DNA from: Prevotella sp.
Lineage (GTDB): Bacteria > Bacteroidota > Bacteroidia > Bacteroidales > Bacteroidaceae
NCBI GenBank assembly: GCA_017619755.1
Contig: JAFZRU010000018.1
Location: 1-64,000 of the forward strand
DNA length: 64,000 bases
Reading direction: 5' to 3'
The notes below the pieces were generated by a model that saw nothing but the letters and a program-made list of their open reading frames with translations, was not told the DNA's origin and made no database searches. Below, piece after piece: positions 1 through 64,000 of this stretch (position 1 is its first letter; the number at the start of each line of letters is the position of its first letter). The position numbers and the translations under genes were made by a program.

Positions 1-1
1 A

Positions 2-82
2 ACTGAGAGGTATAATCTTCGAGGGCATTATGGCAACCCGGCACAAAATGTCGGGGAAGAATGGTATGCGAACGAAAAGTGA
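2..82 (+). CDS. Possible C-terminal tail of a gene entering from the left edge
   Basis: An open frame runs from the first bases to a TGA and reads as a plausible hydrophilic C-terminus of 26 residues ending in EEWYANEK. A 39-bp palindrome follows 37 nt later and could end the transcript. With only 26 codons visible the open frame could be chance, and no family can be assigned. Confidence 0.35.
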   Translation, partial: TERYNLRGHYGNPAQNVGEEWYANEK

Positions 83-119
83 CAATAATGAACCCTACGA
101 ATCATTTTTTCGACCTTTT

Positions 120-158
120 TTATCCCGAACTCAGGTTATTAACCTGAGTTCGGGATAA
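120..158. repeat. 39-bp perfect palindrome
   Basis: Two 19-nt arms are perfect inverted copies around a single central T; the left arm begins TTATCCCGAACTCAGG. A run of T precedes it on the plus strand, but no T run follows on either strand, so it is not a textbook intrinsic terminator. It could still end the incoming plus-strand gene or a leftward transcript, or it could be a protein-binding palindrome. It lies 15 nt from a parS-like site. Confidence 0.85.
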
Positions 159-173
159 GCATCAAGATGAAAA

Positions 174-189
174 GGTTTCACGTGGAACA
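174..189. other. parS-like partition site
   Basis: The minus strand reads TGTTCCACGTGAAACC, which matches 15 of 16 positions of the bacterial parS consensus TGTTNCACGTGAAACA. ParB proteins load chromosomes at such sites, usually near the replication origin. A single near-perfect match in 64 kb is unlikely by chance, but whether it is bound cannot be told from sequence. If real, it places this end of the window in the origin-proximal part of the chromosome. Confidence 0.6.
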
Positions 190-400
190 TATTTTATAAA
201 TACCTTTTACTTATATAACGTTAACTGATTAAAAATATCTATCTGAATATTTTGAAAATATGGCTATTATGATTAATTTTGTTGTCTAAATATTTCATTA
301 ATCAATTAGCAATAGCCCTATGTTATCAAGAGACAAAATTACACGATGCCTCTCTTTATCCAAAATTATGACAATTTTACTTTAGCAATAATCGACGATG

Positions 401-432
401 CAAAGTTACCGATTAAATTTGATACTCTCCAA
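401..432 (-). promoter_or_regulatory. Leftward Bacteroidota promoter with no obvious gene
   Basis: On the minus strand TTG (432-430) is followed after 21 nt by TAACTTTG (408-401), a good fit to the Bacteroidota primary-sigma promoter. Transcription would start near 395 and run left. No convincing ORF lies between there and the palindrome at 120-158, so the product could be a non-coding RNA of about 270 nt, or the promoter may be fortuitous. Confidence 0.5.
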
Positions 433-436
433 TAGG

Positions 437-482
437 AAAAGGCCATTTCTAAACCCAAAATCAAGTTTAGAAATGGCCTTTT
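437..482. terminator. Strong hairpin terminator
   Basis: Arms of 18 nt (437-454 and 465-482) are perfectly complementary around a 10-nt loop and end in AAAA/TTTT, so the hairpin can work in both directions. It lies about 80 nt beyond the stop codon of the leftward C10-peptidase-like gene. Confidence 0.75.
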
Positions 483-563
483 CTCTGCCTTTAGGGGTGC
501 TCAACATACAGATTAAAAGTTGCCAAGTCGTAAAATTGAATTTTGACACATCCCCAGCTATCA

Positions 564-3056
564 TTACCTCACCACGACCTTCTTCCCGTCGATGATGTTC
601 ACGCCTTTCTGTGGACTCAAAAGGTACTTTCCGTCAATGGAATAGATAGATTTCTCCTTGTCCTTGTTCGTCAATATGTTCTTGATGTCAGAAGTTCCCT
701 TATCGGTTAAATAGCCTGGGGCTTCCGGCCCGCCGTCGATACGGGCATAGCCGTGGTCGGTATGATCCTTGTCAAATGTTGTTCCCTTTCCGCCCACAAG
801 ATTCGTGCAACCAGAGAACATACTGTTTCCATATGTTATCTTTTCGGTGTTCCATTCGTTGCTGGCATAAATGGTGGTTAAGCCGGAGCATCTATAAAAC
901 ATACCCATCATGCTTGTCACGTTGCTTGTATTGAATCCGCTTAAATCGAGGCTTTTTAGATTGGGGCAGTTACCAAACATACCAGTCATGTCTACCAAGT
1001 TGCCTGTATTGAATCCGCTTATGTCAAGACTTGTCAAATTATAACAGCTATAGAACATCCATCCCATTTCTGTTACGTTTTCAGTATTCAATCCGCTCAC
1101 ATCGAGACTTGTTAGGCTGGCACAGCCATAGAACATACTGTTCATATCTGTCACGTTGTCCGTGTTCCAATTGTTCACATCGAGGCTCGTCAGGTTGTAG
1201 CAGCAATAGAACATATTACTCATGGTCGTGACGTTATCCATGTTCCAGCCGCTCAGATCAAGGTTTGTCAGGCCGTAGCAGCCGTAGAACAAAGATTCCA
1301 TGTTCGTCACGTTTTCTGTTTTGAAACCGCTTACGTCAAGGTTCGTCAAGTTGGCGCAGCTGTTGAACAGACTATTCATATTCGTTACCTTGCCCGTGTC
1401 CCAGCCGCTCACATCGAGGCTCGTCAGGCTGGAGCAGCCGTTGAACAGACTGTTCATATTCGTTACCTTGCCCGTGTCCCAGTCGCTCACATCGAGGCTC
1501 GTCAGGCTGGAGCAGCCGTGGAACAAAGATTCCATGTCAGTCACGTTGTCGGTCTTGAAGCCGCTCACGTCGAGACTCGTCAGGCCGGAGCAACCGTAGA
1601 ACATTTCGTTCATATTCGTTACCTTGCCCGTGTTCCAGCCGTTCACGTCGAGGCTCGTCAGGCGGGAGCAGCCGGAGAACATATTACTCATGTCTGTCAC
1701 ATATTCAGTGTTGAGATTTTTTAAACCTTTTATAGACTCCAATTTTCTACAATCTTTAAACAGATTGTTGCAGTTTGTCATCTTGTAATCTGCAAACGAG
1801 GCATCAAACTCACATTCTGTGATTTCCTGTTTGTCCCAGGGTAAACCCAAAAAGAAAAATTGTCCCGATCGTTCCGCTTTTTTCGTATCATAGAAAAAAG
1901 TCACTTTTCCCTCTTCAAGAACAGCGTAAGGACGTTCCTTTCCAAGAAAAATTTCAGAATTGGGGCGAAGCCCTATACGGGCATATTGGAAACTATTGTA
2001 TCCCACAACATTATTCAATGAATAATACGCATCCATAGATCCACTCCACCCAAAGTTCAAATGAAAATAGGCTTCAGCGACTCCACCATTATTATTCACA
2101 TCATAGCCGTCAAGAACAAACTGATGGTATCCTGTTCCTATATTTGTGCCATTGTATAAAACAGGATGACCACCTTTCAATTCCTCATACAAAATCTGAC
2201 ACCAGTCTTGATAATCATAGTTGCTTTTAGATACTTCTACACCTCCAAAATAGTCAAAATAATCCTCAAATGCTTGATTAGTCATAGTTGCAGCGCTTCC
2301 ATACAAACCATAGTCGGCCTGGAGCGCTGTACCACATAGCACCATCAGTTTCGCCACCGCATCAGCTTCTGCACTCGAATACTGATTCTTTTTATAATCG
2401 GGCAGTATGTTTGGCCAGTCAATACGCGTGACACGCTGCTCGGAAACAGTTATCTGGCTTGTTTTTGTGGTATAACCTGGAATAGTTTGGCTGGTTACCT
2501 CAGGCCATTTGTAATAATACATCACTTGCGCCATCGCCGTAGCCATTTGTCCCGTCAATGCATGTTGCCCTCCAATGGTAGGGCATTTACGATTATAGGG
2601 ATCCAATACATCCCAATGGCAATTCAGCAAGGGCGAGATGTAGTCGTTAACTGGTGCTTGATGGGGTGCCGATTGCACTTCGGGGTGTTCCCGCAAATAT
2701 TTCACCTGATCGGCATAGTCTTCGAGCAAGGCCTGCAGGTTGCAGGGGATGTTGTCGGCATCGAAATGGCCGTCGTAGGAATAGCCCAGCACACCCGGCA
2801 TGCGGTCCTCGCCGCTGACAATGACAAACCCTCCGTTCGCCTCGTCGTTGAACACATAGAACTCGTTGCGGCTGACAGCAACGGCAAGTTCAGGCGTCTT
2901 GCGTGGTGACTGAACTATTCTTTTGGTCATCCGTTTTTGTCCCAAATTGCCGAATAACTGGCTGGCTTTCTGCCGGGCTTCCTGTTCGCCGATGGATCTG
3001 GCTTCTACTGCGGTCAGCGCGAGCAAAGCGATTAAGAGTAATGAGAGTTTCTTCAT
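564..3056 (-). CDS. Secreted C10 (streptopain)-like protein with BspA-type repeats; catalytic Cys replaced
   Basis: The protein has 830 residues. The start was chosen at MKKLSLLLIALLALTAVEA, a clean Sec signal; an upstream in-frame Met would add 22 non-signal residues. Residues about 20-135 resemble the prodomain of C10 peptidases. Residues 140-360 match the streptopain catalytic fold, with the HALTG.MATAMAQVM motif, His311 in HQFVLDGYD and Trp in FGWSG. The position that should be the nucleophilic Cys is Gln170 (CAA at 2549-2547), so peptidase activity is probably lost. Residues about 428-765 hold roughly 13 DUF285/BspA-like repeats of 26 residues with the pattern MFxGCxxLTSLDVSGxNT, typical of surface adhesion proteins. 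The C-terminus KGVNIIDGKKVVVR resembles the sorting tail of the other secreted proteins here. A surface binding or decoy role is inferred. Confidence 0.9.
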   Translation of the reverse strand: MKKLSLLLIALLALTAVEARSIGEQEARQKASQLFGNLGQKRMTKRIVQSPRKTPELAVAVSRNEFYVFNDEANGGFVIVSGEDRMPGVLGYSYDGHFDADNIPCNLQALLEDYADQVKYLREHPEVQSAPHQAPVNDYISPLLNCHWDVLDPYNRKCPTIGGQHALTGQMATAMAQVMYYYKWPEVTSQTIPGYTTKTSQITVSEQRVTRIDWPNILPDYKKNQYSSAEADAVAKLMVLCGTALQADYGLYGSAATMTNQAFEDYFDYFGGVEVSKSNYDYQDWCQILYEELKGGHPVLYNGTNIGTGYHQFVLDGYDVNNNGGVAEAYFHLNFGWSGSMDAYYSLNNVVGYNSFQYARIGLRPNSEIFLGKERPYAVLEEGKVTFFYDTKKAERSGQFFFLGLPWDKQEITECEFDASFADYKMTNCNNLFKDCRKLESIKGLKNLNTEYVTDMSNMFSGCSRLTSLDVNGWNTGKVTNMNEMFYGCSGLTSLDVSGFKTDNVTDMESLFHGCSSLTSLDVSDWDTGKVTNMNSLFNGCSSLTSLDVSGWDTGKVTNMNSLFNSCANLTNLDVSGFKTENVTNMESLFYGCYGLTNLDLSGWNMDNVTTMSNMFYCCYNLTSLDVNNWNTDNVTDMNSMFYGCASLTSLDVSGLNTENVTEMGWMFYSCYNLTSLDISGFNTGNLVDMTGMFGNCPNLKSLDLSGFNTSNVTSMMGMFYRCSGLTTIYASNEWNTEKITYGNSMFSGCTNLVGGKGTTFDKDHTDHGYARIDGGPEAPGYLTDKGTSDIKNILTNKDKEKSIYSIDGKYLLSPQKGVNIIDGKKVVVR
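762..1775 (-). repeat. About 13 tandem 78-bp coding repeats (DUF285/BspA-like)
   Basis: The 3' half of the C10-like gene is a tandem array with a 78-bp period (26 codons). Neighbouring units near 1376-1530 are almost identical at DNA level, which points to recent duplication or gene conversion. The limits are approximate because the outer units are diverged. Confidence 0.85.
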
Positions 3057-3111
3057 GTCCAAATGATTGTTTGTTAATGGAAAAGCCTGTTCGTAACTAA
3101 TTGAATTTATG

Positions 3112-3119
3112 CAAATATA
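3112..3119 (-). promoter_or_regulatory. -7 promoter motif for the C10-like gene
   Basis: The minus strand reads TATATTTG about 55 nt upstream of the chosen ATG, matching TAnnTTTG. The -33 TTG is not clear. Confidence 0.5.
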
Positions 3120-3122
3120 CAC

Positions 3123-3584
3123 CTATTTGGAGACGGGGCGAATTGTATGACCGTCTCGGCGTGAGCCGTTGTTCCAAAACGTGTTGCTTGAATTGAAGCA
3201 TAAGAGGTAGCTTGAGTTAGACGAGGCTTTCGTGGACGACCAGTAATGGCCGCCGCTGCCTGCGTATATGAGGCCGTCAACCCACTGCTTACCCGCTGCA
3301 GGCAAAAATATCGTGCAGCCATTGGATTTGCTTGTGAACTTTTGGCAGTCGGCACCATTGATGGTAGTCTTTTCATTGTAGCAGTAGTTTTGCAATTCTT
3401 TTATTTGTTCAATTGACGGCATCACTCAGGAACTGCCCCATTTCACGTGAGCAACGTCGTACTCCGTGCCAGCGATATCGCTACCGAGGTCGATGGCATG
3501 TGGATGGTTGTCATCGGGGCAGGATTGTGCTTTTGCCGTGAGTGCGACAAGCATTAGTGTGAGGGTGAATAGTATTTTTTTCAT
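3123..3584 (-). pseudogene. Broken FISUMP-domain secreted protein (in-frame TGA plus internal deletion)
   Basis: Translation starts with the signal peptide MKKILFTLTLMLVALTAKAQ and then CPDDNHPHAIDLG, the opening of the FISUMP (major paralogous) domain also seen twice in the gene at 6489-9194. The frame meets TGA at 3428-3426 and then continues unbroken as MPSIEQIKELQNYC to IRPVSK. Aligned with the second FISUMP copy in the neighbour (WGKPWKTPS), the stop falls exactly on a conserved Trp, so a TGG to TGA change is likely. The segment normally between IDLG and SDIAGT (LPSGTKWSCCN and on) is missing, apparently by in-frame deletion. Other genes in the window use TGA as stop, so recoding is unlikely. 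A short secreted product could still be made. Confidence 0.8.
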
Positions 3585-3615
3585 AGGGGTGATGTTTGAA
3601 TAATCATTTAGGTTA

Positions 3616-3646
3616 CAAATATAAACATTTGTTTTCAAATCATCAA
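3616..3646 (-). promoter_or_regulatory. Promoter of the broken FISUMP gene
   Basis: TTG (3646-3644), a 20-nt spacer and TATATTTG (3623-3616) on the minus strand form a full consensus Bacteroidota promoter, 32 nt upstream of the ATG. The pseudogene therefore still seems to be transcribed. Confidence 0.65.
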
Positions 3647-3723
3647 TAAATTAGGAGTTTTTTTGCATTTATATTATTTCCTCATCAATTTGGCCATCAT
3701 TTCTTGCCTCTCTGTCCATTACG

Positions 3724-3765
3724 AAATGACGCTCACCAACTCGCAAGGGATGGTGAGCGTCATTT
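3724..3765. terminator. Hairpin after the M4 peptidase gene
   Basis: Arms 3724-3738 and 3751-3765 are perfect 15-bp complements around a 12-nt loop, 22 nt beyond the stop codon of the leftward M4 peptidase gene. No long T run follows, so intrinsic termination is likely but not certain. Confidence 0.65.
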
Positions 3766-3786
3766 CATCATCAAGGAAAAGGAGAC

Positions 3787-6099
3787 TTATTTCACGACAT
3801 ATTTCTTTCCGTTCTTGATATAGACACCCTTTGATGGAACGTCAACGATGCGTCCCATAAGGTCATAGAATACTGTGCCGGGCTGCTGGTTGTCCACCGT
3901 CCTTGCGATGCCGTCGAGCATGGGAGGCACGTCATCGTCATACACACCCACGGCATCCCATGCGTCAGCCACACTTTTCTTCTCCTCGCCCTCGCCATAG
4001 AGGTCGTCGGCAGCTTGCAACGCACACATCCGGAAATCAGCATACTGTGACTCCGTGGTGGCATAATAGACCAAGGCACGGTAAGCGATTTGTCTCGACT
4101 TCTCAATGCCAATGCCCTTCACGTCATATTCGAATCCATCATCGTTGACTCCTTCATCACCATCTGTGAGCAAGTAATACCATTTGTTGGCCACGCTGCT
4201 GTTGGTGTGAACACCACCATAGTCATTTCCTTCTGAAGTGTCGTCGGTATCCACCCAACTTTCACCGCAATAAGTGGAGGGAGCCGGTTCATCCCCGTCC
4301 ATGCTGTTTTCCGGGTGGGCCATGTCGCGCATGTTGGAATGGCCGATGATGAGTCCGTCTCCTCCGATAAACCAGGGTGTATCATCACCTTTGACGTACT
4401 TCTTGACACTGATTCCCATGATGTCGGAGAAGGATTCGTTGAGTGCGCCCGACTCCCCGGCGTATTCCAATTGTGCTGTACTCCCTGTGACGAGGTGCGA
4501 GAACTCATGGGCCATCATTGACAACTCGACGCAAGGAGTCATGGTTTTGTCGCCCATGCCATACACCATGGGATTGGGTGTCAAACCTGACATCGCCGCT
4601 GCATTGTCAAGTGGGGAGTCGATGATGGTGCTCGCCTCTTCGTCGTTGTTCAAGAATACCAGGTTGTAAACAGGGGAACCTTCGTCGTCATAACTGTCAC
4701 GATTAAACACCTCGTTGTAGAAATCGAGTGTTTTCTCCATTCCCCAATGGATGTCCACCACAGCCGACGGTCCTTTCTCATAAGTGATTTCTATTTCTGT
4801 TCCATTCTCGTTGTATTCCAACTTGCCTGTCTCGTCAGGCTTGATGGGAACACAAGCCACCACGTAATCACCTAATTCCGGAAGACCATCTTCATCAAGG
4901 ATTGTTTTCCCATTTTCATCTTTCATTGGTGTCGTAGTCGTAACGACCAGCGTGGCCCCGGCAGATGGTATTTCATCATAGCGTTTGATGAAATCCTCAT
5001 CCGTGGAATAAGGCAACTTCCCAAAGAACAAATTATCTTCATCAATCATTCCCGTTGACAGGTCGCCATTTTTATCAGGCAAACCATAAGTGATGACAAA
5101 CTTGTATGTGGTGAAAAAATCTGTTGGTGAAGGCACCACTTCCACCACCTCGCCGAATTCATTCGTATAGGACAATTTTTTGAAAGTGATGTTTGTCAAT
5201 GTATAGGCATCGAAATAAGCTTTGCTGCTCATCAACAATTTGGAGAAATCGTTGATGTATCTTGTGAGGTCCATGTCAACATCTTCAGAATTTTCGAGAT
5301 ATTTTTGCCATTCCAACAGCATTTTCTCCGTGATTTCATCATAGTTGGATGGCAGGTTGCCTTGGGGAAGATACTTGAAGAGCTTGCGCATTTCCAACAA
5401 TTCTTCGATTGTTGGCAGATACGCCCCATTGAGAGTGTAGATGTTTCGTTTCTGGTCATAGAGCAAGTAATTATGTTCATTGGCCGACAATGACGCATCT
5501 AACGTCACCTCGCCGCAGAAGATGCCGTTTCCTTTCACGGTAATCGGTTTCCCCGGTGTCGTCTCTTTCTGGATGTTGTGCATGGTGGGAATCTGCTTGA
5601 TGACCTCTCCCGTCTCAGCATCGGTGTAAACCCATTTCATACCATCAATGGAGAGCATTTTCAATGCATACCGATACCCGTCTTTGGTGTTGACGAGGTA
5701 GAGCTTTCGCCCCATCAGGTCGGTAGGTGTGCCGCCGATGTAAACGGTGCTTCCCCCCTTGATTTTCGCTGGTGTCTGTGAAACCTCCATTACTGTTCCA
5801 TTGGCCGACTTCACCTTGCCGTCCTTCACATGGAGCAACACCTGTGAATGTTCCACCTCCACTCCCTGTACATACTGCCGGTACTCGATACGCTGCATGC
5901 CGAGTTGGTCGGTTTTCTCTCCCACCAGCCTCCATTCTGTTCCGGAAGGTTGTGAGAACCACTTGTCGAAACATTGTTCAACATTCTCCACTGATACATT
6001 GTCATTCTTCAGCACCTTGAAGAAATGACCGTTTTTACTTGCCGCCTGAATGCCCAAGGCCATTAGGAGCAACAAAAGAATAGTAGTGTTTTTTTTCAT
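3787..6099 (-). CDS. Secreted M4 (thermolysin-like) metallopeptidase
   Basis: The 770-residue protein begins with a Sec signal (MKKNTTILLLLLMALGIQA). Residues about 25-170 form the FTP/PepSY-type propeptide that keeps M4 enzymes inactive until processed. The catalytic domain follows: the zinc motif HEFSH at 531-535, the third zinc ligand Glu555 in GALNESFSD, and His631 in GVHTNSSVANKW, all expected for an active thermolysin-like endopeptidase. An unusual insertion of roughly 110 residues (about 205-315), rich in Leu, Lys and Glu, lies between prodomain and catalytic core. The C-terminus FYDLMGRIVDVPSKGVYIKNGKKYVVK-type tail is shared with other secreted proteins here and probably serves export or surface attachment. 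It is transcribed alone from a strong promoter at 6152-6183. Confidence 0.95.
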   Translation of the reverse strand: MKKNTTILLLLLMALGIQAASKNGHFFKVLKNDNVSVENVEQCFDKWFSQPSGTEWRLVGEKTDQLGMQRIEYRQYVQGVEVEHSQVLLHVKDGKVKSANGTVMEVSQTPAKIKGGSTVYIGGTPTDLMGRKLYLVNTKDGYRYALKMLSIDGMKWVYTDAETGEVIKQIPTMHNIQKETTPGKPITVKGNGIFCGEVTLDASLSANEHNYLLYDQKRNIYTLNGAYLPTIEELLEMRKLFKYLPQGNLPSNYDEITEKMLLEWQKYLENSEDVDMDLTRYINDFSKLLMSSKAYFDAYTLTNITFKKLSYTNEFGEVVEVVPSPTDFFTTYKFVITYGLPDKNGDLSTGMIDEDNLFFGKLPYSTDEDFIKRYDEIPSAGATLVVTTTTPMKDENGKTILDEDGLPELGDYVVACVPIKPDETGKLEYNENGTEIEITYEKGPSAVVDIHWGMEKTLDFYNEVFNRDSYDDEGSPVYNLVFLNNDEEASTIIDSPLDNAAAMSGLTPNPMVYGMGDKTMTPCVELSMMAHEFSHLVTGSTAQLEYAGESGALNESFSDIMGISVKKYVKGDDTPWFIGGDGLIIGHSNMRDMAHPENSMDGDEPAPSTYCGESWVDTDDTSEGNDYGGVHTNSSVANKWYYLLTDGDEGVNDDGFEYDVKGIGIEKSRQIAYRALVYYATTESQYADFRMCALQAADDLYGEGEEKKSVADAWDAVGVYDDDVPPMLDGIARTVDNQQPGTVFYDLMGRIVDVPSKGVYIKNGKKYVVK

Positions 6100-6151
6100 A
6101 AGTTTTAAGATGTTGGTTGTTTAGATTTCAAGAATGTGTTCAATTTAGATG

Positions 6152-6183
6152 CAAAGATAACTTAATTTCTACATAATGCGCAA
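6152..6183 (-). promoter_or_regulatory. Promoter of the M4 peptidase gene
   Basis: TTG (6183-6181), 21 nt, then TATCTTTG (6159-6152) on the minus strand, about 53 nt upstream of the ATG. Confidence 0.65.
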
Positions 6184-6230
6184 CAATGCACGCACTATTT
6201 TGAGAAAATTTTGAGATGTGCAGATGTACG

Positions 6231-6465
6231 GATGGATTTTGTGCAAAAACGGCCTGAAAGGCCAAAAGCAATCAGCCCAGGGCAACGCCCTGGGGAATAG
6301 GGTGAGCCAATTGTCGCCCTGCAAGGGCAAAAGCCTTATAGATGTCATAAAGCTTTTGCCCTTGCAGGGCGCATTCTACTCCGTTATATACCATTTACCC
6401 AGGGCGTTGCCCTGGGCTGGTATCTCGTTGGCCTTTCAGGCCGTTTCCTTTCGCACAGGACGAAA
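6231..6465. repeat. Nested palindromic element, copy 1 (inner part inverted)
   Basis: The element contains hairpins GGCCTGAAAGGCC, CCCAGGGCAACGCCCTGGG and GCCCTGCAAGGGC, and its two halves are themselves rough inverted copies. Outer flanks are a GGATTTTGTGCAAA side and a GCACAGGACGAAA side. In this copy the inner block starts with AAAAGCAATCAGCCC and ends with GGTATCTCGTT, the reverse of copies 3-5, although the outer flanks keep their order. It separates the M4 gene from the 3' end of the gene at 6489-9194. Short ORFs across it are not believable genes. Confidence 0.9.
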
Positions 6466-6488
6466 TAAAGCTTTAAGCCTATGATTTT

Positions 6489-9194
6489 CTAAGGATGCGT
6501 CTTTTCTCCGATGCTCGTGGCCTTTCCAGCAACAGGTAGGACGAGGGTGTTGTATTTCTCGTTGGTGAGCAGGATGTCGGAGATGGTGACCTCCTTGTTG
6601 CCTTTGACTTGGAGGGAGAGGAATTTGTTGGTGTTGCCGAGTGTTGCTCCGTCGGCGGACCACACGATGACCTTGTATTGGTTGCTGTTGTCACCGATGC
6701 GTTGGAAATTCACCTGATGGGATGAGTTGCCATTGAGCGACATGTCTTTGAGGGAGGAGCCATAGGGCAGGGTGACGACCATCTGTAGGGCGGTGCAAGT
6801 TTCGCTGTTGTCGAGGGAGAGGGAGCAGCCTTTGGAGGATGTCTTGACCACCAACTGTCCGTTTGATGTTTCATACATGCTGGGCATGGCGTTCCTGCCC
6901 CATCCAAGCACGATGTTGACGATGCCCATCACGTCCGTCACATTGACGTCGCCATCGTTGTTGATGTCGGCCTCGGTAAAGTAGAAACCTGGCACTTCAT
7001 TTCCAAGACATTTGTTGGCCGTCATCATCACGTCCGTCACGTTCACATCTCCGTCATGGTTGACGTCGCCCGGTGCATAGTTGTTGACGATGATAGTGAA
7101 GACCGAATCGGGCAAGTCAACGCCCTTGTTGTCTCGTGTGCTCAGCCTGAACTTTGTCACCACTCCCTCGTATGAACCGGCGGTTATGTTTTTATCCGCC
7201 TCTATGGTGAGGGAGATGACGTCGCCCATCGCGTCCTTCAGCATGGCGCTGTTGAGTGAATACACCAACACGCGGTAATGCCCGCTGCCGAAATCGTTGA
7301 ACGCCACCTCCATGTTGTCGGTGTAGCGGTCAGCCAGTTCGTAGAAGTAGCCATATTTGTCTTTTGCGAGATGAAATCCCGTCGGCAGGGACAAGTCAAA
7401 CTGCAGGCCGTTGTAGATGTCTTCTTCGATGTAGTCGAGCGACACCGTGAGGTCGGATGTGCCTCCAGCTTTGATCAACAGCGGGTCGGAAGGATAGAAA
7501 GTCGGCACGTACAATGCGCAGGGGCGGATGGGCATGCCGTCCAAAGGAGACCCGTCTTCATTGACTTGAAGGCCGTTGTCATGGAAGGATACATAGTCGT
7601 ACTTGTCACCAGACCAATAGAAACCATCCTTGTTCGTGTTCGCACCTGTTTCGTTCCAGTAATATTCTTCTTGGCTGTAGCCGGGATAATCATCAAAAGA
7701 ATAGATGCCAGACGCGGGAAGGAAGGTTTGGTTGCCGTTGGGACCTGTCATCACGATGCCGAAATAAGGCTCACAATCTATTCTTGTGAAAGAGCAATGG
7801 TCCTTGAGTTCGTTCATCTGGCCTGTCGATGGGGTCTTCCACGGCTTCCCCCAATTCACAAATGCGGCATCCCTGTCCGTTCCACAAATGGAGGCAGGGT
7901 CGTTTTGTTCATCATAGTGATTCAACTCGTCCAACTGATGAGAGAAATTGCTCACCGCTTCCAAATCTCCCCAAGAGAAGAAGTTGCCGTTCTCTTTTGG
8001 CGAGTGTGCATCCACGTTGCAGCACGACCATCTGGTGCCGGAGGGCAGTCCGAGGTCTATCATGTGCGGGTGGTTGTCGTCAGGACATAGTTGGATGACG
8101 GAATATTCCTTTGATTTGTTGTAATACACAACGTCGTCATCCTTGTATTTGACATATTCGTAAATGGTGACGAAGGAAATCTTTTCGTTACGGTAGCAGA
8201 CCAGACGGGAATCCTTGCACGGCGACGATTGTCCTTTGAGCGAGAATTTTGTGGCCTCTCCGCTGATGTCTTCATACACATAGCCCCAGTCCTCCACGTC
8301 CGTGTCGTCTGTCAATTCCACGGTGATGTCGCAGGAATACCGGTAAGAGTAGGTCTCGCCCTTGTAGGTGAATCCATTCTCTTTGTATGACGAGCCGGAT
8401 TGGTTGAAATCCGCAATGCGCACGTTTCCCGCCCCTTTCACCAAGCGGATGGGAATTTCACTGACAAGGCCGCTTTGGCCGTATGTGGTCAGTTTCGTGC
8501 CAACGCTGTTGATTTGCAAATACCAATGGTCAAAATACGAGTTCCATTTGTCCGTTTCCACATCAGCCGCCAAGCATCCCGTATAATTGTTGGTCATGGT
8601 TGGCATGAAGACATAAGATCCATTGGGGCCTGTTATTTTGGCGCCATCTACTCCGTTGTTGTTCACCCATTCTATGGTGCAATTGTCGAGGATTTCCGCT
8701 ATTTGCGTGATGTCGGGTGTCTGTTTTCCGCCATCGGCTTTGTCATAAGTGTAATTGATGTTGTCGTCAATGTGCAGCCTGTGCAATTCGCCAAGTTCCT
8801 CGGGGGCGTCTGCGCCCACGTTGCAGCATGACCATTTCGTGCCGGAGGGCAAGCCGAGGTCTATCATGTGGGGGTGGTTGTTGTCAGGGCAACCAGCAGG
8901 GTTGTGGCTGGAACCTTCGAGGATGATGTTGACAGCTTCCGCCACGTCGGTGATGGTGATGCTGCCGTCGCCGTTGACATCGGCGTTGGCGATGATGAAG
9001 TCGTCGCTTTGATGCCCCATGACATATTCCACTATCATGGTCACGTCGGTGATGGTGACAGCTCCGTCGCCGTTCACGTCGCCCCTCAGGGTGGAAGTGG
9101 GTAGCTTATAGGGTGTTCCAAGCCATGGCATGGACCGGGCGGTTGTGGTGAGCGCCAAGAGTAACAAAGAGAGGGTGAAAAGCACTTTTTTCAT
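6489..9194 (-). CDS. Secreted multidomain protein: two dockerin-like, two FISUMP and cohesin-like segments
   Basis: The protein has 901 residues from MKKVLFTLSLLLLALTTTARS. Residues 38-92 form a type I dockerin-like pair of calcium loops (GDVNGDGAVTITD and ADVNGDGSITITD). FISUMP domains begin near 102 and 370 (CPDDNHPHMIDLGLPSGT). Residues about 548-700 look like a beta-sandwich of the cohesin/CBM class. A second dockerin-like pair (GDVNHDGDVNVTD, ADINNDGDVNVTD) spans about 704-765, and a further beta-rich segment ends the protein. Dockerin-like modules bind calcium and mediate protein contacts. In Bacteroidota they are common in secreted proteins outside true cellulosomes, so an assembly role is only inferred. 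The usual KKGxYxxxGKK tail is absent. Confidence 0.85.
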   Translation of the reverse strand: MKKVLFTLSLLLLALTTTARSMPWLGTPYKLPTSTLRGDVNGDGAVTITDVTMIVEYVMGHQSDDFIIANADVNGDGSITITDVAEAVNIILEGSSHNPAGCPDNNHPHMIDLGLPSGTKWSCCNVGADAPEELGELHRLHIDDNINYTYDKADGGKQTPDITQIAEILDNCTIEWVNNNGVDGAKITGPNGSYVFMPTMTNNYTGCLAADVETDKWNSYFDHWYLQINSVGTKLTTYGQSGLVSEIPIRLVKGAGNVRIADFNQSGSSYKENGFTYKGETYSYRYSCDITVELTDDTDVEDWGYVYEDISGEATKFSLKGQSSPCKDSRLVCYRNEKISFVTIYEYVKYKDDDVVYYNKSKEYSVIQLCPDDNHPHMIDLGLPSGTRWSCCNVDAHSPKENGNFFSWGDLEAVSNFSHQLDELNHYDEQNDPASICGTDRDAAFVNWGKPWKTPSTGQMNELKDHCSFTRIDCEPYFGIVMTGPNGNQTFLPASGIYSFDDYPGYSQEEYYWNETGANTNKDGFYWSGDKYDYVSFHDNGLQVNEDGSPLDGMPIRPCALYVPTFYPSDPLLIKAGGTSDLTVSLDYIEEDIYNGLQFDLSLPTGFHLAKDKYGYFYELADRYTDNMEVAFNDFGSGHYRVLVYSLNSAMLKDAMGDVISLTIEADKNITAGSYEGVVTKFRLSTRDNKGVDLPDSVFTIIVNNYAPGDVNHDGDVNVTDVMMTANKCLGNEVPGFYFTEADINNDGDVNVTDVMGIVNIVLGWGRNAMPSMYETSNGQLVVKTSSKGCSLSLDNSETCTALQMVVTLPYGSSLKDMSLNGNSSHQVNFQRIGDNSNQYKVIVWSADGATLGNTNKFLSLQVKGNKEVTISDILLTNEKYNTLVLPVAGKATSIGEKTHP

Positions 9195-9225
9195 TGTTGA
9201 ACGGGTTTTTGTCATTTTGGTTTTG

Positions 9226-9233
9226 CAAAGTTA
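9226..9233 (-). promoter_or_regulatory. -7 promoter motif of the dockerin/FISUMP gene
   Basis: TAACTTTG on the minus strand lies about 30 nt upstream of the start codon. The -33 element is weak. Confidence 0.55.
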
Positions 9234-9391
9234 TGAATAATATTTTTAAACACCAAATATCGGGTATCTATTCTGCGAATAACATTTAAACATGTAATTG
9301 CCATATAATTATTAATTAATTGTTACTCAAGAACGCACAAATGTGGGAGAATAGATGGATTTACGTCCATTTCGTTAAAGAATTTTTGATT

Positions 9392-9410
9392 AATTCGTGT
9401 CATTCGTGTT
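9392..9410. repeat. ATTCGTG direct-repeat motif, copy 1
   Basis: AATTCGTGTCATTCGTGTT resembles intergenic motifs at 12069-12086 and 28815-28832, each two ATTCGTG half-sites about 10 nt apart. Function unknown. Confidence 0.5.
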
Positions 9411-9430
9411 GAAATTTACTCTTTTTTTCA

Positions 9431-9682
9431 TAACTTTGACGCGTTGCGCCGAAGTTACTCCATCTCGGAAAAAAAAGAACAGTTCTTTTTGTTCTGCTCT
9501 CGATTTTTCGTAACTTTGACTTCGTCGAAGTTACTTGCACTCGAAAATGGAAAGAAAAATAAACTTTTCTTTCCGTTTTACTCGTTTTTTCGTAACTTTG
9601 ACTTCGTCGAAGTTACTTGCACTCGAAAATGGAAAGAAAAATAAACTTTTCTTTCCGTTTTACTCGTTTTTTCGTAACTTTG
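9431..9682 (+). repeat. 82-bp tandem repeat, each unit starting with a promoter -7 motif
   Basis: TAACTTTG occurs at 9431, 9511, 9593 and 9675. The units 9511-9592 and 9593-9674 are identical 82-mers, 9431-9510 is a diverged 80-bp copy, and a partial fourth unit leads to the GH2 gene. Each perfect unit has two hairpins: AACTTTGAC/GTCGAAGTT across the -7 motif and GGAAAGAAAA/TTTTCTTTCC further on. The array may be stacked promoters or a slippage-prone regulatory stretch. Confidence 0.85.
9675..9682 (+). promoter_or_regulatory. -7 promoter motif of the GH2 gene
   Basis: TAACTTTG followed by CAAAATGAG lies 36 nt before the ATG and is the last of four repeated copies. No clear -33 TTG is present; the upstream sequence is T-rich. 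Confidence 0.55.
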
Positions 9683-9718
9683 CAAAATGAGAAATAACAG
9701 TGAAAACAAAACGCCTTT

Positions 9719-12022
9719 ATGAAAAAACATCTACTGGCACTTTTGGCTGCCATCACCTTGACCCATGGCGCAACAGCGCAGACACAACAGCTCTTTGATT
9801 TCGGCTGGCAATTCACCCAAAACGAAAAGACCACCAGGGTTGACCTGCCACACGACTGGGACATCTACAGCGCACCCATTCCCGAGAACAGCACCACGGG
9901 AACGGGTGGAGGATGGTATCCCGCCGGCAAGGGCGAATACCGCAAAACCTTCAACACACCCAAGGGCGAGCGTGTCAAACTACACTTCGAGGGCGTTTAC
10001 CAAAAGGCCGAAGTATTTGTGAACGGACAAAAAGCCGGGCAGCATCACTATGGCTACACCCCCTTCACCGTGGACATCACCAATTGCCTGAAACCGGTGA
10101 ACAACCTCAACGAGGTGTTGGTGAAGGTGAACAACTCCGAGCAACCCAACTGCCGCTGGTATTCCGGCTCCGGCATCTACCGTCACGTGTGGCTGCAGAC
10201 CATGCCATCGCTGCACATCGCCGAGAACGGCATCTATGTTACCACGCCCGAAGTGTCTGAGCAACAGGCACGTGTGCAGGTGGAGGTGACCGTGGAGAAC
10301 GAGTCGCCCACCGACCGCAACGCCACCGTCGTCGTGGGAAACAGCCAACTCATGGTGGCCGTGGCGGCAGGGCAGACCAAGACGGTGACGACTACGCTCT
10401 TCGTGAGAAACCCACGCCTGTGGTCGCCCGACAACCCGGCGCTGAACCGTCTCGACGTGCAACTGAAGGAGAACGGGAACGTCATCGACGAGAGAAGCAC
10501 AAAATACGGCATACGCTCGTTCTCATTTGATGCCCAAAAGGGTTTTGTGCTTAATGGCAAGCCGATGCTCATCACCGGCGCCTGTGTCCATCACGACGAT
10601 GGCGTGTTGGGTGCGATGGCTTTCGACGATGCAGAAATCCGCAAGGTGCGTCAGATGAAAGAGGCCGGCTTCAACCTCATCCGCACCTCGCACAACCCAT
10701 CGACAAGAGCTTTCCTCGACGCTTGTGACTCCTTGGGCATGATGGTCATCGACGAGGCCTTCGACGGATGGCGTCAGGCCAAGAATCCCTACGACTATTC
10801 CACCGTCATCGACTCCTGCTACCGCGAGGACATCCACGCCATGGTGATGCGCGACCGCAACCACCCCTGCATCATCTCGTGGAGCATCGGCAACGAGGTG
10901 ATGGAGCGCAAGGACATCCGCGTGGTCCATACCGCCCGACAGATGAAAGCCGCCATTTTGGAGAAGGACGCGACACGTCCCGTGACGGAGGCTCTGTGCT
11001 CGTGGGACAGTGACTGGGAAATCTACGACCCCCATGCCGAGGTGCTCGACGTGGCGGGTTACAACTATATGATTCACAAGCATGCCACCGACCACCAGCG
11101 CGCCCCCGAGCGTGTGATATGGCAAACGGAGAGTTTCCCCCGCGATGCCTTCAACAACTGGGCCGTCACCAACGACCATCCCTATGTGGTGGGTGACATC
11201 GTGTGGACGGGTCTCGACTACTTGGGTGAATCGGGCATAGGACGATATTACTATCAAGGCGAGACGCCGGGAGAGCATTATGTGGAAGGGGGAATACCCG
11301 ATTGGCACGGGGCTTATTGCGGTGATGTGGATGTGACGGGTTGGCGCAAACCCATCAGCCACTACCGCGAGATGCTGTGGACCGACGACGCACCCCTCTA
11401 CATGGCCGTGAAGGAGCCAAACGGCTACCACGGCGACATCAAGGAGACAGCCTGGAGTGTCTGGCCTACTTGGGAGAGTTGGACGTGGAAAGGATGGGAA
11501 GGCAAACCCGTCGAGGTGGAGGTCTATACCAAACTGCCCGAGGTGAGGCTCTATCTGAACGACCAACTCATCGGCACCAAGCAGGTGAGCCGCAAGACGA
11601 AGTACAAAGCCGTCTTCACCGTGCCTTATCAGCCCGGTACGCTACGCGCCGTGGCCGACAACCAGAGCGTGTCGCTCAGCACCGCCGGAGAACCGGCTCT
11701 TCTACGCCTCACGCCCGACCGCACGGTGATGGCCGCCGACGGGCAGTCGCTCACTTTCGTCATCGCCGAGGTGCTCGACCGCGAAGGGAATGTCGTGCCC
11801 GAAGCCGCCATCCCCTGCGAGGCCACGGTGAAGGGCGCCGGTACACTCCTCGCCTTCGCCTCTGCCGACTTGAAGGATCGCGAACCCACCGTGACCCCCA
11901 AGGCAACTACTTGGAAGGGCCGCGCCATGCTCGTCGTCCGCAGCACAAAGAAAAAAGGCTCCGCCAAACTGACCGTCAAAAGCTCGCTGCCCACCGCCAC
12001 CCTCACGCTGAAAACACGGTAA
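9719..12022 (+). CDS. GH2-family glycoside hydrolase (beta-galactosidase-like), secreted
   Basis: The 767-residue protein starts with a Sec signal (cleavage near HGATA-QTQ). The order is the GH2 sugar-binding jelly-roll (about 25-165), an Ig-like domain (about 170-270), the TIM barrel (about 275-560), and C-terminal DUF4982-like and GH2 C5-like beta domains. Glu393 in SWSIGNEVMER is the expected acid/base and Glu471 in IWQTESF the likely nucleophile. Family members remove beta-linked galactose, glucuronate or related sugars; the substrate cannot be read from sequence. The next gene encodes a GH115 alpha-glucuronidase on the same strand after 91 nt, which suggests a shared target such as glucuronoxylan or a plant side chain. 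Confidence 0.93.
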   Translation: MKKHLLALLAAITLTHGATAQTQQLFDFGWQFTQNEKTTRVDLPHDWDIYSAPIPENSTTGTGGGWYPAGKGEYRKTFNTPKGERVKLHFEGVYQKAEVFVNGQKAGQHHYGYTPFTVDITNCLKPVNNLNEVLVKVNNSEQPNCRWYSGSGIYRHVWLQTMPSLHIAENGIYVTTPEVSEQQARVQVEVTVENESPTDRNATVVVGNSQLMVAVAAGQTKTVTTTLFVRNPRLWSPDNPALNRLDVQLKENGNVIDERSTKYGIRSFSFDAQKGFVLNGKPMLITGACVHHDDGVLGAMAFDDAEIRKVRQMKEAGFNLIRTSHNPSTRAFLDACDSLGMMVIDEAFDGWRQAKNPYDYSTVIDSCYREDIHAMVMRDRNHPCIISWSIGNEVMERKDIRVVHTARQMKAAILEKDATRPVTEALCSWDSDWEIYDPHAEVLDVAGYNYMIHKHATDHQRAPERVIWQTESFPRDAFNNWAVTNDHPYVVGDIVWTGLDYLGESGIGRYYYQGETPGEHYVEGGIPDWHGAYCGDVDVTGWRKPISHYREMLWTDDAPLYMAVKEPNGYHGDIKETAWSVWPTWESWTWKGWEGKPVEVEVYTKLPEVRLYLNDQLIGTKQVSRKTKYKAVFTVPYQPGTLRAVADNQSVSLSTAGEPALLRLTPDRTVMAADGQSLTFVIAEVLDREGNVVPEAAIPCEATVKGAGTLLAFASADLKDREPTVTPKATTWKGRAMLVVRSTKKKGSAKLTVKSSLPTATLTLKTR

Positions 12023-12068
12023 AGAAGCCAGCAGTAAAATTTTGCGATGCTAAATAAATTAATGGATT

Positions 12069-12086
12069 ATTCGTGGTAATTCGTGT
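12069..12086. repeat. ATTCGTG direct-repeat motif, copy 2
   Basis: ATTCGTGGTAATTCGTGT lies in the short gap between the GH2 and GH115 genes and is identical over 18 nt to the copy at 28815-28832. Function unknown. Confidence 0.5.
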
Positions 12087-12113
12087 AAAGAAAAACTTGA
12101 AAAATTAACGTAT

Positions 12114-14579
12114 ATGAAAAGAGCATTTTTATTTGTGGCCATGGCCGTCACCTCGCTCACGGTCCTCGCCGCTGAGCGGTTTGTAGTTTTCCAGCCCTCG
12201 GCCAACGTCCTCTCACTGGAGGGAGCAGGGGTGACGTTCGACAGCCGCGAGCATAGTTGTGTGCAACGTGCTGTCGCCAACCTGCAACAAGACTATCAGA
12301 AAGTGACAGGCCGGGCGATGGGTCAAGGCAACAAGATCCTCGTGGGCACCGTCGGCGTGAACAAGCAGATTGATTCGTGGGTGAAGCAGGGCGTGCTGCG
12401 CGACCTGAAGGGAAAGACGGAGAAATATGTCATCAAGACCATCGGCGAACAATTGGTCATCGCCGGCAGCGACAAGCGAGGCACCGTCTTCGGCATCTAC
12501 GAGTTGACGAAGCAGATGGGCGTGTCGCCTTGGTATTACTGGGCAGACGTCCCTATTGAGAGGCACGAGCAACTCTATGTCATCCCGGGTGAATACACCG
12601 ACGGCGAACCCAACGTGCGCTATCGCGGCCTCTTCCTCAATGACGAGGCGCCGTGCCTCACCACGTGGGTGAAAAACACCTTCGGCACCAACTATGGCGA
12701 CCACCGCTTCTATGAGAAAGTTTTTGAGCTGATTTTGAGGCTGAAGGGCAACTATATGTGGCCGGCCATGTGGGGGTGGGCGTTCTATGCCGACGACCCG
12801 GAGAACCTGAAGACCGCCGACGAGATGGGTATCATGATGGGCACCAGCCACCACGAGCCCATGGCCCGCAACCACCAGGAGTACGCCCGCAACCGCAAGG
12901 AGTGGGGGGCTTGGAACTATCAGAAGAACAAGGACAACCTCGACCGCTTCTTCCGCGAGGGAATCGAGCGGATGAAAGGCACTGACGACATCGTGACCAT
13001 CGGCATGCGTGGCGACGGCGACGAGGCCATGAGCGAGGATGCCGACACCAAACTCCTCCAGACCATCGTGGAGAACCAACGCCGCATCATCAAAGAGGTG
13101 ACCGGCAAGCCCGCCAACAAGACCCCGCAGGTGTGGGCCTTGTACAAGGAGGTGCTCGACTATTACGACAAGGGGATGCGCGTGCCGGACGACGTGCTCA
13201 TCCTGCTCTGCGACGACAACTGGGGCAACCTGCGCCGCGTGCCCAACGCACAGGAGCGCAAGCACCCGGGAGGATGGGGACTCTACTACCACGTGGACTA
13301 TGTGGGTGCACCGCGCAACTCCAAGTGGCTCAACGTCACACCGACTCAGAACATGTGGGAGCAGCTCACCCTCGCCGCCGACAACGGCCTGGACCGCATG
13401 TGGATTCTCAACGTCGGCGACCTCAAGCCGATGGAATATCCCATCACCCTCTTTATGGACATGGCGTGGAATCCACGGGAGTTCAGTGTGGACCGCATCA
13501 CCGACCACACCCTCCGCTTCTGCGAGGAGTTCTTTGGAAAGAAACAAGCCCCCGAGGCGGCACGAATACTCGACCTCTGCTGCAAGTACGCCGGACGCAC
13601 CACCGCAGAGATGCTTGACGCCAGGACATACAACGTGGAGACGGGAGAATGGAAGCAAGTGGCCGACGACTACATGCGGTTGGAGACGGAGGCGTTGAGA
13701 CAGTATCTCACCATCGACGAGCCTTACCGCGACGCCTATCAGCAGGTCATCCTCTTCCCCGTACAGGCAATGTCGAACATCTACCAGATGTACTACGCAC
13801 AGGCCATGAACCAGAAACTGGCGGCTGAGAACAACCCCGACGCCAATGTGTGGGCAGGGCGTGTGAGAGAAGCCTTCGTGCGCGACTCCATCCTCTGCGC
13901 CTCCTACAATACCGACATCGCCGGAGGCAAGTGGAACGGTATGATGATACAAAAGCACATCGGCTACACCAACTGGAACGACAATTTCCCGGCTGACAGG
14001 ATGCCAAGGGTGAGGAACGTGCCGGCGGGAGAGGGTGGCTACATCTTCGAGGCGAAAAACGGCTTCGTGGCCATGGAGGCGGAGCACTATTCTGAGGCCA
14101 AGGGTGCCGACGGCGTGAAATGGACGGTCATCCCGGGCATGGGACGTACCCGGAGCGCCATGACGCTCATGCCTTATACGCAGCCGACGGGCGATGCCGA
14201 ACTCACCTATCGCTTCACGCTCGCACCAACAGCGGACAGCGTGAAAGTGCGCATCGTGGTGAAATCCACCCTCGACTATCTCAACAAGGGAGGCCTCACC
14301 TACACCGTGTCACTCGACGGGGGAAAGCCGCAGCAAGTCAATTTCAACAGCCGTTTGAACGAGGACCCGAAAAACATTTACACCGTCTTCTATCCCACGG
14401 TGGCAAGGCGCATCGTGGAGTCCGTCGTCACCTTGCCCGTCAACTCCTCGCAAACCACGCACACCCTGACGCTCCACCCGGACGACCCGGCCATCCTCTT
14501 CGAGAAAATCGTTGTCGATGCGGGAGGCTATCAGCCGCAGTTCCTCTTCGGCACAGAGTCGCCGTGCAAAAGAAATTAG
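12114..14579 (+). CDS. GH115 family alpha-glucuronidase, secreted
   Basis: The 821-residue protein has an N-terminal signal (MKRAFLFVAMAVTSLTVLA). It matches GH115 throughout: an N-terminal domain with ILVGTVG and GSDKRGTVFGIYELTKQMGVSPWYYWADVP, then the barrel with YRGLFLNDEAPCLT, NYMWPAMWGWAF and MGTSHHEPMARNHQEY, and a C-terminal beta domain starting near GYIFEAKNGFVAMEAEHYSEA. GH115 enzymes remove (4-O-methyl)glucuronic acid from xylan backbones at internal or terminal positions. The length is close to the family norm and no defect is visible. Together with the upstream GH2 enzyme it would trim glucuronoxylan side groups outside the cell or in the periplasm. No SusC/SusD pair is adjacent, so this is not a complete polysaccharide utilisation locus. 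Confidence 0.95.
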   Translation: MKRAFLFVAMAVTSLTVLAAERFVVFQPSANVLSLEGAGVTFDSREHSCVQRAVANLQQDYQKVTGRAMGQGNKILVGTVGVNKQIDSWVKQGVLRDLKGKTEKYVIKTIGEQLVIAGSDKRGTVFGIYELTKQMGVSPWYYWADVPIERHEQLYVIPGEYTDGEPNVRYRGLFLNDEAPCLTTWVKNTFGTNYGDHRFYEKVFELILRLKGNYMWPAMWGWAFYADDPENLKTADEMGIMMGTSHHEPMARNHQEYARNRKEWGAWNYQKNKDNLDRFFREGIERMKGTDDIVTIGMRGDGDEAMSEDADTKLLQTIVENQRRIIKEVTGKPANKTPQVWALYKEVLDYYDKGMRVPDDVLILLCDDNWGNLRRVPNAQERKHPGGWGLYYHVDYVGAPRNSKWLNVTPTQNMWEQLTLAADNGLDRMWILNVGDLKPMEYPITLFMDMAWNPREFSVDRITDHTLRFCEEFFGKKQAPEAARILDLCCKYAGRTTAEMLDARTYNVETGEWKQVADDYMRLETEALRQYLTIDEPYRDAYQQVILFPVQAMSNIYQMYYAQAMNQKLAAENNPDANVWAGRVREAFVRDSILCASYNTDIAGGKWNGMMIQKHIGYTNWNDNFPADRMPRVRNVPAGEGGYIFEAKNGFVAMEAEHYSEAKGADGVKWTVIPGMGRTRSAMTLMPYTQPTGDAELTYRFTLAPTADSVKVRIVVKSTLDYLNKGGLTYTVSLDGGKPQQVNFNSRLNEDPKNIYTVFYPTVARRIVESVVTLPVNSSQTTHTLTLHPDDPAILFEKIVVDAGGYQPQFLFGTESPCKRN

Positions 14580-14605
14580 AAAAAACCATGCAATCATAAG
14601 AAATA

Positions 14606-14668
14606 GCGACCTGCGGTTGAAAACGGCTTGAAGGACTTCCTTTGACCCGTCATTCAACCGCAGGTCGC
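14606..14668. terminator. Hairpin after the GH115 gene
   Basis: Arms 14606-14621 and 14653-14668 (GCGACCTGCGGTTGAA and its exact complement) are separated by 31 nt. The position just after the GH115 stop suggests a transcription end, but there is no T run. The loop GAAAACGGCTTGAAGG resembles the edge of the palindromic elements (GAAAACGGCC), so it may be an element remnant. Confidence 0.55.
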
Positions 14669-14899
14669 AATGATAATTGTTGCTTGTGAAACAGTTCCTA
14701 AATATCAATAAGACAAGTCGATAATAATTTGTCAACTCATATTTGCATAATTCATTTTTTTTTCAGAACTTTGCAACGATGAATTGCCTGAATGTGGCAT
14801 TCGTCGTTAACAATTTGTATAACAAGTAGTTACGTGACAATCTGTAATTGTTTGGAAAACAACTATAACAATAACAAGCATAGAAATAACTAAAACTAT
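14669..14899. other. AT-rich leader region before the efflux operon
   Basis: No ORF is credible here. A GAACTTTGC motif near 14766-14774, preceded by a T run, is one mismatch from the TAnnTTTG promoter -7 element and may be the operon promoter, leaving an untranslated leader of roughly 120 nt. Confidence 0.35.
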
Positions 14900-16078
14900 A
14901 TGAAAATGAACATTATTCGTTCCAAGAAATGGGTGTGCATGCTGGTCGTTGCCATGGGTCTTGCCTCATGCAATATCGACATGCCCAAAGAAGTCCTGTC
15001 GTCGTATGAGACAATGACCGTCGAGAAGTCCGACATCGTCCTGCCCGTGAAGTTCAGCGCAAAAATGAAAGGTCAGGCCGACGTCACCATCACCCCGCAG
15101 GTGAACGGACAGCTGATGAAAATATGTGTGAGCGAGGGGCAGCGAGTGGGCAGGGGGCAGACCCTCTTCATCATCGATTCCCGCACAGCACAGCATGAGG
15201 TGGAGTCGGCCCAAGCCAATCTTCAGGCCGCCCAAGCCAATCTTCAGGCCGCCGAGGCCCAGGCCAGGAGTGCCAAGTTGGAGTATGAGAGCAACAAGAA
15301 CTTGTTTGACAAGAAGATTGTGAGCAGTTATATGTTGGAGAACTCCTTGAACAATTACAACCAAGCACTGGCAGCCGTCAGTCAGGCCAAGGCATCCATC
15401 ACACAGGCACAGTCTGCTGTAAGCCGTGCAAAGGTGAACCTCGGTTTCTGCACCATCTCCTCGCCGGTGTCGGGTGTCATTGGTGAGATCCCTGTCTTTG
15501 CCGGCGACATGGTGTCGCCCGGAACGCATCTCACCATTGTCAGTGGCAACACGACGATGGACGCCGAATTCTCCATCACCGAATCATTCCTCGTCAACCA
15601 ACTGTCATCCGAAACGGTGACAAACAGTGACAAGGGCAAGTACTTGGCAGAACTCCCCGACGTGCAATTTGTCTTGAAGAACGGTGTGCAATACCCCTAC
15701 GGCGGACGCGTCACCAGCCTCACCGGCGTGGTCAACGCCGCCACAGGCAGTTTGGCCTGCAAGGCTTCCTTCCCCAATCCCGACGGCCATCTCTTCTCCG
15801 GCATGCAAGGCACGGTGGTCATCCCCATTCAGAGAAAGGACGTGATGGTAATCCCACAAGGTGCAGTATTGCGGCTACAGGACAAGTCTTTGGTATATAA
15901 GGTTCAGCCCGACAGCACAGCCACTGCTGTCACGGTATCTACCACGGATGCCGGCAATGGCAAGGACATCATCATCACCTCCGGTCTCAATGTGGGCGAC
16001 CGCATCGTGACTGTTGGAGCAAACAACTTGGAGGAAGGCCAGAAGGTGCTCTTCCCTGAAGTGAGTAAAAGTGAATAG
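14900..16078 (+). CDS. RND efflux periplasmic adaptor lipoprotein (AcrA/MexA family)
   Basis: The 392-residue protein carries a lipobox (GLASC, Cys near 24), so it should be lipid-anchored and face the periplasm. A split lipoyl-like domain flanks a coiled-coil hairpin: VTITPQVNGQLMKICVSEGQRVGRGQTLFII before, and FCTISSPVSGVIGEIPVFAGDMV after. Beta-barrel and membrane-proximal domains follow. In the hairpin an exact 21-bp duplication (15210-15230, 15231-15251) repeats QANLQAA, one heptad. The gene begins a five-gene operon with the RND pump 21 nt downstream. It links pump and outer-membrane channel; the cargo is unknown. Confidence 0.95.
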   Translation: MKMNIIRSKKWVCMLVVAMGLASCNIDMPKEVLSSYETMTVEKSDIVLPVKFSAKMKGQADVTITPQVNGQLMKICVSEGQRVGRGQTLFIIDSRTAQHEVESAQANLQAAQANLQAAEAQARSAKLEYESNKNLFDKKIVSSYMLENSLNNYNQALAAVSQAKASITQAQSAVSRAKVNLGFCTISSPVSGVIGEIPVFAGDMVSPGTHLTIVSGNTTMDAEFSITESFLVNQLSSETVTNSDKGKYLAELPDVQFVLKNGVQYPYGGRVTSLTGVVNAATGSLACKASFPNPDGHLFSGMQGTVVIPIQRKDVMVIPQGAVLRLQDKSLVYKVQPDSTATAVTVSTTDAGNGKDIIITSGLNVGDRIVTVGANNLEEGQKVLFPEVSKSE

Positions 16079-16099
16079 TGATTACCATGCTTCCGCATC

Positions 16100-19000
16100 A
16101 TGAAGAATAATATATTCATCAACAGATACGTGATGGCATGTGCGATAGCGATTGTCATCACGCTGGTGGGCTTCATCTGCATGAACACGCTGCCCATTGA
16201 GCAGTATCCGAACATCGCGCCGCCTACGGTTCGCGTCACCACGTCTTACACTGGAGCTGACGCCAACACCATCATGAAGTCCGTGGTGCAGCCGTTGGAG
16301 GAGAACATCAATGGCGTTCCCGGAATGACTTACATCACCAGTTCGGCATCTGCATCCGGCGATGTTTCCATCCAAGTCTATTTCGAGCAGGGCACCGACC
16401 CCGACCTCGCCGCCGTGAACGTGCAGAACCGAGTCAGCAGGGCCACGGCGCTGCTGCCAACGGAGGTGACGAAGGTGGGTGTCCAGGTGATGAAGCAACA
16501 GAGCAACATCCTCCACATCGGCGCATTGAAAAGCGTCGATGGCAAGTACGATACCGACTTCATCGCCAACTACATCGACATCAACGTGCGTCCCCGCTTG
16601 ATGCGCATCACCGGTGTGGGTGATGTGATGGCATTAGGCAACACCTACGCCTTGCGCATTTGGCTGAAACCTGATGTGATGGCGCAGTACGGCCTGGAGC
16701 CGAACGACGTGTTCTCCGCCATCGGCGGACAGAGTTTCGTCGCCGCCACAGGTTCGCTGGGAGAGCAGAGTGAGAATGCATATCAGTACTCGATGGAGTA
16801 CAAGGGTACGCTCAAGACCGTCGATGAGTTCAAGGACATCGTGCTTCGGACGAGCGAAGGTGGCCACCTTATGCACTTGGGCGACGTGGCAGAGGTGGAA
16901 ATCGGTGCCGTAAGCTATAACTTCACATCGAACATCGATGGCAAGCCAGGCACCATCTACATGGTGTTCCAAGCCCCGGGCGCCAACGCCACAGAAGTGA
17001 ACGCTCGCATCAACAAGCTATATGAGGAACTGAAGCCGACGATGCCGGCAGGATTGGAATTCGAGATATTGGAAACCAGCGATGACTTCCTCTTCGCGGC
17101 CATCCACAACGTGGTGGAGACACTCATCATCGCCATCATCCTCGTCATATTGGTGGTCTATTTCTTCCTTCAGAATTTCAAGGCGACGGTCATCCCCTCT
17201 CTGTCCATCATCGTCTCGTTGATGGGTACATTCGCCATCGTGTCGCTCGCGGGATTCTCACTCAACATATTGACGCTATTCGCCTTGGTGCTCGCCATCG
17301 GAACGGTGGTGGATGATGCCATCGTGGTGGTGGAGGCGGTGATGGCGAAGATGGAAGGCGGCATCACCGACGCCCGAGAGGCCACGCGTCAGGCCATGAG
17401 CGACGTTTCCGTGGCTGTCATTTCCTGTACGTTGGTCTTCATGGCGGTGTTCATTCCCGTCGCCTTCATGCCTGGCACTTCGGGCAGTTTCTTCACGCAG
17501 TTTGGTGTCACCCTGGCCTCGGCGGTAGGTCTGTCGTGCATTTCGGCCCTGACGCTATGTCCGGCCTTGTGTGCCATCATGATACGCTATTCGAATGACG
17601 AGAAGGAGAAGAAGAACCTCAACTACTACGTCACCAAAGCTTACACTGCCAGTTATAACGCCATCCTCAAAAAGTACAAGAAGAGTGTTGGCGGCTTCAT
17701 CAAGCGTCCGATTATCTCCGGCATATTGTTGGTCATCGCTGCCGTGCTGCTCTTCTTCTTCATGCGCAGCTTGCCGTCGGGCCTCGTGCCACAGGAAGAC
17801 CAAGGCGTGTTCTTCGCCGAAGTGCGTGCGCCGGAGGGTTGCACCCTGCATGAGACACAGGAGATAGTGAAGAAAGTGGAGGAGAAGGTGAAGAAGATTC
17901 CAGAGTTGGAGAGTTATGCCGTGGTCGCTGGCTATGGCATGATGGCTGGCCGTTCGGGCAGCTGCTACGCCACGCTCATCATCCGCTTGAAAAACTGGGA
18001 CGACCGCCCAGGCATGAACCACAACATCATGCTTGTCTATGGCCGTTTCGCCTATGACTGCAAGGACATCAAGAACGCGAAGGTCATCCCCTTCCAAATG
18101 CCGCAGGTGCCAGGCTATGGCAGCAACAGCAGTGTCAACCTCGTGTTGCAGGATATGAACGACCGGGACATGTCGGAGTTCAATGCTGATGCCACCAAGT
18201 TCCTTGCCAAGTTGAACGACCGGCCGGAGATCATGATGGCCATGTCCACCTATTCAGAGCGTTTCCCCAAATACCAAGTGGAGGTGGATGCCCCACAATG
18301 CGACCGTTCCGGCGTGTCGCCGGCTGCCGTGCTAAGGACGTTGGGAGCCTACTGCGGTGGCTCGTATGTAGGCAACTTCAACCAGTTTGGCAAGGTTTAT
18401 CGCATCATGGCCAATTCCGCACCGGAGTATCGGCTCGACCCATCGTCGTTGAACAACATCTTTGTACGAGTGAGTGGCGGCAAGATGGCTCCCATCTCCG
18501 AATTTGTCACCCTGAAGGAAATAGTAGGTTCGGCTTCCGTCGATCACTTCAACCTGTTCCAAAGCATCACTTGTGGTGTGATGACTGCCAGCGGATACTC
18601 AGAGGGTGACGCCCATCAGGCCATTGCCGAGGTGTTCAAGGAGACCATGCCCAATGGCTATGGCTATGAGTACGGCGGCATGTCTCGCGAGGTGGAGGAA
18701 GCTTCTGGTTCCAACGCCACGGCACTCATCTATGTCATCTGTGTCATCCTCATCTACCTCATCTTGGCCTCGCTTTACAACTCATGGTTCACCCCGTGGG
18801 CCGTCCTCCTTTCAGTGCCATTCGGACTGATGGGCTCGTTCGGCGTCACTTGGCTGGTATCCTTGCTCCACCTCCCTGGTATGGAAAACAACATCTACTT
18901 GCAGACGGGTGTCATCATGCTCATCGGCCTGTTGGCAAAGACGGCCATCCTGATTACAGAATTCGCCTCGGAGCGCCGCGCACAGGGCATGACCATTCGC

Positions 19001-19300
19001 GATGCGGCTTTTGCCGCCTGCGAGGAGCGTTTGCGCCCCATCCTGATGACAGTTGTCACGATGATTGCGGGTATGATACCACTCATCATCGCCGGTGGTG
19101 CGGGAGCCAATGGCAACCGTGTGCTTGCCCTCGGTGTCACTGCCGGTATGGCCGTGGGTACGCTGGCCCTGCTCTTCGTCGTGCCGGCCTTCTTCATCGT
19201 CTTCCAGAAACTGCATGAGAAATACCAAGGTGGTTCCCCTGAAGCAGCCACCGAAGGCGAAGTTGTCATCAGTGAAAATAACACAAACGAGAATAATTAA
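16100..19300 (+). CDS. RND efflux pump, inner-membrane subunit (HAE1/AcrB type)
   Basis: The 1066-residue length fits the family. The N-terminus has the characteristic first transmembrane helix and the PIEQYPNIAPPTVRVTTSYTGA motif. Twelve helices with two large periplasmic loops are expected. The proton-relay aspartates are in TM4 (AIGTVVDDAIVVVEAV) and the matching Lys in TM10 (MLIGLLAKTAILITEFA), so the pump should be active. It works as a trimer, driven by the proton gradient, exporting hydrophobic or amphiphilic compounds through the adaptor and an outer-membrane factor. Here the outer-membrane factor gene is separated from the pump by two unrelated genes, which is unusual. The tail after the last helix is short and hydrophilic. 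Confidence 0.97.
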   Translation: MKNNIFINRYVMACAIAIVITLVGFICMNTLPIEQYPNIAPPTVRVTTSYTGADANTIMKSVVQPLEENINGVPGMTYITSSASASGDVSIQVYFEQGTDPDLAAVNVQNRVSRATALLPTEVTKVGVQVMKQQSNILHIGALKSVDGKYDTDFIANYIDINVRPRLMRITGVGDVMALGNTYALRIWLKPDVMAQYGLEPNDVFSAIGGQSFVAATGSLGEQSENAYQYSMEYKGTLKTVDEFKDIVLRTSEGGHLMHLGDVAEVEIGAVSYNFTSNIDGKPGTIYMVFQAPGANATEVNARINKLYEELKPTMPAGLEFEILETSDDFLFAAIHNVVETLIIAIILVILVVYFFLQNFKATVIPSLSIIVSLMGTFAIVSLAGFSLNILTLFALVLAIGTVVDDAIVVVEAVMAKMEGGITDAREATRQAMSDVSVAVISCTLVFMAVFIPVAFMPGTSGSFFTQFGVTLASAVGLSCISALTLCPALCAIMIRYSNDEKEKKNLNYYVTKAYTASYNAILKKYKKSVGGFIKRPIISGILLVIAAVLLFFFMRSLPSGLVPQEDQGVFFAEVRAPEGCTLHETQEIVKKVEEKVKKIPELESYAVVAGYGMMAGRSGSCYATLIIRLKNWDDRPGMNHNIMLVYGRFAYDCKDIKNAKVIPFQMPQVPGYGSNSSVNLVLQDMNDRDMSEFNADATKFLAKLNDRPEIMMAMSTYSERFPKYQVEVDAPQCDRSGVSPAAVLRTLGAYCGGSYVGNFNQFGKVYRIMANSAPEYRLDPSSLNNIFVRVSGGKMAPISEFVTLKEIVGSASVDHFNLFQSITCGVMTASGYSEGDAHQAIAEVFKETMPNGYGYEYGGMSREVEEASGSNATALIYVICVILIYLILASLYNSWFTPWAVLLSVPFGLMGSFGVTWLVSLLHLPGMENNIYLQTGVIMLIGLLAKTAILITEFASERRAQGMTIRDAAFAACEERLRPILMTVVTMIAGMIPLIIAGGAGANGNRVLALGVTAGMAVGTLALLFVVPAFFIVFQKLHEKYQGGSPEAATEGEVVISENNTNENN

Positions 19301-19316
19301 TAAATCAAAAAATACA

Positions 19317-22300
19317 ATGAAAGTAATACACATTTTCAAACAATTTCTTCTGCTATGCCTGCTGTTCACAGGGACTGCAAGCGCTCAGGAAGTAGTTGAT
19401 CAATGGACAAAGGTGACCAGCTTGTCGGATGTTCAGACGGGCGACATAGTGGTCATTGCTGATGAGGGTGAAGGTATAGCCTTGCCTAATACTGGCGGTG
19501 ATTTTCAAGGTGTTGCCGTATCCTTCAGTGGTGGCTACATCTCCAGTACTGTGTCAGATGACATCAAATGGACGCTGACAAAGACAAAAAGCGGTGCCAA
19601 ATTCACATTTATAAGGAGTAGTGACAGTCAAATTCTTTTTGGAGACAATGGTTCAGGTCTTCAACGACTTGGGATGAGTACTGACACTTACGATACAAGT
19701 TATTTCATATTCGATAGTTATGCTTCGGGAGGTAATTTGTATTATGAATATGACGGCGCTCATCCTTGTTATGTTTATTGGAACGAAAATAAAGCTAAAT
19801 TATCATTTGACCTATCTAATGCTGCCACACTCACGCTTTATAAGTTTGTTGAAACCGGCCCAATCGTGAAATGGAAGAAGGTGGGCACTACTGCATATAT
19901 CAATGGAGAGCAAGGTGAGGTGACTGCCACAGAGGGGGATGTCGTGCTTCTCGTTGACCTGACAACAGGAAGAGCGATGTCTAATGACAAGGGCGACAAA
20001 GACCCCGATGCCGTAGCCGTGGATGTGAACGACGACAAGGACCGCGTTTTGGGCGATGTGGCCGAGAAGTTGCAGTGGACCTACAACAATGGAAATGCCG
20101 ATGGCTACAGGTTTACCACTGGCGACAACAACCTTTATGGCGACAGCAAGGGACTAAAAGTGGGGTCCAACAACGATAACAACCTTTTTGCCAGCTACCT
20201 CATAGATGGTGTCAATTATCTGGGCGTTACCATTGGTGATAAAGACTATCTTGCCGGTGTGGAAAGCAGCATGTTCAGCAATAGCTGGATATTGAAAGAG
20301 AAGACGAGTGAGAACAAGCCCGATGATGCCGTGAAGGACACCCGCTTTGCCATCTTCAAGAAGGTAGAGGATGAACAAATCATTCCAACCTTGGAGTTAG
20401 CTTCCGACAACTACAATGGCGACAAAGGTGATGATTTGAATCTCCAGGCTACTTGCACGGGAGCAAACCTTTCAGAAATCCAATGGACGAGTAGTAATAC
20501 GGACGTGGCTACTGTCAGCAATGGCGTAGTGACATTGAAAAAACGTGGTATTGTGGTCATCACTGCTTCCATTCCAGAGACTGCTTTTCACGACAAGGTT
20601 TCTGCCAAATGTACGGTGAGAATCGATGATTCTTCAGCGTCAGAACCAGGAAGCACTGCGTTAAATCCTCTCTCTGTGGCCGATGCCAAGGAATTGGCAG
20701 AGAAAGGAAAGGTCACTGTTTATGAAAAAACAATTACGCTGCAAGAAGGTGTCAACTACTACATCAAGGGCAAGGTGAGCAAGGTGAATTCTGGCATGCT
20801 CGCCATGTTCGGCGACATGGATTTTGGCAGCATGGGCGGCTCCGAAGGCAGTGGCATGGATTTTGACGAGATGATGGATGACATGGACTTCGACATGGAT
20901 TCCATGGGCGACATGGGCTTCGACATGTCTTCCATGGGCTTCGACATGTCTTCCTTCTTTGGCTCCTCAGAAGGTGTGACCTATTATATCTCCGATGATG
21001 GCACAAAGGACAATCAGCTGAAGGTTGTCAACGGCCGTGGCATAGTAACAAGCAACAATGGCGGTGCCGTGAAATATGACACCAATCCAAACCTGAGTCC
21101 TGGCGACTGCGTAACCGTCTGTGGTCCGCTGGTCTATAGCGAAGACACAAACATGTTCTCCAGCATGATGGGTGGTGGCAATGGCGAAGAAGAGCCGAAG
21201 ATGTCGGGCAAGGTTGATGAACTGAACTATCTGGCTTTATTCGACCCGACATTGAAGGTTGAAGATAAAGATATCTATGTCAACAAGACATTGGATGGCA
21301 GTGATGTCTATGAAATAGACAATTATTTTGATGAATATAGCCATCAGATGAAGATTACTGAAGGAATGACCATCAATGAACCCACCTTCAAGTCTTCTGA
21401 CGAGGAGATTGCCAAATGGGACGATGAAACCAAGAAGATTACTGGTGTCCAGGAAGGCACAGCCAAAATCACTGTCAAGGTGAAGGTGATTGTTACGCCA
21501 GACAATCCAGATACAGAGGACAACGAGGAGAAGTCTTACACCATGAAGCGCAAGTTCAAGCTGACTGTGAAGACGAGAGACCTCGACCCCGCTGGTTATT
21601 ACGATGGTGATTATGTACTGACAACGAGCGCCGTTGATTTGAAAGATGGCATACGCCTGATACTTGTTGGCACGAGAGTCAAGGATGACAAGGAAACCGA
21701 CTACGTCATGGGTGAAAACAACTCGATGATGGGTGGCGGCAAGAGCGGCAGCAAGTATGAGTTCGATGACCCTGCCAAGGAGAAGATCCCGTGTGAAGAT
21801 GTTCCTAATGGCACACTGGAGGTGGTTCTTGAAAAAGCTGACGATTCCTCATGGTATCTCAACGTAGGTGAGGACGAGAATGGCAACAAACTCTACCTCT
21901 ATGCTTCTGTAAAAGCTGAAAAGGAGGGGTCGGGATCCGAAGGCTCCGGCAGCGGCAGCGGATTCAATATGGATGAGATGATGGAAATGTTCAACCCAAG
22001 CTCGGGCCTGAAAGTGGATACCAAGGAGGCGGTTACTGCTGACAGTTGCAAGGCAACCATCACCTTTGAAAATAACATGGCCACCATCAAGTATCCCAAG
22101 GTTGCTGACGATAAGAACAACACCATCATGCTCTCCAGCGCATTCGACATGGAATCCATGATGAATATGTTCGGAGGCAATGAAGGAGAAGGTGGCGAAG
22201 AAGGTGGCACAAGCTCCTTCGACATGGGCTCCTTCGACATGTTCATGGCTTCGTTCAACACCAAGAAACCTGGCGATGAGAATGCGGAAGAGGGGAAATC

Positions 22301-22964
22301 TCCCAAGTGTTTCATACCACGTATCTACCGCTTTGTGCCTGATGAGACATTCGACATCTCGATTGGTGATACAGAATGGAAAACCATCGTCACCTACAAA
22401 AATGTGGCGCTCCCCAGTAATGTTGATGCATACGAGGTGGTCAGAGTAGTGCAAGGCGAGAATGTGAGCAAGGCCATTCTGAAATACATAGAATACAGGA
22501 AACTGAAAGGCGGTGAGCCCTACCTGCTCCACAGCACATCCCCTGCTGATGGCTACACCATGACCGTGTTGACTGATGAGGAATCCGAGGAGTTGTCGAA
22601 TATGCTGATTTCCAAGCAATCTGACGTTTCGTATCAAAAGAACATACTTCTGGTGAGCGACAAGAAGACCTCTGGTGAAAAAGGCAACACTTCTGTCTAT
22701 GTTCTGGCCAACAAGAGCAAGGGTGTTGGCTTCTACAAGTGGACAGGTGGTGAGCTTGGTAAAGGGCGAGTCTATCTGCCCGTGAATGCCAGTGAGGAAG
22801 GCGCCAATGAGTTTTATACTTTCATGGAAGATGCCTCTGCAATCCTGTCAATTGACAGTTCTGAGCCAATTTCCGGACCATATTATGATTTATTGGGCCG
22901 TCGTGTGTTGAAACCAACAAAGGGCGTATATGTTGTAAATGGAAAGAAAATTGTCGTTAAGTAA
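19317..22964 (+). CDS. Large secreted Met/Asp-rich protein of unknown function inside the RND operon
   Basis: Start was set at MKVIHIFKQFLLLCLLFTGTASAQ, a clear signal peptide 16 nt after the pump stop; an in-frame upstream extension would overlap the pump gene. The 1215-residue product has a repeated N-terminal module (WTKVTSLSDVQTGDIVVI near 30; WKKVGTTAYINGEQGEVTATEGDVVLLV near 185), a BIG2-like Ig domain (about 360-436) and a second Ig-like stretch near 700. Three low-complexity patches are rich in Met, Asp, Ser and Gly (about 491-551, 871-895, 939-981), with FDMSSMGFDMSS-type repeats. The C-terminus YDLLGRRVLKPTKGVYVVNG then GKKIVVK is the sorting-type tail. Metal binding by the patches is conceivable but unproved. 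A peptide gene follows after 16 nt. Confidence 0.85.
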   Translation: MKVIHIFKQFLLLCLLFTGTASAQEVVDQWTKVTSLSDVQTGDIVVIADEGEGIALPNTGGDFQGVAVSFSGGYISSTVSDDIKWTLTKTKSGAKFTFIRSSDSQILFGDNGSGLQRLGMSTDTYDTSYFIFDSYASGGNLYYEYDGAHPCYVYWNENKAKLSFDLSNAATLTLYKFVETGPIVKWKKVGTTAYINGEQGEVTATEGDVVLLVDLTTGRAMSNDKGDKDPDAVAVDVNDDKDRVLGDVAEKLQWTYNNGNADGYRFTTGDNNLYGDSKGLKVGSNNDNNLFASYLIDGVNYLGVTIGDKDYLAGVESSMFSNSWILKEKTSENKPDDAVKDTRFAIFKKVEDEQIIPTLELASDNYNGDKGDDLNLQATCTGANLSEIQWTSSNTDVATVSNGVVTLKKRGIVVITASIPETAFHDKVSAKCTVRIDDSSASEPGSTALNPLSVADAKELAEKGKVTVYEKTITLQEGVNYYIKGKVSKVNSGMLAMFGDMDFGSMGGSEGSGMDFDEMMDDMDFDMDSMGDMGFDMSSMGFDMSSFFGSSEGVTYYISDDGTKDNQLKVVNGRGIVTSNNGGAVKYDTNPNLSPGDCVTVCGPLVYSEDTNMFSSMMGGGNGEEEPKMSGKVDELNYLALFDPTLKVEDKDIYVNKTLDGSDVYEIDNYFDEYSHQMKITEGMTINEPTFKSSDEEIAKWDDETKKITGVQEGTAKITVKVKVIVTPDNPDTEDNEEKSYTMKRKFKLTVKTRDLDPAGYYDGDYVLTTSAVDLKDGIRLILVGTRVKDDKETDYVMGENNSMMGGGKSGSKYEFDDPAKEKIPCEDVPNGTLEVVLEKADDSSWYLNVGEDENGNKLYLYASVKAEKEGSGSEGSGSGSGFNMDEMMEMFNPSSGLKVDTKEAVTADSCKATITFENNMATIKYPKVADDKNNTIMLSSAFDMESMMNMFGGNEGEGGEEGGTSSFDMGSFDMFMASFNTKKPGDENAEEGKSPKCFIPRIYRFVPDETFDISIGDTEWKTIVTYKNVALPSNVDAYEVVRVVQGENVSKAILKYIEYRKLKGGEPYLLHSTSPADGYTMTVLTDEESEELSNMLISKQSDVSYQKNILLVSDKKTSGEKGNTSVYVLANKSKGVGFYKWTGGELGKGRVYLPVNASEEGANEFYTFMEDASAILSIDSSEPISGPYYDLLGRRVLKPTKGVYVVNGKKIVVK

Positions 22965-22980
22965 TAAGATAGAGGTGTAT

Positions 22981-23166
22981 ATGATGAAGAGAACATATTT
23001 TAAACCAGAAACGATGTTGGAGGTTCTCGATGGTGGCGAACCCTTGATGCAGTATGTTTCTACGATGAATGTATATAACAATCCTGAAGAGGTAGAAGAG
23101 GTTGAGGATTTCGAAGAACTCCTGTCAAATTTCAACAATCATCTTTGGGATGATGTTGACGAATAG
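22981..23166 (+). CDS. Small acidic peptide of unknown function (61 aa)
   Basis: The reading frame starts at tandem ATGs (22981, 22984), 5 nt after AGAGGTG. The product starts MMKRTYFKPETMLEVLDGGE and has no signal peptide. The C-terminal half is very acidic (EEVEEVEDFEE) and ends NNHLWDDVDE. A Gly-Gly pair lies at the boundary. It lies 16 nt after the large secreted protein and just before the outer-membrane factor. The peptide at 51066-51260 has the same layout (KR-TY-P-T-L start, acidic end with W and D residues) and also follows a large secreted protein after 15 nt. Such short MKxxYxxP peptides are seen in Bacteroidota. A precursor, chaperone or regulator role is speculation. Confidence 0.7.
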   Translation: MMKRTYFKPETMLEVLDGGEPLMQYVSTMNVYNNPEEVEEVEDFEELLSNFNNHLWDDVDE

Positions 23167-23179
23167 ACAAATATCAATG

Positions 23180-24607
23180 ATGAAGATTGTTTCGAAAATG
23201 ATAACTGCAGTTGCCGTGAGTGTCTTGCTCACGGGCTGCAGCTTGTACAAGGAGATGCATGGCTCGTATGAGTCGCAAGCGGCGATACCCAGCAATGCAT
23301 ACGGCACAAGCCAGGACATAAAGGCGCTTCCAACCAACGGCTCCATGGCGGACATGTCATGGCGTGAGTTTTTCACCGACCCGTTGCTGCAAAAACTCAT
23401 CGACCAGGTGCTGGCCAACAACACCGACCTCAACTCCGCGTGCATTGCCGTGGAAAAGAGCATGGAGTCGCTGAAGGCGGCAAAGATGGCATACCTGCCG
23501 TCGCTCTATTTCTCGCCTTCCGGCTCGCTGTCGAGTTTCGACTTCGGACCCGTCGGCAAGTCCTATAACATGCCGCTCCAGGTCAGTTGGGACGCCGATT
23601 TGTTCGGCTCCATCACCAACAAGAAGCGTGCCGCCAACGCCGTGCTCCTCCAGGCCAGGATGAGGGAGGAGGCCACAAGGGCCAACCTCGTCTCTGCCGT
23701 GGCACAGCAGTATTACATGTTGCAGCTGCTCGACCGGCAGTTGGAAATCCTCACCGCCACCGACAGTCTCTGGAACGCCTCCTTGGAGACGGAGAAGGCG
23801 CTGTGGGAAAACGGGAAGATATACTCCACAGGCGTCAACCAGATGGAGTCGTCCTACCTCAATGTGAAGACCCTGATTGTTGACGTGCGCCGCAACATTC
23901 GTGGCGTGGAGAATGCCCTCAGCAGCTTGTTGGCGGAAACGCCTCAGCACATCGAGCGCACCCAATGGGGCAGTGCCGCCCTGTCGGAGCATCCTGACTC
24001 CACTACGGGGCAAAGGATGTTTGAACAGAGTTTCATCAGAATTGGTGTTCCCGCTGAAGTGTTGCAAAACCGCCCCGACATCCGCATGGCCAATTTCGCC
24101 ATGGAGGAGGCGTTCTACAACACCCAGGCTGCCCGCGCCGCCTTCTTCCCCAGCATCACATTGCAGGGAGTGGCGGGATGGACCAACAGGGAGGGAACGG
24201 TGAACCCCGGAAAGATTTTGCTCAACGCCGTGGCACAACTCACCCAGCCCATCTTTGCACGTGGACAGATAAAGGCCAACCATAGGATTGCCCAACTCAC
24301 CGAGGAGGACTTGCAGCGAAAGTATGTACAGACTGTCATCGATGCCGGCAACCAGGTGAACGAAGCTCTGGCTGACTGTCAGGCGGCCCGAGAGAAATAC
24401 TTTTACTATCGTCGGCAGGTGGAGGTGCTGAACGAAGCCTACATGGGCACCCACGAACTGATGGACAACGGCAAGGCCAACTACTTGGAGGTGCTCACCG
24501 CGCAGGAGAGCCTCCTCAACGCCCAGCTCAGCGAGGCCATGAACATGTACAACGGGGCACAAGCCATCATCGCCCTCTACGTCGCCCTCGGAGGAGGAGC
24601 GAAATAA
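23180..24607 (+). CDS. Outer-membrane efflux channel lipoprotein (TolC/OprM family)
   Basis: Start at the second of two ATGs (23177, 23180) gives MKIVSKMITAVAVSVLLTGCSLYKEM with a lipobox LTGC, so a 475-residue lipoprotein of NodT/OprM type. It shows the two repeated OEP halves: WREFFTDPLLQKLIDQVLANNTDLNSACIAVEKS near 55-95, and RIGVPAEVLQNRPDIRMANFAMEEAFYNTQAARAAFFPSI near 300-340. Trimers form a beta barrel in the outer membrane with a long periplasmic helical tunnel that docks on the RND adaptor. It closes the operon starting at 14900 and follows the small peptide gene after 10-13 nt. Confidence 0.95.
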   Translation: MKIVSKMITAVAVSVLLTGCSLYKEMHGSYESQAAIPSNAYGTSQDIKALPTNGSMADMSWREFFTDPLLQKLIDQVLANNTDLNSACIAVEKSMESLKAAKMAYLPSLYFSPSGSLSSFDFGPVGKSYNMPLQVSWDADLFGSITNKKRAANAVLLQARMREEATRANLVSAVAQQYYMLQLLDRQLEILTATDSLWNASLETEKALWENGKIYSTGVNQMESSYLNVKTLIVDVRRNIRGVENALSSLLAETPQHIERTQWGSAALSEHPDSTTGQRMFEQSFIRIGVPAEVLQNRPDIRMANFAMEEAFYNTQAARAAFFPSITLQGVAGWTNREGTVNPGKILLNAVAQLTQPIFARGQIKANHRIAQLTEEDLQRKYVQTVIDAGNQVNEALADCQAAREKYFYYRRQVEVLNEAYMGTHELMDNGKANYLEVLTAQESLLNAQLSEAMNMYNGAQAIIALYVALGGGAK

Positions 24608-24670
24608 CCTGAAAAATCATAGGAACATCCCATTGGCGACTTTCAATCATGGGCGGAAAATTCCGCTGGG

Positions 24671-24771
24671 GTTGAAAACGGCCTGCAAGGCCAAAAGCAA
24701 TCAGCCCAGGGCAACGCCCTGGGCTGGTATCTCGTTGGCCTTGCAGGCCGTCTTTGCACAAAATCCATCTG
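24671..24771. repeat. Nested palindromic element, copy 2 (short form)
   Basis: A 101-bp version with two GGCCTGCAAGGCC-type hairpins around one CCCAGGGCAACGCCCTGGG hairpin; the GCCCTGCAAGGGC centre is absent. The right flank is the complement of the GATGGATTTTGTGCAAAGAC flank of other copies, so the whole element is reversed relative to copies 3-5. It follows the efflux operon and may act in transcript ending. Confidence 0.85.
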
Positions 24772-24853
24772 CAGGTCGAAGATTTTTCCAAATCCCATGC
24801 AAGATTTTGGCTTTTTCGTCATTTATAGGGTAGGATTACGAAAACAAAAAGAC

Positions 24854-25987
24854 ATGAAAGGCATTACATCCACCCTTTGCAGACTGGTTGCTCCGTCCTG
24901 CCTGGTGTTGCTGTTCACCTCCTGCGCCACGATGCTTTCCGGGACGAAGGCCAACATCATCATCCAAGGCGACGTGGACGAGCCGGTGACCATCGTGAGC
25001 AGCTGTGGAGAGTGCAAGGACGTCACGCTCCCCACCCATGTGAAGGTGAAGCGCCGGCATCTTGACGGACAGCATATCCAAATCAGTTCGGAGCACCACA
25101 CCTTCGACGACATCGTGCTGAAGAAGGCATTTAACGAATGGGCGATAGCAAGCGTGCTGTTTTATGGAGTCCCGTTTGCCATCGACCTGATGACCAACGC
25201 GGTGAGCAGACCCAAGTATGACAGCTTTTACATCCGGTCCAACGACTCCATTTCCCCCACCGACACGCTTCGTGCTTTGTCCTCGGTCTATACGGCCACC
25301 ACTCACCCGTCGATGGCCTACCTCCACTCACGCCCCTTGCCGGAGAAATTCCTTCGGCACGAGGTGAACGGCACGATAGGTCTTGGCCGCAACCAGGCGA
25401 GCCCTTCCACGCACAGCTTCATCGATGACAACCTGCTGCGTTACCATTTGGAGAACGAAACCGAGTGCTTCGACCTCTTCGGCGAATCATACATCGTGCG
25501 CAAAGTGGAATATCACTACCGCCTCAACAGGAAATGGGATGTCGGTGCCTTCGCTGGCTGGGGCTTGTCTTGCGATACCTATCGCGAAGAGTATGACGCC
25601 CCCGCACAGGAAGCAAAAGGCAACGGACGAGAAAAAGACACCCCCGTCTCCACCTACGGCCTCGAAAGGTGTCGGACCTTTTCTTTTGCCCCTTCTGTGA
25701 GATACACATGGTATGAGACGCGCAGCTGTCGCCTGTTCTCACGCGTGGCCGTCGGCATGATGCGCCACCACCGCCATTTTGAAGTGGAGAGGCAGAAATA
25801 TGACAAACAGCTCCGCAAAAGCATCACCGTGGGCGACGTGGAAAGCACCGACGACACGAAATGGCAACTGGCATACCAACTCTCACCCATCGGCGTGAGT
25901 GTGGGAGGCCCCAACCTGAGGTTCTTTGCCGAATTAGGCTACGGATGCCTTGGGGTGGTCAACATAGGCGTCTCCCTCTGCTTTTAA
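24854..25987 (+). CDS. Lipoprotein with probable C-terminal outer-membrane barrel, unknown function
   Basis: The chosen start MKGITSTLCRLVAPSCLVLLFTSC gives a lipobox (LFTSC) and a 377-residue lipoprotein; an upstream in-frame Met adds a non-signal extension. After the Cys, ATMLSGTKANIIIQGDVDEPVTI resembles a small family of cell-envelope lipoproteins. A short hydrophobic stretch (WAIASVLFYGVPFAIDLM) lies near 110. The second half alternates like amphipathic strands (KWDVGAFAGWGLS, RYTWYETRSCRLFSRVAVGM, NLRFFAELGYGCLG) and ends in Phe, a typical outer-membrane barrel ending. Function is not recognised. It stands alone between two palindromic repeats. Confidence 0.75.
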   Translation: MKGITSTLCRLVAPSCLVLLFTSCATMLSGTKANIIIQGDVDEPVTIVSSCGECKDVTLPTHVKVKRRHLDGQHIQISSEHHTFDDIVLKKAFNEWAIASVLFYGVPFAIDLMTNAVSRPKYDSFYIRSNDSISPTDTLRALSSVYTATTHPSMAYLHSRPLPEKFLRHEVNGTIGLGRNQASPSTHSFIDDNLLRYHLENETECFDLFGESYIVRKVEYHYRLNRKWDVGAFAGWGLSCDTYREEYDAPAQEAKGNGREKDTPVSTYGLERCRTFSFAPSVRYTWYETRSCRLFSRVAVGMMRHHRHFEVERQKYDKQLRKSITVGDVESTDDTKWQLAYQLSPIGVSVGGPNLRFFAELGYGCLGVVNIGVSLCF

Positions 25988-26153
25988 AACACCTACGTTT
26001 CGTGATAGTTCATTCCCCATGGTCTGACATTATGAGGAATAAGGAAACAGAACGGCTTTTTCTTTTATATCAAGAATTAAAGAATTTTTCAACATGCTTG
26101 GAATGAAAGGGAATTTTTCGACCTGCTTCGAATGAATATTCTCAGCTGTAAGA

Positions 26154-26380
26154 ATGGATTTTGGTGCAAAGACGGCCTGCAAGGCCAACGAGATACCAGC
26201 CCAGGGCAACGCCTTGGGTAAAAGAAGGAGTGGATTCCGCCCTGCAAGGGCAAAAGCATTATAGATGTCATAAAGCTTTTGCCCTTGCAGGGCGATATTT
26301 GGCTCACCCTCTTCCCCGGGGCGTTGCCCCGGGCTGATTGCTTTTGGCCTTTCAGGCCGTTTTCATTCGTACAGCACGAA
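26154..26380. repeat. Nested palindromic element, copy 3
   Basis: Full-length copy with outer flanks AATGGATTTTGGTGCAAAGAC and TCATTCGTACAGCACGAAA and inner order CAACGAGATACCAGCCC to GGGCTGATTGCTTTTGG. It lies between the lipoprotein gene and the promoter of the Rpn-like nuclease gene. Confidence 0.9.
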
Positions 26381-26430
26381 ATTTTTGATGATTTAACCTT
26401 GTTATTCATTCTAAATTTCGAGGAAAATCG

Positions 26431-26438
26431 TATCTTTG
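26431..26438 (+). promoter_or_regulatory. -7 promoter motif of the Rpn-like gene
   Basis: TATCTTTG lies 34 nt before the ATG. No -33 TTG is seen at normal spacing. Confidence 0.5.
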
Positions 26439-26472
26439 TATTCGTAAGTGTGTCACAGATAAAAGAATCGTT

Positions 26473-27327
26473 ATGGCAAAATATTTAGACCCAAGAGTCG
26501 ACTTGACATTTATGAAGGTTTTCGGCGAACACAAGCACCTTGTCATCAGCTTGCTCAATGCTTTGTTGCCATTGGCAGACGACGAGCGGGTGGTGAGCAT
26601 AGAATACTGGCCTGCTGAGAAAGTACCGTCTCGTCCATTGAAGGAAAAAGACAGCATTGTTGATGTCTGCTGCCGTGACAACAAGAAGCGTGAGTTCATC
26701 GTTGAGATGCAGATGACATGGACTGATTCTTTTAAGAATCGTGTTCTGCTGAATGCTTCGAAGGCATACGTTGCACAGTCGGAGGTTGGTGAGGACTATG
26801 AGTCGTTGCAGCCTGTTTATGCACTGAACTTTGTGAACTCAACGATGAACATTGACAGCGAAGGCTATTATCACCATTACCAATTGGTGCATCATGCCAA
26901 CAGCAAGGAAGTGATACCAGGCCTACAATTGGTGTTTGTTGAGTTGCCGAAGTTTAAAGCTCAGACGCTTGCGGACAAAAAGATGCAAGTATTATGGCTC
27001 CGTTTCCTTACAGAGATAAATGCAAAGACACAAGAAGCCCCTGCCGAACTGCTGGAGAATCCAGATGTCAGAGAGGCTCTGAAGATTGTGGAGGTTGCTG
27101 CCTATACTCCTGCTGAGATGAGAGCATACGATAAGTTCTGGGATAATGTGTCTGTTGTGAAGACGCTGGAAAATGCCCGCCGTCGTTCTGAAGAGAAGCA
27201 AAAGGAAACAGAACTGAAATTTAAGAACACCGTGAAGCGGATGAAAGCCAAGGGTTTCTCAACAGAAGAGATGATAGAGATTACTGGTTTGACGGCTGAT
27301 GAAATAGAAAGGCTGTTATTGCCGTAA
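26473..27327 (+). CDS. Rpn family PD-(D/E)XK nuclease / putative transposase
   Basis: The 284-residue protein begins MAKYLDPRVDLTFMKVFGEHKHL, the standard opening of the Rpn/PDDEXK-transposase family. The nuclease core shows Asp in KDSIVDVCCRD and the E-x-Q pair in REFIVEMQM, matching D-x(n)-ExQ active sites. A middle segment (YALNFVNSTM, HHYQLVHHANSKEV, LQLVFVELPKF) is also typical. The C-terminus carries a Lys/Glu-rich helix and STEEMIEITGLTADEIERLL, the usual small helical tail. Characterised Rpn proteins are DNA endonucleases that promote recombination; movement of their own gene has not been shown. The gene sits between a palindromic element and a MITE-like element, a suggestive but unproved link. 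Confidence 0.92.
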   Translation: MAKYLDPRVDLTFMKVFGEHKHLVISLLNALLPLADDERVVSIEYWPAEKVPSRPLKEKDSIVDVCCRDNKKREFIVEMQMTWTDSFKNRVLLNASKAYVAQSEVGEDYESLQPVYALNFVNSTMNIDSEGYYHHYQLVHHANSKEVIPGLQLVFVELPKFKAQTLADKKMQVLWLRFLTEINAKTQEAPAELLENPDVREALKIVEVAAYTPAEMRAYDKFWDNVSVVKTLENARRRSEEKQKETELKFKNTVKRMKAKGFSTEEMIEITGLTADEIERLLLP

Positions 27328-27359
27328 TAAAGAATACTTGAATAAGAACAATAAATAAG

Positions 27360-27547
27360 GAATTAGGGTGTCCAATATCATATAATCATTTTATCAAGAA
27401 TTAGCGAACCAGAGGTCGGCGGCCAAAGGGAAAGCCAATTAGAGAATTATAGCATTACAGCATTACAGTGGCTTGTATTGTTGGGTAACAATTCTTAAAT
27501 TCTGAAATTCGTGATAGAAAAAAACAACATATTGGACACCCTAATTC
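27360..27547. mobile_element. MITE-like element, copy A (intact)
   Basis: A 188-bp non-coding unit with perfect 19-bp terminal inverted repeats GAATTAGGGTGTCCAATAT (27360-27378) and its complement (27529-27547). Two other copies lie at 30406 and 44630. No ORF is inside, so movement would need a transposase supplied elsewhere. The AATT at both ends could be target duplication or part of the repeat. Confidence 0.8.
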
Positions 27548-27596
27548 GGAAAATGAAATATGATTATCCGCGTCTTTCTGTAAGTGATTCCCAATA

Positions 27597-27704
27597 ACGC
27601 CAAGAGGGCGGGGGTGCTGTAGGGTAGGATGACATAAAGTCTGTCACTACACGTCCATCCACTCGCCCGTCAGGGCGAATGTTTGACCCACGACCTCTTG
27701 GCGT
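27597..27704. repeat. CCAAGAGG-bounded inverted-repeat element
   Basis: Ends ACGCCAAGAGG (27597-27607) and CCTCTTGGCGT (27694-27704) are perfect complements. Inside are CATAAAGTCTGTCACTACAC and CCGTCAGGGCGAATG. Related sequences lie at 41496-41595, 43051-43176 and 55349-55412. Confidence 0.7.
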
Positions 27705-27720
27705 CAAGACGAATATGCAT

Positions 27721-28521
27721 CTATCTCACCACTTGGGTGAACTCCGGTTTTGCTCCTGGTTCGTTCCCCACGATGACGTAGATGGTAGAGGTGGATTCTG
27801 CTCCGTTGGGGCCGCGGCCCTTGACAAGGAACTTATAGTCGGTGCCATCAGGGGTCTGGCGCTTGCCCACAGTCTCCGGAGTGCCGAGGGGGAACTGGTA
27901 GCTGGAGCAGGCGGCGTCGAAGATGGCCTTCTCCGCATCCGTCACCGGCTGCTGGGGGGAGTAGTCGGGCAGGGGAGTGACGGAGCCTTCCTTGTAGCCG
28001 TTTTCCTTCAAGAACCTGTCAAGTTCCTTTGGTGCCGCTGCCACTCTTGCCGTGCGCACACCGTAACCGGCCACGATGTTCGCCTTGGGCAGAGCCTTCT
28101 TCAATGCGTCGGCGGAGGTGTTCAGACCTCCGCTGCCGAAGGAGCAGAAAGGAACGACGGTCTTCCCCGCGAAGTCGTAGGTCTTCACAAGGGTGGCAAT
28201 CGGCATGGCGTAGGTGCCGAACCAAATGGGGTAGCCGAGGAAGATGACGTCGTAGTCGGAAATCTTCTTCTGCAGCGGTTTGATCTCCGGTCCTTCTCCG
28301 CTCTGCATCTCGCGCTGGCCGCGTTGGATGGTCTCTTGGAAATTCCCCGAGTAAGGCTTGACCGCCTCGATGCTTTCGATGTCCGCGTTCAGTTGTTTGG
28401 CCAACTCTTCCGCCACGGCCTTGGTCGTGCCGGTCTCTGAATAGTAAAGCACCAGTTTTTTCTGTGCATGGCATGTGCCAATGGATGCCATCATGGCAAT
28501 GGATAATAACAATGTTTTCAT
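27721..28521 (-). CDS. Exported flavodoxin-like protein
   Basis: Start at MKTLLLSIAMMASIGTCHAQ gives a 266-residue protein with a Sec signal. The flavodoxin fold follows: the phosphate loop YYSETGTTKAVAEELAKQLN near residues 24-44, then DVIFLGYPIWFGTYAMPI and FCSFGSGGLNTS, the expected FMN-contact loops of the Flavodoxin_4 family. Export of a flavodoxin is unusual in general but known for Bacteroidota homologues. The last about 75 residues (YQFPLGTPETVGKRQTPDGTDYKFLVKGRG onward) form an extra beta-rich segment found in this subgroup. It should bind FMN in the periplasm and take part in an unknown redox step. It is a single-gene unit. Confidence 0.88.
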   Translation of the reverse strand: MKTLLLSIAMMASIGTCHAQKKLVLYYSETGTTKAVAEELAKQLNADIESIEAVKPYSGNFQETIQRGQREMQSGEGPEIKPLQKKISDYDVIFLGYPIWFGTYAMPIATLVKTYDFAGKTVVPFCSFGSGGLNTSADALKKALPKANIVAGYGVRTARVAAAPKELDRFLKENGYKEGSVTPLPDYSPQQPVTDAEKAIFDAACSSYQFPLGTPETVGKRQTPDGTDYKFLVKGRGPNGAESTSTIYVIVGNEPGAKPEFTQVVR

Positions 28522-28641
28522 AAGCTTGAATTTATGTATGTTCATCTATTTGCTTATGGGATAGTGAATTGTGAGCCGAGGGTTTGCCTTGTGAAGCGTG
28601 TTTTATCCGTTTCGGTGTCAATACCGCAGAGCTTTCATTTG

Positions 28642-28649
28642 CAAAAATA
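28642..28649 (-). promoter_or_regulatory. -7 promoter motif of the flavodoxin gene
   Basis: TATTTTTG on the minus strand about 120 nt upstream of the start. The -33 TTG is not at standard spacing. Confidence 0.4.
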
Positions 28650-28814
28650 GGAAATATTTGCCAAAATATGATGCAAAATGGAAAATTTTAGCATCGAGAC
28701 TCAAAATCTCGCTTGATTCAAACCGAATGTGAACAGGTTTCCATACGTTGATTTTTCACATATAATCCCCATATAATTGAACATATAATTTTGCAAATCA
28801 ATGATTTATGAATA

Positions 28815-28832
28815 ATTCGTGGTAATTCGTGT
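28815..28832. repeat. ATTCGTG direct-repeat motif, copy 3
   Basis: ATTCGTGGTAATTCGTGT is an exact 18-nt match to 12069-12086. It lies just beyond the 3' end of the alanine symporter gene. Confidence 0.5.
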
Positions 28833-28888
28833 TAAAATATAACGCCTAAAAATTTAAATGACAAAATTGTCAAGCAAGATGATGGAGT

Positions 28889-30310
28889 TTAATCCCAACA
28901 GTCTATATCGTTCTCTATCTCAGGGAGCTGGCTTCGATGGAACGTCGGCTCTTTGATGCCGTTTCGTTTCTGCCTTTTATAGTCATCAAGCAGTCTGAAC
29001 ACATATTTCCCGAGGATGATGATGGCGACAAGGTTGCAGGCCGTCAAGAGCGCCATACAAAGGTCGCCTAAGCACCATACCATCTCAAGGCTTACCATGG
29101 CACCAAACATCACAAACACACCGCCAGAAAAGAAGCGAAATACCGTGAGTACCGTCGTGTTTGAGGTGATGAACCGGATGTTCGCCTCACCATAATAATA
29201 GTTTCCGATGATGGATGAGAAGGCGAACAAGAAGATGGCCACGGCAATAAAGGTGGGGCCGATGGAACCAATCTCAGAGCCAAGTGCCGCCTGGGTGAGG
29301 GCTATTCCGTTCAACTCAGGAACATCATAAAGTCCGCTGATGATGATGATAAAAGCTGTACACGAACAGACCAGAAGGGTGTCGGTGAACACGCCCAGTG
29401 CTTGAATGAACCCTTGCTTTACAGGATGAGAGACGGTGGCAGTGGCGGCGACATTGGGTGCACTGCCTTCTCCCGCCTCATTACTGAAAAGCCCTCGTTT
29501 GACACCGTTCATAATGGTTATACCCAAAGCCCCTCCAACTCCTTGTTCAAGGCCGAAGGCGTCAGTGACAATCACTCTCAGCACATGAGGAATGTGATGG
29601 ATGTTCATCACGATGATCACCAACGCCAACAGGAAATAACCTATGGCCATCAGTGGTACGAGAATGGAACTGACTTTTGCTATGCGATGGATGCCGCCAA
29701 AGACGATGAAGAGCGCTATGACCGAGAGGATGATGCCAACGACCAATGGATCCCATCCAAACGCCTCATGCATGGCACCACAGATGGTGTTGCTTTGAAT
29801 GGAATTATAGGATAGCCCGAAAGTGATGGTAATCAGCACAGCGAAAAGGTATGCCATCCATTTCTTGTGCAGTCCTTTTCGTATGTAGTAGGCAGGGCCT
29901 CCGATAAACGAATCCTTGTTCCTTTGTTTAAAGAGTTGGGCAAGTGTGGATTCCACAAAAGCCGTCGCTGAGCCGAGCAGGGCAATGACCCACATCCAGA
30001 ACACCGCACCAGGACCACCGACGGCGATGGCTGTGGCCACGCCGGCGAGGTTGCCCGTTCCCACCCTTGTGGCGACGGAAACGGCGAAAGCCTGAAAAGA
30101 AGACACATGCTTGTGGTTCTTGTTGCTGTCTTCAAGGTTGTCGCAACCCGATGTGACAGAGTCGGCCAGCAGTCTGAACATCTCGCCAATCATCCGGAAC
30201 TGTACGCCTTTGGTCTTCCATGTGAACCACAAGCCACACAGCACCAGGACACCTATCAGCAGATATGCCCATATCGCATCACTTATTTGGGAGATGATTT
30301 CGTCTATCAT
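28889..30310 (-). CDS. Alanine/glycine:cation symporter (AGCS family)
   Basis: Start at MIDEIISQISDAIWAYLLIGVLVL gives 473 residues; an upstream in-frame Met adds 14 polar residues and is less likely. About ten transmembrane helices are evident. The AGCS signature is present as VGTGNLAGVATAIAVGGPGAVFWMWV, followed by FIGGPAYYIRKGL and the conserved NEAGEGSAPNVAATATVSHPVKQG loop. These carriers import alanine or glycine with sodium or protons. A promoter at 30350-30378 serves it alone. Nothing in the neighbourhood refines the substrate. Confidence 0.95.
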   Translation of the reverse strand: MIDEIISQISDAIWAYLLIGVLVLCGLWFTWKTKGVQFRMIGEMFRLLADSVTSGCDNLEDSNKNHKHVSSFQAFAVSVATRVGTGNLAGVATAIAVGGPGAVFWMWVIALLGSATAFVESTLAQLFKQRNKDSFIGGPAYYIRKGLHKKWMAYLFAVLITITFGLSYNSIQSNTICGAMHEAFGWDPLVVGIILSVIALFIVFGGIHRIAKVSSILVPLMAIGYFLLALVIIVMNIHHIPHVLRVIVTDAFGLEQGVGGALGITIMNGVKRGLFSNEAGEGSAPNVAATATVSHPVKQGFIQALGVFTDTLLVCSCTAFIIIISGLYDVPELNGIALTQAALGSEIGSIGPTFIAVAIFLFAFSSIIGNYYYGEANIRFITSNTTVLTVFRFFSGGVFVMFGAMVSLEMVWCLGDLCMALLTACNLVAIIILGKYVFRLLDDYKRQKRNGIKEPTFHRSQLPEIENDIDCWD

Positions 30311-30349
30311 ATTCTGAATAGTTTTTGTTCTGCGTGAAGGTAAGCCTTG

Positions 30350-30378
30350 CAAAATTACAAAAGTATTTCCACAATCAA
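30350..30378 (-). promoter_or_regulatory. Promoter of the AGCS symporter gene
   Basis: TTG (30378-30376), 18 nt, then TAATTTTG (30357-30350) on the minus strand, 39 nt upstream of the ATG. Confidence 0.55.
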
Positions 30379-30405
30379 GACAAAAAGACCAATAATCTCT
30401 TAAAT

Positions 30406-30550
30406 AGGGTGTCCAATATCATGTTATCAATTTATCAAGAATTATAGATATAGCATTACAATGGCTTGTATTGTTGGAAAATTGACTTCCACTTCGTACG
30501 TCGACCGTTGGTTCTTAAATTCTAAAATTCGTGATAGAAAAACAACATAT
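30406..30550. mobile_element. MITE-like element, copy B (right end lost)
   Basis: It begins AGGGTGTCCAATAT like copies A and C and keeps the inner TTATCAAGAATTA, GCATTACAATGGCTTGTATTG and AAAATTCGTGATAGAAA segments. The terminal GGACACCCT is replaced by unrelated sequence after AACAACATAT. A GTCGACCGTTGGTTC segment from another repeat family sits inside near 30500-30515. Confidence 0.75.
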
Positions 30551-30679
30551 CAGAAAAATATACCATTCCAAACACAATAATTGCAAATGCCCATCCGTAT
30601 TATAAGAAGATGAAAGATGGGATATGAAAGATGATGGATGGAAGATGAAAAATGAAAAATGAAAAAATGAAGATATAGC

Positions 30680-31975
30680 ATGCAAGGATTTAGCAAAGGA
30701 TTCACCTATTTCATCTGCTTGGTTTCAGCCATGGGCGGTTTGCTCTTCGGCTACGACTGGGTGGTGATTGGCGGCGCGAAGCCGTTTTATGAATTGTATT
30801 TCGGCATCTCCTCCTCGCCGGTGATGCAGGGAGTTGCCATGACCACAGCATTGGTGGGGTGCCTGATAGGTGCTATGGTGGCCGGCGCCGCCGCCGACAA
30901 GTATGGCCGCAAGCCACTGCTCATGCTGTCCGCCGTACTCTTCACGGTATCGGCCATTGCCACGGGTTTGTTCAACGACTTCACCATGTTCAACATCGCC
31001 CGCTTCGTGGGTGGCGTGGGCATCGGCGTGGCCTCTGCGCTCGCCCCGATGTACATCGCCGAGGTGAGTCCGGCGGAGATTCGCGGCCGCATGGTGAGTC
31101 TCAACCAGATGACCATCGTGCTGGGCATCCTGTCGGCTCAGATTGTCAACATGCTGCTGGCAAGAGACACCACGGTGGCAGAAAGCCAGACATGGAATGT
31201 GGAATGGGGATGGCGCTGGATGTTCTGGGCGGAGACGCTGCCCGCCGCGCTGTTCCTCTTCATGAGCTTCTTCATCCCCGAAAGCCCCGTGTTCATGCAA
31301 CTGAAAGCCGTAGGGACGAAGCTTGCCAAGAAGGAGGCCGGCCTCCGTGAACTGTTCCAGCACAAGTATGGAAAGGTATTGCTGTTGGGTCTTGTCATCG
31401 CCGTGTTCCAACAGTGGTGTGGCACGAATGTCATCTTCAACTACGCCCAGGAGATTTTCGTGGGTGCTGGCTTCAACGTCGATGGGATGTTCATCAATAT
31501 TGTCATCACGGGCATAGCCAACGTGGTGTTCACCATCGTGGCCCTCTACACCATCGAGAAATGGGGTCGTCGCACATTGATGCTGCTCGGTGCCGGCGGC
31601 CTGGGGCTTATCTACCTCACTTTGGGCACCTGTTACTTCATGGGCGTGACGGGCGTCATGATGGTGGTGTTGGTGGTGACGGCCATCTCCGTCTATGCCA
31701 TGACCCTCGGCCCTGTGACCTGGACGCTCTTGGCGGAAATCTTCCCCCATCGCGTGCGCGGCATAGCCATGGCCACATGCACCTTCGCCCTGTGGGTGGG
31801 TTGCTGCACATTGACCTTCTCTTTCCCCTCCATGAACGCCGCCTTGGGTAGCAGCGGCACTTTCTGGATCTACAGCGCCATCTGCATCTGCGCCTTCCTC
31901 TTCCTGCTGCGCAACTGCCCCGAAACCAAGGGCAAGAGTTTGGAGGAGTTGGAAAACGAATTGGTGAAGCAATAA
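30680..31975 (+). CDS. Sugar porter (MFS, SP family)
   Basis: The 431-residue protein has twelve predicted helices and the hallmark motifs of the sugar porter family: GGLLFGYDWVVIGGA in TM1, GAAADKYGRKPLL in loop 2-3, EVSPAEIRGRMVSLNQMTIVLG in TM4-5, FIPESPVFM after TM6, EKWGRRTLMLLG in loop 8-9, and PETKGKSLEELE at the C-terminus. Family members import monosaccharides such as xylose, glucose or galactose with protons. Xylose fits the nearby GH115/GH2 enzymes but nothing proves it. The 80 nt before the start are a simple GATGAAA-rich stretch. The gene converges with the next one, 16 nt apart. Confidence 0.95.
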   Translation: MQGFSKGFTYFICLVSAMGGLLFGYDWVVIGGAKPFYELYFGISSSPVMQGVAMTTALVGCLIGAMVAGAAADKYGRKPLLMLSAVLFTVSAIATGLFNDFTMFNIARFVGGVGIGVASALAPMYIAEVSPAEIRGRMVSLNQMTIVLGILSAQIVNMLLARDTTVAESQTWNVEWGWRWMFWAETLPAALFLFMSFFIPESPVFMQLKAVGTKLAKKEAGLRELFQHKYGKVLLLGLVIAVFQQWCGTNVIFNYAQEIFVGAGFNVDGMFINIVITGIANVVFTIVALYTIEKWGRRTLMLLGAGGLGLIYLTLGTCYFMGVTGVMMVVLVVTAISVYAMTLGPVTWTLLAEIFPHRVRGIAMATCTFALWVGCCTLTFSFPSMNAALGSSGTFWIYSAICICAFLFLLRNCPETKGKSLEELENELVKQ

Positions 31976-31991
31976 TAGTTTAAAGTACAGA

Positions 31992-32846
31992 CTATTGCAA
32001 GACCTTGGTGACTTCGGCGATGCTCTTTGACTCTACACTGCTGCTGTTTTCACCTTTTACGAACACATGGCCGGTCAGGTCATCCACTGCCGTCACGACA
32101 TATCCTGGCCGATATGTGTTGACCCATGTGGCCCAGACCTTGTCGCCAACCTTTATTTTCTCCTTGAAGGGGATGAGGCGCACGTCGGCCTTGTCGTATG
32201 CTTCAATCTTGCTGCCGAAACCTAAGACCAGCACCCTGTCACCCTCCACGTGGATGAGCGTGCCTTTCAGCCATTCTTTATCTTTCTTGATGGCTACCTG
32301 AGCACCACTCTGCCACTTTCCGTCTTTGAGGACGGCGAACGTCCCTGGCTTCAGAGACTCTCCCTTTCTTTTCTCCTCCAATGTGGGGCTGTTGGGATTG
32401 TCGGGCCATCTCAAGTCGAGATAGCATACTTTCGGTTCCTCAGGGTTTTTGTCATCCACGACGACAGCCCTTTCCAGTCCGCTTCCCGACTGCCACCATG
32501 TCAGCACCACATCCCCTTTTTTCGCCTTTGCGCTCTTGGGCAACGGGATGATGAGGGCGTTGGGCATCTCCACCACTTCGCCATAGTTGTTGAGCACCGA
32601 TTTCTCTTCGCCCACCTCTTTCACTGTGGTGTCGTAGAAGATGAGGACGGCCTCACGCAACGGCTCACCCTTCTCCACCGAACTGGGATAGTAGGTGAAG
32701 GGACTTAGGACGGTCTGTCCCACTTCCATCTTCAGTTTCACATCTTGTGGGAAATCCCACGGCCAGGCGTTGTCGTCTTGGGCAGTAGCAGGCATCACGA
32801 TGGTCAGTGCCATCAAGCACAAAATTGTTTTTGCTGTTTTTATCAT
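31992..32846 (-). CDS. Secreted protein of unknown function with SH3/Tudor-like repeats
   Basis: Start at MIKTAKTILCLMALTIVMPATAQ gives 284 residues with a signal peptide. The rest is beta-rich. Three segments resemble SH3/Tudor-type barrels: KPGTFAVLKDGKWQSGAQVAIKKD, WLKGTLIHVEGDRVLVLGFGSKIEAYDKADVRLI, and IKVGDKVWATWVNTYRPGYVVTAVDDLTGHVFVKG. A KSAKAKKGDVVLTWWQSGSG stretch precedes them. No enzyme motif is seen. It lies 52 nt downstream of the gene at 32899-33813 on the same strand, so the two are probably co-transcribed. Confidence 0.75.
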   Translation of the reverse strand: MIKTAKTILCLMALTIVMPATAQDDNAWPWDFPQDVKLKMEVGQTVLSPFTYYPSSVEKGEPLREAVLIFYDTTVKEVGEEKSVLNNYGEVVEMPNALIIPLPKSAKAKKGDVVLTWWQSGSGLERAVVVDDKNPEEPKVCYLDLRWPDNPNSPTLEEKRKGESLKPGTFAVLKDGKWQSGAQVAIKKDKEWLKGTLIHVEGDRVLVLGFGSKIEAYDKADVRLIPFKEKIKVGDKVWATWVNTYRPGYVVTAVDDLTGHVFVKGENSSSVESKSIAEVTKVLQ

Positions 32847-32898
32847 ATCGCTGAACATCCTCTTTAATGTAAAAAAACGCTGAAGGTTCTGCAAATCA

Positions 32899-33813
32899 TT
32901 ACTTTGCCATGTAATAGAAAGACTGCAGTCCCTGGGCGGGGAAATGGTACATGTATTTCACGTATTCGGGCTGCTTGGTTGTCACCGTGTCGATAATCTT
33001 TGTGAGCTGCTCAGGGCTGAGTTTCTTCAGGTTGAGTTGATAAGATTCATATTCTTTTTCGGCTACCATGGACAGGCTCTTGTTGTAATTGAGGTAGAAA
33101 CTTCCCTCATCTTCCTTGATGTCCAAGTCCTCTGAGGTCCCTTCCAATTCAGGAAGCATTTGGCAGTCGATGTTGTAAATCGAAGGTATGGCAATGACAC
33201 CGTCCTTCAGCACACCCACTTGAAGATTCTCTCCATTGAGTTCGTCATATTCGTCGATAAAGACAACGTCCTTGTACTTGCCGTCCTTCACTACACGGCA
33301 ATTGAGGTAATTGTCCTCTGCTTCCAGCATATCGGTCTTGATGGATGTGCTTTCGATGTTTCCGACACAGTCTTTGGAAATGTAAGCACTCTCAATTTCG
33401 CACCATTCGTTAAGGGTGTAAACCTTGTAGAAATTGCCTTCCTCGCCAAGCACAGGAAAGACCCTGCTTTCGTAGGCAATGATTTCCGGGCTTAATTCGT
33501 ACCCGGATTTGCCAGGCTGGTCCGACCACTGGTAAAAATTTTCGCAAAAATCACTCTCACATTCAGACTCAATCCATCTGACTAAAGTAGGGCTGTTGGT
33601 GTCAGCCTTTTTGTAGAGTCCCACATCTTCGGTGGTCACCACCACGAATTGCTTGAATGGCGGAGAGGCTACTTTCATCACGCTTTCGGTCTTCTCTGTG
33701 GTCTCGGTTGTTTCTGCTTTTTCAACGGTCTTCTTGCCAGTGCAGTTTGCTGTCAACATGGGAATCGGCATGCTGCAAAGCATAACAAATAGTATGGTCT
33801 TGATGGTTTTCAT
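32899..33813 (-). CDS. Secreted protein of unknown function
   Basis: The 304-residue product has an N-terminal signal (MKTIKTILFVMLCSMPIPMLTAN) followed by a Cys, but the residues before that Cys do not make a good lipobox. A Thr/Glu-rich linker (KAETTETTEKTES) leads to a domain with VVVTTEDVGLYKKADTNSPTLVRW, similar to bacterial SH3 repeats that read cell-wall or ligand surfaces. The remainder is acidic and mixed alpha/beta. No family is recognised. A full promoter at 33842-33871 drives it and probably the next gene. Confidence 0.75.
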   Translation of the reverse strand: MKTIKTILFVMLCSMPIPMLTANCTGKKTVEKAETTETTEKTESVMKVASPPFKQFVVVTTEDVGLYKKADTNSPTLVRWIESECESDFCENFYQWSDQPGKSGYELSPEIIAYESRVFPVLGEEGNFYKVYTLNEWCEIESAYISKDCVGNIESTSIKTDMLEAEDNYLNCRVVKDGKYKDVVFIDEYDELNGENLQVGVLKDGVIAIPSIYNIDCQMLPELEGTSEDLDIKEDEGSFYLNYNKSLSMVAEKEYESYQLNLKKLSPEQLTKIIDTVTTKQPEYVKYMYHFPAQGLQSFYYMAK

Positions 33814-33841
33814 AATTGGTTGATAATTTGATTTTCCGCGA

Positions 33842-33871
33842 CAAAGATAACACTATTTTTCCGATTGGCAA
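33842..33871 (-). promoter_or_regulatory. Promoter of the two-gene secreted-protein unit
   Basis: TTG (33871-33869), 19 nt, then TATCTTTG (33849-33842) on the minus strand: a full match to the Bacteroidota consensus, 29 nt upstream of the ATG. Confidence 0.65.
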
Positions 33872-33938
33872 TGAAAAATCAAAAGAGAGTTGCCAAAAAG
33901 GTGATTGTGGGCGATGAAGAAACAAACGTGAACTGATG

Positions 33939-35120
33939 TTATGTGTCATGGTTCACCATGGTTGCCACGCAGGAGTCCGACCAGACGTTTTCGGCGGTCT
34001 CTATCATGTCTATGATGGTGTAGATGGGCAGGATGATGCCCAAAACGGCGATGGGCGCACCTATCCCTGACATCAGCGAGAGGGTGAGGAAATAACAGCC
34101 CATGGGAACACCGGCGTTCCCTACGGCGGAGATGACGGAAATGAACATCCAAAGGAGGATAGTGCCCATGGTGATGGGCGTCCCTCCGTTCTGCATGACA
34201 AAGAGCGAGGTGACGAGGATGAAGGCGGCACAGCCGTTCATATTGATGGTGGTGCAGATGGGTAGCACGAAGCGAGCCACGTTTTTCCTTATGCCGAGGC
34301 GGCTTTCCGCTGTCTCCATGGTGACGGGGAGCGTGGCAGCACTGCTCTTGGTGAAGAGGGCCATCAGCACGGCCGGCATCATCTTGCTCAAAACATAGAT
34401 GGGGTTCTGGCCTCTTGCCAACAGGAAGAGAGGAAGTACGACAAAGAACTGGATGACATTGCCACCCAACACCACCAAGACGTATTTGCCGATGGAGCTG
34501 GCCACCACACCCGCCGACACCTGTGCCGACAGTTGGGCGGAGAAGGCGACGATGCCCAGGGGAAGTGTCCATATCAGGCAACGGATGAGCAGGTGGAGCA
34601 ATTCCTGAAGACCCAACAGCCCCTTCACGATCACAGCTTTGTTCTCCGACTCCGGCAGTTTGGACAGGCCCATGCCGATGACAAAGGCCAGAAGGAGCAG
34701 CGAGAGGACGTTCCCTTCCAAGAAGGGTTTGACGATGTTGTTGGGAATGATGTTGATGATATGTTCGGCATACGACATCTGGGGAGCTTCGACTGCCTCG
34801 CCACTCTGAGTGATGGCTTCCATTGGCAAGTTGCCGGGTGCGATTAGCACATAGAGCAGGGCGCCTACGGCAGCAGCGGCGAAAGTGGTGAGCAGCGTGT
34901 AGGTCAGTGTGCGTCCGAAGATTTTCCCATAGCCTTTAGAACCGAAGGTGGTCAGGGTGGTGATGATGGCCAGTACGATGGTGGGCACCGCGAGCAACTG
35001 GAAGAGCCGGGTATAGACCGTGGCCAAGAATGTCATCAGTTGGTCGAGCCAGGAGATGCCGAACAGCCCTAACACGGCTCCGATGCCGAGTGCTCCTATC
35101 CAGATGATGGTTCTTTTCAT
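33939..35120 (-). CDS. Dicarboxylate/amino acid:cation symporter (DAACS/GltP family)
   Basis: Start at MKRTIIWIGALGIGAVLG (393 residues) is supported by AGGA five nt upstream; an in-frame Met 39 nt earlier is the alternative. About eight helices and two re-entrant hairpins are expected. Diagnostic motifs are SSAATLPVTMETAESRLGI (serine-rich hairpin HP1), INMNGCAAFILV (NMDG-type motif in TM7) and GNAGVPMGCYFLTLSLMSGIGAP (HP2). The family imports glutamate, aspartate, serine, threonine or C4-dicarboxylates with sodium or protons. The gene lies 70 nt downstream of the DUF3857 gene and may be co-transcribed with it. Confidence 0.93.
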   Translation of the reverse strand: MKRTIIWIGALGIGAVLGLFGISWLDQLMTFLATVYTRLFQLLAVPTIVLAIITTLTTFGSKGYGKIFGRTLTYTLLTTFAAAAVGALLYVLIAPGNLPMEAITQSGEAVEAPQMSYAEHIINIIPNNIVKPFLEGNVLSLLLLAFVIGMGLSKLPESENKAVIVKGLLGLQELLHLLIRCLIWTLPLGIVAFSAQLSAQVSAGVVASSIGKYVLVVLGGNVIQFFVVLPLFLLARGQNPIYVLSKMMPAVLMALFTKSSAATLPVTMETAESRLGIRKNVARFVLPICTTINMNGCAAFILVTSLFVMQNGGTPITMGTILLWMFISVISAVGNAGVPMGCYFLTLSLMSGIGAPIAVLGIILPIYTIIDMIETAENVWSDSCVATMVNHDT

Positions 35121-35190
35121 ACGTCCTAAAAGGGTGACGGCCTCTTGACTGAGCGTCAAGAGAGCCGTCAGAAATGCCCCTGTTGTGTTG

Positions 35191-37167
35191 TTATTTCTTT
35201 TTAATGATCAGTTGCTCGCTGGTATATTTCGAGAGCATGTCGAAGATTTGGCGCAATTCAGGATAGTTTTTCTCCGGGTGGGAGATTTTGTTGATGTTGA
35301 CCTGGCTGGACATCTGAACACGTCCCTCGATGAAAGAGGTGAGGATACGCCCTTCGATGCCCTTGTCGGGAGTGGTGATGGCGGTGTTTCTGGGTTCGCC
35401 GTCCATCACATACCCTTCGGGCAGGGTGATGGTGATGATGATGCGTTCACTGCCGATGTGGGGGAACTCCGCCGGCATCTTCCTTGTCTCAGCGGTGAAG
35501 GGGTTCTCGATCATCTTGTCGGGGAACGGACAGATGCTGATTTGGCCATCAGTCACCTGGCCCTTTTTGGTGTAGTCGGACTCCTCTGTTTCACCTCCCT
35601 CGTTGCGAACGGTCTTCTTGCCGGAGAGCGTGCCGTCGGTGGAGAGTTTGGCGTCGATGATGGTGACCTTCTCCGATTTCGAGGCATACTGCAGGTTCAC
35701 CCACTCGCTCTTCTTGTCCTTCTGCACTAATCGTGCTTTCTCCACCAGCAGCGCGTCCGGCAGTACGTTCAGCCAACCGTTCTTGTTCGAAGCGTCAAGA
35801 TACATGTTCCCACCCGAAGGCATGATGACGCCCACGAGGAATGTCGAGAGCTTCCGAATGGAGGGGAAGTTGTAGGGCAACTGTCCCAGGTCGCGCGTCC
35901 TGAGCATCACGGGGGCAGCCTTGAGTCCTACGTCGTGTAACGACTGGATGAGCAGCAGGTTGATGTCGGCATTCGAGCCACTGCCTTTTTTCAGTGTCTC
36001 GGAAGTTAATGCTGGGCTCAACTCGTACTTGCCATTCCATTTCACCTTGCTCATCACCAATTTATACACCTCCGCCACACGCTCGCGGAGGTTGGCCTTC
36101 TCTTCTATTTTGGCCTCTTTCAATTCGTTGGCCAACGGACTGTGGTCGTTCAGGTGAATACCCAAATCGTCGGAGTTGAGAATCATCTCGTCTATCTGGT
36201 CCCATGTCTTGGCATAATCCATCTGCGCCATGCCGGGCAGGCGATACTGCTTCAGTTCGGCAGTGATGCCGGCACAATAGTCCTGGGCGTTCCACACATA
36301 GTCGTCCTTCGGCAAGCCCATCAGGTTGCGACCCACATAGACATAGTGGTTGGTGGTGACTGACATGGGATTGGCCAAGGGGTCGCTCACCACCTTGAAT
36401 TTCAAAGAACCGGCAGTACAGGTATAGGTCAGGCGCTGGATGCCGTGGTCCTCGATGTTGAATATCAGGTAACTGGGAATGTTCATGTCCAACTTGGCAT
36501 AGACCACGGGGATCTCGCATTGGGCAAACCAGTCGTGCAACTCCCAGAAGATTTGGCTGTGGATGTTGTACTCGTATTCTATCACGGTGCCTTCCTTCAC
36601 GTTGGGTACGGTGAACTCCATCAGGTAGTTTTGTTCGTCAATCTTCTTGTTGACGATGTCGCTTTTCTTCAAGGAGGTCTTCACCACCTTGCCGCCCTCC
36701 ATGTTGAAGGCGGTGGCTTTGATGTCCTCCACGTTCTCGTCGGCGTCAGTGCCAAAGATGCCTTCCATCATTGCACCAGACTCCCCCTCGAAATAAGAAT
36801 CGGAACTGCCACCGGGTTTGGGAAGGGCGAAGCCCGTGGCTTTCAAGCCGCCGATGTTATTGCCTACCGACATGTTCCTCTGATAAGGAACGACCACCTT
36901 GGCAAACCTGGCTCCACTGGGTTTCAACACCTTGATGCGGCACTTCTCTCGATAGTCAGCCAGATAACTGGTGGTCTGTATGGTGTATTCCACATCGGTC
37001 AGTCGGCAAAGCACCACGGCCTCTGCGTCAGGCTCTGCCTCATAGACCTTCATCTCCATCTCTTCCTTGGTGGGCTTGCCGAACTTCATGTTCACATCGT
37101 TCTGTGCTGTCGCCGTCATAAAGGGCCAGAACAGCAGAACAAACAGTTTGAATACGTCTTGTCTCAT
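35191..37167 (-). CDS. DUF3857 / transglutaminase-like secreted protein
   Basis: The 658-residue protein begins with a signal peptide (MRQDVFKLFVLLFWPFMTATAQ). Residues about 45-210 match DUF3857 (AVVLCRLTDVEYTIQTTSYLADYREKCRIKVLK, and TVPNVKEGTVIEYEYNIHS). A transglutaminase-like region follows (about 330-440): RERVAEVYKLVMSKVKWNGKYELSP, GSGSNADINLLLIQSLHDVGLKAAPVMLRTRD. In active transglutaminases a Cys stands where GSGSNAD has Asn/Ser, so catalysis is doubtful, as in many members of this group. The C-terminal part is beta-rich. The family is widespread and uncharacterised in Bacteroidota. A consensus promoter lies about 490 nt upstream, and palindromic element copy 4 lies between promoter and gene. 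Confidence 0.88.
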   Translation of the reverse strand: MRQDVFKLFVLLFWPFMTATAQNDVNMKFGKPTKEEMEMKVYEAEPDAEAVVLCRLTDVEYTIQTTSYLADYREKCRIKVLKPSGARFAKVVVPYQRNMSVGNNIGGLKATGFALPKPGGSSDSYFEGESGAMMEGIFGTDADENVEDIKATAFNMEGGKVVKTSLKKSDIVNKKIDEQNYLMEFTVPNVKEGTVIEYEYNIHSQIFWELHDWFAQCEIPVVYAKLDMNIPSYLIFNIEDHGIQRLTYTCTAGSLKFKVVSDPLANPMSVTTNHYVYVGRNLMGLPKDDYVWNAQDYCAGITAELKQYRLPGMAQMDYAKTWDQIDEMILNSDDLGIHLNDHSPLANELKEAKIEEKANLRERVAEVYKLVMSKVKWNGKYELSPALTSETLKKGSGSNADINLLLIQSLHDVGLKAAPVMLRTRDLGQLPYNFPSIRKLSTFLVGVIMPSGGNMYLDASNKNGWLNVLPDALLVEKARLVQKDKKSEWVNLQYASKSEKVTIIDAKLSTDGTLSGKKTVRNEGGETEESDYTKKGQVTDGQISICPFPDKMIENPFTAETRKMPAEFPHIGSERIIITITLPEGYVMDGEPRNTAITTPDKGIEGRILTSFIEGRVQMSSQVNINKISHPEKNYPELRQIFDMLSKYTSEQLIIKKK

Positions 37168-37275
37168 TGTATTGAATTTTTAGTTGTTATTCTCACTTTG
37201 GTTACACTCGTTGATTATTCTAAAGGCACAGCCTCCCAATACTTCATCTGGTTTTCTATTTTTTCGAGCTGTTAG

Positions 37276-37566
37276 AATGGATTTTGGTGCAAAGACGGCC
37301 TGAAAATCGCGATTAAGCGAGAGCAGACGAAAACTTGTTTTCAGTATGCCGAGCAAGAGCGATTTATAAAAAGGCCAACGAGATACCAGCCCGGGGCAAC
37401 GCCCCGGGTAAATGAAGGAGTAGATTCCGCCCTGAAAGGGCAAAAGCCTTATAGATGTCATAATGCTTTTGCCCTTTCGGGGCGATTGTTGGCTCACTCT
37501 TTTCCCCAAGGCGTTGCCCCGGGCTAATTGCTTTTGGCCTTTCAGGCCGTTTTCATTCTTCCAGAT
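37276..37566. repeat. Nested palindromic element, copy 4 (with about 70-bp insert in left hairpin)
   Basis: Flanks and inner order follow copies 3 and 5. The left GGCCTGAAAGGCC hairpin is opened by an insert (about 37303-37371) that begins AAAATCGCGATTAAGCGAG, contains the hairpin GAAAACTTGTTTTC and ends GAGCGATTTAT. The same insert, reversed, sits in the right hairpin of copy 5. The element lies in the probable leader of the DUF3857 gene. Confidence 0.9.
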
Positions 37567-37653
37567 CGCTTTCTTTTGCCCAAATTGTAGATGTAAATCG
37601 TTGAGTGTCAACATAGTCGTTCTTCCGAAACTGGAATTGTGTCATATCGATGC

Positions 37654-37684
37654 AAAGATACGACAAAAATTCGTAACTTGCAAA
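37654..37684 (-). promoter_or_regulatory. Promoter upstream of palindromic element copy 4
   Basis: TTG, 20 nt, then TATCTTTG on the minus strand is a perfect fit to the Bacteroidota consensus. The next leftward gene is the DUF3857 gene about 490 nt away, with a palindromic element between. Position is accurate to about 1 nt. Confidence 0.6.
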
Positions 37685-37736
37685 GTTTATCGAAAAAATC
37701 ACCCTGCGATGATGGAAAAATGAGCACCAATGGAAA

Positions 37737-37759
37737 AAGACCCGTCACAGACGGGTCTT
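37737..37759 (-). terminator. Terminator hairpin overlapping the receptor stop codon
   Basis: Minus-strand AAGACCCGTC, loop TGT, GACGGGTCTT then TTTCC. The left arm encodes the last residues (KTR) of the outer-membrane receptor, and the stop codon begins in the loop, so the terminator overlaps the coding end. Confidence 0.8.
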
Positions 37760-40291
37760 CTCTTCGTTTCCGGCACCGGTGCCACGGTATTTCGAGCGTG
37801 TGGCGTTGAAATTATAGCTAAGGGTCAGTCCCACACACTGCGTATAGCTATAGATATCCTGGGCTGTCTTGCCAATGGCATAATAAGTGGTTACCTTGGT
37901 CTTGGCTGTGCGGAAAATGTCGTTGGCATACAGTGTTCCCGTTAACCTTCCTTGCAAGAAACTCTTTTGCAGTCGGGCGTTCATCGCGAAGTTGCTGCCA
38001 CGATACATGAAGCCCCAATGGTTGCTGCCTGAATAGCTCATTTGCAACAGTGCTTTCGTTGTCTCTCCAAAGACGAACCAGCTCTTCAGGTCGAAACTGA
38101 ACTCAGGCTTGTGCAATTTCTTCGGTGCGCCGTATTTCTCGGTATCGAACATCTGCTGATAGTAGTGCAGCGTGGCTGAGGGTTGCCAGAAACCAAATTT
38201 TGGTGATAAGACGAGTGTAGCATAGACACGATCCTGATGGTCGAAATTGTCTGGCTGGAAAATGCCTATTTCTTTCTCCTCGTCATACACATTGCCAACA
38301 TGGGTGAAGAAGTTGTTCTCACGAGTGAAACCTGTCATGAAGTTCAGCCACGAATAGGTCAGGTTGAAGTCGATGATCTGACGAACCGAAGGACGTAACA
38401 GTGGGTTACCACCCTCATAGAGCATGCGGCTGTCGTATATGACAATCGAACTCAACATATTATAGGGCGGACGGGTGATGCGCTTGGTGTAGCTCAACTG
38501 TACACCCCATTTGCCTTTTTGCCATGCTGCCGAGAGGTTGGGGAACCAATCGTTATAGGTGCGACTGGGCTCGGACTGCCAGACGCCAAACGAACTGTAA
38601 TTCGTAGAAACGTGCTCATAGCGCAGCCCTGCATTCAAGTGCCATTTTCCCAATTGCATCTCGTATTCGGCAAAACCGGCCACATTCTTTTCTTTCATCT
38701 CATTGTCGGCCTCAGGTATGATGTTCTCCTGATTGAAATTGCGGCCGTGGCTTTGTGTGGACGTCACCTCCGACCCACCACTCAACATGCCTTTCCAGAT
38801 GGGATAAGTCAGCACCAGTTTACCTGCCAGCATCGTGTTTTTCTCCGCGTTGATGGTGGTGATGGTACGGTCGCCCAGTTCTTGGCTGAACTCCAACTGG
38901 TCGAGGTGGTCCTCCGATTCACGCCGCAGGCATGTGGCGTTCAGGTCGATGCCTAAATTCCCCACCTTTCCATTGTAATAGGTGTTCAGTTCCCAGACCG
39001 GTTTGTCGAGTTCATCGGCAGCCGTTTCCAGGACGATGTCTCCGTAGAAGGCCCCGTTTTTCTGATAGTCCTGATTCATTTTTGTCTTCATGTGTGCAAA
39101 AAGACTTTTTTGCGACGAGAAACTCAGACCTACAGAATGGTCGGTGTTGAAATCGTAACTGAGGCCGGCCTTGTATTGAAAATTCGCCCAGCGACTTCTT
39201 AAGGGTAAATCTGCATGAATATCGAACATGTCCTTGCTGATGTGCAGTTCCTGCTTCAAGTCCTGGTCATTGCTGAAGTGCTCCCAGTCGAACGCCACGT
39301 TGGCAAAAGCCTCCAGTCCGCCGGTGCGATACTTCAGTGTCAAGTCGTCGTAGTTGTTCAACTTGTTGTTCTGCCAGGTCTGGCTGGTAGCCATCACGCT
39401 CAGTCCGTCGCCTTGTGTCTTGATCGTCTTGATGCGGATGACGGCGTCCACCTCGGCGTTGTACTGTGCTCCAGGGGCGGTGATGATGTCCACACTCTTG
39501 ATGTCCACCGACTTCAACAGCTTCAGTTCGTTGGTGTTCGTCACCTTCTTGTTGTTGATGTAAATCTCCGGCTCGCCCTTGGACAACACGTTGAACTTCC
39601 CGTCGTGTCCCTGCACCAACGGCATCATCGAGAGCAGGTCGTCGGCAGAGCCGACGTCGTGCAGGATGGAGTGTTGCACATCGACCGTCATTCCTCCTTG
39701 GGTCATTTTGTATTGCGGGATTTCACCCTTCACCGTGACTCCTTGCACCATGTAGGTCTCCGGCTTCATGGAGATGGTGCCCAATCTGCCCACAGGGGCG
39801 TTTCTCGTCACCGTCTGGTAGCCGATGAATGTCACCTTGACAATGAGGCGCTGCGGCGGGCAGGGGATGACGAAGTCGCCGTTCTCGTTGCTCACGCCGC
39901 CGGTGATGTAGGCCGAGTCGGCGGGCGTCAGCAGCGACACCGTGGCAAAGGGCAGTGGAAGGCCTTTCTCGTCCACGATGTGTCCTGAGACCTTGGTGTC
40001 CTCTTTCTGCACGCACTCGACGTAGATGTCGTTTTTCTCCGAGGTGACGCGGATGGGGTAGAAGCCCACCACTTGTTTCACGGCTTCCTTCACCGTGGCG
40101 TTTCTCAGCGTGGTGGTGACGGTGAAGTCTTCCAGTTCGTCGAAGATGAAGTTGATCTTGTAGCTGTCTTGGGCGTTGTCTATCCAGATGAGGGCCTCGG
40201 AGAGCGATGTGTTCTTGAAGGGGTGGGATAGTTGTTGTGCCCCTGCTGTCGTGGCGATGAGGCACAACAGGATGATATGGAATTGTCGCAT
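37745..40291 (-). CDS. TonB-dependent outer-membrane receptor with STN domain
   Basis: The 848-residue protein has a signal peptide (MRQFHIILLCLIATTAGA). Next come an STN domain (about 20-100: HPFKNTSLSEALIWIDN, NATVKEAVKQVVGFYPIRVTSEKNDIYVE), a CarboxypepD_reg-like domain (about 105-190: VSGHIVDEKGLPLPFATVSLL), a plug domain (about 195-300: YINNKKVTNTNELKLLKSVDIKSVDII) and a barrel of the OMP_b-brl_3 type. The STN domain, and the sigma and anti-sigma genes just upstream, fit the FecA-type scheme in which substrate binding at the receptor signals through the anti-sigma factor to induce its own operon. The substrate is unknown and no SusD-like lipoprotein is adjacent. Transcription ends at the hairpin overlapping the stop codon. 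Confidence 0.92.
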   Translation of the reverse strand: MRQFHIILLCLIATTAGAQQLSHPFKNTSLSEALIWIDNAQDSYKINFIFDELEDFTVTTTLRNATVKEAVKQVVGFYPIRVTSEKNDIYVECVQKEDTKVSGHIVDEKGLPLPFATVSLLTPADSAYITGGVSNENGDFVIPCPPQRLIVKVTFIGYQTVTRNAPVGRLGTISMKPETYMVQGVTVKGEIPQYKMTQGGMTVDVQHSILHDVGSADDLLSMMPLVQGHDGKFNVLSKGEPEIYINNKKVTNTNELKLLKSVDIKSVDIITAPGAQYNAEVDAVIRIKTIKTQGDGLSVMATSQTWQNNKLNNYDDLTLKYRTGGLEAFANVAFDWEHFSNDQDLKQELHISKDMFDIHADLPLRSRWANFQYKAGLSYDFNTDHSVGLSFSSQKSLFAHMKTKMNQDYQKNGAFYGDIVLETAADELDKPVWELNTYYNGKVGNLGIDLNATCLRRESEDHLDQLEFSQELGDRTITTINAEKNTMLAGKLVLTYPIWKGMLSGGSEVTSTQSHGRNFNQENIIPEADNEMKEKNVAGFAEYEMQLGKWHLNAGLRYEHVSTNYSSFGVWQSEPSRTYNDWFPNLSAAWQKGKWGVQLSYTKRITRPPYNMLSSIVIYDSRMLYEGGNPLLRPSVRQIIDFNLTYSWLNFMTGFTRENNFFTHVGNVYDEEKEIGIFQPDNFDHQDRVYATLVLSPKFGFWQPSATLHYYQQMFDTEKYGAPKKLHKPEFSFDLKSWFVFGETTKALLQMSYSGSNHWGFMYRGSNFAMNARLQKSFLQGRLTGTLYANDIFRTAKTKVTTYYAIGKTAQDIYSYTQCVGLTLSYNFNATRSKYRGTGAGNEEKTRL

Positions 40292-40301
40292 GGCTGTGGT
40301 C

Positions 40302-40889
40302 TTATTCGATGGTGATGGTGGCGTCGGAAAGTGTGAGGTGTACTTTCTCGAAGTGGTTGATGCGGTTGAGAATGTCCTGGATGGAGTCGTTGGCCTCCCA
40401 TTTCAGGTAGAAGCGGAGGGTGCGGGTGGCTTCGTTCTTGAACACCACTTTCACGCCGTAGTCCAGGCTGAGTTGCTGCATGATTTGTTGCAGCTCCACG
40501 TTGTTGAACTGCTGGTCTTGCCTGATGGTGTCTCTCTCCTCGACTGTCGGTGTGAGAGCGGGAACGTCCGCAGTGGCGGCCTCTTTCTGCACCATGGGCT
40601 TCTGTTGGTTTTCCACGGCGGCTTTCTTTTCTTCTCGTGCCTGTCTCAGGTGATGGATGGCGGCGTAGGTGATGCCGGAGAGAGCGGCGACGATGACGAG
40701 GATGGCCGCCCAGCGCACGGGCTGGTGTGTGCGCCGCCGGTTATGGCCATGGCGGCGGGCCTTGAACTGTTGCCACTCTTCATCCACGTCTGGCACGGGG
40801 ATGTGGCTTTCGTCGAGCATCTGGTCGAGTTGCTCGTCGCTGTATTGCTCGGGATGGAGCAGCATACGGATTTGCTTTTCGTTCTTCAT
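40302..40889 (-). CDS. Anti-sigma factor (FecR-like) with DUF4974-type domain
   Basis: The 195-residue protein has a cytoplasmic N-terminus (MKNEKQIRMLLHPEQYSDEQLDQMLDE), one transmembrane helix (WAAILVIVAALSGITYAAI, about 58-77) and a periplasmic part. The last about 70 residues (FNNVELQQIMQQLSLDYGVKVVFKNE to HLTLSDATITIE) resemble the DUF4974/STN fold, like the STN domain of the receptor encoded next. The central FecR sheet domain is absent, so the protein is shorter than usual FecR proteins. Its start overlaps the sigma factor stop by 4 nt and the receptor begins 10 nt after its stop. It should hold the sigma factor at the membrane until the receptor signals. Confidence 0.85.
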   Translation of the reverse strand: MKNEKQIRMLLHPEQYSDEQLDQMLDESHIPVPDVDEEWQQFKARRHGHNRRRTHQPVRWAAILVIVAALSGITYAAIHHLRQAREEKKAAVENQQKPMVQKEAATADVPALTPTVEERDTIRQDQQFNNVELQQIMQQLSLDYGVKVVFKNEATRTLRFYLKWEANDSIQDILNRINHFEKVHLTLSDATITIE

Positions 40890-41395
40890 GCTTTTCTGTT
40901 CTGTAAATGATGACGCAGTTTCCTCAGTCCTTGCACGATGTGTTTGTTGACGGCGGAGAGGCTGATGCCGAGTTGGCCGGAGATGTCCTTGTAGGATTGG
41001 TCATCGTCGTAGTGCATGCGGATGACGCGGGCTGTCTGTGGCGTGAGCCGTTCGTCGATGTATTGCCTGACCATCGTGGTCAGTTCATCATCCGATTTTC
41101 CAAGCCAAGGGTCGGTGTCTGCCAGCGTGCCGGCCAGTGCCAGGCGCTTCTCGGCCTCCCTGTGTCGTTGTTGTTGTGCAATGATGTTGAGGCAGTGGTT
41201 TCGGACACAAGTCAGGAGGAACGTCCGTTGCGACTCCTCGCGCAGCATGATGCTGCCATCCCACAGGCGGGCGAACACGTCTTGTACGGCGTCTTTCGCC
41301 TCGTCCGCATCGCCCAGCAGGATGTGGGCCGCCCTGTACATCCTGCCGTATTCGGAATGGAATAGTCGCTCAAACTGTTGTTCCTTGTCTTGCAT
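40886..41395 (-). CDS. ECF-family RNA polymerase sigma factor
   Basis: The 169-residue protein has sigma region 2 (FERLFHSEYGRMYRAAHILLGDADEAKDAVQDVFARLWDG) and region 4 with a helix-turn-helix (LTPQTARVIRMHYDDDQSYKDISGQLGISLSAVNKHIVQGLRKLRHHL), typical of Bacteroidota ECF sigma factors that pair with a FecR-like anti-sigma factor. A short linker (about 85-110) joins them. It is first in the sigma/anti-sigma/receptor operon. A -7 motif lies at 41477-41484. Confidence 0.95.
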   Translation of the reverse strand: MQDKEQQFERLFHSEYGRMYRAAHILLGDADEAKDAVQDVFARLWDGSIMLREESQRTFLLTCVRNHCLNIIAQQQRHREAEKRLALAGTLADTDPWLGKSDDELTTMVRQYIDERLTPQTARVIRMHYDDDQSYKDISGQLGISLSAVNKHIVQGLRKLRHHLQNRKA

Positions 41396-41476
41396 CTTTT
41401 TCTACTGTTTTTATCCCTTATACAAACAAGCATGGAGAATCATCACCCCCAAAAGATGTTTTTTTGGAATTTTCTG

Positions 41477-41484
41477 CAAATTTA
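41477..41484 (-). promoter_or_regulatory. -7 promoter motif of the sigma factor operon
   Basis: TAAATTTG on the minus strand about 82 nt upstream of the sigma-factor ATG. A TTG lies upstream at 15-nt spacing, shorter than ideal, so this may be a weak or self-regulated promoter. Confidence 0.45.
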
Positions 41485-41495
41485 GCAAACCAAAA

Positions 41496-41595
41496 ACGCC
41501 AAGAACCTGGTGCTGCTGTAGGGGTGGACTTTATGTCCATCCGCTCGCTCGTCAGGGCGAATGTTCGTGGCAGCGGATGCCGGTACTTGGTGTCG
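41496..41595. repeat. CCAAGAGG-family repeat, diverged copy
   Basis: Contains ACGCCAAGAACC at the left, GTAGGGGTGGACTTTATGTCC (hairpin GGAC/GTCC) and CGTCAGGGCGAATGTTCG in the middle, and GGTACTTGGTGT at the right. The middle is found reversed in 43051-43176 and diverged in 27597-27704. Confidence 0.6.
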
Positions 41596-41611
41596 GGACT
41601 ATATGAAGTGA

Positions 41612-42787
41612 TTATTCCGATAAAGACCCTTCATCCTCCTTGTCGGGAAAAATCTCTTTCATTTTTTCTTCCAATGTATTGTTTTCCAAATATTCTACCA
41701 ATTCGTCCAATTTTGATGATTTATTCACAAGAATATCACGGTTGTAACGGTAATGCTCCACTGTCCATTGCATGGCAAGCCTTTCCATCTCACGTGTCAG
41801 TTTTTTCACTTGATATGTTTGACCTATAATCAAGCATGCACACATATAAGCCGTTATTTCAGTGGGGGCATCCTCCAAATACTTGGCGTGGCATTCATCG
41901 ATTTCCAAAGTTAGTTCATCTGTTGATATGCACCATGCCATGGCATACTTGCCTGCATCTAAAGCATTGTCGGCAGACAATTTATGGTTAATATAATAAT
42001 CAGCGCACCAATAAGCGTCACCTCGATGATATATACAATCCTCCACGGTTTTCAATTCGTCCGCAGAACGGACACCACCCCCGGGTTTCTCCAATTTCTC
42101 TATTGTCTCGGCTGTCCTCTTCGCCTTCATCTTCTCATCAGCACCTTCATAATACTGCTGAAGATATTTGAGCTCGTCGATGTACTTTTCCGACCCTCTG
42201 CCATATAGTTGGTGGGTGAGGTCCAATGCACGCAATTGTATTTGAACAGCTTTTTTGTATTCATTCATTACGGCATAATTTTCCGCGGCATGAACAAGGA
42301 TAAGCATCAAGTCATGTTTGGAAAGTTCTATCTGGTCACTTATTTGCAACACCTCCTTGCTTTTTTCCAAAGCCTTTGAAGGATTACCAGCCATTGAATA
42401 ATAAAGCGAGAGATTATCAAGTATGATGGCATATTGTTCGGAAACAAGACCATTTTTCTTGTAAACATCCGACAACTGGCATAGGACATTGATGGCATCT
42501 TGTAACTGGTCATTGCGCATATAGCATTTTGCCAATAGTGCCATTGCATTCGTGTAATCAGGGTCGGTTTCTCCACCAAGATGTTTGTATATGGTAGCAC
42601 TTCTCATGAATAATTCAATTCCTGTGGAATAACTACCTTTCTCGGTGAGTATCTTTCTTCCTAAAGAATCTGCTTTCAAAGCATACTCACGATTCATCAT
42701 CTCTTCTGGAACATTGGCTTCATACTGAGCAAAAACACTACCAGAAGAGAAAATGATGAACATCAAAATCAAAACAAAATACTTCAT
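41612..42787 (-). CDS. Secreted TPR-repeat protein, unknown function
   Basis: Start at MKYFVLILMFIIFSSGSVFAQ gives 391 residues with a signal peptide. From about residue 35 to 215 the chain is built of helix pairs with TPR spacing (SATIYKHLGGETDPDYTNAMALLAKCYMRNDQLQDAINVLCQL; LSLYYSMAGNPSKALEKSKEVLQI; AAENYAVMNEYKKAVQIQLRALDL). TPR arrays bind partner proteins. The second half is helical without clear repeats and ends in an acidic tail (FPDKEDEGSLSE). No enzyme motif and no informative neighbour. A TATTTTTG motif just upstream near 42800 may be its promoter. Confidence 0.8.
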   Translation of the reverse strand: MKYFVLILMFIIFSSGSVFAQYEANVPEEMMNREYALKADSLGRKILTEKGSYSTGIELFMRSATIYKHLGGETDPDYTNAMALLAKCYMRNDQLQDAINVLCQLSDVYKKNGLVSEQYAIILDNLSLYYSMAGNPSKALEKSKEVLQISDQIELSKHDLMLILVHAAENYAVMNEYKKAVQIQLRALDLTHQLYGRGSEKYIDELKYLQQYYEGADEKMKAKRTAETIEKLEKPGGGVRSADELKTVEDCIYHRGDAYWCADYYINHKLSADNALDAGKYAMAWCISTDELTLEIDECHAKYLEDAPTEITAYMCACLIIGQTYQVKKLTREMERLAMQWTVEHYRYNRDILVNKSSKLDELVEYLENNTLEEKMKEIFPDKEDEGSLSE

Positions 42788-43050
42788 ATCTCTTTTTTTC
42801 ACAAAAATACTAATATTTTGCAATTACGAACCGTTGTTTAACATAGATTAACGCAAAAATGGATGTTTGAATCTGTTCCGAGATACAATTAAGGAGTGCC
42901 CTAACGGGCAGAACCAACGGTCGCGGATGCAAAGCAGACGCAACCACTAAAGACGTGGTCAAATCATACAAATCTGTTCAAATCAAACAAATCAAGCGAA
43001 CTTGTTTCTAAGAAACGTCATCATTTTTTAGAATTCTAACGAAATAGTCA

Positions 43051-43176
43051 CCAAGAGGCCCGTTGCAACTAAACACCGCGATGCCCGTTGCGTCAACCTT
43101 CCTTTGGTGAATTTCGCCCTTCCGGGCGAGCGGATGGACATAAAGTCCACCCCTACAGACGCACCAACCTCTTGGG
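43051..43176. repeat. CCAAGAGG-family element
   Basis: Ends CCAAGAGG and CCTCTTGGG. The interior has CGCCCTTCCGGGCGAGCGG and GGACATAAAGTCCACCCCTAC, the reverse complement of the core of 41496-41595. Confidence 0.65.
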
Positions 43177-43205
43177 TTGTATGTTGCATCGGTCTCCTAA
43201 ATAGC

Positions 43206-43444
43206 CATTTGCCAATTTTTTATATCTTTTTTTTTCACGGCTTGCCGTTTTTATCAAGTATGAACGTGCCCAAGGCATCATCGAGTTCACTGTTCCTCAG
43301 CCTGTCAGTGAGGCGGAAAGTCTGCCCTTGGCCGAAGAGCACTACGCCTTTTGCACCGACATCATTGACCAAGGTGTTGGCACTATCCATACACTGGCCG
43401 ACGTGTTGCGCAAATCCACCGTTTGGTTCTTTTGGTGGGATTGA
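43206..43444 (+). pseudogene. Fragment of an unidentified gene (no start)
   Basis: After an in-frame TAG the frame runs without an ATG to a TGA and encodes plausible protein: RLAVFIKYERAQGIIEF, TVPQPVSEAESLPLAEEHYAF, CTDIIDQGVGTIHTLADVL and RKSTVWFFWWD. Composition and codon choice look coding, unlike the surrounding AT-rich DNA. The 5' part is missing. I do not recognise the family. Other open frames over the same stretch, on both strands, give less protein-like sequence. It lies inside the 38-bp inverted repeats. Confidence 0.5.
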
Positions 43445-43652
43445 GATAGCGATACTTGTTGGGCTAAATTGCAAATTTGCATATTTCATTTTTGCAATTT
43501 AAATAATATTTTGCTTGATTATCAATGTGTTAATTTTTAATATTTCAAATTTGCATATTAATTTTTTGCAATTTCCTTGTTAAAATGAATAGACCATGAT
43601 TTGTAAACTTGAAAGATTTGTAAGATTTGACTTTCGCTTCGCACGTCTATTT

Positions 43653-43722
43653 GTGGTTGCGTCTGCTTTGCATCCGCGACCGTTGGTTCTCGCCGAAGGC
43701 GACTACTTTTAGATTCGCTATA
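43653..43722. repeat. GTCGACCGTTGG-family repeat, copy next to remnant
   Basis: Contains GCGACCGTTGGTTCTCGCCG then AAGGCGACTACTTTTAGATTCGCT, matching 45129-45175 and 55286-55329 except that CATCCGC replaces the TTCGT lead. Confidence 0.6.
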
Positions 43723-43793
43723 GGGTGGATTTCGCAGCATTAGTTTTTGCCGTTGGAGAGTATGCGGATAATCATAAAAGAATTACAAAACAA

Positions 43794-43823
43794 AAAGCAG
43801 GCTGAAATCATTCAACCTGCTTT
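43794..43823. terminator. Bidirectional hairpin terminator
   Basis: AAAGCAGG (43794-43801) pairs with CCTGCTTT (43816-43823), extended by TGAA/TTCA, and is followed by GATTTTTTAG. It lies beyond the stop of the leftward gene at 43912. Confidence 0.7.
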
Positions 43824-43911
43824 GATTTTTTAGTGTTAAGGAGGTAGCCCGTCCCTTTTTCTTGCAATTAAGTTGCGCCATGTGGATAGTGGCCTGTCTC
43901 CTTTCTATTCT

Positions 43912-44433
43912 TTATTCATAATACTCGATGGTGCGCTGCTCCTCCATTTCCTGTCCCATCATGGAAGCTTTGCGGCTGATCCAGTTGCCCTTTGCGTCAA
44001 ACTTGTAGTTGGTGTACGGAGTTTCCATCTTCTGTCCACCCATGTCCATCACGGTCTTTACAAGCACACCCTTGTCGTCATAGACATTCGAGCTCTTGAA
44101 GGCACCCATTTGGGTCTCTATCGTCTGGCTCTTCACCTTGCCATTCTCCCAAGCGTATTTCATGGTAATCTCCATTTCCATTCCTTGGCCATTGACCTTC
44201 ATCTTGGCCGACTGGATGTAGCCGTCAGCATCATAGACAGCATCGGTCATGCCATCTTGCTGCATCTTGCCATCTTGAGTGAACTTGATGAGCACGGGGG
44301 AGCCCATGCGGGAAGAGGAGATGGACTTCACTGCACCTTTGGCGTCGTTTGCTTCAACGTCATGGAACTTGGTCTGTGCTTGCAATGCGAATGGTACGAT
44401 GAAAAGTACCAACATCATGAATGCTTTTTTCAT
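43912..44433 (-). CDS. Small secreted protein with MORN/YD-like strands, unknown function
   Basis: The 173-residue protein has a signal peptide (MKKAFMMLVLFIVPFALQAQ). The rest is a run of short beta strands with turns such as KFTQDGKMQQDG, VYDADGYIQSAKMKV, VYDDKGVLVKTVMDM and KFDAKGNWISRKAS, a layout like the YD/MORN-type repeats of many secreted Bacteroidota proteins. It is rich in Met and Gln. No catalytic motif is seen. It stands alone, with a terminator hairpin about 90 nt beyond its stop. Confidence 0.8.
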   Translation of the reverse strand: MKKAFMMLVLFIVPFALQAQTKFHDVEANDAKGAVKSISSSRMGSPVLIKFTQDGKMQQDGMTDAVYDADGYIQSAKMKVNGQGMEMEITMKYAWENGKVKSQTIETQMGAFKSSNVYDDKGVLVKTVMDMGGQKMETPYTNYKFDAKGNWISRKASMMGQEMEEQRTIEYYE

Positions 44434-44629
44434 TTCTTAATAATTTAGTTTAGTTGATAATAATGTTTAAAGTTAAACCTCCCCCTTTCCCTGACGGGGA
44501 TCGGGAGAAACAATTGATTCCCCTATAAGACGTTTGTAGTTAAAAAAGGTTTAATGGATTCAAGAGGCAATTTTCATCCCCAAGATGACTTTTGTATTCT
44601 TTCTCTTTGAATATTTCAAATTGCAATGG

Positions 44630-45077
44630 TAGGGTGTCCAATATTATGTAATCAATTTATCAAAAATTAGAGAATTTGGCATTACAATGGTTGCATTGTT
44701 AGATAATAATTCGTCCTTTGCGATGGATTTTGTGCAAAGACGGCCAGCAAGGCCAACGAGATACCAGCCCAGGGCAACGCCCTGGGTAAATGGTAAATAA
44801 CGGAGTAGATTGCGCCCTGCAGGGGCAAAAGCATTATGACATCTATAAGGCTTATGCCCTTTCAGGGCGATAATTGGCTCTCCCTTTTCCCCAGGGCGTT
44901 GCCCTGGGCTGATTGCTTTTGGCCTTTTCATAAATAGCTCTTGCTCGGCATACTGAAAACAAGTTTTCGTCTGCTCTCGCTTAATCGCGATTTTCAGGCC
45001 GTTTTCATCCGCACAGGACGAAAAATTCTTTAATTCTGAAATTCGTGATAGAAATAAACAACATATTGGACACCCTA
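44630..45077. mobile_element. MITE-like element, copy C, interrupted by a palindromic element
   Basis: Terminal repeats TAGGGTGTCCAATAT (44630-44644) and complement (45063-45077) match copy A. The left segment GCATTACAATGG and right segment TTCTGAAATTCGTGATAGAAA are preserved. Palindromic element copy 5 (44710-45022) sits between them, so the palindromic element entered after this MITE was in place. Confidence 0.8.
44710..45022. repeat. Nested palindromic element, copy 5 (insert in right hairpin)
   Basis: Its ends TTCGTCCT (44710-44717) and AGGACGAA (45015-45022) are exact inverted repeats, the clearest view of the element limits. The right GGCC hairpin is opened by the same insert as copy 4, in reverse (about 44930-44995), with one base difference in the part compared. 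Confidence 0.88.
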
Positions 45078-45128
45078 TTTACAAAAAAGATTTGTAAGAT
45101 TTGTAAAGATTTGAAAGATTTGACATTC

Positions 45129-45164
45129 GTCGACCGTTGGTTCTCGCCAAAGGCGACTACTTTT
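45129..45164. repeat. GTCGACCGTTGG-family repeat
   Basis: GTCGACCGTTGGTTCTCGCC followed by AAAGGCGACTACTTTT, after an AGATTTGTAAGATTTG-rich run. It matches 43653-43722 and 55286-55329. Confidence 0.6.
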
Positions 45165-45217
45165 GTGATTCGCTGAACAAATATTTGCGCGTATTAACCG
45201 CATAGCACGTAAAGAAG

Positions 45218-46543
45218 TCATTTCTTTGTGGGAAAATCATACACCAAATACTGCATGTTAGGCTCGGTGGGATAATTGGTGAGCCGCCCTGAACGTGTCA
45301 CAATCGACAAGATGCCGTTATACATGCCATTGCCAAATGTGTATTGCTCACCATAGATGTTGATATGGTGAACACGGCGGGCATCATAGTTCAGGAGTCG
45401 CTCTATGTCGTTGACCGGCATGCCATCTATCAGAACCAATGTTGGCAATAAACTATTGTATTGCTCCATCCATCCATGGACAATCAACCGTGGAACGCCA
45501 TTGATGGTCGTTCTCTTGACGTTTTGCACGTATTCAAGCAACACCTCCTTGATCGTGAGAAACTGACGGTATTCGTCAAGATTATAGGTAAGTTCAGGTT
45601 TGGTGCCAAACGCAGTATCGTCATAATCCAATGGCGTGACCTCTTCTGCCGTTTCATCAGCATTGACACCCAACCGTAGTTCATGCTTGGCAGGGGCAAT
45701 GGCTATCTGATGCCGCTGCATGTCAAGGGAGCGGTTTTCCACCTCGCTACGCTTGTAATGGAACACGAGATGCGGGAGCTTTTTCGGGAGCAAGGTGGCA
45801 AACGGACTGATCATCTCGATGGGCAGGCTCACGCCAGTTGATGACAAGGCTGAGAGCACCAACGGCTGCTTGCCATGGATGCCATAGGTGTAGAAGAGGG
45901 CAGTGGAGTCGTTGACCATCTTTCCCTCGAAATAATGTATCTGCTTTCCAATGATACTGATGGAAGGGCAAATCTGACTGCCACTGAAAGTGTTGCCCTC
46001 AAATGTGTTCTTGATACGCGCCTTGATGATATGGCCTTCCGTCTCGCGTATATCCACCTCCTTCTCGCCTACCAAGTCGGCAGTGGAGAAACGTTCTTCT
46101 TTTCCCGAACTGCGGTCGTCCACCCGTTGTCTTTCACCCATGGTCGAATAACTCAACGAGTCGGGATGTGTGATTTTAACCCATTCTATATCGTCGTCCA
46201 CACTCTTAAGAAGGGGATTGACAATAGCAACAAGCTGGTGCGCCACTTTGGCGTCATCGCGAGTATAGACCGACAACACATAGTACCCGCTATGGAGGTG
46301 GGAGGGCAATTCAATCATGCCCGTTCCCTCACCACCTTGAAGACCCACCACGATGCCGGCCGCCAATCCATGCGTGTCACACAGTTCTGCGTATGCTATC
46401 AAGGCATTGTCGGTGGTCACACGGACTTTCATCGCCTCACCTGCAAGATACCATTCGCGGTCAGTCTCAAAACTCGTGGCAAAAGCACTTAGGGCAAGCA
46501 CCATTGCGGTTGTCAGTAATATCACTCTGTTTCTCATCTTCAA
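45218..46543 (-). CDS. Secreted MG2/plug-like protein of the TonB receptor operon
   Basis: The 441-residue protein has a signal peptide (MKMRNRVILLTTAMVLALSAFA). Its N-terminal domain (TDREWYLAGEAMKVRVTTDNALIAYAELCD, and LPSHLHSGYYVLSVYTRDD) resembles an alpha-2-macroglobulin MG2-type beta sandwich. The C-terminal part (PTLVLIDGMPVNDIERLLNY, DARRVHHINIYGEQYTFGNG, MYNGILSIVTRSG) resembles a TonB-receptor plug domain, but no barrel follows. It is third in an operon after the TonB receptor and the DUF4249 lipoprotein (24 nt gap), an arrangement common in Bacteroidota. The plug-like domain may contact the receptor or another channel; function is inferred only from this. Confidence 0.78.
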   Translation of the reverse strand: MKMRNRVILLTTAMVLALSAFATSFETDREWYLAGEAMKVRVTTDNALIAYAELCDTHGLAAGIVVGLQGGEGTGMIELPSHLHSGYYVLSVYTRDDAKVAHQLVAIVNPLLKSVDDDIEWVKITHPDSLSYSTMGERQRVDDRSSGKEERFSTADLVGEKEVDIRETEGHIIKARIKNTFEGNTFSGSQICPSISIIGKQIHYFEGKMVNDSTALFYTYGIHGKQPLVLSALSSTGVSLPIEMISPFATLLPKKLPHLVFHYKRSEVENRSLDMQRHQIAIAPAKHELRLGVNADETAEEVTPLDYDDTAFGTKPELTYNLDEYRQFLTIKEVLLEYVQNVKRTTINGVPRLIVHGWMEQYNSLLPTLVLIDGMPVNDIERLLNYDARRVHHINIYGEQYTFGNGMYNGILSIVTRSGRLTNYPTEPNMQYLVYDFPTKK

Positions 46544-46567
46544 TTCTTAATAACTTACAGTCGGTTG

Positions 46568-47758
46568 TTACTCACCAGCACCGTTTCTCAATGACCAGAA
46601 ATCAGGTTCTTCTGCATACGCGCCTTTTAATCTGACATCAAGTTGATAGTCGTGTGCCCATGCCGTTCGCAACTTGCCTTGAGGCTTATATCTTTCATCT
46701 ATCCATTCGCACAGGTACATCTTTTCCTCCAACACCATTCTGCAACAAACCTTCTCGTCACAGTCGTTGAGCCACAAGCGTGCGTCTTTGCGTATAGGAT
46801 GGTTGATGGAGAAATCCACGGATCTGAGGAAGAACCTGTATTCACTCGTGTTCAACGAGCATCCTACAAATCCAATCACGTGCTTGTGCGACGTGAGGCA
46901 ACGGATGTTGGTGGGCAGGGCTGACGGTAGCGGAGTGAACAAACCACCCATCTCTGAACTAACCTGACGTCGTGCAAGTTCATACTCATATTCAGCCTTT
47001 GAAATGGCTCGTTGATGTATCAGACAACTATAATTGTAATACATGCGCTCGTCGCTACGGTCGATGTCGTACAACTTGAGTCGTCGGATATGCTGCCCTT
47101 CGTAATTGAGGCTTGTGCCAACCAAAATCTTCGAGCCTGTGGCATTCTTCCATCCCATCAAAGGAAACTGGTCGGGCTTATAGACTGGCACCATCATTTG
47201 TGTGTCGAAATAGATGACGGTCGTGTAGTCAGGATGCACTTCCCATGTCTCGTCGTATGTCCATGAATAGTAATTCGTCTTGTTGGAATCAAAAGGAACG
47301 TCGGGGTTGACAAGCACGTCGAGGTTGCTTTCCGGAGTGGCCTGCTCCACGTTCACACCTTCTATTCCCTCGGTGCGAAGTGGCTTCTGAGGCTCGGATT
47401 CATAGACCTCCCCATCCACCTCGATATGCAGATAATATTCTGCATCAGGATTGAGGGCGCCAATCTGGCAGGAGTAATATCCATCGGTTTCCTGCGCCAT
47501 GTATTCAGAGCCGTCACTCCCGTGTACAGACACTTTTGCTCCCTTCACCATCTGGGGCGTTTGCGAAGAGTTGACTTCCAGTGTACGCGACAGGATGAAC
47601 TTGTTCATTTGGGAAGAACATATCGTGCCTTCCACCACAAGCATGTCGGAATACTCTGAGGAAATGTCTGCCTCGTATTCTTCCACACAGCCCGACAGTG
47701 AACATGCGCATGCCATCAGGCAAAGCACAAAATATAGTGATTTTATCCGTCTCATCAT
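46568..47758 (-). CDS. DUF4249 lipoprotein
   Basis: The 396-residue protein has a signal peptide with lipobox LSGC (Cys near 24) and then EEYEADISSEYSDMLVVEGTI, the standard opening of the DUF4249 family. Further features are the beta-rich carboxypeptidase-regulatory-like part (KGAKVSVHGSDGSEYMAQETDGYYSC) and a C-terminal domain with paired Cys. DUF4249 lipoproteins are nearly always encoded next to a TonB-dependent receptor and are thought to be surface-exposed binding partners, as SusD is for SusC; the ligand class is not established. The gene starts 3 nt after the receptor stop. Confidence 0.9.
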   Translation of the reverse strand: MMRRIKSLYFVLCLMACACSLSGCVEEYEADISSEYSDMLVVEGTICSSQMNKFILSRTLEVNSSQTPQMVKGAKVSVHGSDGSEYMAQETDGYYSCQIGALNPDAEYYLHIEVDGEVYESEPQKPLRTEGIEGVNVEQATPESNLDVLVNPDVPFDSNKTNYYSWTYDETWEVHPDYTTVIYFDTQMMVPVYKPDQFPLMGWKNATGSKILVGTSLNYEGQHIRRLKLYDIDRSDERMYYNYSCLIHQRAISKAEYEYELARRQVSSEMGGLFTPLPSALPTNIRCLTSHKHVIGFVGCSLNTSEYRFFLRSVDFSINHPIRKDARLWLNDCDEKVCCRMVLEEKMYLCEWIDERYKPQGKLRTAWAHDYQLDVRLKGAYAEEPDFWSLRNGAGE

Positions 47759-47761
47759 CTC

Positions 47762-50740
47762 CTAATTGAATCGTATGTTAAGTGAAACAAAAGGAATGGC
47801 AGTGCCAAACACAGATAACTTATACCCTTTCACTTGATCGCCTTCGGTGACATAATAGATCGAATAGGCGTTTTTGCGCGCAAGGGCATTATATACGCCT
47901 ATGGAGAACGACGTGTGAAGAAAACTTGTCAGTTTGTGGGTCGGCTCTATGTTGAACGCAAGGTCCAAGCGCATGTAGTCTGGTATGCGGCATTTGTTAC
48001 GCTCTGTATAGAAGGGCATGTATTTCTTATAATACGAGTCGTAATATTGGCCGGCGGGCAAGGTGGTCGGACGACCGGTGGCATAATTGAAGTTGCTCGA
48101 AAGGCTGTATCTCTCGGTAAACTTGTAGTTGAGCACGGCTTTCACCTCATGGGGCCTGTCATATTCTGCCGGGTACCAATCACCATTGTTCAGAGGGATT
48201 GGTACACGCTTGTCGTCCTGACGGAGCAAGGAGCGTGAGAAGGTGTAACTGACCCATCCGTTCATCTTTCCTAAAGGCTTCTTCGCCTGTAGTTCTATGC
48301 CGTATGCTTGTCCCTTGGTGGAAATGACATCGGTCTCAAGGTGGTGGTTCATCAGCAGTACCGCAGAACTGCGATAATTGAGATAATCGCTGATATGCTT
48401 GTAGTAAACCTCCGCAGAGAACTCATATATTTTGCTGGCAGTCTCATGGTAGATGCCTGCGGCAACCTGCCAGCCATTCTGGGGCTTGATGTTGAGGTCG
48501 GAAAGTTTCCATATATCAGTGGGAGACATGATCAATGTGTTCGACACTTTATGGATATATTGGTGCATCGTGTTGAAACCTGCCTTCAACGAAAGGTTTT
48601 CCTGTAGGGCATAGCGAGCCGACAGGCGCAGCTCGGGGGCATGGTAGGTCTTGATGACGCCAGTTTCATGGCGTGTCTCCATCAATGTTTCTTCTGAAGG
48701 AAGTTCACCGTCATGATAGATGTTCACGTCACGAGGACCAAGTGCGTTGAATATGGAATAGCGCAAACCAGCAGAAACCGACAGCTTTTCCGTGAACGAC
48801 CGCTCGTAGTCAATGTATGCCGCGCTCTCCAATGCCTTTTCCTTCTGCAGCTCATCTGTGTTGATGCATGATTCCTCACCTATTGGCTCATACTTGCCTG
48901 ACTGCACGGTATAGTGTTGCATGGAGAGGCCGTAAGAGAGAGCCTGCTTTTCAGACAGTCGCTGGCGAAAATGCAATTTACCCCATAGCTGGTCGATGCC
49001 GAAACTTAATCGGGCTGCCATGGTGGGTGCGTTCCTGTCCTCGTTGAAATAGTCGTAGTGGTCAAGTCCGGCAGAGAAAGTGACAGTCATTCTTTCATTC
49101 AGCATGGAGCGCCACTCTGTGGAAACATTGCGGTTTTGATAGCCATATTTGTCCTTTGTGCTGAACGAGAACTTGTCATTGCTCCAATATCCATATACCT
49201 TGAGGCGATGCATGTTGTTGAGCCTCCATGTCAGTACGCCACCAAGGTCATAGAAGTTCGCAGTACCGTTCTTGTAGCCGCTTTTCTCTGATAAATGATC
49301 GAGAATCCAGTCACTATATGTCGTACGGCCATTCAACAGCAGTGATACATGGTCCTTTACAATTGGTATCTCAAGGTTCGCCTTGCTGGTGAGCGCACCA
49401 ATACTTGCCGTACCGGTGAGTTTCTGCATGTTCGCCTCCTTTGAGGTCACTTTCAATACACTGCTTATTCTGCCACCATATTCTACAGGAATACTTGACT
49501 TGAACAGTTCCACATCCTCTACTGCATCTGAATTGAACGATGTGAATAGACCGAACAGGTGTGTTGGATTATACACCGTGCCTCCATTGAAAAGTATGAG
49601 GTTCTGGTCTGTGGCACCTCCTCGCACATTATATCCGTTTGAAGCCTCTCCAACGGTTGTGACACCTGGCATGGTGAGCACGATCTTCATAATGTCCGAC
49701 TCGCCCAAGGCTGATGGAATGTTCTTCAGGATTTGGGGCTTGAACTTCTCAGAACCTATCATCATGTTGTTCACTGCCGACTGCCGACCACCAACAACGA
49801 CTATCTCGGCAAGTTCCTGGTCGTCGGCAATACTTGCTCTTGCTTTCTTCGCCGGCACGAAATAAACCTTTGTTCTTTTCGAAGCAGCTGCCAATGCAAT
49901 GGAATCATTGTCAAGAACAGGAATGCCGGCAACAAGCGTCGTGTCATCCATGGTTGTTTTTGAGGTCGTCGGCGGATTCGAGGGACTTCCTTCTGCCGTT
50001 CCCGAGTGAATCTCTTCCGATTCACGATTGGCTACATCGGAAAGAGGATGTGCATTGGGTCTTGGAGAGCTTGATATGCTTTCCACTAATTTCACAAGGC
50101 TTTTCTCACGCTTTTTCTTGGAGAAAGAGAGACGGTTTTTCTTTGCATACTGTTTGATTTGTCTCTTCTGTTCGGGAAATAGTCTTGCCACATCCGATGC
50201 ACGCTTCACATGATGCTTTTCTCCATCTGAGGTAATGAGCGTATAATACTCTTCGGTGCTCAGTGTCTTTAGATATTTCTTTCCTTCGACAGTCTTGTCA
50301 TGGCCATAAACCATCCACACACTATGATAAAGACTAATGCCGTTGGAGTCCCCATCAGAAAGCAGGGCCGCAAATCGTGTGCTATCCTCTGGGTCATGCA
50401 CATATATGTGGCCATCCATCTCGAACCAATCAACGAATTCTTGCTCAGGAAGGCACAACACTCTTCCTTCAGGAGAAAGAACGACGACACATTGCTTCAG
50501 TTGGTCGAAACGAAGTTGCACGTTGTCATAAACCACACCGTGGTAGCTGACACGGCCTATATACATATTGGAATTGCCTTTATAATAAGGCATGTCGTGC
50601 CACAACGTCTTGGGGTACTGGGGTTCTATCGCCCCCACATAAAGGCGAGCAAAATCAGAAGCAGAGGAGAAATAATCCTGTGCTCCAACTTGCTGTATCA
50701 CTGCCATCATGCAGACAAGTACCAACCCAAATCTTTTCAT
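47762..50740 (-). CDS. TonB-dependent receptor with unusual N-terminal extension (DUF4249-paired)
   Basis: The 992-residue protein has a signal peptide (MKRFGLVLVCMMAVIQQVGAQ). In place of a CarboxypepD_reg domain, residues about 25-225 form a mixed domain (WHDMPYYKGNSNMYIGRVSY, LYHSVWMVYGHDKTVEGKKYL, DVARLFPEQKRQIKQYAKKN), followed by a low-complexity Ser/Thr/Pro linker to about 300. The plug starts near 308 (AEIVVVGGRQSAVNNMMIGS, IVLTMPGVTTVGEASNGYNVRGG) and the barrel runs to the C-terminus FVSLNIRFN. The N-terminal domain resembles stand-alone secreted Bacteroidota proteins and may sense or bind something in the periplasm. It opens an operon with DUF4249 and MG2/plug-like genes. Confidence 0.9.
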   Translation of the reverse strand: MKRFGLVLVCMMAVIQQVGAQDYFSSASDFARLYVGAIEPQYPKTLWHDMPYYKGNSNMYIGRVSYHGVVYDNVQLRFDQLKQCVVVLSPEGRVLCLPEQEFVDWFEMDGHIYVHDPEDSTRFAALLSDGDSNGISLYHSVWMVYGHDKTVEGKKYLKTLSTEEYYTLITSDGEKHHVKRASDVARLFPEQKRQIKQYAKKNRLSFSKKKREKSLVKLVESISSSPRPNAHPLSDVANRESEEIHSGTAEGSPSNPPTTSKTTMDDTTLVAGIPVLDNDSIALAAASKRTKVYFVPAKKARASIADDQELAEIVVVGGRQSAVNNMMIGSEKFKPQILKNIPSALGESDIMKIVLTMPGVTTVGEASNGYNVRGGATDQNLILFNGGTVYNPTHLFGLFTSFNSDAVEDVELFKSSIPVEYGGRISSVLKVTSKEANMQKLTGTASIGALTSKANLEIPIVKDHVSLLLNGRTTYSDWILDHLSEKSGYKNGTANFYDLGGVLTWRLNNMHRLKVYGYWSNDKFSFSTKDKYGYQNRNVSTEWRSMLNERMTVTFSAGLDHYDYFNEDRNAPTMAARLSFGIDQLWGKLHFRQRLSEKQALSYGLSMQHYTVQSGKYEPIGEESCINTDELQKEKALESAAYIDYERSFTEKLSVSAGLRYSIFNALGPRDVNIYHDGELPSEETLMETRHETGVIKTYHAPELRLSARYALQENLSLKAGFNTMHQYIHKVSNTLIMSPTDIWKLSDLNIKPQNGWQVAAGIYHETASKIYEFSAEVYYKHISDYLNYRSSAVLLMNHHLETDVISTKGQAYGIELQAKKPLGKMNGWVSYTFSRSLLRQDDKRVPIPLNNGDWYPAEYDRPHEVKAVLNYKFTERYSLSSNFNYATGRPTTLPAGQYYDSYYKKYMPFYTERNKCRIPDYMRLDLAFNIEPTHKLTSFLHTSFSIGVYNALARKNAYSIYYVTEGDQVKGYKLSVFGTAIPFVSLNIRFN

Positions 50741-50761
50741 GTTCCTATATTCCGCAACACT

Positions 50762-50860
50762 TTAGTTGAACAATTGTCCCATCTCTCGCTTCACCCCAAC
50801 CCACGCACCATGTACTGCTACCATGAACAGTAAAATGAGGATGAATAATGATTGCTTCAT
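50762..50860 (-). CDS. Possible 32-aa hydrophobic leader peptide
   Basis: A short frame encodes MKQSLFILILLFMVAVHGAWVGVKREMGQLFN, a single signal-like hydrophobic segment with a short polar end. It lies between the promoter motif at 50907-50914 and the TonB receptor start, ending 21 nt before the receptor ATG. It could be a tiny membrane peptide, a translated leader or chance. No clear ribosome binding site. Confidence 0.35.
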   Translation of the reverse strand: MKQSLFILILLFMVAVHGAWVGVKREMGQLFN

Positions 50861-50906
50861 AATCGATAGCATGTCTCCTTTTGGTCAGGGAAATAATTTG
50901 AATGTG

Positions 50907-50914
50907 CAAAGTTA
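50907..50914 (-). promoter_or_regulatory. -7 promoter motif of the TonB receptor operon
   Basis: TAACTTTG (then C) on the minus strand, about 165 nt upstream of the receptor ATG. The -33 region is poor. Confidence 0.5.
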
Positions 50915-51065
50915 CAAAAAATCAGAGTTATACCATATTATGAGAGACAAAAAAAGAAAAATGTATCAAATTTCTCGTGAAGTGAATGCAAAAAAAATCC
51001 CTATCAATGGATGCCAATAGAGATGGCCATTGGCGTCCATTGATGGGGATATGGATAACAGAACT

Positions 51066-51260
51066 TTAGTCTATGTCGAGGAAATCGTCATCATCTTGTT
51101 GCCAAACACTCATGATTTTCTCATCTTCGTGCTCATCATTATCTACGGCATAGCCACGGCGTTTTTCCTCCTCAATAGGGCTATCCGCAATAATATTTAT
51201 TGGCTCCAGGAAAATCAATTCCGTGAATGGCGGTATGTATGTTTGTCTTTTCGTTTTCAT
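51066..51260 (-). CDS. Small acidic peptide of unknown function (64 aa)
   Basis: The product begins MKTKRQTYIPPFTELIFLEP and ends VWQQDDDDFLDID, with no signal peptide and an acidic second half (NDEHEDEK). It starts 15 nt after the stop of the large secreted protein. It parallels the peptide at 22981-23166 in start (KR-TY-x-P-x-T-x-L), in acidic end with a Trp and Asp run, and in its position behind a large secreted protein ending in GKKxVVK. Overall identity is low. I do not recognise a characterised family. Confidence 0.65.
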   Translation of the reverse strand: MKTKRQTYIPPFTELIFLEPINIIADSPIEEEKRRGYAVDNDEHEDEKIMSVWQQDDDDFLDID

Positions 51261-51275
51261 ATTACCTCTCTTTCA

Positions 51276-53867
51276 TTATTTCACCACAAATTTCTTACCT
51301 CTAACAATATAGATTCCCTTTTTCAGATGGTCACCAACGACTCCCACTTTGACACCTGACAAATTATAGACTGCGGTGTCTGCGGATACAGGGAGTGGCA
51401 CAAACTCAGTCATATCAATATCACTAATACCTTCCCCATTGTCGATCACCCCGTCAAAAGCTATCTTCACTGATGACGACGAGTCATCAAAAATGCTGTG
51501 ATCAAGTGTAATCCAACCTCTGAAGCCCTTGATGGGAGTGTCCTTGTTGATTTCATAAAACTTGCCACGACTCAACACGTATGAACCCTTGGGAGCAAAA
51601 ATGCCATTAGCGGTAGAGCCCGTGTATATCCCATTGGTCACGGCAAATTCCGAGAAGCCAGGCGTGCGGACATAAGTCACATACGCATGTCCGTCATTAG
51701 CATCATTATAGGACGAGACGGTATAATCCTCTGTATAATCATTCAAATCCACCACCTGATGCTCATAAGAACTCGAAGCCTCGGAATCCTCGGGATTCAC
51801 AGAGAAGAAATTACGCCCCAGGCTATAAAAAGTCTTCTCTCTGCCAAGTGGGTCTTCACCCGTGATGGGGTCGGCTTTTGGCCATAACAGATAAAATTTT
51901 CCTGGATGTACAACTGTATCAAGGGGGTTTACTGGCTTCAGTTCTACAGTCTTGAAGTCAATCACGTTTGAATTCCAGGACATGTTTCCGATGCTGTTCA
52001 ATTCTGCAAGCACGGCATCTTCGCCAAAAGCACTCCTGACCTGCTCGCCTGTCAATGGTATGGGGCAGGAGAAAGAATTCCACATGTCTTTTTGGAGCGT
52101 TCTCTCTAAACTCACTGCTCCGCTGTATCTGCCATCGGGCTGGGCGCTTGGCCTTTCCTCAATCTTGGTTTCATCATACACTAAGTAATCCAAATCCTCC
52201 TCTTCCTCATACAAGAACACCGGAGCAAGACCCATGTATGAAATTTTGATGTCGTCTGCACACAGCCAGTCGGTATCATAATAATGTTTTTTGTTATTTC
52301 TTGACTTATATGTCGTGCTTTTGGTCGCATAGTCTTTTCTGAAGCCCAATGTCAGCTTTTTATAAATTTCACCTTCCTCACCCTCTTGATTATAGTTTTG
52401 GGGGTCGATATAGATCAGGAACTTCCTGCGGTAATCATCGCTATGATATGTCAGCACTTTCCCCATGTTAATGTTAAATGCTTCATTATCCCTTTCGTAA
52501 TTACCCGCAAAATTAATGTTATCATAGATGTCAACCTCACTGTTGGCTGTTTTATGCACCAATTCAACTTCCCCATAACCATAGCGGGCACGAATATTGG
52601 ACTGCATTTGTTCCTGTGTTAAAGTGACACCACCCGCCTGGGCATACATGTATGCCTTATGGTTGGATGGGCCAAAATTGATGCCACAACCCTCAATTTG
52701 ATACCATCCTGGCTGCGGCAGTTTGAAAGTTACCGAGACAGTTCCAATGCCTTCGAAAGACATGAAGCCAAACTTGGCATTTTTCGCATTTCTAATATCT
52801 TGAAAAGCTTTCTTCAACCTGACAGGAGCATCCCACGCCTCATTGAAAAATTTACCCTTTTGGTTATTATTTCTTTCAGATTCCCCCCAAGTAAATCCAT
52901 ATCTTCCTTCTCCTTGGGCTGGAGTGGTGGAGGTTGGTGATACTACCCAAAAGGAATCAAAATCTTTTGAATTACGGGTGAAGTCACGGTCGGGTACCAA
53001 ACTGGACACACTTGGATTGAGCCCTATTACTTCTTCGGTCAAAATGCGGAGGAACTCCTCTTTGGAAATGATACGCCACTGATACAGTTCCTTGATGGGA
53101 ACCATGTCACCATTGACTAATACCTCCGTATCATTTTCATAAGGCAATATCTCATTGGGACTGGTTGCCTGCCCTGCTGTGGTCCAACAACTACGGTCAT
53201 CGTCAAGATGGACGTAAAATCCACACCCTTTGTCATTAGTACCTCCATTTGTTCCTCCGTATTCGGTGGTGCCATCACTGCACCATTCACCATAGCCAGC
53301 ACCCAAATAGAATTTCAGATCTTTCACCTTCTTTTTTAGATAATTCTTGTTGGAGTTTTCGTGCTGTTGATACATATAATAGGTGTGGTATTCCGAGTTG
53401 GGATCCGTTTCTACTCGCACGAAAGACCATTTCTCATAATCCTTATTTCCATCTAAAATAGTGGTAAAACTATAGTCGCTCGCCCTTGTCCATCCTTCTC
53501 CCCTGGTCACCGTGGGAACATTGCAAATCAGAGAGCGTTTATTATTATTCGTTTGTTCTGCAATTCCAGACTCAATGTGTCCTTTTGTTTCGCTATCCCT
53601 ATACAACATCATCTGGCGTCCGAAATCCTCGAAAAACAAACGGGCTTCCATTCCCCACATGCCACCCTCTATCACGAAACGGCCTGTTCCCACGTTATAG
53701 AGGTAAATCTCTTGAGGAGTTGATGACGAATTTTGCAAAAAGGCTTCCACGTCAATACCTTTCCAATGCCTACTCGTGGAATGGGCATGGGTAGTTTGAG
53801 CGTAAAGGCAGTTTGCGTGAACCAAAGTCAGCAAAACTATTGTAATATTCAAAAGAATTCTTTTCAT
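51276..53867 (-). CDS. Large secreted protein of unknown function with sorting-type tail
   Basis: The 863-residue protein has a signal peptide (MKRILLNITIVLLTLVHANCLYA). The N-terminal part (about 30-250) has features such as IYLYNVGTGRFVIEGGMWGM and a Gly/Asn/Thr-rich loop. A middle region looks beta-sandwich-like (VSVTFKLPQPGWYQIEGCGI), and a later domain has MWNSFSCPIPLTGEQVRSAFGEDAVLAELN, often seen in secreted Prevotella proteins. The C-terminus VYNLSGVKVGVVGDHLKKGI then YIVRGKKFVVK is a typical sorting-type tail. No enzymatic motif. A consensus promoter at 53922-53952 drives it together with the small peptide gene. Confidence 0.82.
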   Translation of the reverse strand: MKRILLNITIVLLTLVHANCLYAQTTHAHSTSRHWKGIDVEAFLQNSSSTPQEIYLYNVGTGRFVIEGGMWGMEARLFFEDFGRQMMLYRDSETKGHIESGIAEQTNNNKRSLICNVPTVTRGEGWTRASDYSFTTILDGNKDYEKWSFVRVETDPNSEYHTYYMYQQHENSNKNYLKKKVKDLKFYLGAGYGEWCSDGTTEYGGTNGGTNDKGCGFYVHLDDDRSCWTTAGQATSPNEILPYENDTEVLVNGDMVPIKELYQWRIISKEEFLRILTEEVIGLNPSVSSLVPDRDFTRNSKDFDSFWVVSPTSTTPAQGEGRYGFTWGESERNNNQKGKFFNEAWDAPVRLKKAFQDIRNAKNAKFGFMSFEGIGTVSVTFKLPQPGWYQIEGCGINFGPSNHKAYMYAQAGGVTLTQEQMQSNIRARYGYGEVELVHKTANSEVDIYDNINFAGNYERDNEAFNINMGKVLTYHSDDYRRKFLIYIDPQNYNQEGEEGEIYKKLTLGFRKDYATKSTTYKSRNNKKHYYDTDWLCADDIKISYMGLAPVFLYEEEEDLDYLVYDETKIEERPSAQPDGRYSGAVSLERTLQKDMWNSFSCPIPLTGEQVRSAFGEDAVLAELNSIGNMSWNSNVIDFKTVELKPVNPLDTVVHPGKFYLLWPKADPITGEDPLGREKTFYSLGRNFFSVNPEDSEASSSYEHQVVDLNDYTEDYTVSSYNDANDGHAYVTYVRTPGFSEFAVTNGIYTGSTANGIFAPKGSYVLSRGKFYEINKDTPIKGFRGWITLDHSIFDDSSSSVKIAFDGVIDNGEGISDIDMTEFVPLPVSADTAVYNLSGVKVGVVGDHLKKGIYIVRGKKFVVK

Positions 53868-53921
53868 TTAATCATGAGTTAAGTTAGATTAGGATAATGG
53901 CTTAAACCTTACAAAGTTATT

Positions 53922-53952
53922 GCATTATTTTTTAATATCCAAACGTATCATA
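53922..53952 (-). promoter_or_regulatory. Promoter of the large secreted protein/peptide pair
   Basis: TTG (53952-53950), 20 nt, then TAACTTTG (53929-53922) on the minus strand, a full consensus match about 55 nt upstream of the ATG. Confidence 0.65.
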
Positions 53953-54035
53953 GCCATTTAACGTTTTTTGTGTTGTAATTGATTGGCCTTAACAACTTTT
54001 ATATGGCAAGTGGCTTGCGGTAATCTATTCGACTT

Positions 54036-54165
54036 GTACGAATGAAACGGCCTGCAAGGCCAACGAGATACCAGCCCAGGGCAACGCCCTGGGTTAATAA
54101 CGGAGTAGATTACGCCCTGACTGGGCAAAAGCATTATAGATGTCATAATGCTTTTGCCTTTTCCA
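54036..54165. repeat. Nested palindromic element, copy 6 (right part lost)
   Basis: The left flank GTACGAATGAAACGGCC is the complement of the right flank of copy 3, while the inner block runs CAACGAGATACCAGCCC as in copies 3-5, so inner and outer parts are flipped relative to each other. The right side ends after GCTTTTGCC, next to the stop codon of the following leftward gene at 54174. Confidence 0.82.
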
Positions 54166-54173
54166 AGGGGTTG

Positions 54174-55085
54174 TTAATTGGCATCATCTGAATGATCTCC
54201 ACCTATGGGGTCATCACCATTTGGGTCTTCCACCACATTCAAGTTAATGCTTACCGACTGCCCGGTCATCGTATCGGTGACAGAGACTGACCCGCCAGCA
54301 CCACTGATGTCACTGATGCAGATACTTGAATCCGAAACAGCCACTTCCATGTCCTCCTCATTGTAGTATTCAACTTGGTAGTTTCCACTGCCAGAAATGA
54401 TGTTCACGCAGTCGGAGCCACCCTTGAACACGGTCAATTCCGAACAATCCACTTCAAAAATATCATAGACCGTGACATTGATATAGGCCGTGCCTTGCCA
54501 CTCGTTGTCGTACACCGTGATTGTCGCAGAGCCAACCCCCAAGCCTGTCACCACAACGGATGTTCCGTCAAATGAAGCATCAGCAACCTCCGGGTCTGAA
54601 CTTTCAAAATCATAGTTTCCACTACCTGACACTACCTCTATCGCATAATCTTGCCCAATGGCCAAGTTCACGTCACCCCCATCCATATCCAGTACAAATT
54701 CTTCATAGATGACAACATATATTTCCGCTGTGCGACCGGTTTGGTAATCGGTCACGGTGACCGTCACATCCCCTGCTTTCAAGGCTGAAAAGTAGATGAC
54801 ATTGTCACTGAGCGAGACCTCCACCACTTCCGGGTCGGAACATACCACAGAATACTCCCCACTGCCGGAGGTGATTTCCACAGAACTATCGTCATACACG
54901 TGCATTTCAACGTAGTCGCAGCACACCTCCAATTTGGTGTCGCCATTGAGTATGATGTCCACTAATGATGTCACATCGGAGATGGTCACCTTACCGTCCC
55001 CATTCACATCTCCCCTGATGGGGCATTGTGCGCTTGCCGAGAAGGCAAGAGTGGCAAAAACCAAAAAAGTAAATAATTTCTTCAT
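54174..55085 (-). CDS. Secreted dockerin-plus-Ig-repeat protein
   Basis: The 303-residue protein has a signal peptide (MKKLFTFLVFATLAFSASA). Residues about 22-50 contain a dockerin-like calcium loop (GDVNGDGKVTISDVTSLVDIIL), half of a normal pair. Three repeats of about 80 residues follow, each with VEITSGSGEYSVVCSDPEVVEVS-type strands and VTVTVTDYQTGRTAEIYVVIY-type ends, resembling BIG2/Ig-like surface domains. The tail is acidic (DPNGDDPIGGDHSDDAN) and lacks the GKKxVVK sorting motif. It ends 9 nt from a palindromic element. A binding or spacer role is likely. Confidence 0.82.
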   Translation of the reverse strand: MKKLFTFLVFATLAFSASAQCPIRGDVNGDGKVTISDVTSLVDIILNGDTKLEVCCDYVEMHVYDDSSVEITSGSGEYSVVCSDPEVVEVSLSDNVIYFSALKAGDVTVTVTDYQTGRTAEIYVVIYEEFVLDMDGGDVNLAIGQDYAIEVVSGSGNYDFESSDPEVADASFDGTSVVVTGLGVGSATITVYDNEWQGTAYINVTVYDIFEVDCSELTVFKGGSDCVNIISGSGNYQVEYYNEEDMEVAVSDSSICISDISGAGGSVSVTDTMTGQSVSINLNVVEDPNGDDPIGGDHSDDAN

Positions 55086-55194
55086 TGATGATAGTTATTA
55101 AAGTTAAACAAAATAGTGCATGATTGAGGGTGAGTTAAATTAGTTTAGTTTACGATGAAGGCGAGATATGTGCCTACATATCACTTCTGTTTTG

Positions 55195-55224
55195 CAAAAA
55201 TACAACATTTTTCTGAAACGACAA
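55195..55224 (-). promoter_or_regulatory. Promoter of the dockerin/Ig protein gene
   Basis: TTG (55224-55222), 19 nt, then TATTTTTG (55202-55195) on the minus strand, about 110 nt upstream of the ATG. Confidence 0.55.
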
Positions 55225-55285
55225 TCATCTCATTATGTTTTTAACACTAACCATGAAAGGTGTAACTGTCCATCGAATCGCAATA

Positions 55286-55329
55286 GTAGTCGCCTTCGTC
55301 GACCGTTGGTTCTCGCCGAAAGCGACTAC
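55286..55329. repeat. GTCGACCGTTGG-family hairpin
   Basis: AGTAGTCGCCTTCG pairs, with one mismatch, with CGAAAGCGACTACT around GTCGACCGTTGGTTCTCGC. The same unit occurs at 45129 and 43653. Confidence 0.65.
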
Positions 55330-55348
55330 TATTTCATTTAATTCCTAA

Positions 55349-55412
55349 CGCCAAGAGGTCGATGTTCACGTAGGGATTTACTTCATGTAAATCCTAACGC
55401 CAAGAGGCCAAT
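55349..55412. repeat. CCAAGAGG-family short repeat
   Basis: AACGCCAAGAGG occurs twice (near 55348 and 55395) around GGATTTACTTCATGTAAATCC, a hairpin. It lies between the defence-like operon and the dockerin/Ig gene. Confidence 0.5.
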
Positions 55413-55511
55413 ACAGGGAAAATAATGCTTTGCCATAATCATTTATGGCAAATGCCAAGGCTCCTTTCTCGATTTGCTTGATTTCCATTGTTATGACTGT
55501 AAATCATTATT

Positions 55512-56135
55512 TCAACCCACTTCCACCAGCACACGCTCCAACCTCAGTCCGAGGCGCAACCTCAGGTTGATGGTCATCATTTGCTCGTATTTTGTGTTGA
55601 CGCCGGAGTAGGCGTTCACATACAACCCATCCCCGACATCCTTTTGCGAAGCCCTATGTTTGAGGTTGTCAAAAAGTCGGTCACTGATGATATTTTCTCC
55701 CATCATTCTGATTTTCAGGTCGCGCACACGTTTGGCATCCGCATATTTCACCACTTCTACAAGAGTGTCGGTCACCGTGCGGTGGCAAGTCACCCGACCG
55801 TCGGGGTAGGTTACCTTCACCAAGCAACGTCCGGCTCCTGTTGGTGTTCCGCCTTCAATGGTCTCGTTCGATTTTTTCCGCTCTACCATTATTACTTCTC
55901 CTTGCTTTCGCAGACGACACGAGAAACTGGTTCGCAGTTTTTTTAGCATTGGTGTCAGCTTTTGGTTCAACAAGAAGACAGCTTCTTGTGTCACATATTC
56001 ACGTTCCATCTTTCTCAATGCCGCCTTTTGCTCTTCGCTTGCTTCCAATCCCAACTCCTCGAGTAACTGGAAAACGTTATGCAATTTGTCAAGTCCTTCT
56101 TTTTTATCCATAGCCATAACTTTCTCTTGTTCCAT
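55512..56135 (-). CDS. Defence-island protein of unknown function, paralogue 1
   Basis: The 207-residue protein starts at ATG 56135, 2 nt after the stop of the paralogue; a GTG one codon earlier is an alternative. The first about 95 residues are helical (LHNVFQLLEELGLEASEEQKAALRKMEREYVTQEAVFLL). The last about 105 match the paralogue: KVTYPDGRVTCHRTVTDTLV, EVVKYADAKRVRDLKIRMMG, ENIISDRLFD and a DVGDGLYVNAYSGVNTKYEQ end. No enzyme motif is visible. As last gene of the seven-gene operon it may be a DNA- or protein-binding accessory factor. I do not recognise it. Confidence 0.8.
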   Translation of the reverse strand: MEQEKVMAMDKKEGLDKLHNVFQLLEELGLEASEEQKAALRKMEREYVTQEAVFLLNQKLTPMLKKLRTSFSCRLRKQGEVIMVERKKSNETIEGGTPTGAGRCLVKVTYPDGRVTCHRTVTDTLVEVVKYADAKRVRDLKIRMMGENIISDRLFDNLKHRASQKDVGDGLYVNAYSGVNTKYEQMMTINLRLRLGLRLERVLVEVG

Positions 56136-56137
56136 CA

Positions 56138-56737
56138 CTACACCCTTTCTATTTTGAGGTTCAAGTGCAGAAGTTTGTTAATTGTGCATAGTTGGTCGAA
56201 TTTGAGGCCTGTTGACGACAGCGTGTTCACATAAAATCCATTACCCACAGGTTTTTGCGCCCTGCGGTATTCGTACCGTTCATACAGTTTTTTGGATACA
56301 AGGTCGTTGCCGTTCATACGAATCCCAGCTTGTCTCACTTTTTCCGGCCCAATGATTTTCACTACATCCACCATCGTCTGTGACACCATTGGATGGCACA
56401 CCACTTTTCCATCTGGAAAAGTCACTTTGATGACGCCTTTTTTCTGACGGTTGGAGTATGCTGCCGACGTCGTTGTGCTTTGGGGTACTACGACGGGTCG
56501 TGAAATGGGAGATTCGATATGCACACCTGTTTCCGGGTCGTAGGTCATATCGAGCACGAAGTCTCCATAAAAATCTGCCATTAGCAATGCCAATAACTCT
56601 TTTATCTTTGGAATCACCGTGTTGTCTATGTACTCTCCCTCCATCCTTGTGATGGCTTTCATTTGCTCTTGACTCACGGGCATGCCAAGCATCTTTAGCA
56701 TTTCCATGGCCTGATAGGCTTTCTCCAATTCATCCAT
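56138..56737 (-). CDS. Defence-island protein of unknown function, paralogue 2
   Basis: The 199-residue protein has a helical N-terminus (MDELEKAYQAMEMLKMLGMP, VSQEQMKAITRMEGEYID). The C-terminal domain is shared with the next gene: KVTFPDGKVVCHPMVSQTMV, DVVKIIGPEKVRQAGIRMNG, NDLVSKKLYE, PVGNGFYVNTLSSTGLKFDQ. Conserved positions include PDG-V-CH, VVK, IRM-G and G-YVN, so both copies are under selection despite overall divergence. The shared domain suggests a winged or small mixed alpha/beta fold for nucleic-acid or partner binding; this is inference. It starts 7 nt after the HerA-type ATPase gene. Confidence 0.8.
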   Translation of the reverse strand: MDELEKAYQAMEMLKMLGMPVSQEQMKAITRMEGEYIDNTVIPKIKELLALLMADFYGDFVLDMTYDPETGVHIESPISRPVVVPQSTTTSAAYSNRQKKGVIKVTFPDGKVVCHPMVSQTMVDVVKIIGPEKVRQAGIRMNGNDLVSKKLYERYEYRRAQKPVGNGFYVNTLSSTGLKFDQLCTINKLLHLNLKIERV

Positions 56738-56744
56738 ATCGTTT

Positions 56745-58343
56745 TCAAATTAAATGAGACACTTTGATTTTTTGCCAGTGCTTGCCTATGCCCAGAGCCA
56801 TATTGTAGGCATCCTTTGTGATGAGTTCTCCTTTCTGCAATCCTGCGATGGCTTGTTTCACTTCTTGAAGGGCTCCCCCGGATAGTCCGAAGAGGTCTCG
56901 CAGCACATTGTCGTTCTGTTGTTGCTGTTTTATGATGAGAGGATATTGGGCATTGGCGTAGAAGTCGAAATGGCGGCTTTTGAAACTCTCCATATTTTGC
57001 GTGGCGAGGATGATGCTCATACCTTTGTTTCGCCCCACGGCGATGAGGTTTTGCAACGGCTTGTTCTCGAAGCTTAGCATGTAGTGCGCCTCGTCGATGA
57101 TGGTGAAGTGGCGTACCTCCACACGGTTGTCGTTGGAGGCTTGCTTGGGCAACTGCTCGTAGATGTTGTTAAGTTTGGAGATGACAAAATAGATGATGGC
57201 TTTTGCCATGATGCCGTCTTTTTGGTATCCTCCGAGGTTGATGATGTAGCAGTCGTTCATCAAGTCGATGGTGTCTTCTGAGGCGAAGGTGCGGTTTCTC
57301 ACTAATTGGAGGAGTACGGAGACGATGCTGTCGGCATCGTTCTGCTTTCTTTCTGGCAGGAGGGCGATGTAATTATCAAGCACCTCCTCGAAAGTGACGG
57401 GTCTGAAAGCCTTGGCTTGGTATGCATTGATGATTGCTTGGCTGAGGCGGTTGTCCATATTGGCACTGATGCGTGCCGCCGAGATGGCACACAGCGAAGT
57501 GGCAAGCGAGGTGGCGTAAAGGTTCACTTCGTTGATAGGTCTGCCAGTGAAGTCCTTGAAAGGTGTGAACGGAAGCGGTTGCTCGATGGGGTTGAGAATG
57601 GCTTTTCGGTCGGTGTTGAATTTCTGAAGCCATTCATCATTCTCCGGGTCGGAGAATTCACCCTTGTAGTCAAAGAGAAGGAAATTGACCGGATAATGGG
57701 TGTCAGACGATGCTGCCCGAAGTTGGTTGATAAGTACGGCGAGTAGATTGGTTTTCCCAGAGCCGGTGGTCCCCGCCACGAGTATCTGCGTGTTGGCGAT
57801 GCTGCGGCTGTTGATGTCGAGTTGTGCCGGATTGCCATTGTCGTAAGTTCCAATGTTGAGCAACAACTCTGGGATGTCATCAGGCGTCTTTCCCCCTCTG
57901 AGGGGTGAGAAGCGCAGCCACTCGTCCACGCCTCCCTCTTTCATGAGAAGGTCTCTGCCATGGAGCATTTCTTGTGCGAGTACCTTGCTGACGAAGATAC
58001 TGGAGTTCCATTCAGCGTCCACGTCCTTGAAGCGTAATTTGAGCAAGGCCAGGAACACGGCTCTGAGGTTGGCTTTGGTGAAGAATGTGCCGGGGAGCGG
58101 TTCGGAATTTTTGGACATTTGTAGCTCCATGGCCACCTTGATATTGCGAGGTGCCGGGTCGCTCAACCCTATGAGGAGGCATGTGCGCATCACCGTACTC
58201 CAGTTGAGGGTAATGGGTCTCACGTTGTCTGAATATTCGTTGAGGTTGATGTGGCTCTCCAAGAGTTGTTTCACGTTGGCGAGCATGCTTTGCATGTCTC
58301 TCACCCATCGAAGACCGTCGAGTTTTATCTGTTCTATTTTCAT
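56745..58343 (-). CDS. HerA-type ATPase with DndE-like N-terminal domain
   Basis: Start at MKIEQIKLDGLRWVRDMQSM gives 532 residues. Residues 1-140 resemble DndE (DUF1832), the small DNA-binding subunit of DNA phosphorothioation: helices around TVMRTCLLIGLSDPAP and LPGTFFTKANLRAVFLALLK. Residues about 160-532 are a HerA/FtsK (DUF87) motor: Walker A GTTGSGKT at 191-198, a FLLFDYKGEF strand near 221-230, Walker B FTIIDEAH at 413-420, sensor-like IILATQN near 444-450. HerA motors form hexamers that translocate DNA. A DndE-HerA fusion would couple recognition and translocation in one chain. It begins 7 nt after the DndD-like gene, in the order dndD-dndE known from sulfur-modification clusters. The N-terminal match is by eye. 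Confidence 0.82.
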   Translation of the reverse strand: MKIEQIKLDGLRWVRDMQSMLANVKQLLESHINLNEYSDNVRPITLNWSTVMRTCLLIGLSDPAPRNIKVAMELQMSKNSEPLPGTFFTKANLRAVFLALLKLRFKDVDAEWNSSIFVSKVLAQEMLHGRDLLMKEGGVDEWLRFSPLRGGKTPDDIPELLLNIGTYDNGNPAQLDINSRSIANTQILVAGTTGSGKTNLLAVLINQLRAASSDTHYPVNFLLFDYKGEFSDPENDEWLQKFNTDRKAILNPIEQPLPFTPFKDFTGRPINEVNLYATSLATSLCAISAARISANMDNRLSQAIINAYQAKAFRPVTFEEVLDNYIALLPERKQNDADSIVSVLLQLVRNRTFASEDTIDLMNDCYIINLGGYQKDGIMAKAIIYFVISKLNNIYEQLPKQASNDNRVEVRHFTIIDEAHYMLSFENKPLQNLIAVGRNKGMSIILATQNMESFKSRHFDFYANAQYPLIIKQQQQNDNVLRDLFGLSGGALQEVKQAIAGLQKGELITKDAYNMALGIGKHWQKIKVSHLI

Positions 58344-58350
58344 GGTTTCT

Positions 58351-60360
58351 TTATATCGTTGTGTGCATTCCGAAATAATCATTTGTCACGGTGGTGCATT
58401 GCGCGTCCTTGTCGCGGTGCAGCGTGTATGTTTTCCCCACGTAGGGTGCTATCTTGGCGAAGTCGTGCTCGGCGGTGATTTCCGTGTCGGTACTCAGGAG
58501 GATGGTTTGCAATGCGAGGTCGGGGAAGTAGTTTTCCAAGATGATGTCGCGGCTCTCTTTGTCGAGTACGCCCATCACGGTGTCAATCATCACGGGCGGT
58601 TCATAGTCGCCTAAATCGTAAAGCACCTTGAGCAGCACCTGCATCACCGTTTGTTTCGCACCAGCATTGAGTTGGTTGAGATAGATTTCGTTGCCGTTCC
58701 TGTGGTAGATTTTAAACGAGATGTCTTCGCTTCCTTCTTGTGAGAGTTCCACCTTTCCCACATATCCTGCGTATGCCACGAGGTTGAGGTTGAGTTGCTC
58801 ACGCATCATTCGCTCGATGCTTGCCTTTTTCGCCCTAAGCAGTTTTACGGAGAGCTTGTTGAAGAAATCGGGCAGTTTGCACAGCAGGTCGTATTTGGGG
58901 TCCGGAACCAAAGGGATGTCGTAGTCGTAACGGCTGATTTTCTTCTCCAAATCCTTTATTTCCTTCTTCAGGGTGTCTATTTCGGCCTTTGTCTGAAGCA
59001 TTTTCTTGCTGTTGGCTTCGTATCTCTCCATGAGTGAATAGTCGTGTCCGCTGATGGCCCTTCGGCATTCTTCCAGTTGTTCACGCCGTTGGGGCATGCT
59101 CGTGAGGTCGAGATTGATGCGCTCACGCTTCTCGTCCAGCAAGATGAAGGGATTGGTGTAGGATGAGTTGATGAGCGTGTCAAGCACTTCGGTATCCACC
59201 GGGGTGAGGAAGGGGTATTCGTCTGTCACATCGTTGTGTTCTTTCTCGGCTAACAGTTCCTCCACGATGGCCATGGTGTCCATTTCACCGATGGCGGGAT
59301 GGTGCCGGGCTATGATGGCTACTACCTTTTGGGTCAGTTCTTCCATCTGCTCCTCGTTCCATTGGCTGCCGTGAGCCTCCGCCACCGCTTTCTTGGCATT
59401 GAGCAACACCTCCATTTCTGTGCGGATGCTCTCTGCCAACCGTGGGATGATGACATTGGTCTCCAAATCCTTCACCAAGTTGTCTGCTTCTTGGCGGTAT
59501 TCCTTCTCCCTTTTGCCAAACTGCTCTATGTCTTCTTCCAAGCGTCGCATCTTGTCGCGTGTCACCTCGTCGGCGTTGCGCCCTTTTATGAGTTGGTCGT
59601 ATTCCTGCTTGTTGTCATGGGCATAGGCCAGACAATCGGCATATTGTGCCTCTAACTGTGCCAGGATTTCCTCCTTGTTGTGCTTTTCCCTGACAAGGTT
59701 TTGGTATTCCTTGCGTTGGTTCTCGTTCTCCATTCGTTCGGCTTTTTTCTCGGCCAACATCTCGTCGGAGCTTTTTCGCATCTGATAGTATTTGCTGAAT
59801 CCCATCACAGAGTTGACAATCTTCTCTATCAGTTTGTTAATCTGCTCCTCTTTAAGCAGTTCGCTGGTTTTCATGGCATCGAAGAGGAAATATCTGCTCA
59901 AGTCTTCAGGCAGGTTGGCTGCGATGAGTTTATTGATGCTGGACTTGTTTTCTTCCCTTTCTTTTGGAGGTGTTCCTGATCCGTAACGGTATGTACTTCC
60001 AGCCATGTTGAGAGTGACGGACTCCAGCACCCTTCCTTGCGTGTGTTGGTAAGCTCTTGTCAACTTGTAAGGTTGCTCCGCTCCGAGTACGAAGCCGGTG
60101 AAGTCTATCTGTAGCACGATTTGCTTGTTTTCCATTCCCTCTGCCACTTTCACTCCTGCGTTGAAGAGTTGCTCAAATATGGCGGCGTTTTTGATTTCGA
60201 GGCCATATAGGGCATGGTAGATGGCATCGAAGAGGGTGGTTTTGCCACAGCCGTTGCCACCTCCCACGAGGATGATGGGGCGGTCGGCTGACACGTCGAG
60301 GTTCAAGTCGAGGTGCTTGTAGGTCTTGTAGTTTTCGGCGTAAATCCTTGTTATTTTCAT
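58351..60360 (-). CDS. dndD: DndD-like SMC/Rad50-type ATPase
   Basis: Start at MKITRIYAENYKTYKHLDLN (669 residues), overlapping the stop of the small upstream gene as ATGA. Walker A is GGGNGCGKT (33-41). A coiled-coil middle (about 205-520) contains Glu/Lys-rich helices. Near the end are the ABC signature QLNAGAKQ (563-570), Walker B-like VMIDT (590-594), then VLDKESRDIILENYFPD and the LSTDTEI block (622-628). The combination VIDT-x-LD-YFP-LSTDTEI is characteristic of DndD, the ATPase of the Dnd DNA-sulfur modification complex, rather than of RecF or Rad50. No DndC sulfurtransferase is seen in the window; it could lie beyond the right edge or be truly absent. Confidence 0.88.
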   Translation of the reverse strand: MKITRIYAENYKTYKHLDLNLDVSADRPIILVGGGNGCGKTTLFDAIYHALYGLEIKNAAIFEQLFNAGVKVAEGMENKQIVLQIDFTGFVLGAEQPYKLTRAYQHTQGRVLESVTLNMAGSTYRYGSGTPPKEREENKSSINKLIAANLPEDLSRYFLFDAMKTSELLKEEQINKLIEKIVNSVMGFSKYYQMRKSSDEMLAEKKAERMENENQRKEYQNLVREKHNKEEILAQLEAQYADCLAYAHDNKQEYDQLIKGRNADEVTRDKMRRLEEDIEQFGKREKEYRQEADNLVKDLETNVIIPRLAESIRTEMEVLLNAKKAVAEAHGSQWNEEQMEELTQKVVAIIARHHPAIGEMDTMAIVEELLAEKEHNDVTDEYPFLTPVDTEVLDTLINSSYTNPFILLDEKRERINLDLTSMPQRREQLEECRRAISGHDYSLMERYEANSKKMLQTKAEIDTLKKEIKDLEKKISRYDYDIPLVPDPKYDLLCKLPDFFNKLSVKLLRAKKASIERMMREQLNLNLVAYAGYVGKVELSQEGSEDISFKIYHRNGNEIYLNQLNAGAKQTVMQVLLKVLYDLGDYEPPVMIDTVMGVLDKESRDIILENYFPDLALQTILLSTDTEITAEHDFAKIAPYVGKTYTLHRDKDAQCTTVTNDYFGMHTTI

Positions 60361-60575
60361 TGCGGCAGGTTGTTGAGGGCTTTCTTGATGATTTGGTTGA
60401 GTTTCTTTTGCTCCACCACGTTTTGCTTGTTGCGCTCGTCGTTGTAGGGCTTCAGAATGTATTCCTTTAGCCATTCTTCATCGATGCCGCTGTCGCGGCA
60501 CGACTGCTCTATCAGTTCCATATCTTCCTTTCTCACTCCGTAATGCAGGAAGGTTCGTTCAATTCCTCTTGGCAT
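60357..60575 (-). CDS. Small (72 aa) protein of a DNA-modification cassette
   Basis: The protein begins MPRGIERTFLHYGVRKEDME and is helical and charged throughout, ending NQIIKKALNNLPQ, with no signal or membrane segment. Its stop overlaps the DndD-like start (ATGA), indicating translational coupling, and it starts 12 nt after the Res stop. Short proteins of about this size are known next to dnd-type and other modification genes; I believe this is one of those but cannot search. It may be a subunit that bridges or regulates the ATPase. Confidence 0.78.
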   Translation of the reverse strand: MPRGIERTFLHYGVRKEDMELIEQSCRDSGIDEEWLKEYILKPYNDERNKQNVVEQKKLNQIIKKALNNLPQ

Positions 60576-60587
60576 GATTCTATCGTT

Positions 60588-62963
60588 TTATAAGGTTTTC
60601 TTGTTCTCTTGTTCCGGGAAAAAGGCCTCCCACCCTGTGGTGTCGGCGGTGGTGTTGATGGGGTGGGGCGAGTAGTACCACACGCCGTTGCGCTCGATGA
60701 TGACGCCGCCGCTCAGATGTTGGTCGGCGCGTGAAGGCTCCTGCATGTATTTCAGTAGGGCGTTGTGCTTGGCGGGGGCTTCTGCATCGCTCATTTCGCT
60801 CTTGGTGTCGAAGAGCATCACCATTCCGTTTTTCAGGCGAATGATGAAGTCGATGTAGAAGAGGGACTCCTCGCCGCCGGAGGTGGTGTATGGGATGGAG
60901 TAGTGCTGCTTACCCTCGTCGCCATTCTTGTACCACCAGTCAATACTTGCGGCATTGTCTTCGAGGAAGTCTCTGAAGCGTTGCTCTGGCGTGGAGGCTC
61001 CTTTCAGTTCGATGAAAGGAAGCAGTGCGTGGTCTGTTACACGGAGACGTGCTTGATGTGTCTCCTCCTTGTAGAGCCGCTCTGCCGGCACTTCCCATGT
61101 GTAGTCCTCGAAAGAGCGTTGCCTCGCCTCCCTTTGCCGCTTTTGCAACTTGCGCAAATAGAGGTCGAGAGCCTTTTGGATGATGTTGGTGAACTTGGGC
61201 TTGTTCTGGTGATATAGCACCACTTTTCTTGCGTCGGTTTCGAAGAGTTCAAACAACTCTTCCATGGCTTGCAGGAGGTATCCGGCGAGTACGCCCGTGC
61301 TATGTGCCTTCTCAAAGTTGGTGAGCAGGCTACGGCAGTAGTCGGTGTAGATGCGGCTCACCTCGCCGGCACTCCTGGCAAACTTGTGCCGCTCGTTCAC
61401 GTCGATAAAGCCCTCTTCGTTTTGGAATACGAGGTTGGTGGGTATTTCCACGTTCACGTTCCTCACGTCCAAACGTATCAGTCCCGCCACTTTCTGGCGG
61501 TTGATGGCCGCTTGGTTTTCCGGTGCCGGTGGGTCGGGGTTCGGTTCGCTGTCGCTCCCGTCTCCATTCAGTTCTTGCAGGGTGAAGATTTGTAGCGGGG
61601 TGTTCAGAAGCCAGTTGCGGCGGAAGCAGTCGAGAAGCACGTGTTTGAAGTCGGGACCCAGACGGTTGCGGTCGCAGCTTTTATAGACGCTATAGTAGGA
61701 TTTCAACTCCACGTTGTGAAGCCCGTCGCGGCGGACGGCCTGCAGCACGCCCTTGTTCAGGTAGTCCATGTCCTCCGCCACAATCTGGATGCGGTCTCGG
61801 CTGATGTCGGTATAAACATATCCCACATTGAGGGTTTCAATGGTGTAGAACCGCTGTTGGGGCATCCTCAATATCCGTCCCACGGTCTGAATGGTGAAGG
61901 TGTCGCTTTGCATCTTGCGGAAGATAAGCAGCACGGCGGCGCGGGGGCAGTCCCACCCCAAGGCGATGGCCTGTTTGAACAGCAGGGCCTCCACGGGGTT
62001 GTCGAACTCCTCAATGCCCTCCAAGTTGCACTTTTCTTTAGAGAGCCAGACGGCCAAACGTCCACTTTCTTCGCTGATGCCGTGAACACCGCGTAGGTAG
62101 GCTTTCACCTGCTCGGCGATGGCGGTATCTTCAGCAGTCATTGTTTCGCTCGTGTCGTTGGGAAGTTGGATGAGCAGGAGGGGGTTGATGCTTATGCCGA
62201 GCTGGCGGTAGGCAGCGGCTAATTGCTCACGTTTCGCCACGGCTCGTGACAGCAGATGTTGGTTGAGTTCCCGCTCGTCGGTGTACCCATCTACAAGGTC
62301 GGGGTTGAGCACTACCTGTTTTTTAATCATCTCCTCTGCCACCACCGCCTCTCGGGGGATGGTGACACGGTAGTCGGAGGAGGTCTTCGGTGTGGCGGAA
62401 ATGCGGATTTCCAACTTGGGCTGTAGTGCATGAAGCACTTTGGCTGACTTGTCGGCGGTGCGCGACCAGAAGAGATGCTCCTCGTCAATCACCACCACCA
62501 AGGGCAGGCCGTGCTCCTCTTGTGTGCGGCGGACGAGTTCGAAGAGCGACGCCCCCTGCTCTGTGTCGCGCACAATGACACCGTTGGCCTTGTTGATGCT
62601 CTCCCAGTTGACAAAGAGTATCTCGCCAGGCTTCAGCCAACCGTCGGACTGGTCCAACTCGTCGTACATTACCGGGCGCAGGAGATGGGTGTCAGTGAAA
62701 AAGCCCTTCATCTTGAAGTAGCTCTGCTGGTGGAGTTTGTTTGGGGCAATCCACATAAAGGCTGCCTCGCGGTATGGGCAGTCGGCACGAGCGTGAAGTT
62801 CGCTCACCAACTCACCGAGAAACTCTGAGGTCATCACCGTCTTGCCAGAGCCAGTGGGAGCCTTGAAGACGAGCTGCTTGCGGTGGCCGGGCAGCTTCAG
62901 CAAACGGATGGATAACTCCAAAAGTTCATATATTGCATCTTTTTGGTAGTTGAGTTGCTTCAT
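60588..62963 (-). CDS. res: Type III restriction enzyme Res-like helicase-nuclease
   Basis: The 791-residue protein has a superfamily 2 helicase core: Walker A APTGSGKT (35-42), DEEH box at 160-163 (VVVIDEEHLFW), SAT motif at 189-191, and motif VI QTVGRILRMPQ near 370. At the C-terminus FYIDFIIRLKNGMVMLFDTK carries the PD-(D/E)XK nuclease residues Asp705, Asp719 and Lys721, as in Res subunits. These enzymes cut DNA after ATP-driven movement from unmodified sites recognised by Mod. It starts 13 nt after the Mod stop, the usual mod-res order. It is somewhat shorter than typical Res (about 900-1000 residues). Confidence 0.9.
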   Translation of the reverse strand: MKQLNYQKDAIYELLELSIRLLKLPGHRKQLVFKAPTGSGKTVMTSEFLGELVSELHARADCPYREAAFMWIAPNKLHQQSYFKMKGFFTDTHLLRPVMYDELDQSDGWLKPGEILFVNWESINKANGVIVRDTEQGASLFELVRRTQEEHGLPLVVVIDEEHLFWSRTADKSAKVLHALQPKLEIRISATPKTSSDYRVTIPREAVVAEEMIKKQVVLNPDLVDGYTDERELNQHLLSRAVAKREQLAAAYRQLGISINPLLLIQLPNDTSETMTAEDTAIAEQVKAYLRGVHGISEESGRLAVWLSKEKCNLEGIEEFDNPVEALLFKQAIALGWDCPRAAVLLIFRKMQSDTFTIQTVGRILRMPQQRFYTIETLNVGYVYTDISRDRIQIVAEDMDYLNKGVLQAVRRDGLHNVELKSYYSVYKSCDRNRLGPDFKHVLLDCFRRNWLLNTPLQIFTLQELNGDGSDSEPNPDPPAPENQAAINRQKVAGLIRLDVRNVNVEIPTNLVFQNEEGFIDVNERHKFARSAGEVSRIYTDYCRSLLTNFEKAHSTGVLAGYLLQAMEELFELFETDARKVVLYHQNKPKFTNIIQKALDLYLRKLQKRQREARQRSFEDYTWEVPAERLYKEETHQARLRVTDHALLPFIELKGASTPEQRFRDFLEDNAASIDWWYKNGDEGKQHYSIPYTTSGGEESLFYIDFIIRLKNGMVMLFDTKSEMSDAEAPAKHNALLKYMQEPSRADQHLSGGVIIERNGVWYYSPHPINTTADTTGWEAFFPEQENKKTL

Positions 62964-62976
62964 CTCTTTTGGCTTT

Positions 62977-64000
62977 TTAGTTGATATTTTCTTCCTCGGC
63001 GGTATCGAAGAGACTGTTGGGGATTTTTTTCACTTCCTTTGGTGGGTCAAGGGGCTGCTCGGCACGGCGGGGGAGCACTTTCTTGTAGGCGTCATAAATG
63101 GCGGCTGGGAGGGCTATGAGTTGAACCTTGTCCTCTACTTCCCAGAACTCATCATCGAAGGCGTAACGCTCGGGGGAGAAAATATAAATTTTCACGCGAC
63201 TGCCACCCAAGTCCATCTTGGAGATGGCAAGAGACAGCTGTGAAGCCAATGTCTCTTCATACACCACGAGCATGTGCTTCCGACCATCGCAAAAATAACG
63301 AACAAGTTCCTTTTGCAGGACAAGGTTGCCAAAAATGCCCCGCTCTTCATACAAGTCTTCCTTGATGCAGAGCATGTCGGTGGCGGCGGAAACCAAGGCA
63401 CGCATGTTGCGAAGCGTGCGGGAGCGAGGAAGCAAAGCGGTGCGGTAGTAGCGAAGGCTGTTGCCACTCAAGCCCTCCACATACTGACCCTTTGGGGTTG
63501 TGTAACCGCAAATCACTCGTTTGTTGCGCTCGTAGGTCACCTGCTCGCAAATCCCATTCTCGTTGTTAGTCACCAAGATGCATTGACGATGGCCACCATC
63601 CTCAGAGTTTAACTGCATCGTGGCATGTAGGGTTGTGCCAGAGCCGGCGAAAAAGTCAAGGATGAGGGAAGACTTGTCACTTGCAATTCGAAAAATAAAA
63701 GATATAAGCGTTGAAGGTTTTGGATAAGAAAAGATAAATTGTTGTATAACGCTGGACAATTCTGTTTTTGCTGTTCTTGTACTCCCAACCATATCAAATG
63801 TCCAAATTGTACTTACAGGTGTAGGGGTTAGATTATCTGCATATATACGAAAATTTGCAGACCAACCCTTCTTGCCTTTAATCCATTCGATTCTTTCAAT
63901 TTCATCATTGTATTTTTCTTTACTCCATCGCCAACATCCATTGTCACCATTTGTTTCTTTAGGATAAATAATTGACCCGTCAGGAGCTTCAATGCCATAA
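62977..64000 (-). CDS. mod: Type III DNA methyltransferase Mod (N6-adenine, 5' end outside window)
   Basis: The frame is open from the right edge, with 340 residues visible. An internal Met near 63792 is not the start, because coding sequence continues beyond it (YGIEAPDGSIIYPKETNGDN, GCWRWSKEKYNDEIERIEWI). The block STIWTFDMVGSTRTAKTEL and the AdoMet-binding motif DFFAGSGTT are typical of beta-class N6-adenine methyltransferases of type III systems, in which the catalytic DPPY motif precedes them and lies outside the window. The C-terminal part is less conserved. It is the first visible gene of the operon and would supply host-protective methylation and target recognition to Res. Confidence 0.9.
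   Translation of the reverse strand, partial: YGIEAPDGSIIYPKETNGDNGCWRWSKEKYNDEIERIEWIKGKKGWSANFRIYADNLTPTPVSTIWTFDMVGSTRTAKTELSSVIQQFIFSYPKPSTLISFIFRIASDKSSLILDFFAGSGTTLHATMQLNSEDGGHRQCILVTNNENGICEQVTYERNKRVICGYTTPKGQYVEGLSGNSLRYYRTALLPRSRTLRNMRALVSAATDMLCIKEDLYEERGIFGNLVLQKELVRYFCDGRKHMLVVYEETLASQLSLAISKMDLGGSRVKIYIFSPERYAFDDEFWEVEDKVQLIALPAAIYDAYKKVLPRRAEQPLDPPKEVKKIPNSLFDTAEEENIN

Follow-up and report, generated by a model that had tools for sequence, protein, structure and literature searches.

A type III restriction-modification pair joined to a Dnd-related DNA-motor module in a conserved five-gene unit of Prevotella sp. and related loci

At the end of a 64,000-nucleotide stretch of Prevotella sp. 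DNA (contig JAFZRU010000018.1, hereafter the window), the genes of a type III restriction-modification (R-M) pair stand beside genes resembling the ATPase and DndE parts of the Dnd phosphorothioation system, which raises the question of whether these parts belong together and, if so, which of them chooses the DNA target. The locus contains a five-gene unit, conserved in relatives, that combines type III R-M with a Dnd-related DNA-motor module. In PADLOC, its parts are each picked up by a model of their own: MTase_III, REase_III, DndD or PbeC, and DndH/HerA.

The seven closely spaced leftward genes described in an earlier note on this DNA were all recovered, with gaps of 7-13 nt or overlaps and with some starts corrected, and five of them make up the core operon. 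All lie on the minus strand, in the order Mod, Res, Sp, DndD-like, DndE-like/HerA, P0002 and P0001. The first gene, a type III Mod adenine methyltransferase (62977..64000), is truncated by the window edge and continues on the contig to a likely ATG at position 64761, giving a protein of 594 aa. Res (60588..62963) follows after 13 nt, and Sp, a small protein of 72 aa (60357..60575), after a further 12 nt. The gene for the DndD-like protein, a 669-aa ABC ATPase with a coiled coil (58351..60360), most likely starts at 60360, overlapping Sp by 4 nt, while an alternative reading yields 707 aa and an overlap of 118 nt. The DndE-like/HerA protein (56745..58343) can be read from 58382, with a 32-nt overlap, or from 58343, with a 7-nt gap, the latter type of start being used by its relatives. 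P0002 (56138..56737) lies 7 nt beyond it and meets the final gene, P0001 (55512..56138), at 56138. A terminator-like hairpin with a T-rich tail (55429..55452, minus strand) stands right after P0001, although its occurrence is at chance level (one found vs a mean of 1.0 in shuffles), and a Bacteroidota promoter pattern had no match in the locus.

The paralogues P0001 and P0002, which the earlier note had included in the operon, are better regarded as accessory. P0002 has a conserved N-terminal and a variable C-terminal region. Relatives of the pair occur in 21 of 80 loci (the best 80 of 184 relatives), and the family also adjoins several other defence genes, as named by eye from their sequences; these two observations rule out a core role. 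A PDB search with the paralogue alignment returned nothing meaningful.

Both members of the type III pair were matched by family, as had been proposed (PADLOC MTase_III, ResIII, REase_III). In Mod, the motifs DPPY (residue 105) and FxGxG (residue 371) are placed around a variable region, residues 185-335, whose mean identity is 0.20 vs 0.69 and 0.53 on the flanking sides and which is the presumed target region of a type III enzyme. DPPY is kept in 57 of 57 relatives examined, and the 340-aa part of Mod inside the window matches PADLOC MTase_III with an E value of 6.4e-33. A methyltransferase is the sole modification gene recognised in the operon and, judged by its family, would mark host DNA with N6-methyladenine. 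Res combines, as in type III enzymes, an SF2 helicase with a C-terminal PD-(D/E)xK-like nuclease, matching ResIII (45.7 bits) and REase_III. Residues D705, D719 and K721 are invariant in 27 aligned Res rows, and DExH is present in 60/60 and a loose nuclease pattern in 57/60 relatives. Three REase_III models match all 27 of the Res sequences (best 6.5e-23) and two PbeA models match six and two of the 27 (best 4.1e-08); a PLD/HKD nuclease family, sought in Res, was not matched.

The remaining three core genes carry the likeness to Dnd. The match of Sp to the Sp-DndD family PF20306 is weak (22.5 bits, cut-off 27.2), and this family is matched at E<=0.01 by 36 of 44 aligned Sp members, that of the window included (best 4.5e-12); no Pbe match was returned for Sp by PADLOC, and nothing meaningful by a PDB search with its alignment. 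The earlier assignment of a DndD holds as far as the type of ABC ATPase is concerned, although its score against TIGR03185, 169.8 bits, lies below the cut-off of 245.85. The DndD of one comparator locus, L107, which adjoins DndC, also falls under that cut-off (224.4), and the window protein matches PADLOC PbeC at 170.6 bits. Its signature motif is of the LN..(A/S)KQ type, replacing the canonical LSxGE: the LN.. signature occurs in 68/68 system sequences and LSxGE in 9/9 comparators. No shared CxC zinc hook is present in the DndD-like proteins, C-x-C or C-x2-C being found in three rows at three different places.

The DndE-HerA fusion claimed earlier likewise stands in part. The HerA/FtsK-type ATPase domain is nearest to DndH/DptH, the DndH match being confined to the ATPase part (profile positions 1356-1658 of 1715). 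The N-terminal part matched nothing in Pfam, NCBIfam or PADLOC that would mark it as DndE, a protein with two RHH domains; a comparison with the DndE profile was weak (score 22.4, probability 5.1%), exceeding all 40 column shuffles (best 17.5), and a PDB search with the DndE-like profile found no DndE, whereas the DndE profile itself finds three. The label, tentatively retained here, draws on this weak profile similarity and on synteny with true DndE-HerA fusions.

The absence of DndC suggested by the earlier note is borne out for the organism's own genome, which is 85.9% complete: PF01507 gave no match there (14/14 controls were detected), and neither did TIGR03183. Of 36 genomes that contain the system or its HerA, two had DndC above cut-off. 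In G342 it lies on a contig other than that of HerA, and in G466 its position exceeds the length of the record holding L029; L097 and L029 share no sequence. Extension to the right of 64000 revealed the rest of Mod and then other genes, eight ORFs past the edge giving, in a PADLOC scan, no match to a Dnd model and weak matches of other kinds only, which speaks against a Dnd island continuing there. DndF and DndG were also absent from the matches listed for the seven window proteins.

The gene order was compared in 80 HerA-anchored loci, the best 80 of 184 relatives obtained with a query built from operon members, of which 60 include 5.2 kb or more of upstream sequence. In 58 of these 60, the genes for Mod, Res, Sp, DndD and HerA follow one another in that order on one strand, which rules out chance adjacency and confirms the proposal that the operon is a true unit; two of the 58 (L043 and L080) are records of the query seeds G034 and G056, and the order is kept in 56 of 58 loci when they are left out. 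In one exception, L036, Res, Sp, DndD and HerA are accompanied by two other ORFs and the fetched flank ends before any Mod; in the other, L077, only the last 92 DndD residues remain beside an ORF that appears transposase-like by eye. The carriers are gut and environmental bacteria, mostly Bacteroidota, and the linkage is also present in one Ignavibacteriales genome; one cultured carrier is Flavihumibacter profundi KCTC 62290 (L064). The system is rare: within a set of 60 genomes it was found in the Prevotella genome itself, G034 and G056 only, and among 395 genomes the only other matches at the limit used were in G342 and G334, both of which lack the operon. In both of them, HerA and DndD of the system's family lie on different contigs; G342 also has Sp, and neither has a Res of the family. 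Another type III pair, of a different kind, is present elsewhere in G342, and G334 has a weak Mod-like match only. Plasmids yielded no match at E 1e-20 and the IMG/VR scan no relative. Two unannotated faecal records named 'Bacteriophage sp.' do match, one of them over 95% of the protein at 52.7% identity.

The comparison of loci shows, in addition to a five-gene unit without DndC, a division into two modules, the existence of Mod-Res pairs on their own and no co-variation of the presumed Mod target region with the DndE-like domain. In a mirror-tree analysis of 50 loci (48 for Sp), with uncorrected distances from which phylogeny was not removed, the correlation was 0.953 for DndD-HerA, 0.901 for Sp-DndD and 0.868 for Sp-HerA, vs 0.577 for Mod-Res and 0.32-0.50 across the modules; the six pairs that do not involve Sp all exceeded their permuted maxima of 0.11-0.14. 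By these sequence distances, Sp, DndD and HerA co-evolve, and Mod-Res behaves as an exchangeable cassette. The five-gene linkage has been kept through many Mod-Res exchanges, as illustrated by L034 and L035, whose identity is 97% in HerA, 47% in Mod and 49% in Res. Four loci (G056:C13, G641, G487 and G697) hold a lone Mod-Res of the same subfamily, the Res of G056:C13 and the system Res of L087 sharing 93% identity; the lone state of a further Res, in G166, is uncertain, as the contig ends 230 bases past the gene. The presumed Mod target region is uncorrelated with the DndE-like domain (r 0.04), HerA (0.05) and DndD (0.05). Where the DndE-like domain is more than 85% identical, the target region is at most 43% identical in 15 of 16 locus pairs, and in L040 and L042 it is 15% identical beside a DndE-like domain at 100%, DndD at 98% and Res at 97%. 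Given this lack of co-variation, it is probably Mod that determines which sequence is targeted, the Dnd-like module probably acting downstream.

The closest known systems are the PbeABCD/CxC cassettes and the DndE-HerA fusions. PMC6459918 gives the Pbe gene order, the size of the small protein and the need for pbeB, C and D, and reports that no cleavage of viral DNA was seen. The order of helicase-nuclease, small protein of 66-72 aa, DndD/CxC-type ABC ATPase and DndE is shared with PbeABCD and CxC-ABC-DndE, the place of DndE being filled here by the divergent DndE-like/HerA protein, and cassettes lacking dnd genes are described as frequently located close to methylases (PMC6459918, PMC10853773). 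The window operon differs from the Pbe and CxC cassettes in that its Res is a type III protein with a PD-(D/E)xK-like motif instead of a PLD/HKD nuclease, its ATPase lacks a shared CxC hook, its DndE part is divergent and fused to HerA, its modification gene is a type III Mod, and its Sp has no PADLOC Pbe match. The union of DndD and DndE-HerA in one operon recalls the DndE-HerA Dnd systems, namely those with clade-3 HerA (PMC10853773) and the loci L011, L107 and L109; unlike the window operon, with its Mod-Res and no DndC, these three loci have DndC and LSxGE, and L107 and L109 contain a DndE above the Pfam cut-off. The DndFGH system shares a HerA-type ATPase domain with the operon, neither DndF nor DndG being among the matches listed for the window proteins.

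For Mod-Res itself, we take EcoP15I-type type III R-M as the appropriate comparison. The adjacent genes, with DPPY and FxGxG in Mod and helicase and nuclease motifs in Res, are alike, and lone relatives exist, whereas three more co-evolving genes lie downstream here. Type III enzymes require two unmethylated sites in inverse orientation for cleavage and place 6mA on one strand. The earlier view that the arrangement was unfamiliar is partly retained: methylase-linked CxC/Pbe cassettes and DndE-HerA fusions adjoining DndD are in print (PMC10853773 and PMC6459918), while no account of type III pairing with a DndD/DndE-HerA module was found in the literature searched.

The reading we prefer, to which we give about an even chance, is that of a type III R-M system with an add-on Sp-DndD-DndE/HerA DNA-handling module, in which specificity is provided by Mod. 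Mod would use a target-recognition region of its own to pick the sequence, and Mod-Res, a complete type III system by itself, would detect unmodified DNA. Sp, the DndD-like ATPase and the DndE-like/HerA protein would form one complex, blind to sequence, which would load on DNA engaged by Mod-Res and translocate or clamp, so that incoming DNA would be barred from replicating or passed to the Res nuclease, the system presumably serving defence. The parallel would be with PbeA (the helicase-nuclease), PbeB (the small protein), PbeC (the ABC ATPase) and PbeD (the DndE) in equal order, Mod replacing the sulfur-modifying genes. A bolder version, put forward tentatively and at somewhat under an even chance, is that of a Dnd-derived plug-in motor with an altered ABC signature and no part in target choice, which would fit almost any type III Mod-Res and turn site-specific cleavage into capture or a replication block.

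Since G342 and G334 hold module genes without this Mod-Res, the Sp-DndD-HerA module can persist without it, and the coupling may be looser than proposed. Such dispersed HerA and DndD would also suit two independent defences on one transcript, in which an ordinary type III system and a DNA-capture system formed by Sp, DndD and HerA alone are co-selected and mechanically uncoupled. Modular evolution with Mod-Res exchange points the same way, as does the occurrence of related DndD and DndE-HerA with other partners: DndC in L011, L107 and L109, and, in L108 and L110, Sp together with a large protein that matches sigma-70 weakly. This explanation seems rather unlikely, however, given that the linkage and the constant order of the type III pair survive Mod-Res exchanges in 58 of 60 loci (from the best 80 of 184 relatives). 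The earlier note had suggested that, if DndC is absent, DndD and DndE would serve methylation-based discrimination; in the strong form of this reading they would act as a scanner or platform for the modification step, with Mod replacing DndC. Target scanning is assigned to the ABC ATPase-DndE pair, and methylases are proposed to be recruited in place of phosphorothioation, in PMC10853773, and DndC-DndD-DndE.HerA operons such as that of L107 exist; the unrelated Mod target regions in 15 of the 16 pairs with closely similar DndE-like domains, DndD and HerA also staying alike, and the four loci with the same Mod-Res subfamily and no module nevertheless make it improbable. A guard function, in which Sp-DndD-HerA senses phage inhibition of the type III enzyme and then halts the cell, would recall the regulator role proposed for the CxC-system small protein (PMC10853773), and Abi_2, RhuM, GmrSD and YhcG family genes are inserted in the operon of some relatives; the matches listed for Sp, DndD and HerA include no toxic domain such as a nuclease or NADase, and we regard this function as very improbable.

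If the bolder reading of a plug-in motor is true, the operon would represent a DndD/DndE-type core that leaves sequence specificity to an exchangeable methyltransferase, an arrangement not found in print. The natural swaps of the Mod target region beside the Dnd-like core, a region that can be read and exchanged, would make the role of the Dnd ABC ATPase-DndE core, target choice included, open to study. The findings further suggest that a motor module can accompany type III restriction, and the annotation of such loci would change accordingly.

The operon occupies the end of the window from 64000 down to 55512, on a 93,697-base contig (C29) of a 3.7-Mb draft genome that is 85.9% complete, and comprises seven genes, all leftward, beginning past the right window edge. 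In transcription order, these encode a type III Mod of 594 aa, truncated by the window edge with its remainder in L001 (the same contig continued beyond that edge), a type III Res of 791 aa, a small protein of 72 aa (Sp), a DndD-like ABC ATPase of 669 aa, a 545- or 532-aa HerA-type ATPase extended by a long N-terminal region, and a pair of proteins, 199 and 208 aa long, that are related to each other. Inspection of start and stop codons revealed gaps of at most 13 nt or overlaps throughout, in agreement with the close spacing described in the earlier note. That note had also considered Dnd genes just past the right edge; what lies there is the rest of Mod and, beyond its 5' end, rightward ORFs, of which the first gives a weak HTH match, and none of the eight L001 ORFs scanned matches a Dnd model in PADLOC. 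The lack of a visible DndC extends to the whole 85.9% complete draft, in which neither the PAPS-reductase family PF01507 (control positive in 14/14 genomes) nor DndC (TIGR03183) was found. A second type III-like Mod, of another kind judging by its sequence start, is followed by a helicase-like ORF elsewhere in this genome (L169, contig C36).

PADLOC assigns both Mod and Res to its type III models. Mod carries DPPY at 105 and FxGxG at 371, while Res contains helicase motifs together with D705, D719, and K721, which are invariant in 27 aligned rows and may be read as a PD-(D/E)xK nuclease motif; a loose pattern of this kind occurs in 57 of 60 relatives. Over its full length, the ABC protein scores 204.5 bits against DndD and 170.6 bits against PbeC in PADLOC, and 169.8 bits against TIGR03185, below the cut-off of 245.85. 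Its ABC signature is LN, with A or S replacing glutamate, in all 68 DndD sequences of the system, and LSxGE in all nine comparators, of which six come from operons encoding a DndE-HerA protein and three lie next to a solitary DndE. No CxC zinc hook is shared among the system DndD sequences, and the LN signature is, at the level of sequence, their molecular mark. The small protein appears to belong, weakly, to PF20306 (Sp-DndD), which matches 36 of 44 aligned members and gives 22.5 bits for the window protein, below the cut-off of 27.2. This family is said by Pfam to be a "small protein found in certain Dnd DNA modification systems", a description suggesting that part of the present system has been seen before.

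In its HerA part, the protein matches the ATPase end of DndH; among solved structures, DptH (7es4) is closest by sequence (E 2.3e-16 with a profile of 47). This half of the DndE-HerA fusion proposed in the earlier note is retained, while the other half survives only as a divergent DndE-like domain: no profile library searched finds DndE in the window protein, and in an alignment of 47 HerA proteins DndE is not among the matches listed (25 of 43 Pfam families). When 41 N-terminal regions are combined into a profile, it aligns locally and in register with nine DndE domains (score 22.4, probability 5.1%), exceeding all 40 column-shuffled controls (best 17.5); the same profile retrieves no DndE from the PDB, where a DndE profile itself finds three. 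The assignment draws on synteny with true DndE-HerA fusions in genomes G143 and G309, where a PF20306 protein precedes DndD and then a fusion whose DndE lies above the Pfam cut-off, and the N-terminal region is presented as a candidate divergent DndE-like domain.

Three HerA query proteins were compared with 84,980 species genomes, and the best 80 of 184 relatives were analyzed. Where the sequence upstream of HerA spans 2.2 kb or more (72 loci), it contains DndD in all 72, Sp in 71, and Res in 70; of the loci with at least 5.2 kb, 58 of 60 hold all five core genes on one strand (56/58 excluding L043 and L080, the records of two query seeds). The order is identical in 58/58 loci, L033 seeming deviant only through an over-extended DndD ORF, so that the hybrid unit of the earlier note withstands comparison across relatives; the unit is real, conserved, and modular. 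All gaps are at most 60 nt in 31 of the 58 loci, and at least one is longer in 27; five longer gaps sampled contain a YhcG nuclease, RhuM, Abi_2, an AAA ATPase with a GmrSD protein, and an HNH protein. Hosts among the best 80, as labelled, belong mainly to Bacteroidota; one is an Ignavibacteriales and another is labelled Alphaproteobacteria. Of 36 genomes examined that carry the system or its HerA, 2 have a DndC above its cut-off, unlinked to the system in both. The system is rare, occurring in its own genome and two others among 60, and a search of 395 genomes of the phylum at E 1e-30 yielded, besides its own, only two solitary HerA genes.

Several individual loci depart from the common form. 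In L077:8321-10001, only the last 92 residues of DndD remain, next to an ORF judged transposase-like by eye; HerA is open there. A tandem Mod pair precedes a single Res in L060:1797-5396, where the second Mod is split, and in L090:1628-5461, possibly providing double specificity with a single nuclease. The G034 HerA (L009:4367-5902) is about 21 residues shorter between its ATPase motifs than four others aligned. MT835906.1:1295-2836 encodes a HerA with 52.7% identity across 95% of the protein; the 15.6-kb record, an unannotated "Bacteriophage sp." entry of faecal origin, may be a bacterial contig.

The window paralogues (55512-56138 and 56138-56737) have relatives in L137, L138, L139, L143, L145, L148, and L150. 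The family has no Pfam match above cut-off, and the window pair none in NCBIfam or PADLOC. Its members combine a conserved N-terminal region with exchangeable C-terminal regions (topoisomerase C-terminal repeats in the L020 member) and adjoin other defense-like genes in related genomes, possibly constituting an unrecognized defense-accessory family.

Protein distances were correlated across 50 loci in which Mod, Res, DndD, and HerA are all full-length, 48 of which also contain Sp; as these are uncorrected identities that still include shared ancestry, the argument is carried by the contrast between pairs. The correlation reaches 0.953 for DndD-HerA, 0.901 for Sp-DndD, and 0.868 for Sp-HerA, compared with 0.577 for Mod-Res and 0.32-0.50 across modules; permutation, applied to the six pairs that do not involve Sp, gave maxima of 0.11-0.14. 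Clear exchanges are visible, as between L034 and L035, whose HerA (97%) and DndD (89%) are far more alike than Res (49%) and Mod (47%). Within Mod, residues 185-335, taken by position between two motif blocks as the target-recognition region, have a mean identity of 0.20, compared with 0.69 on the N-terminal and 0.53 on the C-terminal side. This region correlates at 0.04 with the DndE-like domain, 0.05 with HerA, 0.05 with DndD, and 0.08 with Res, values that partly reflect alignment noise at such low identity. Among 16 locus pairs with DndE-like domains more than 85% identical, 15 have Mod target regions at most 43% identical; the exception, L059/L061, is 99% to fully identical everywhere and shows that the alignment can detect likeness. 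In L040/L042, the DndE-like domain is identical, DndD 98%, and Res 97%, with a Mod target region at 15%. A DndE-like domain that read the Mod site should co-vary with the target region, and it does not, which makes it improbable that DndDE acts as a scanner for the modification step. The interpretation in the earlier note is thus half right: the unit and the missing DndC stand, but DndD/DndE serving modification is disfavored. We would place specificity in Mod and treat the Sp-DndD-HerA module as sequence-blind.

Whether the modules depend on each other was approached through Res-anchored searches of 296 and 345 genomes. The same Res subfamily lies inside the system in G000, G056 (contig C2), and G674 (contig end after the DndD start), and without Sp-DndD-HerA in G056 (contig C13), G641, G487, and G697 (gene divided between two contigs); in G336 and G207, the Res genes lacking the module are more distant relatives, and the G166 contig ends 230 bases past Res, so that a lone state is not assignable there. 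G056, which carries the complete operon as well, has a lone Res that shares 93% identity with the system Res of L087, and a Res tree built by a quick method, with long branches and G166 counted as lone, implies at least three switches of state. Mod-Res can, by these comparisons, live alone. Sp-DndD-HerA is nearly always beside a Mod-Res, the exceptions being G342 (L111, L155, L161) and G334 (L112, L162), two species of one genus with HerA and DndD on separate contigs, a DndD signature of the system kind and, in G342, Sp on yet another contig. In a scan that had no positive control of its own, the query that finds Res elsewhere detects none of the system family in either; G342 has a different type III pair elsewhere, and G334 only a weak Mod-like match. 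Strict dependence on Mod-Res is weakened accordingly, and the pattern suggests a functional set surviving dispersal. In L108:3688-9522 and L110:3750-9798, a PF20306 protein, DndD, and DndE-HerA follow a protein of 666 or 734 aa that weakly matches sigma-70 and RNA polymerase alpha; this is a third partner type for the set, and no DndC or Mod-Res was noticed in these loci. Uncoupled co-carriage of Mod-Res and Sp-DndD-HerA is possible but doubtful, and a role of Sp-DndD-HerA as a guard module is very unlikely.

According to PMC6459918, PbeABCD consists of a helicase-nuclease protein followed by a small one of 66 aa, an ABC ATPase, and a fourth protein of 152 aa; pbeB, pbeC, and pbeD are absolutely required and pbeA partly. 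It stops virus replication, cleavage not being seen, and 155 of 320 cassettes without dndCD lie near methylases. The gene order is alike in the operon described here. In the portion of PMC10853773 available, PbeD is DndE, PbeC is a CxC-type ATPase, and PbeA has an HKD nuclease, arguing for cleavage; DndE-HerA fusions adjoin a DndD-related ATPase, DndDE dyads occur without other PT genes, and CxC systems accompany cytosine methylases and a small protein. The same portion yielded no type III Mod-Res pairing, and the paper does not contain "Mod" as a whole word. Other HerA capture systems are described (PMC12839542), and two Prevotella intermedia strains have neither a type III nor a Dnd system according to PMC5608340. 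The combination of type III Mod-Res with Sp-DndD-HerA was not found in the open-access literature searched.

We give about even weight to the reading, by analogy, of the operon as a type III counterpart of PbeABCD. Mod would mark self DNA and Mod-Res would find unmarked DNA, which Sp-DndD-DndE/HerA would grip and either block or move, perhaps feeding it into the Res nuclease, much as archaeal HerA works with NurA.
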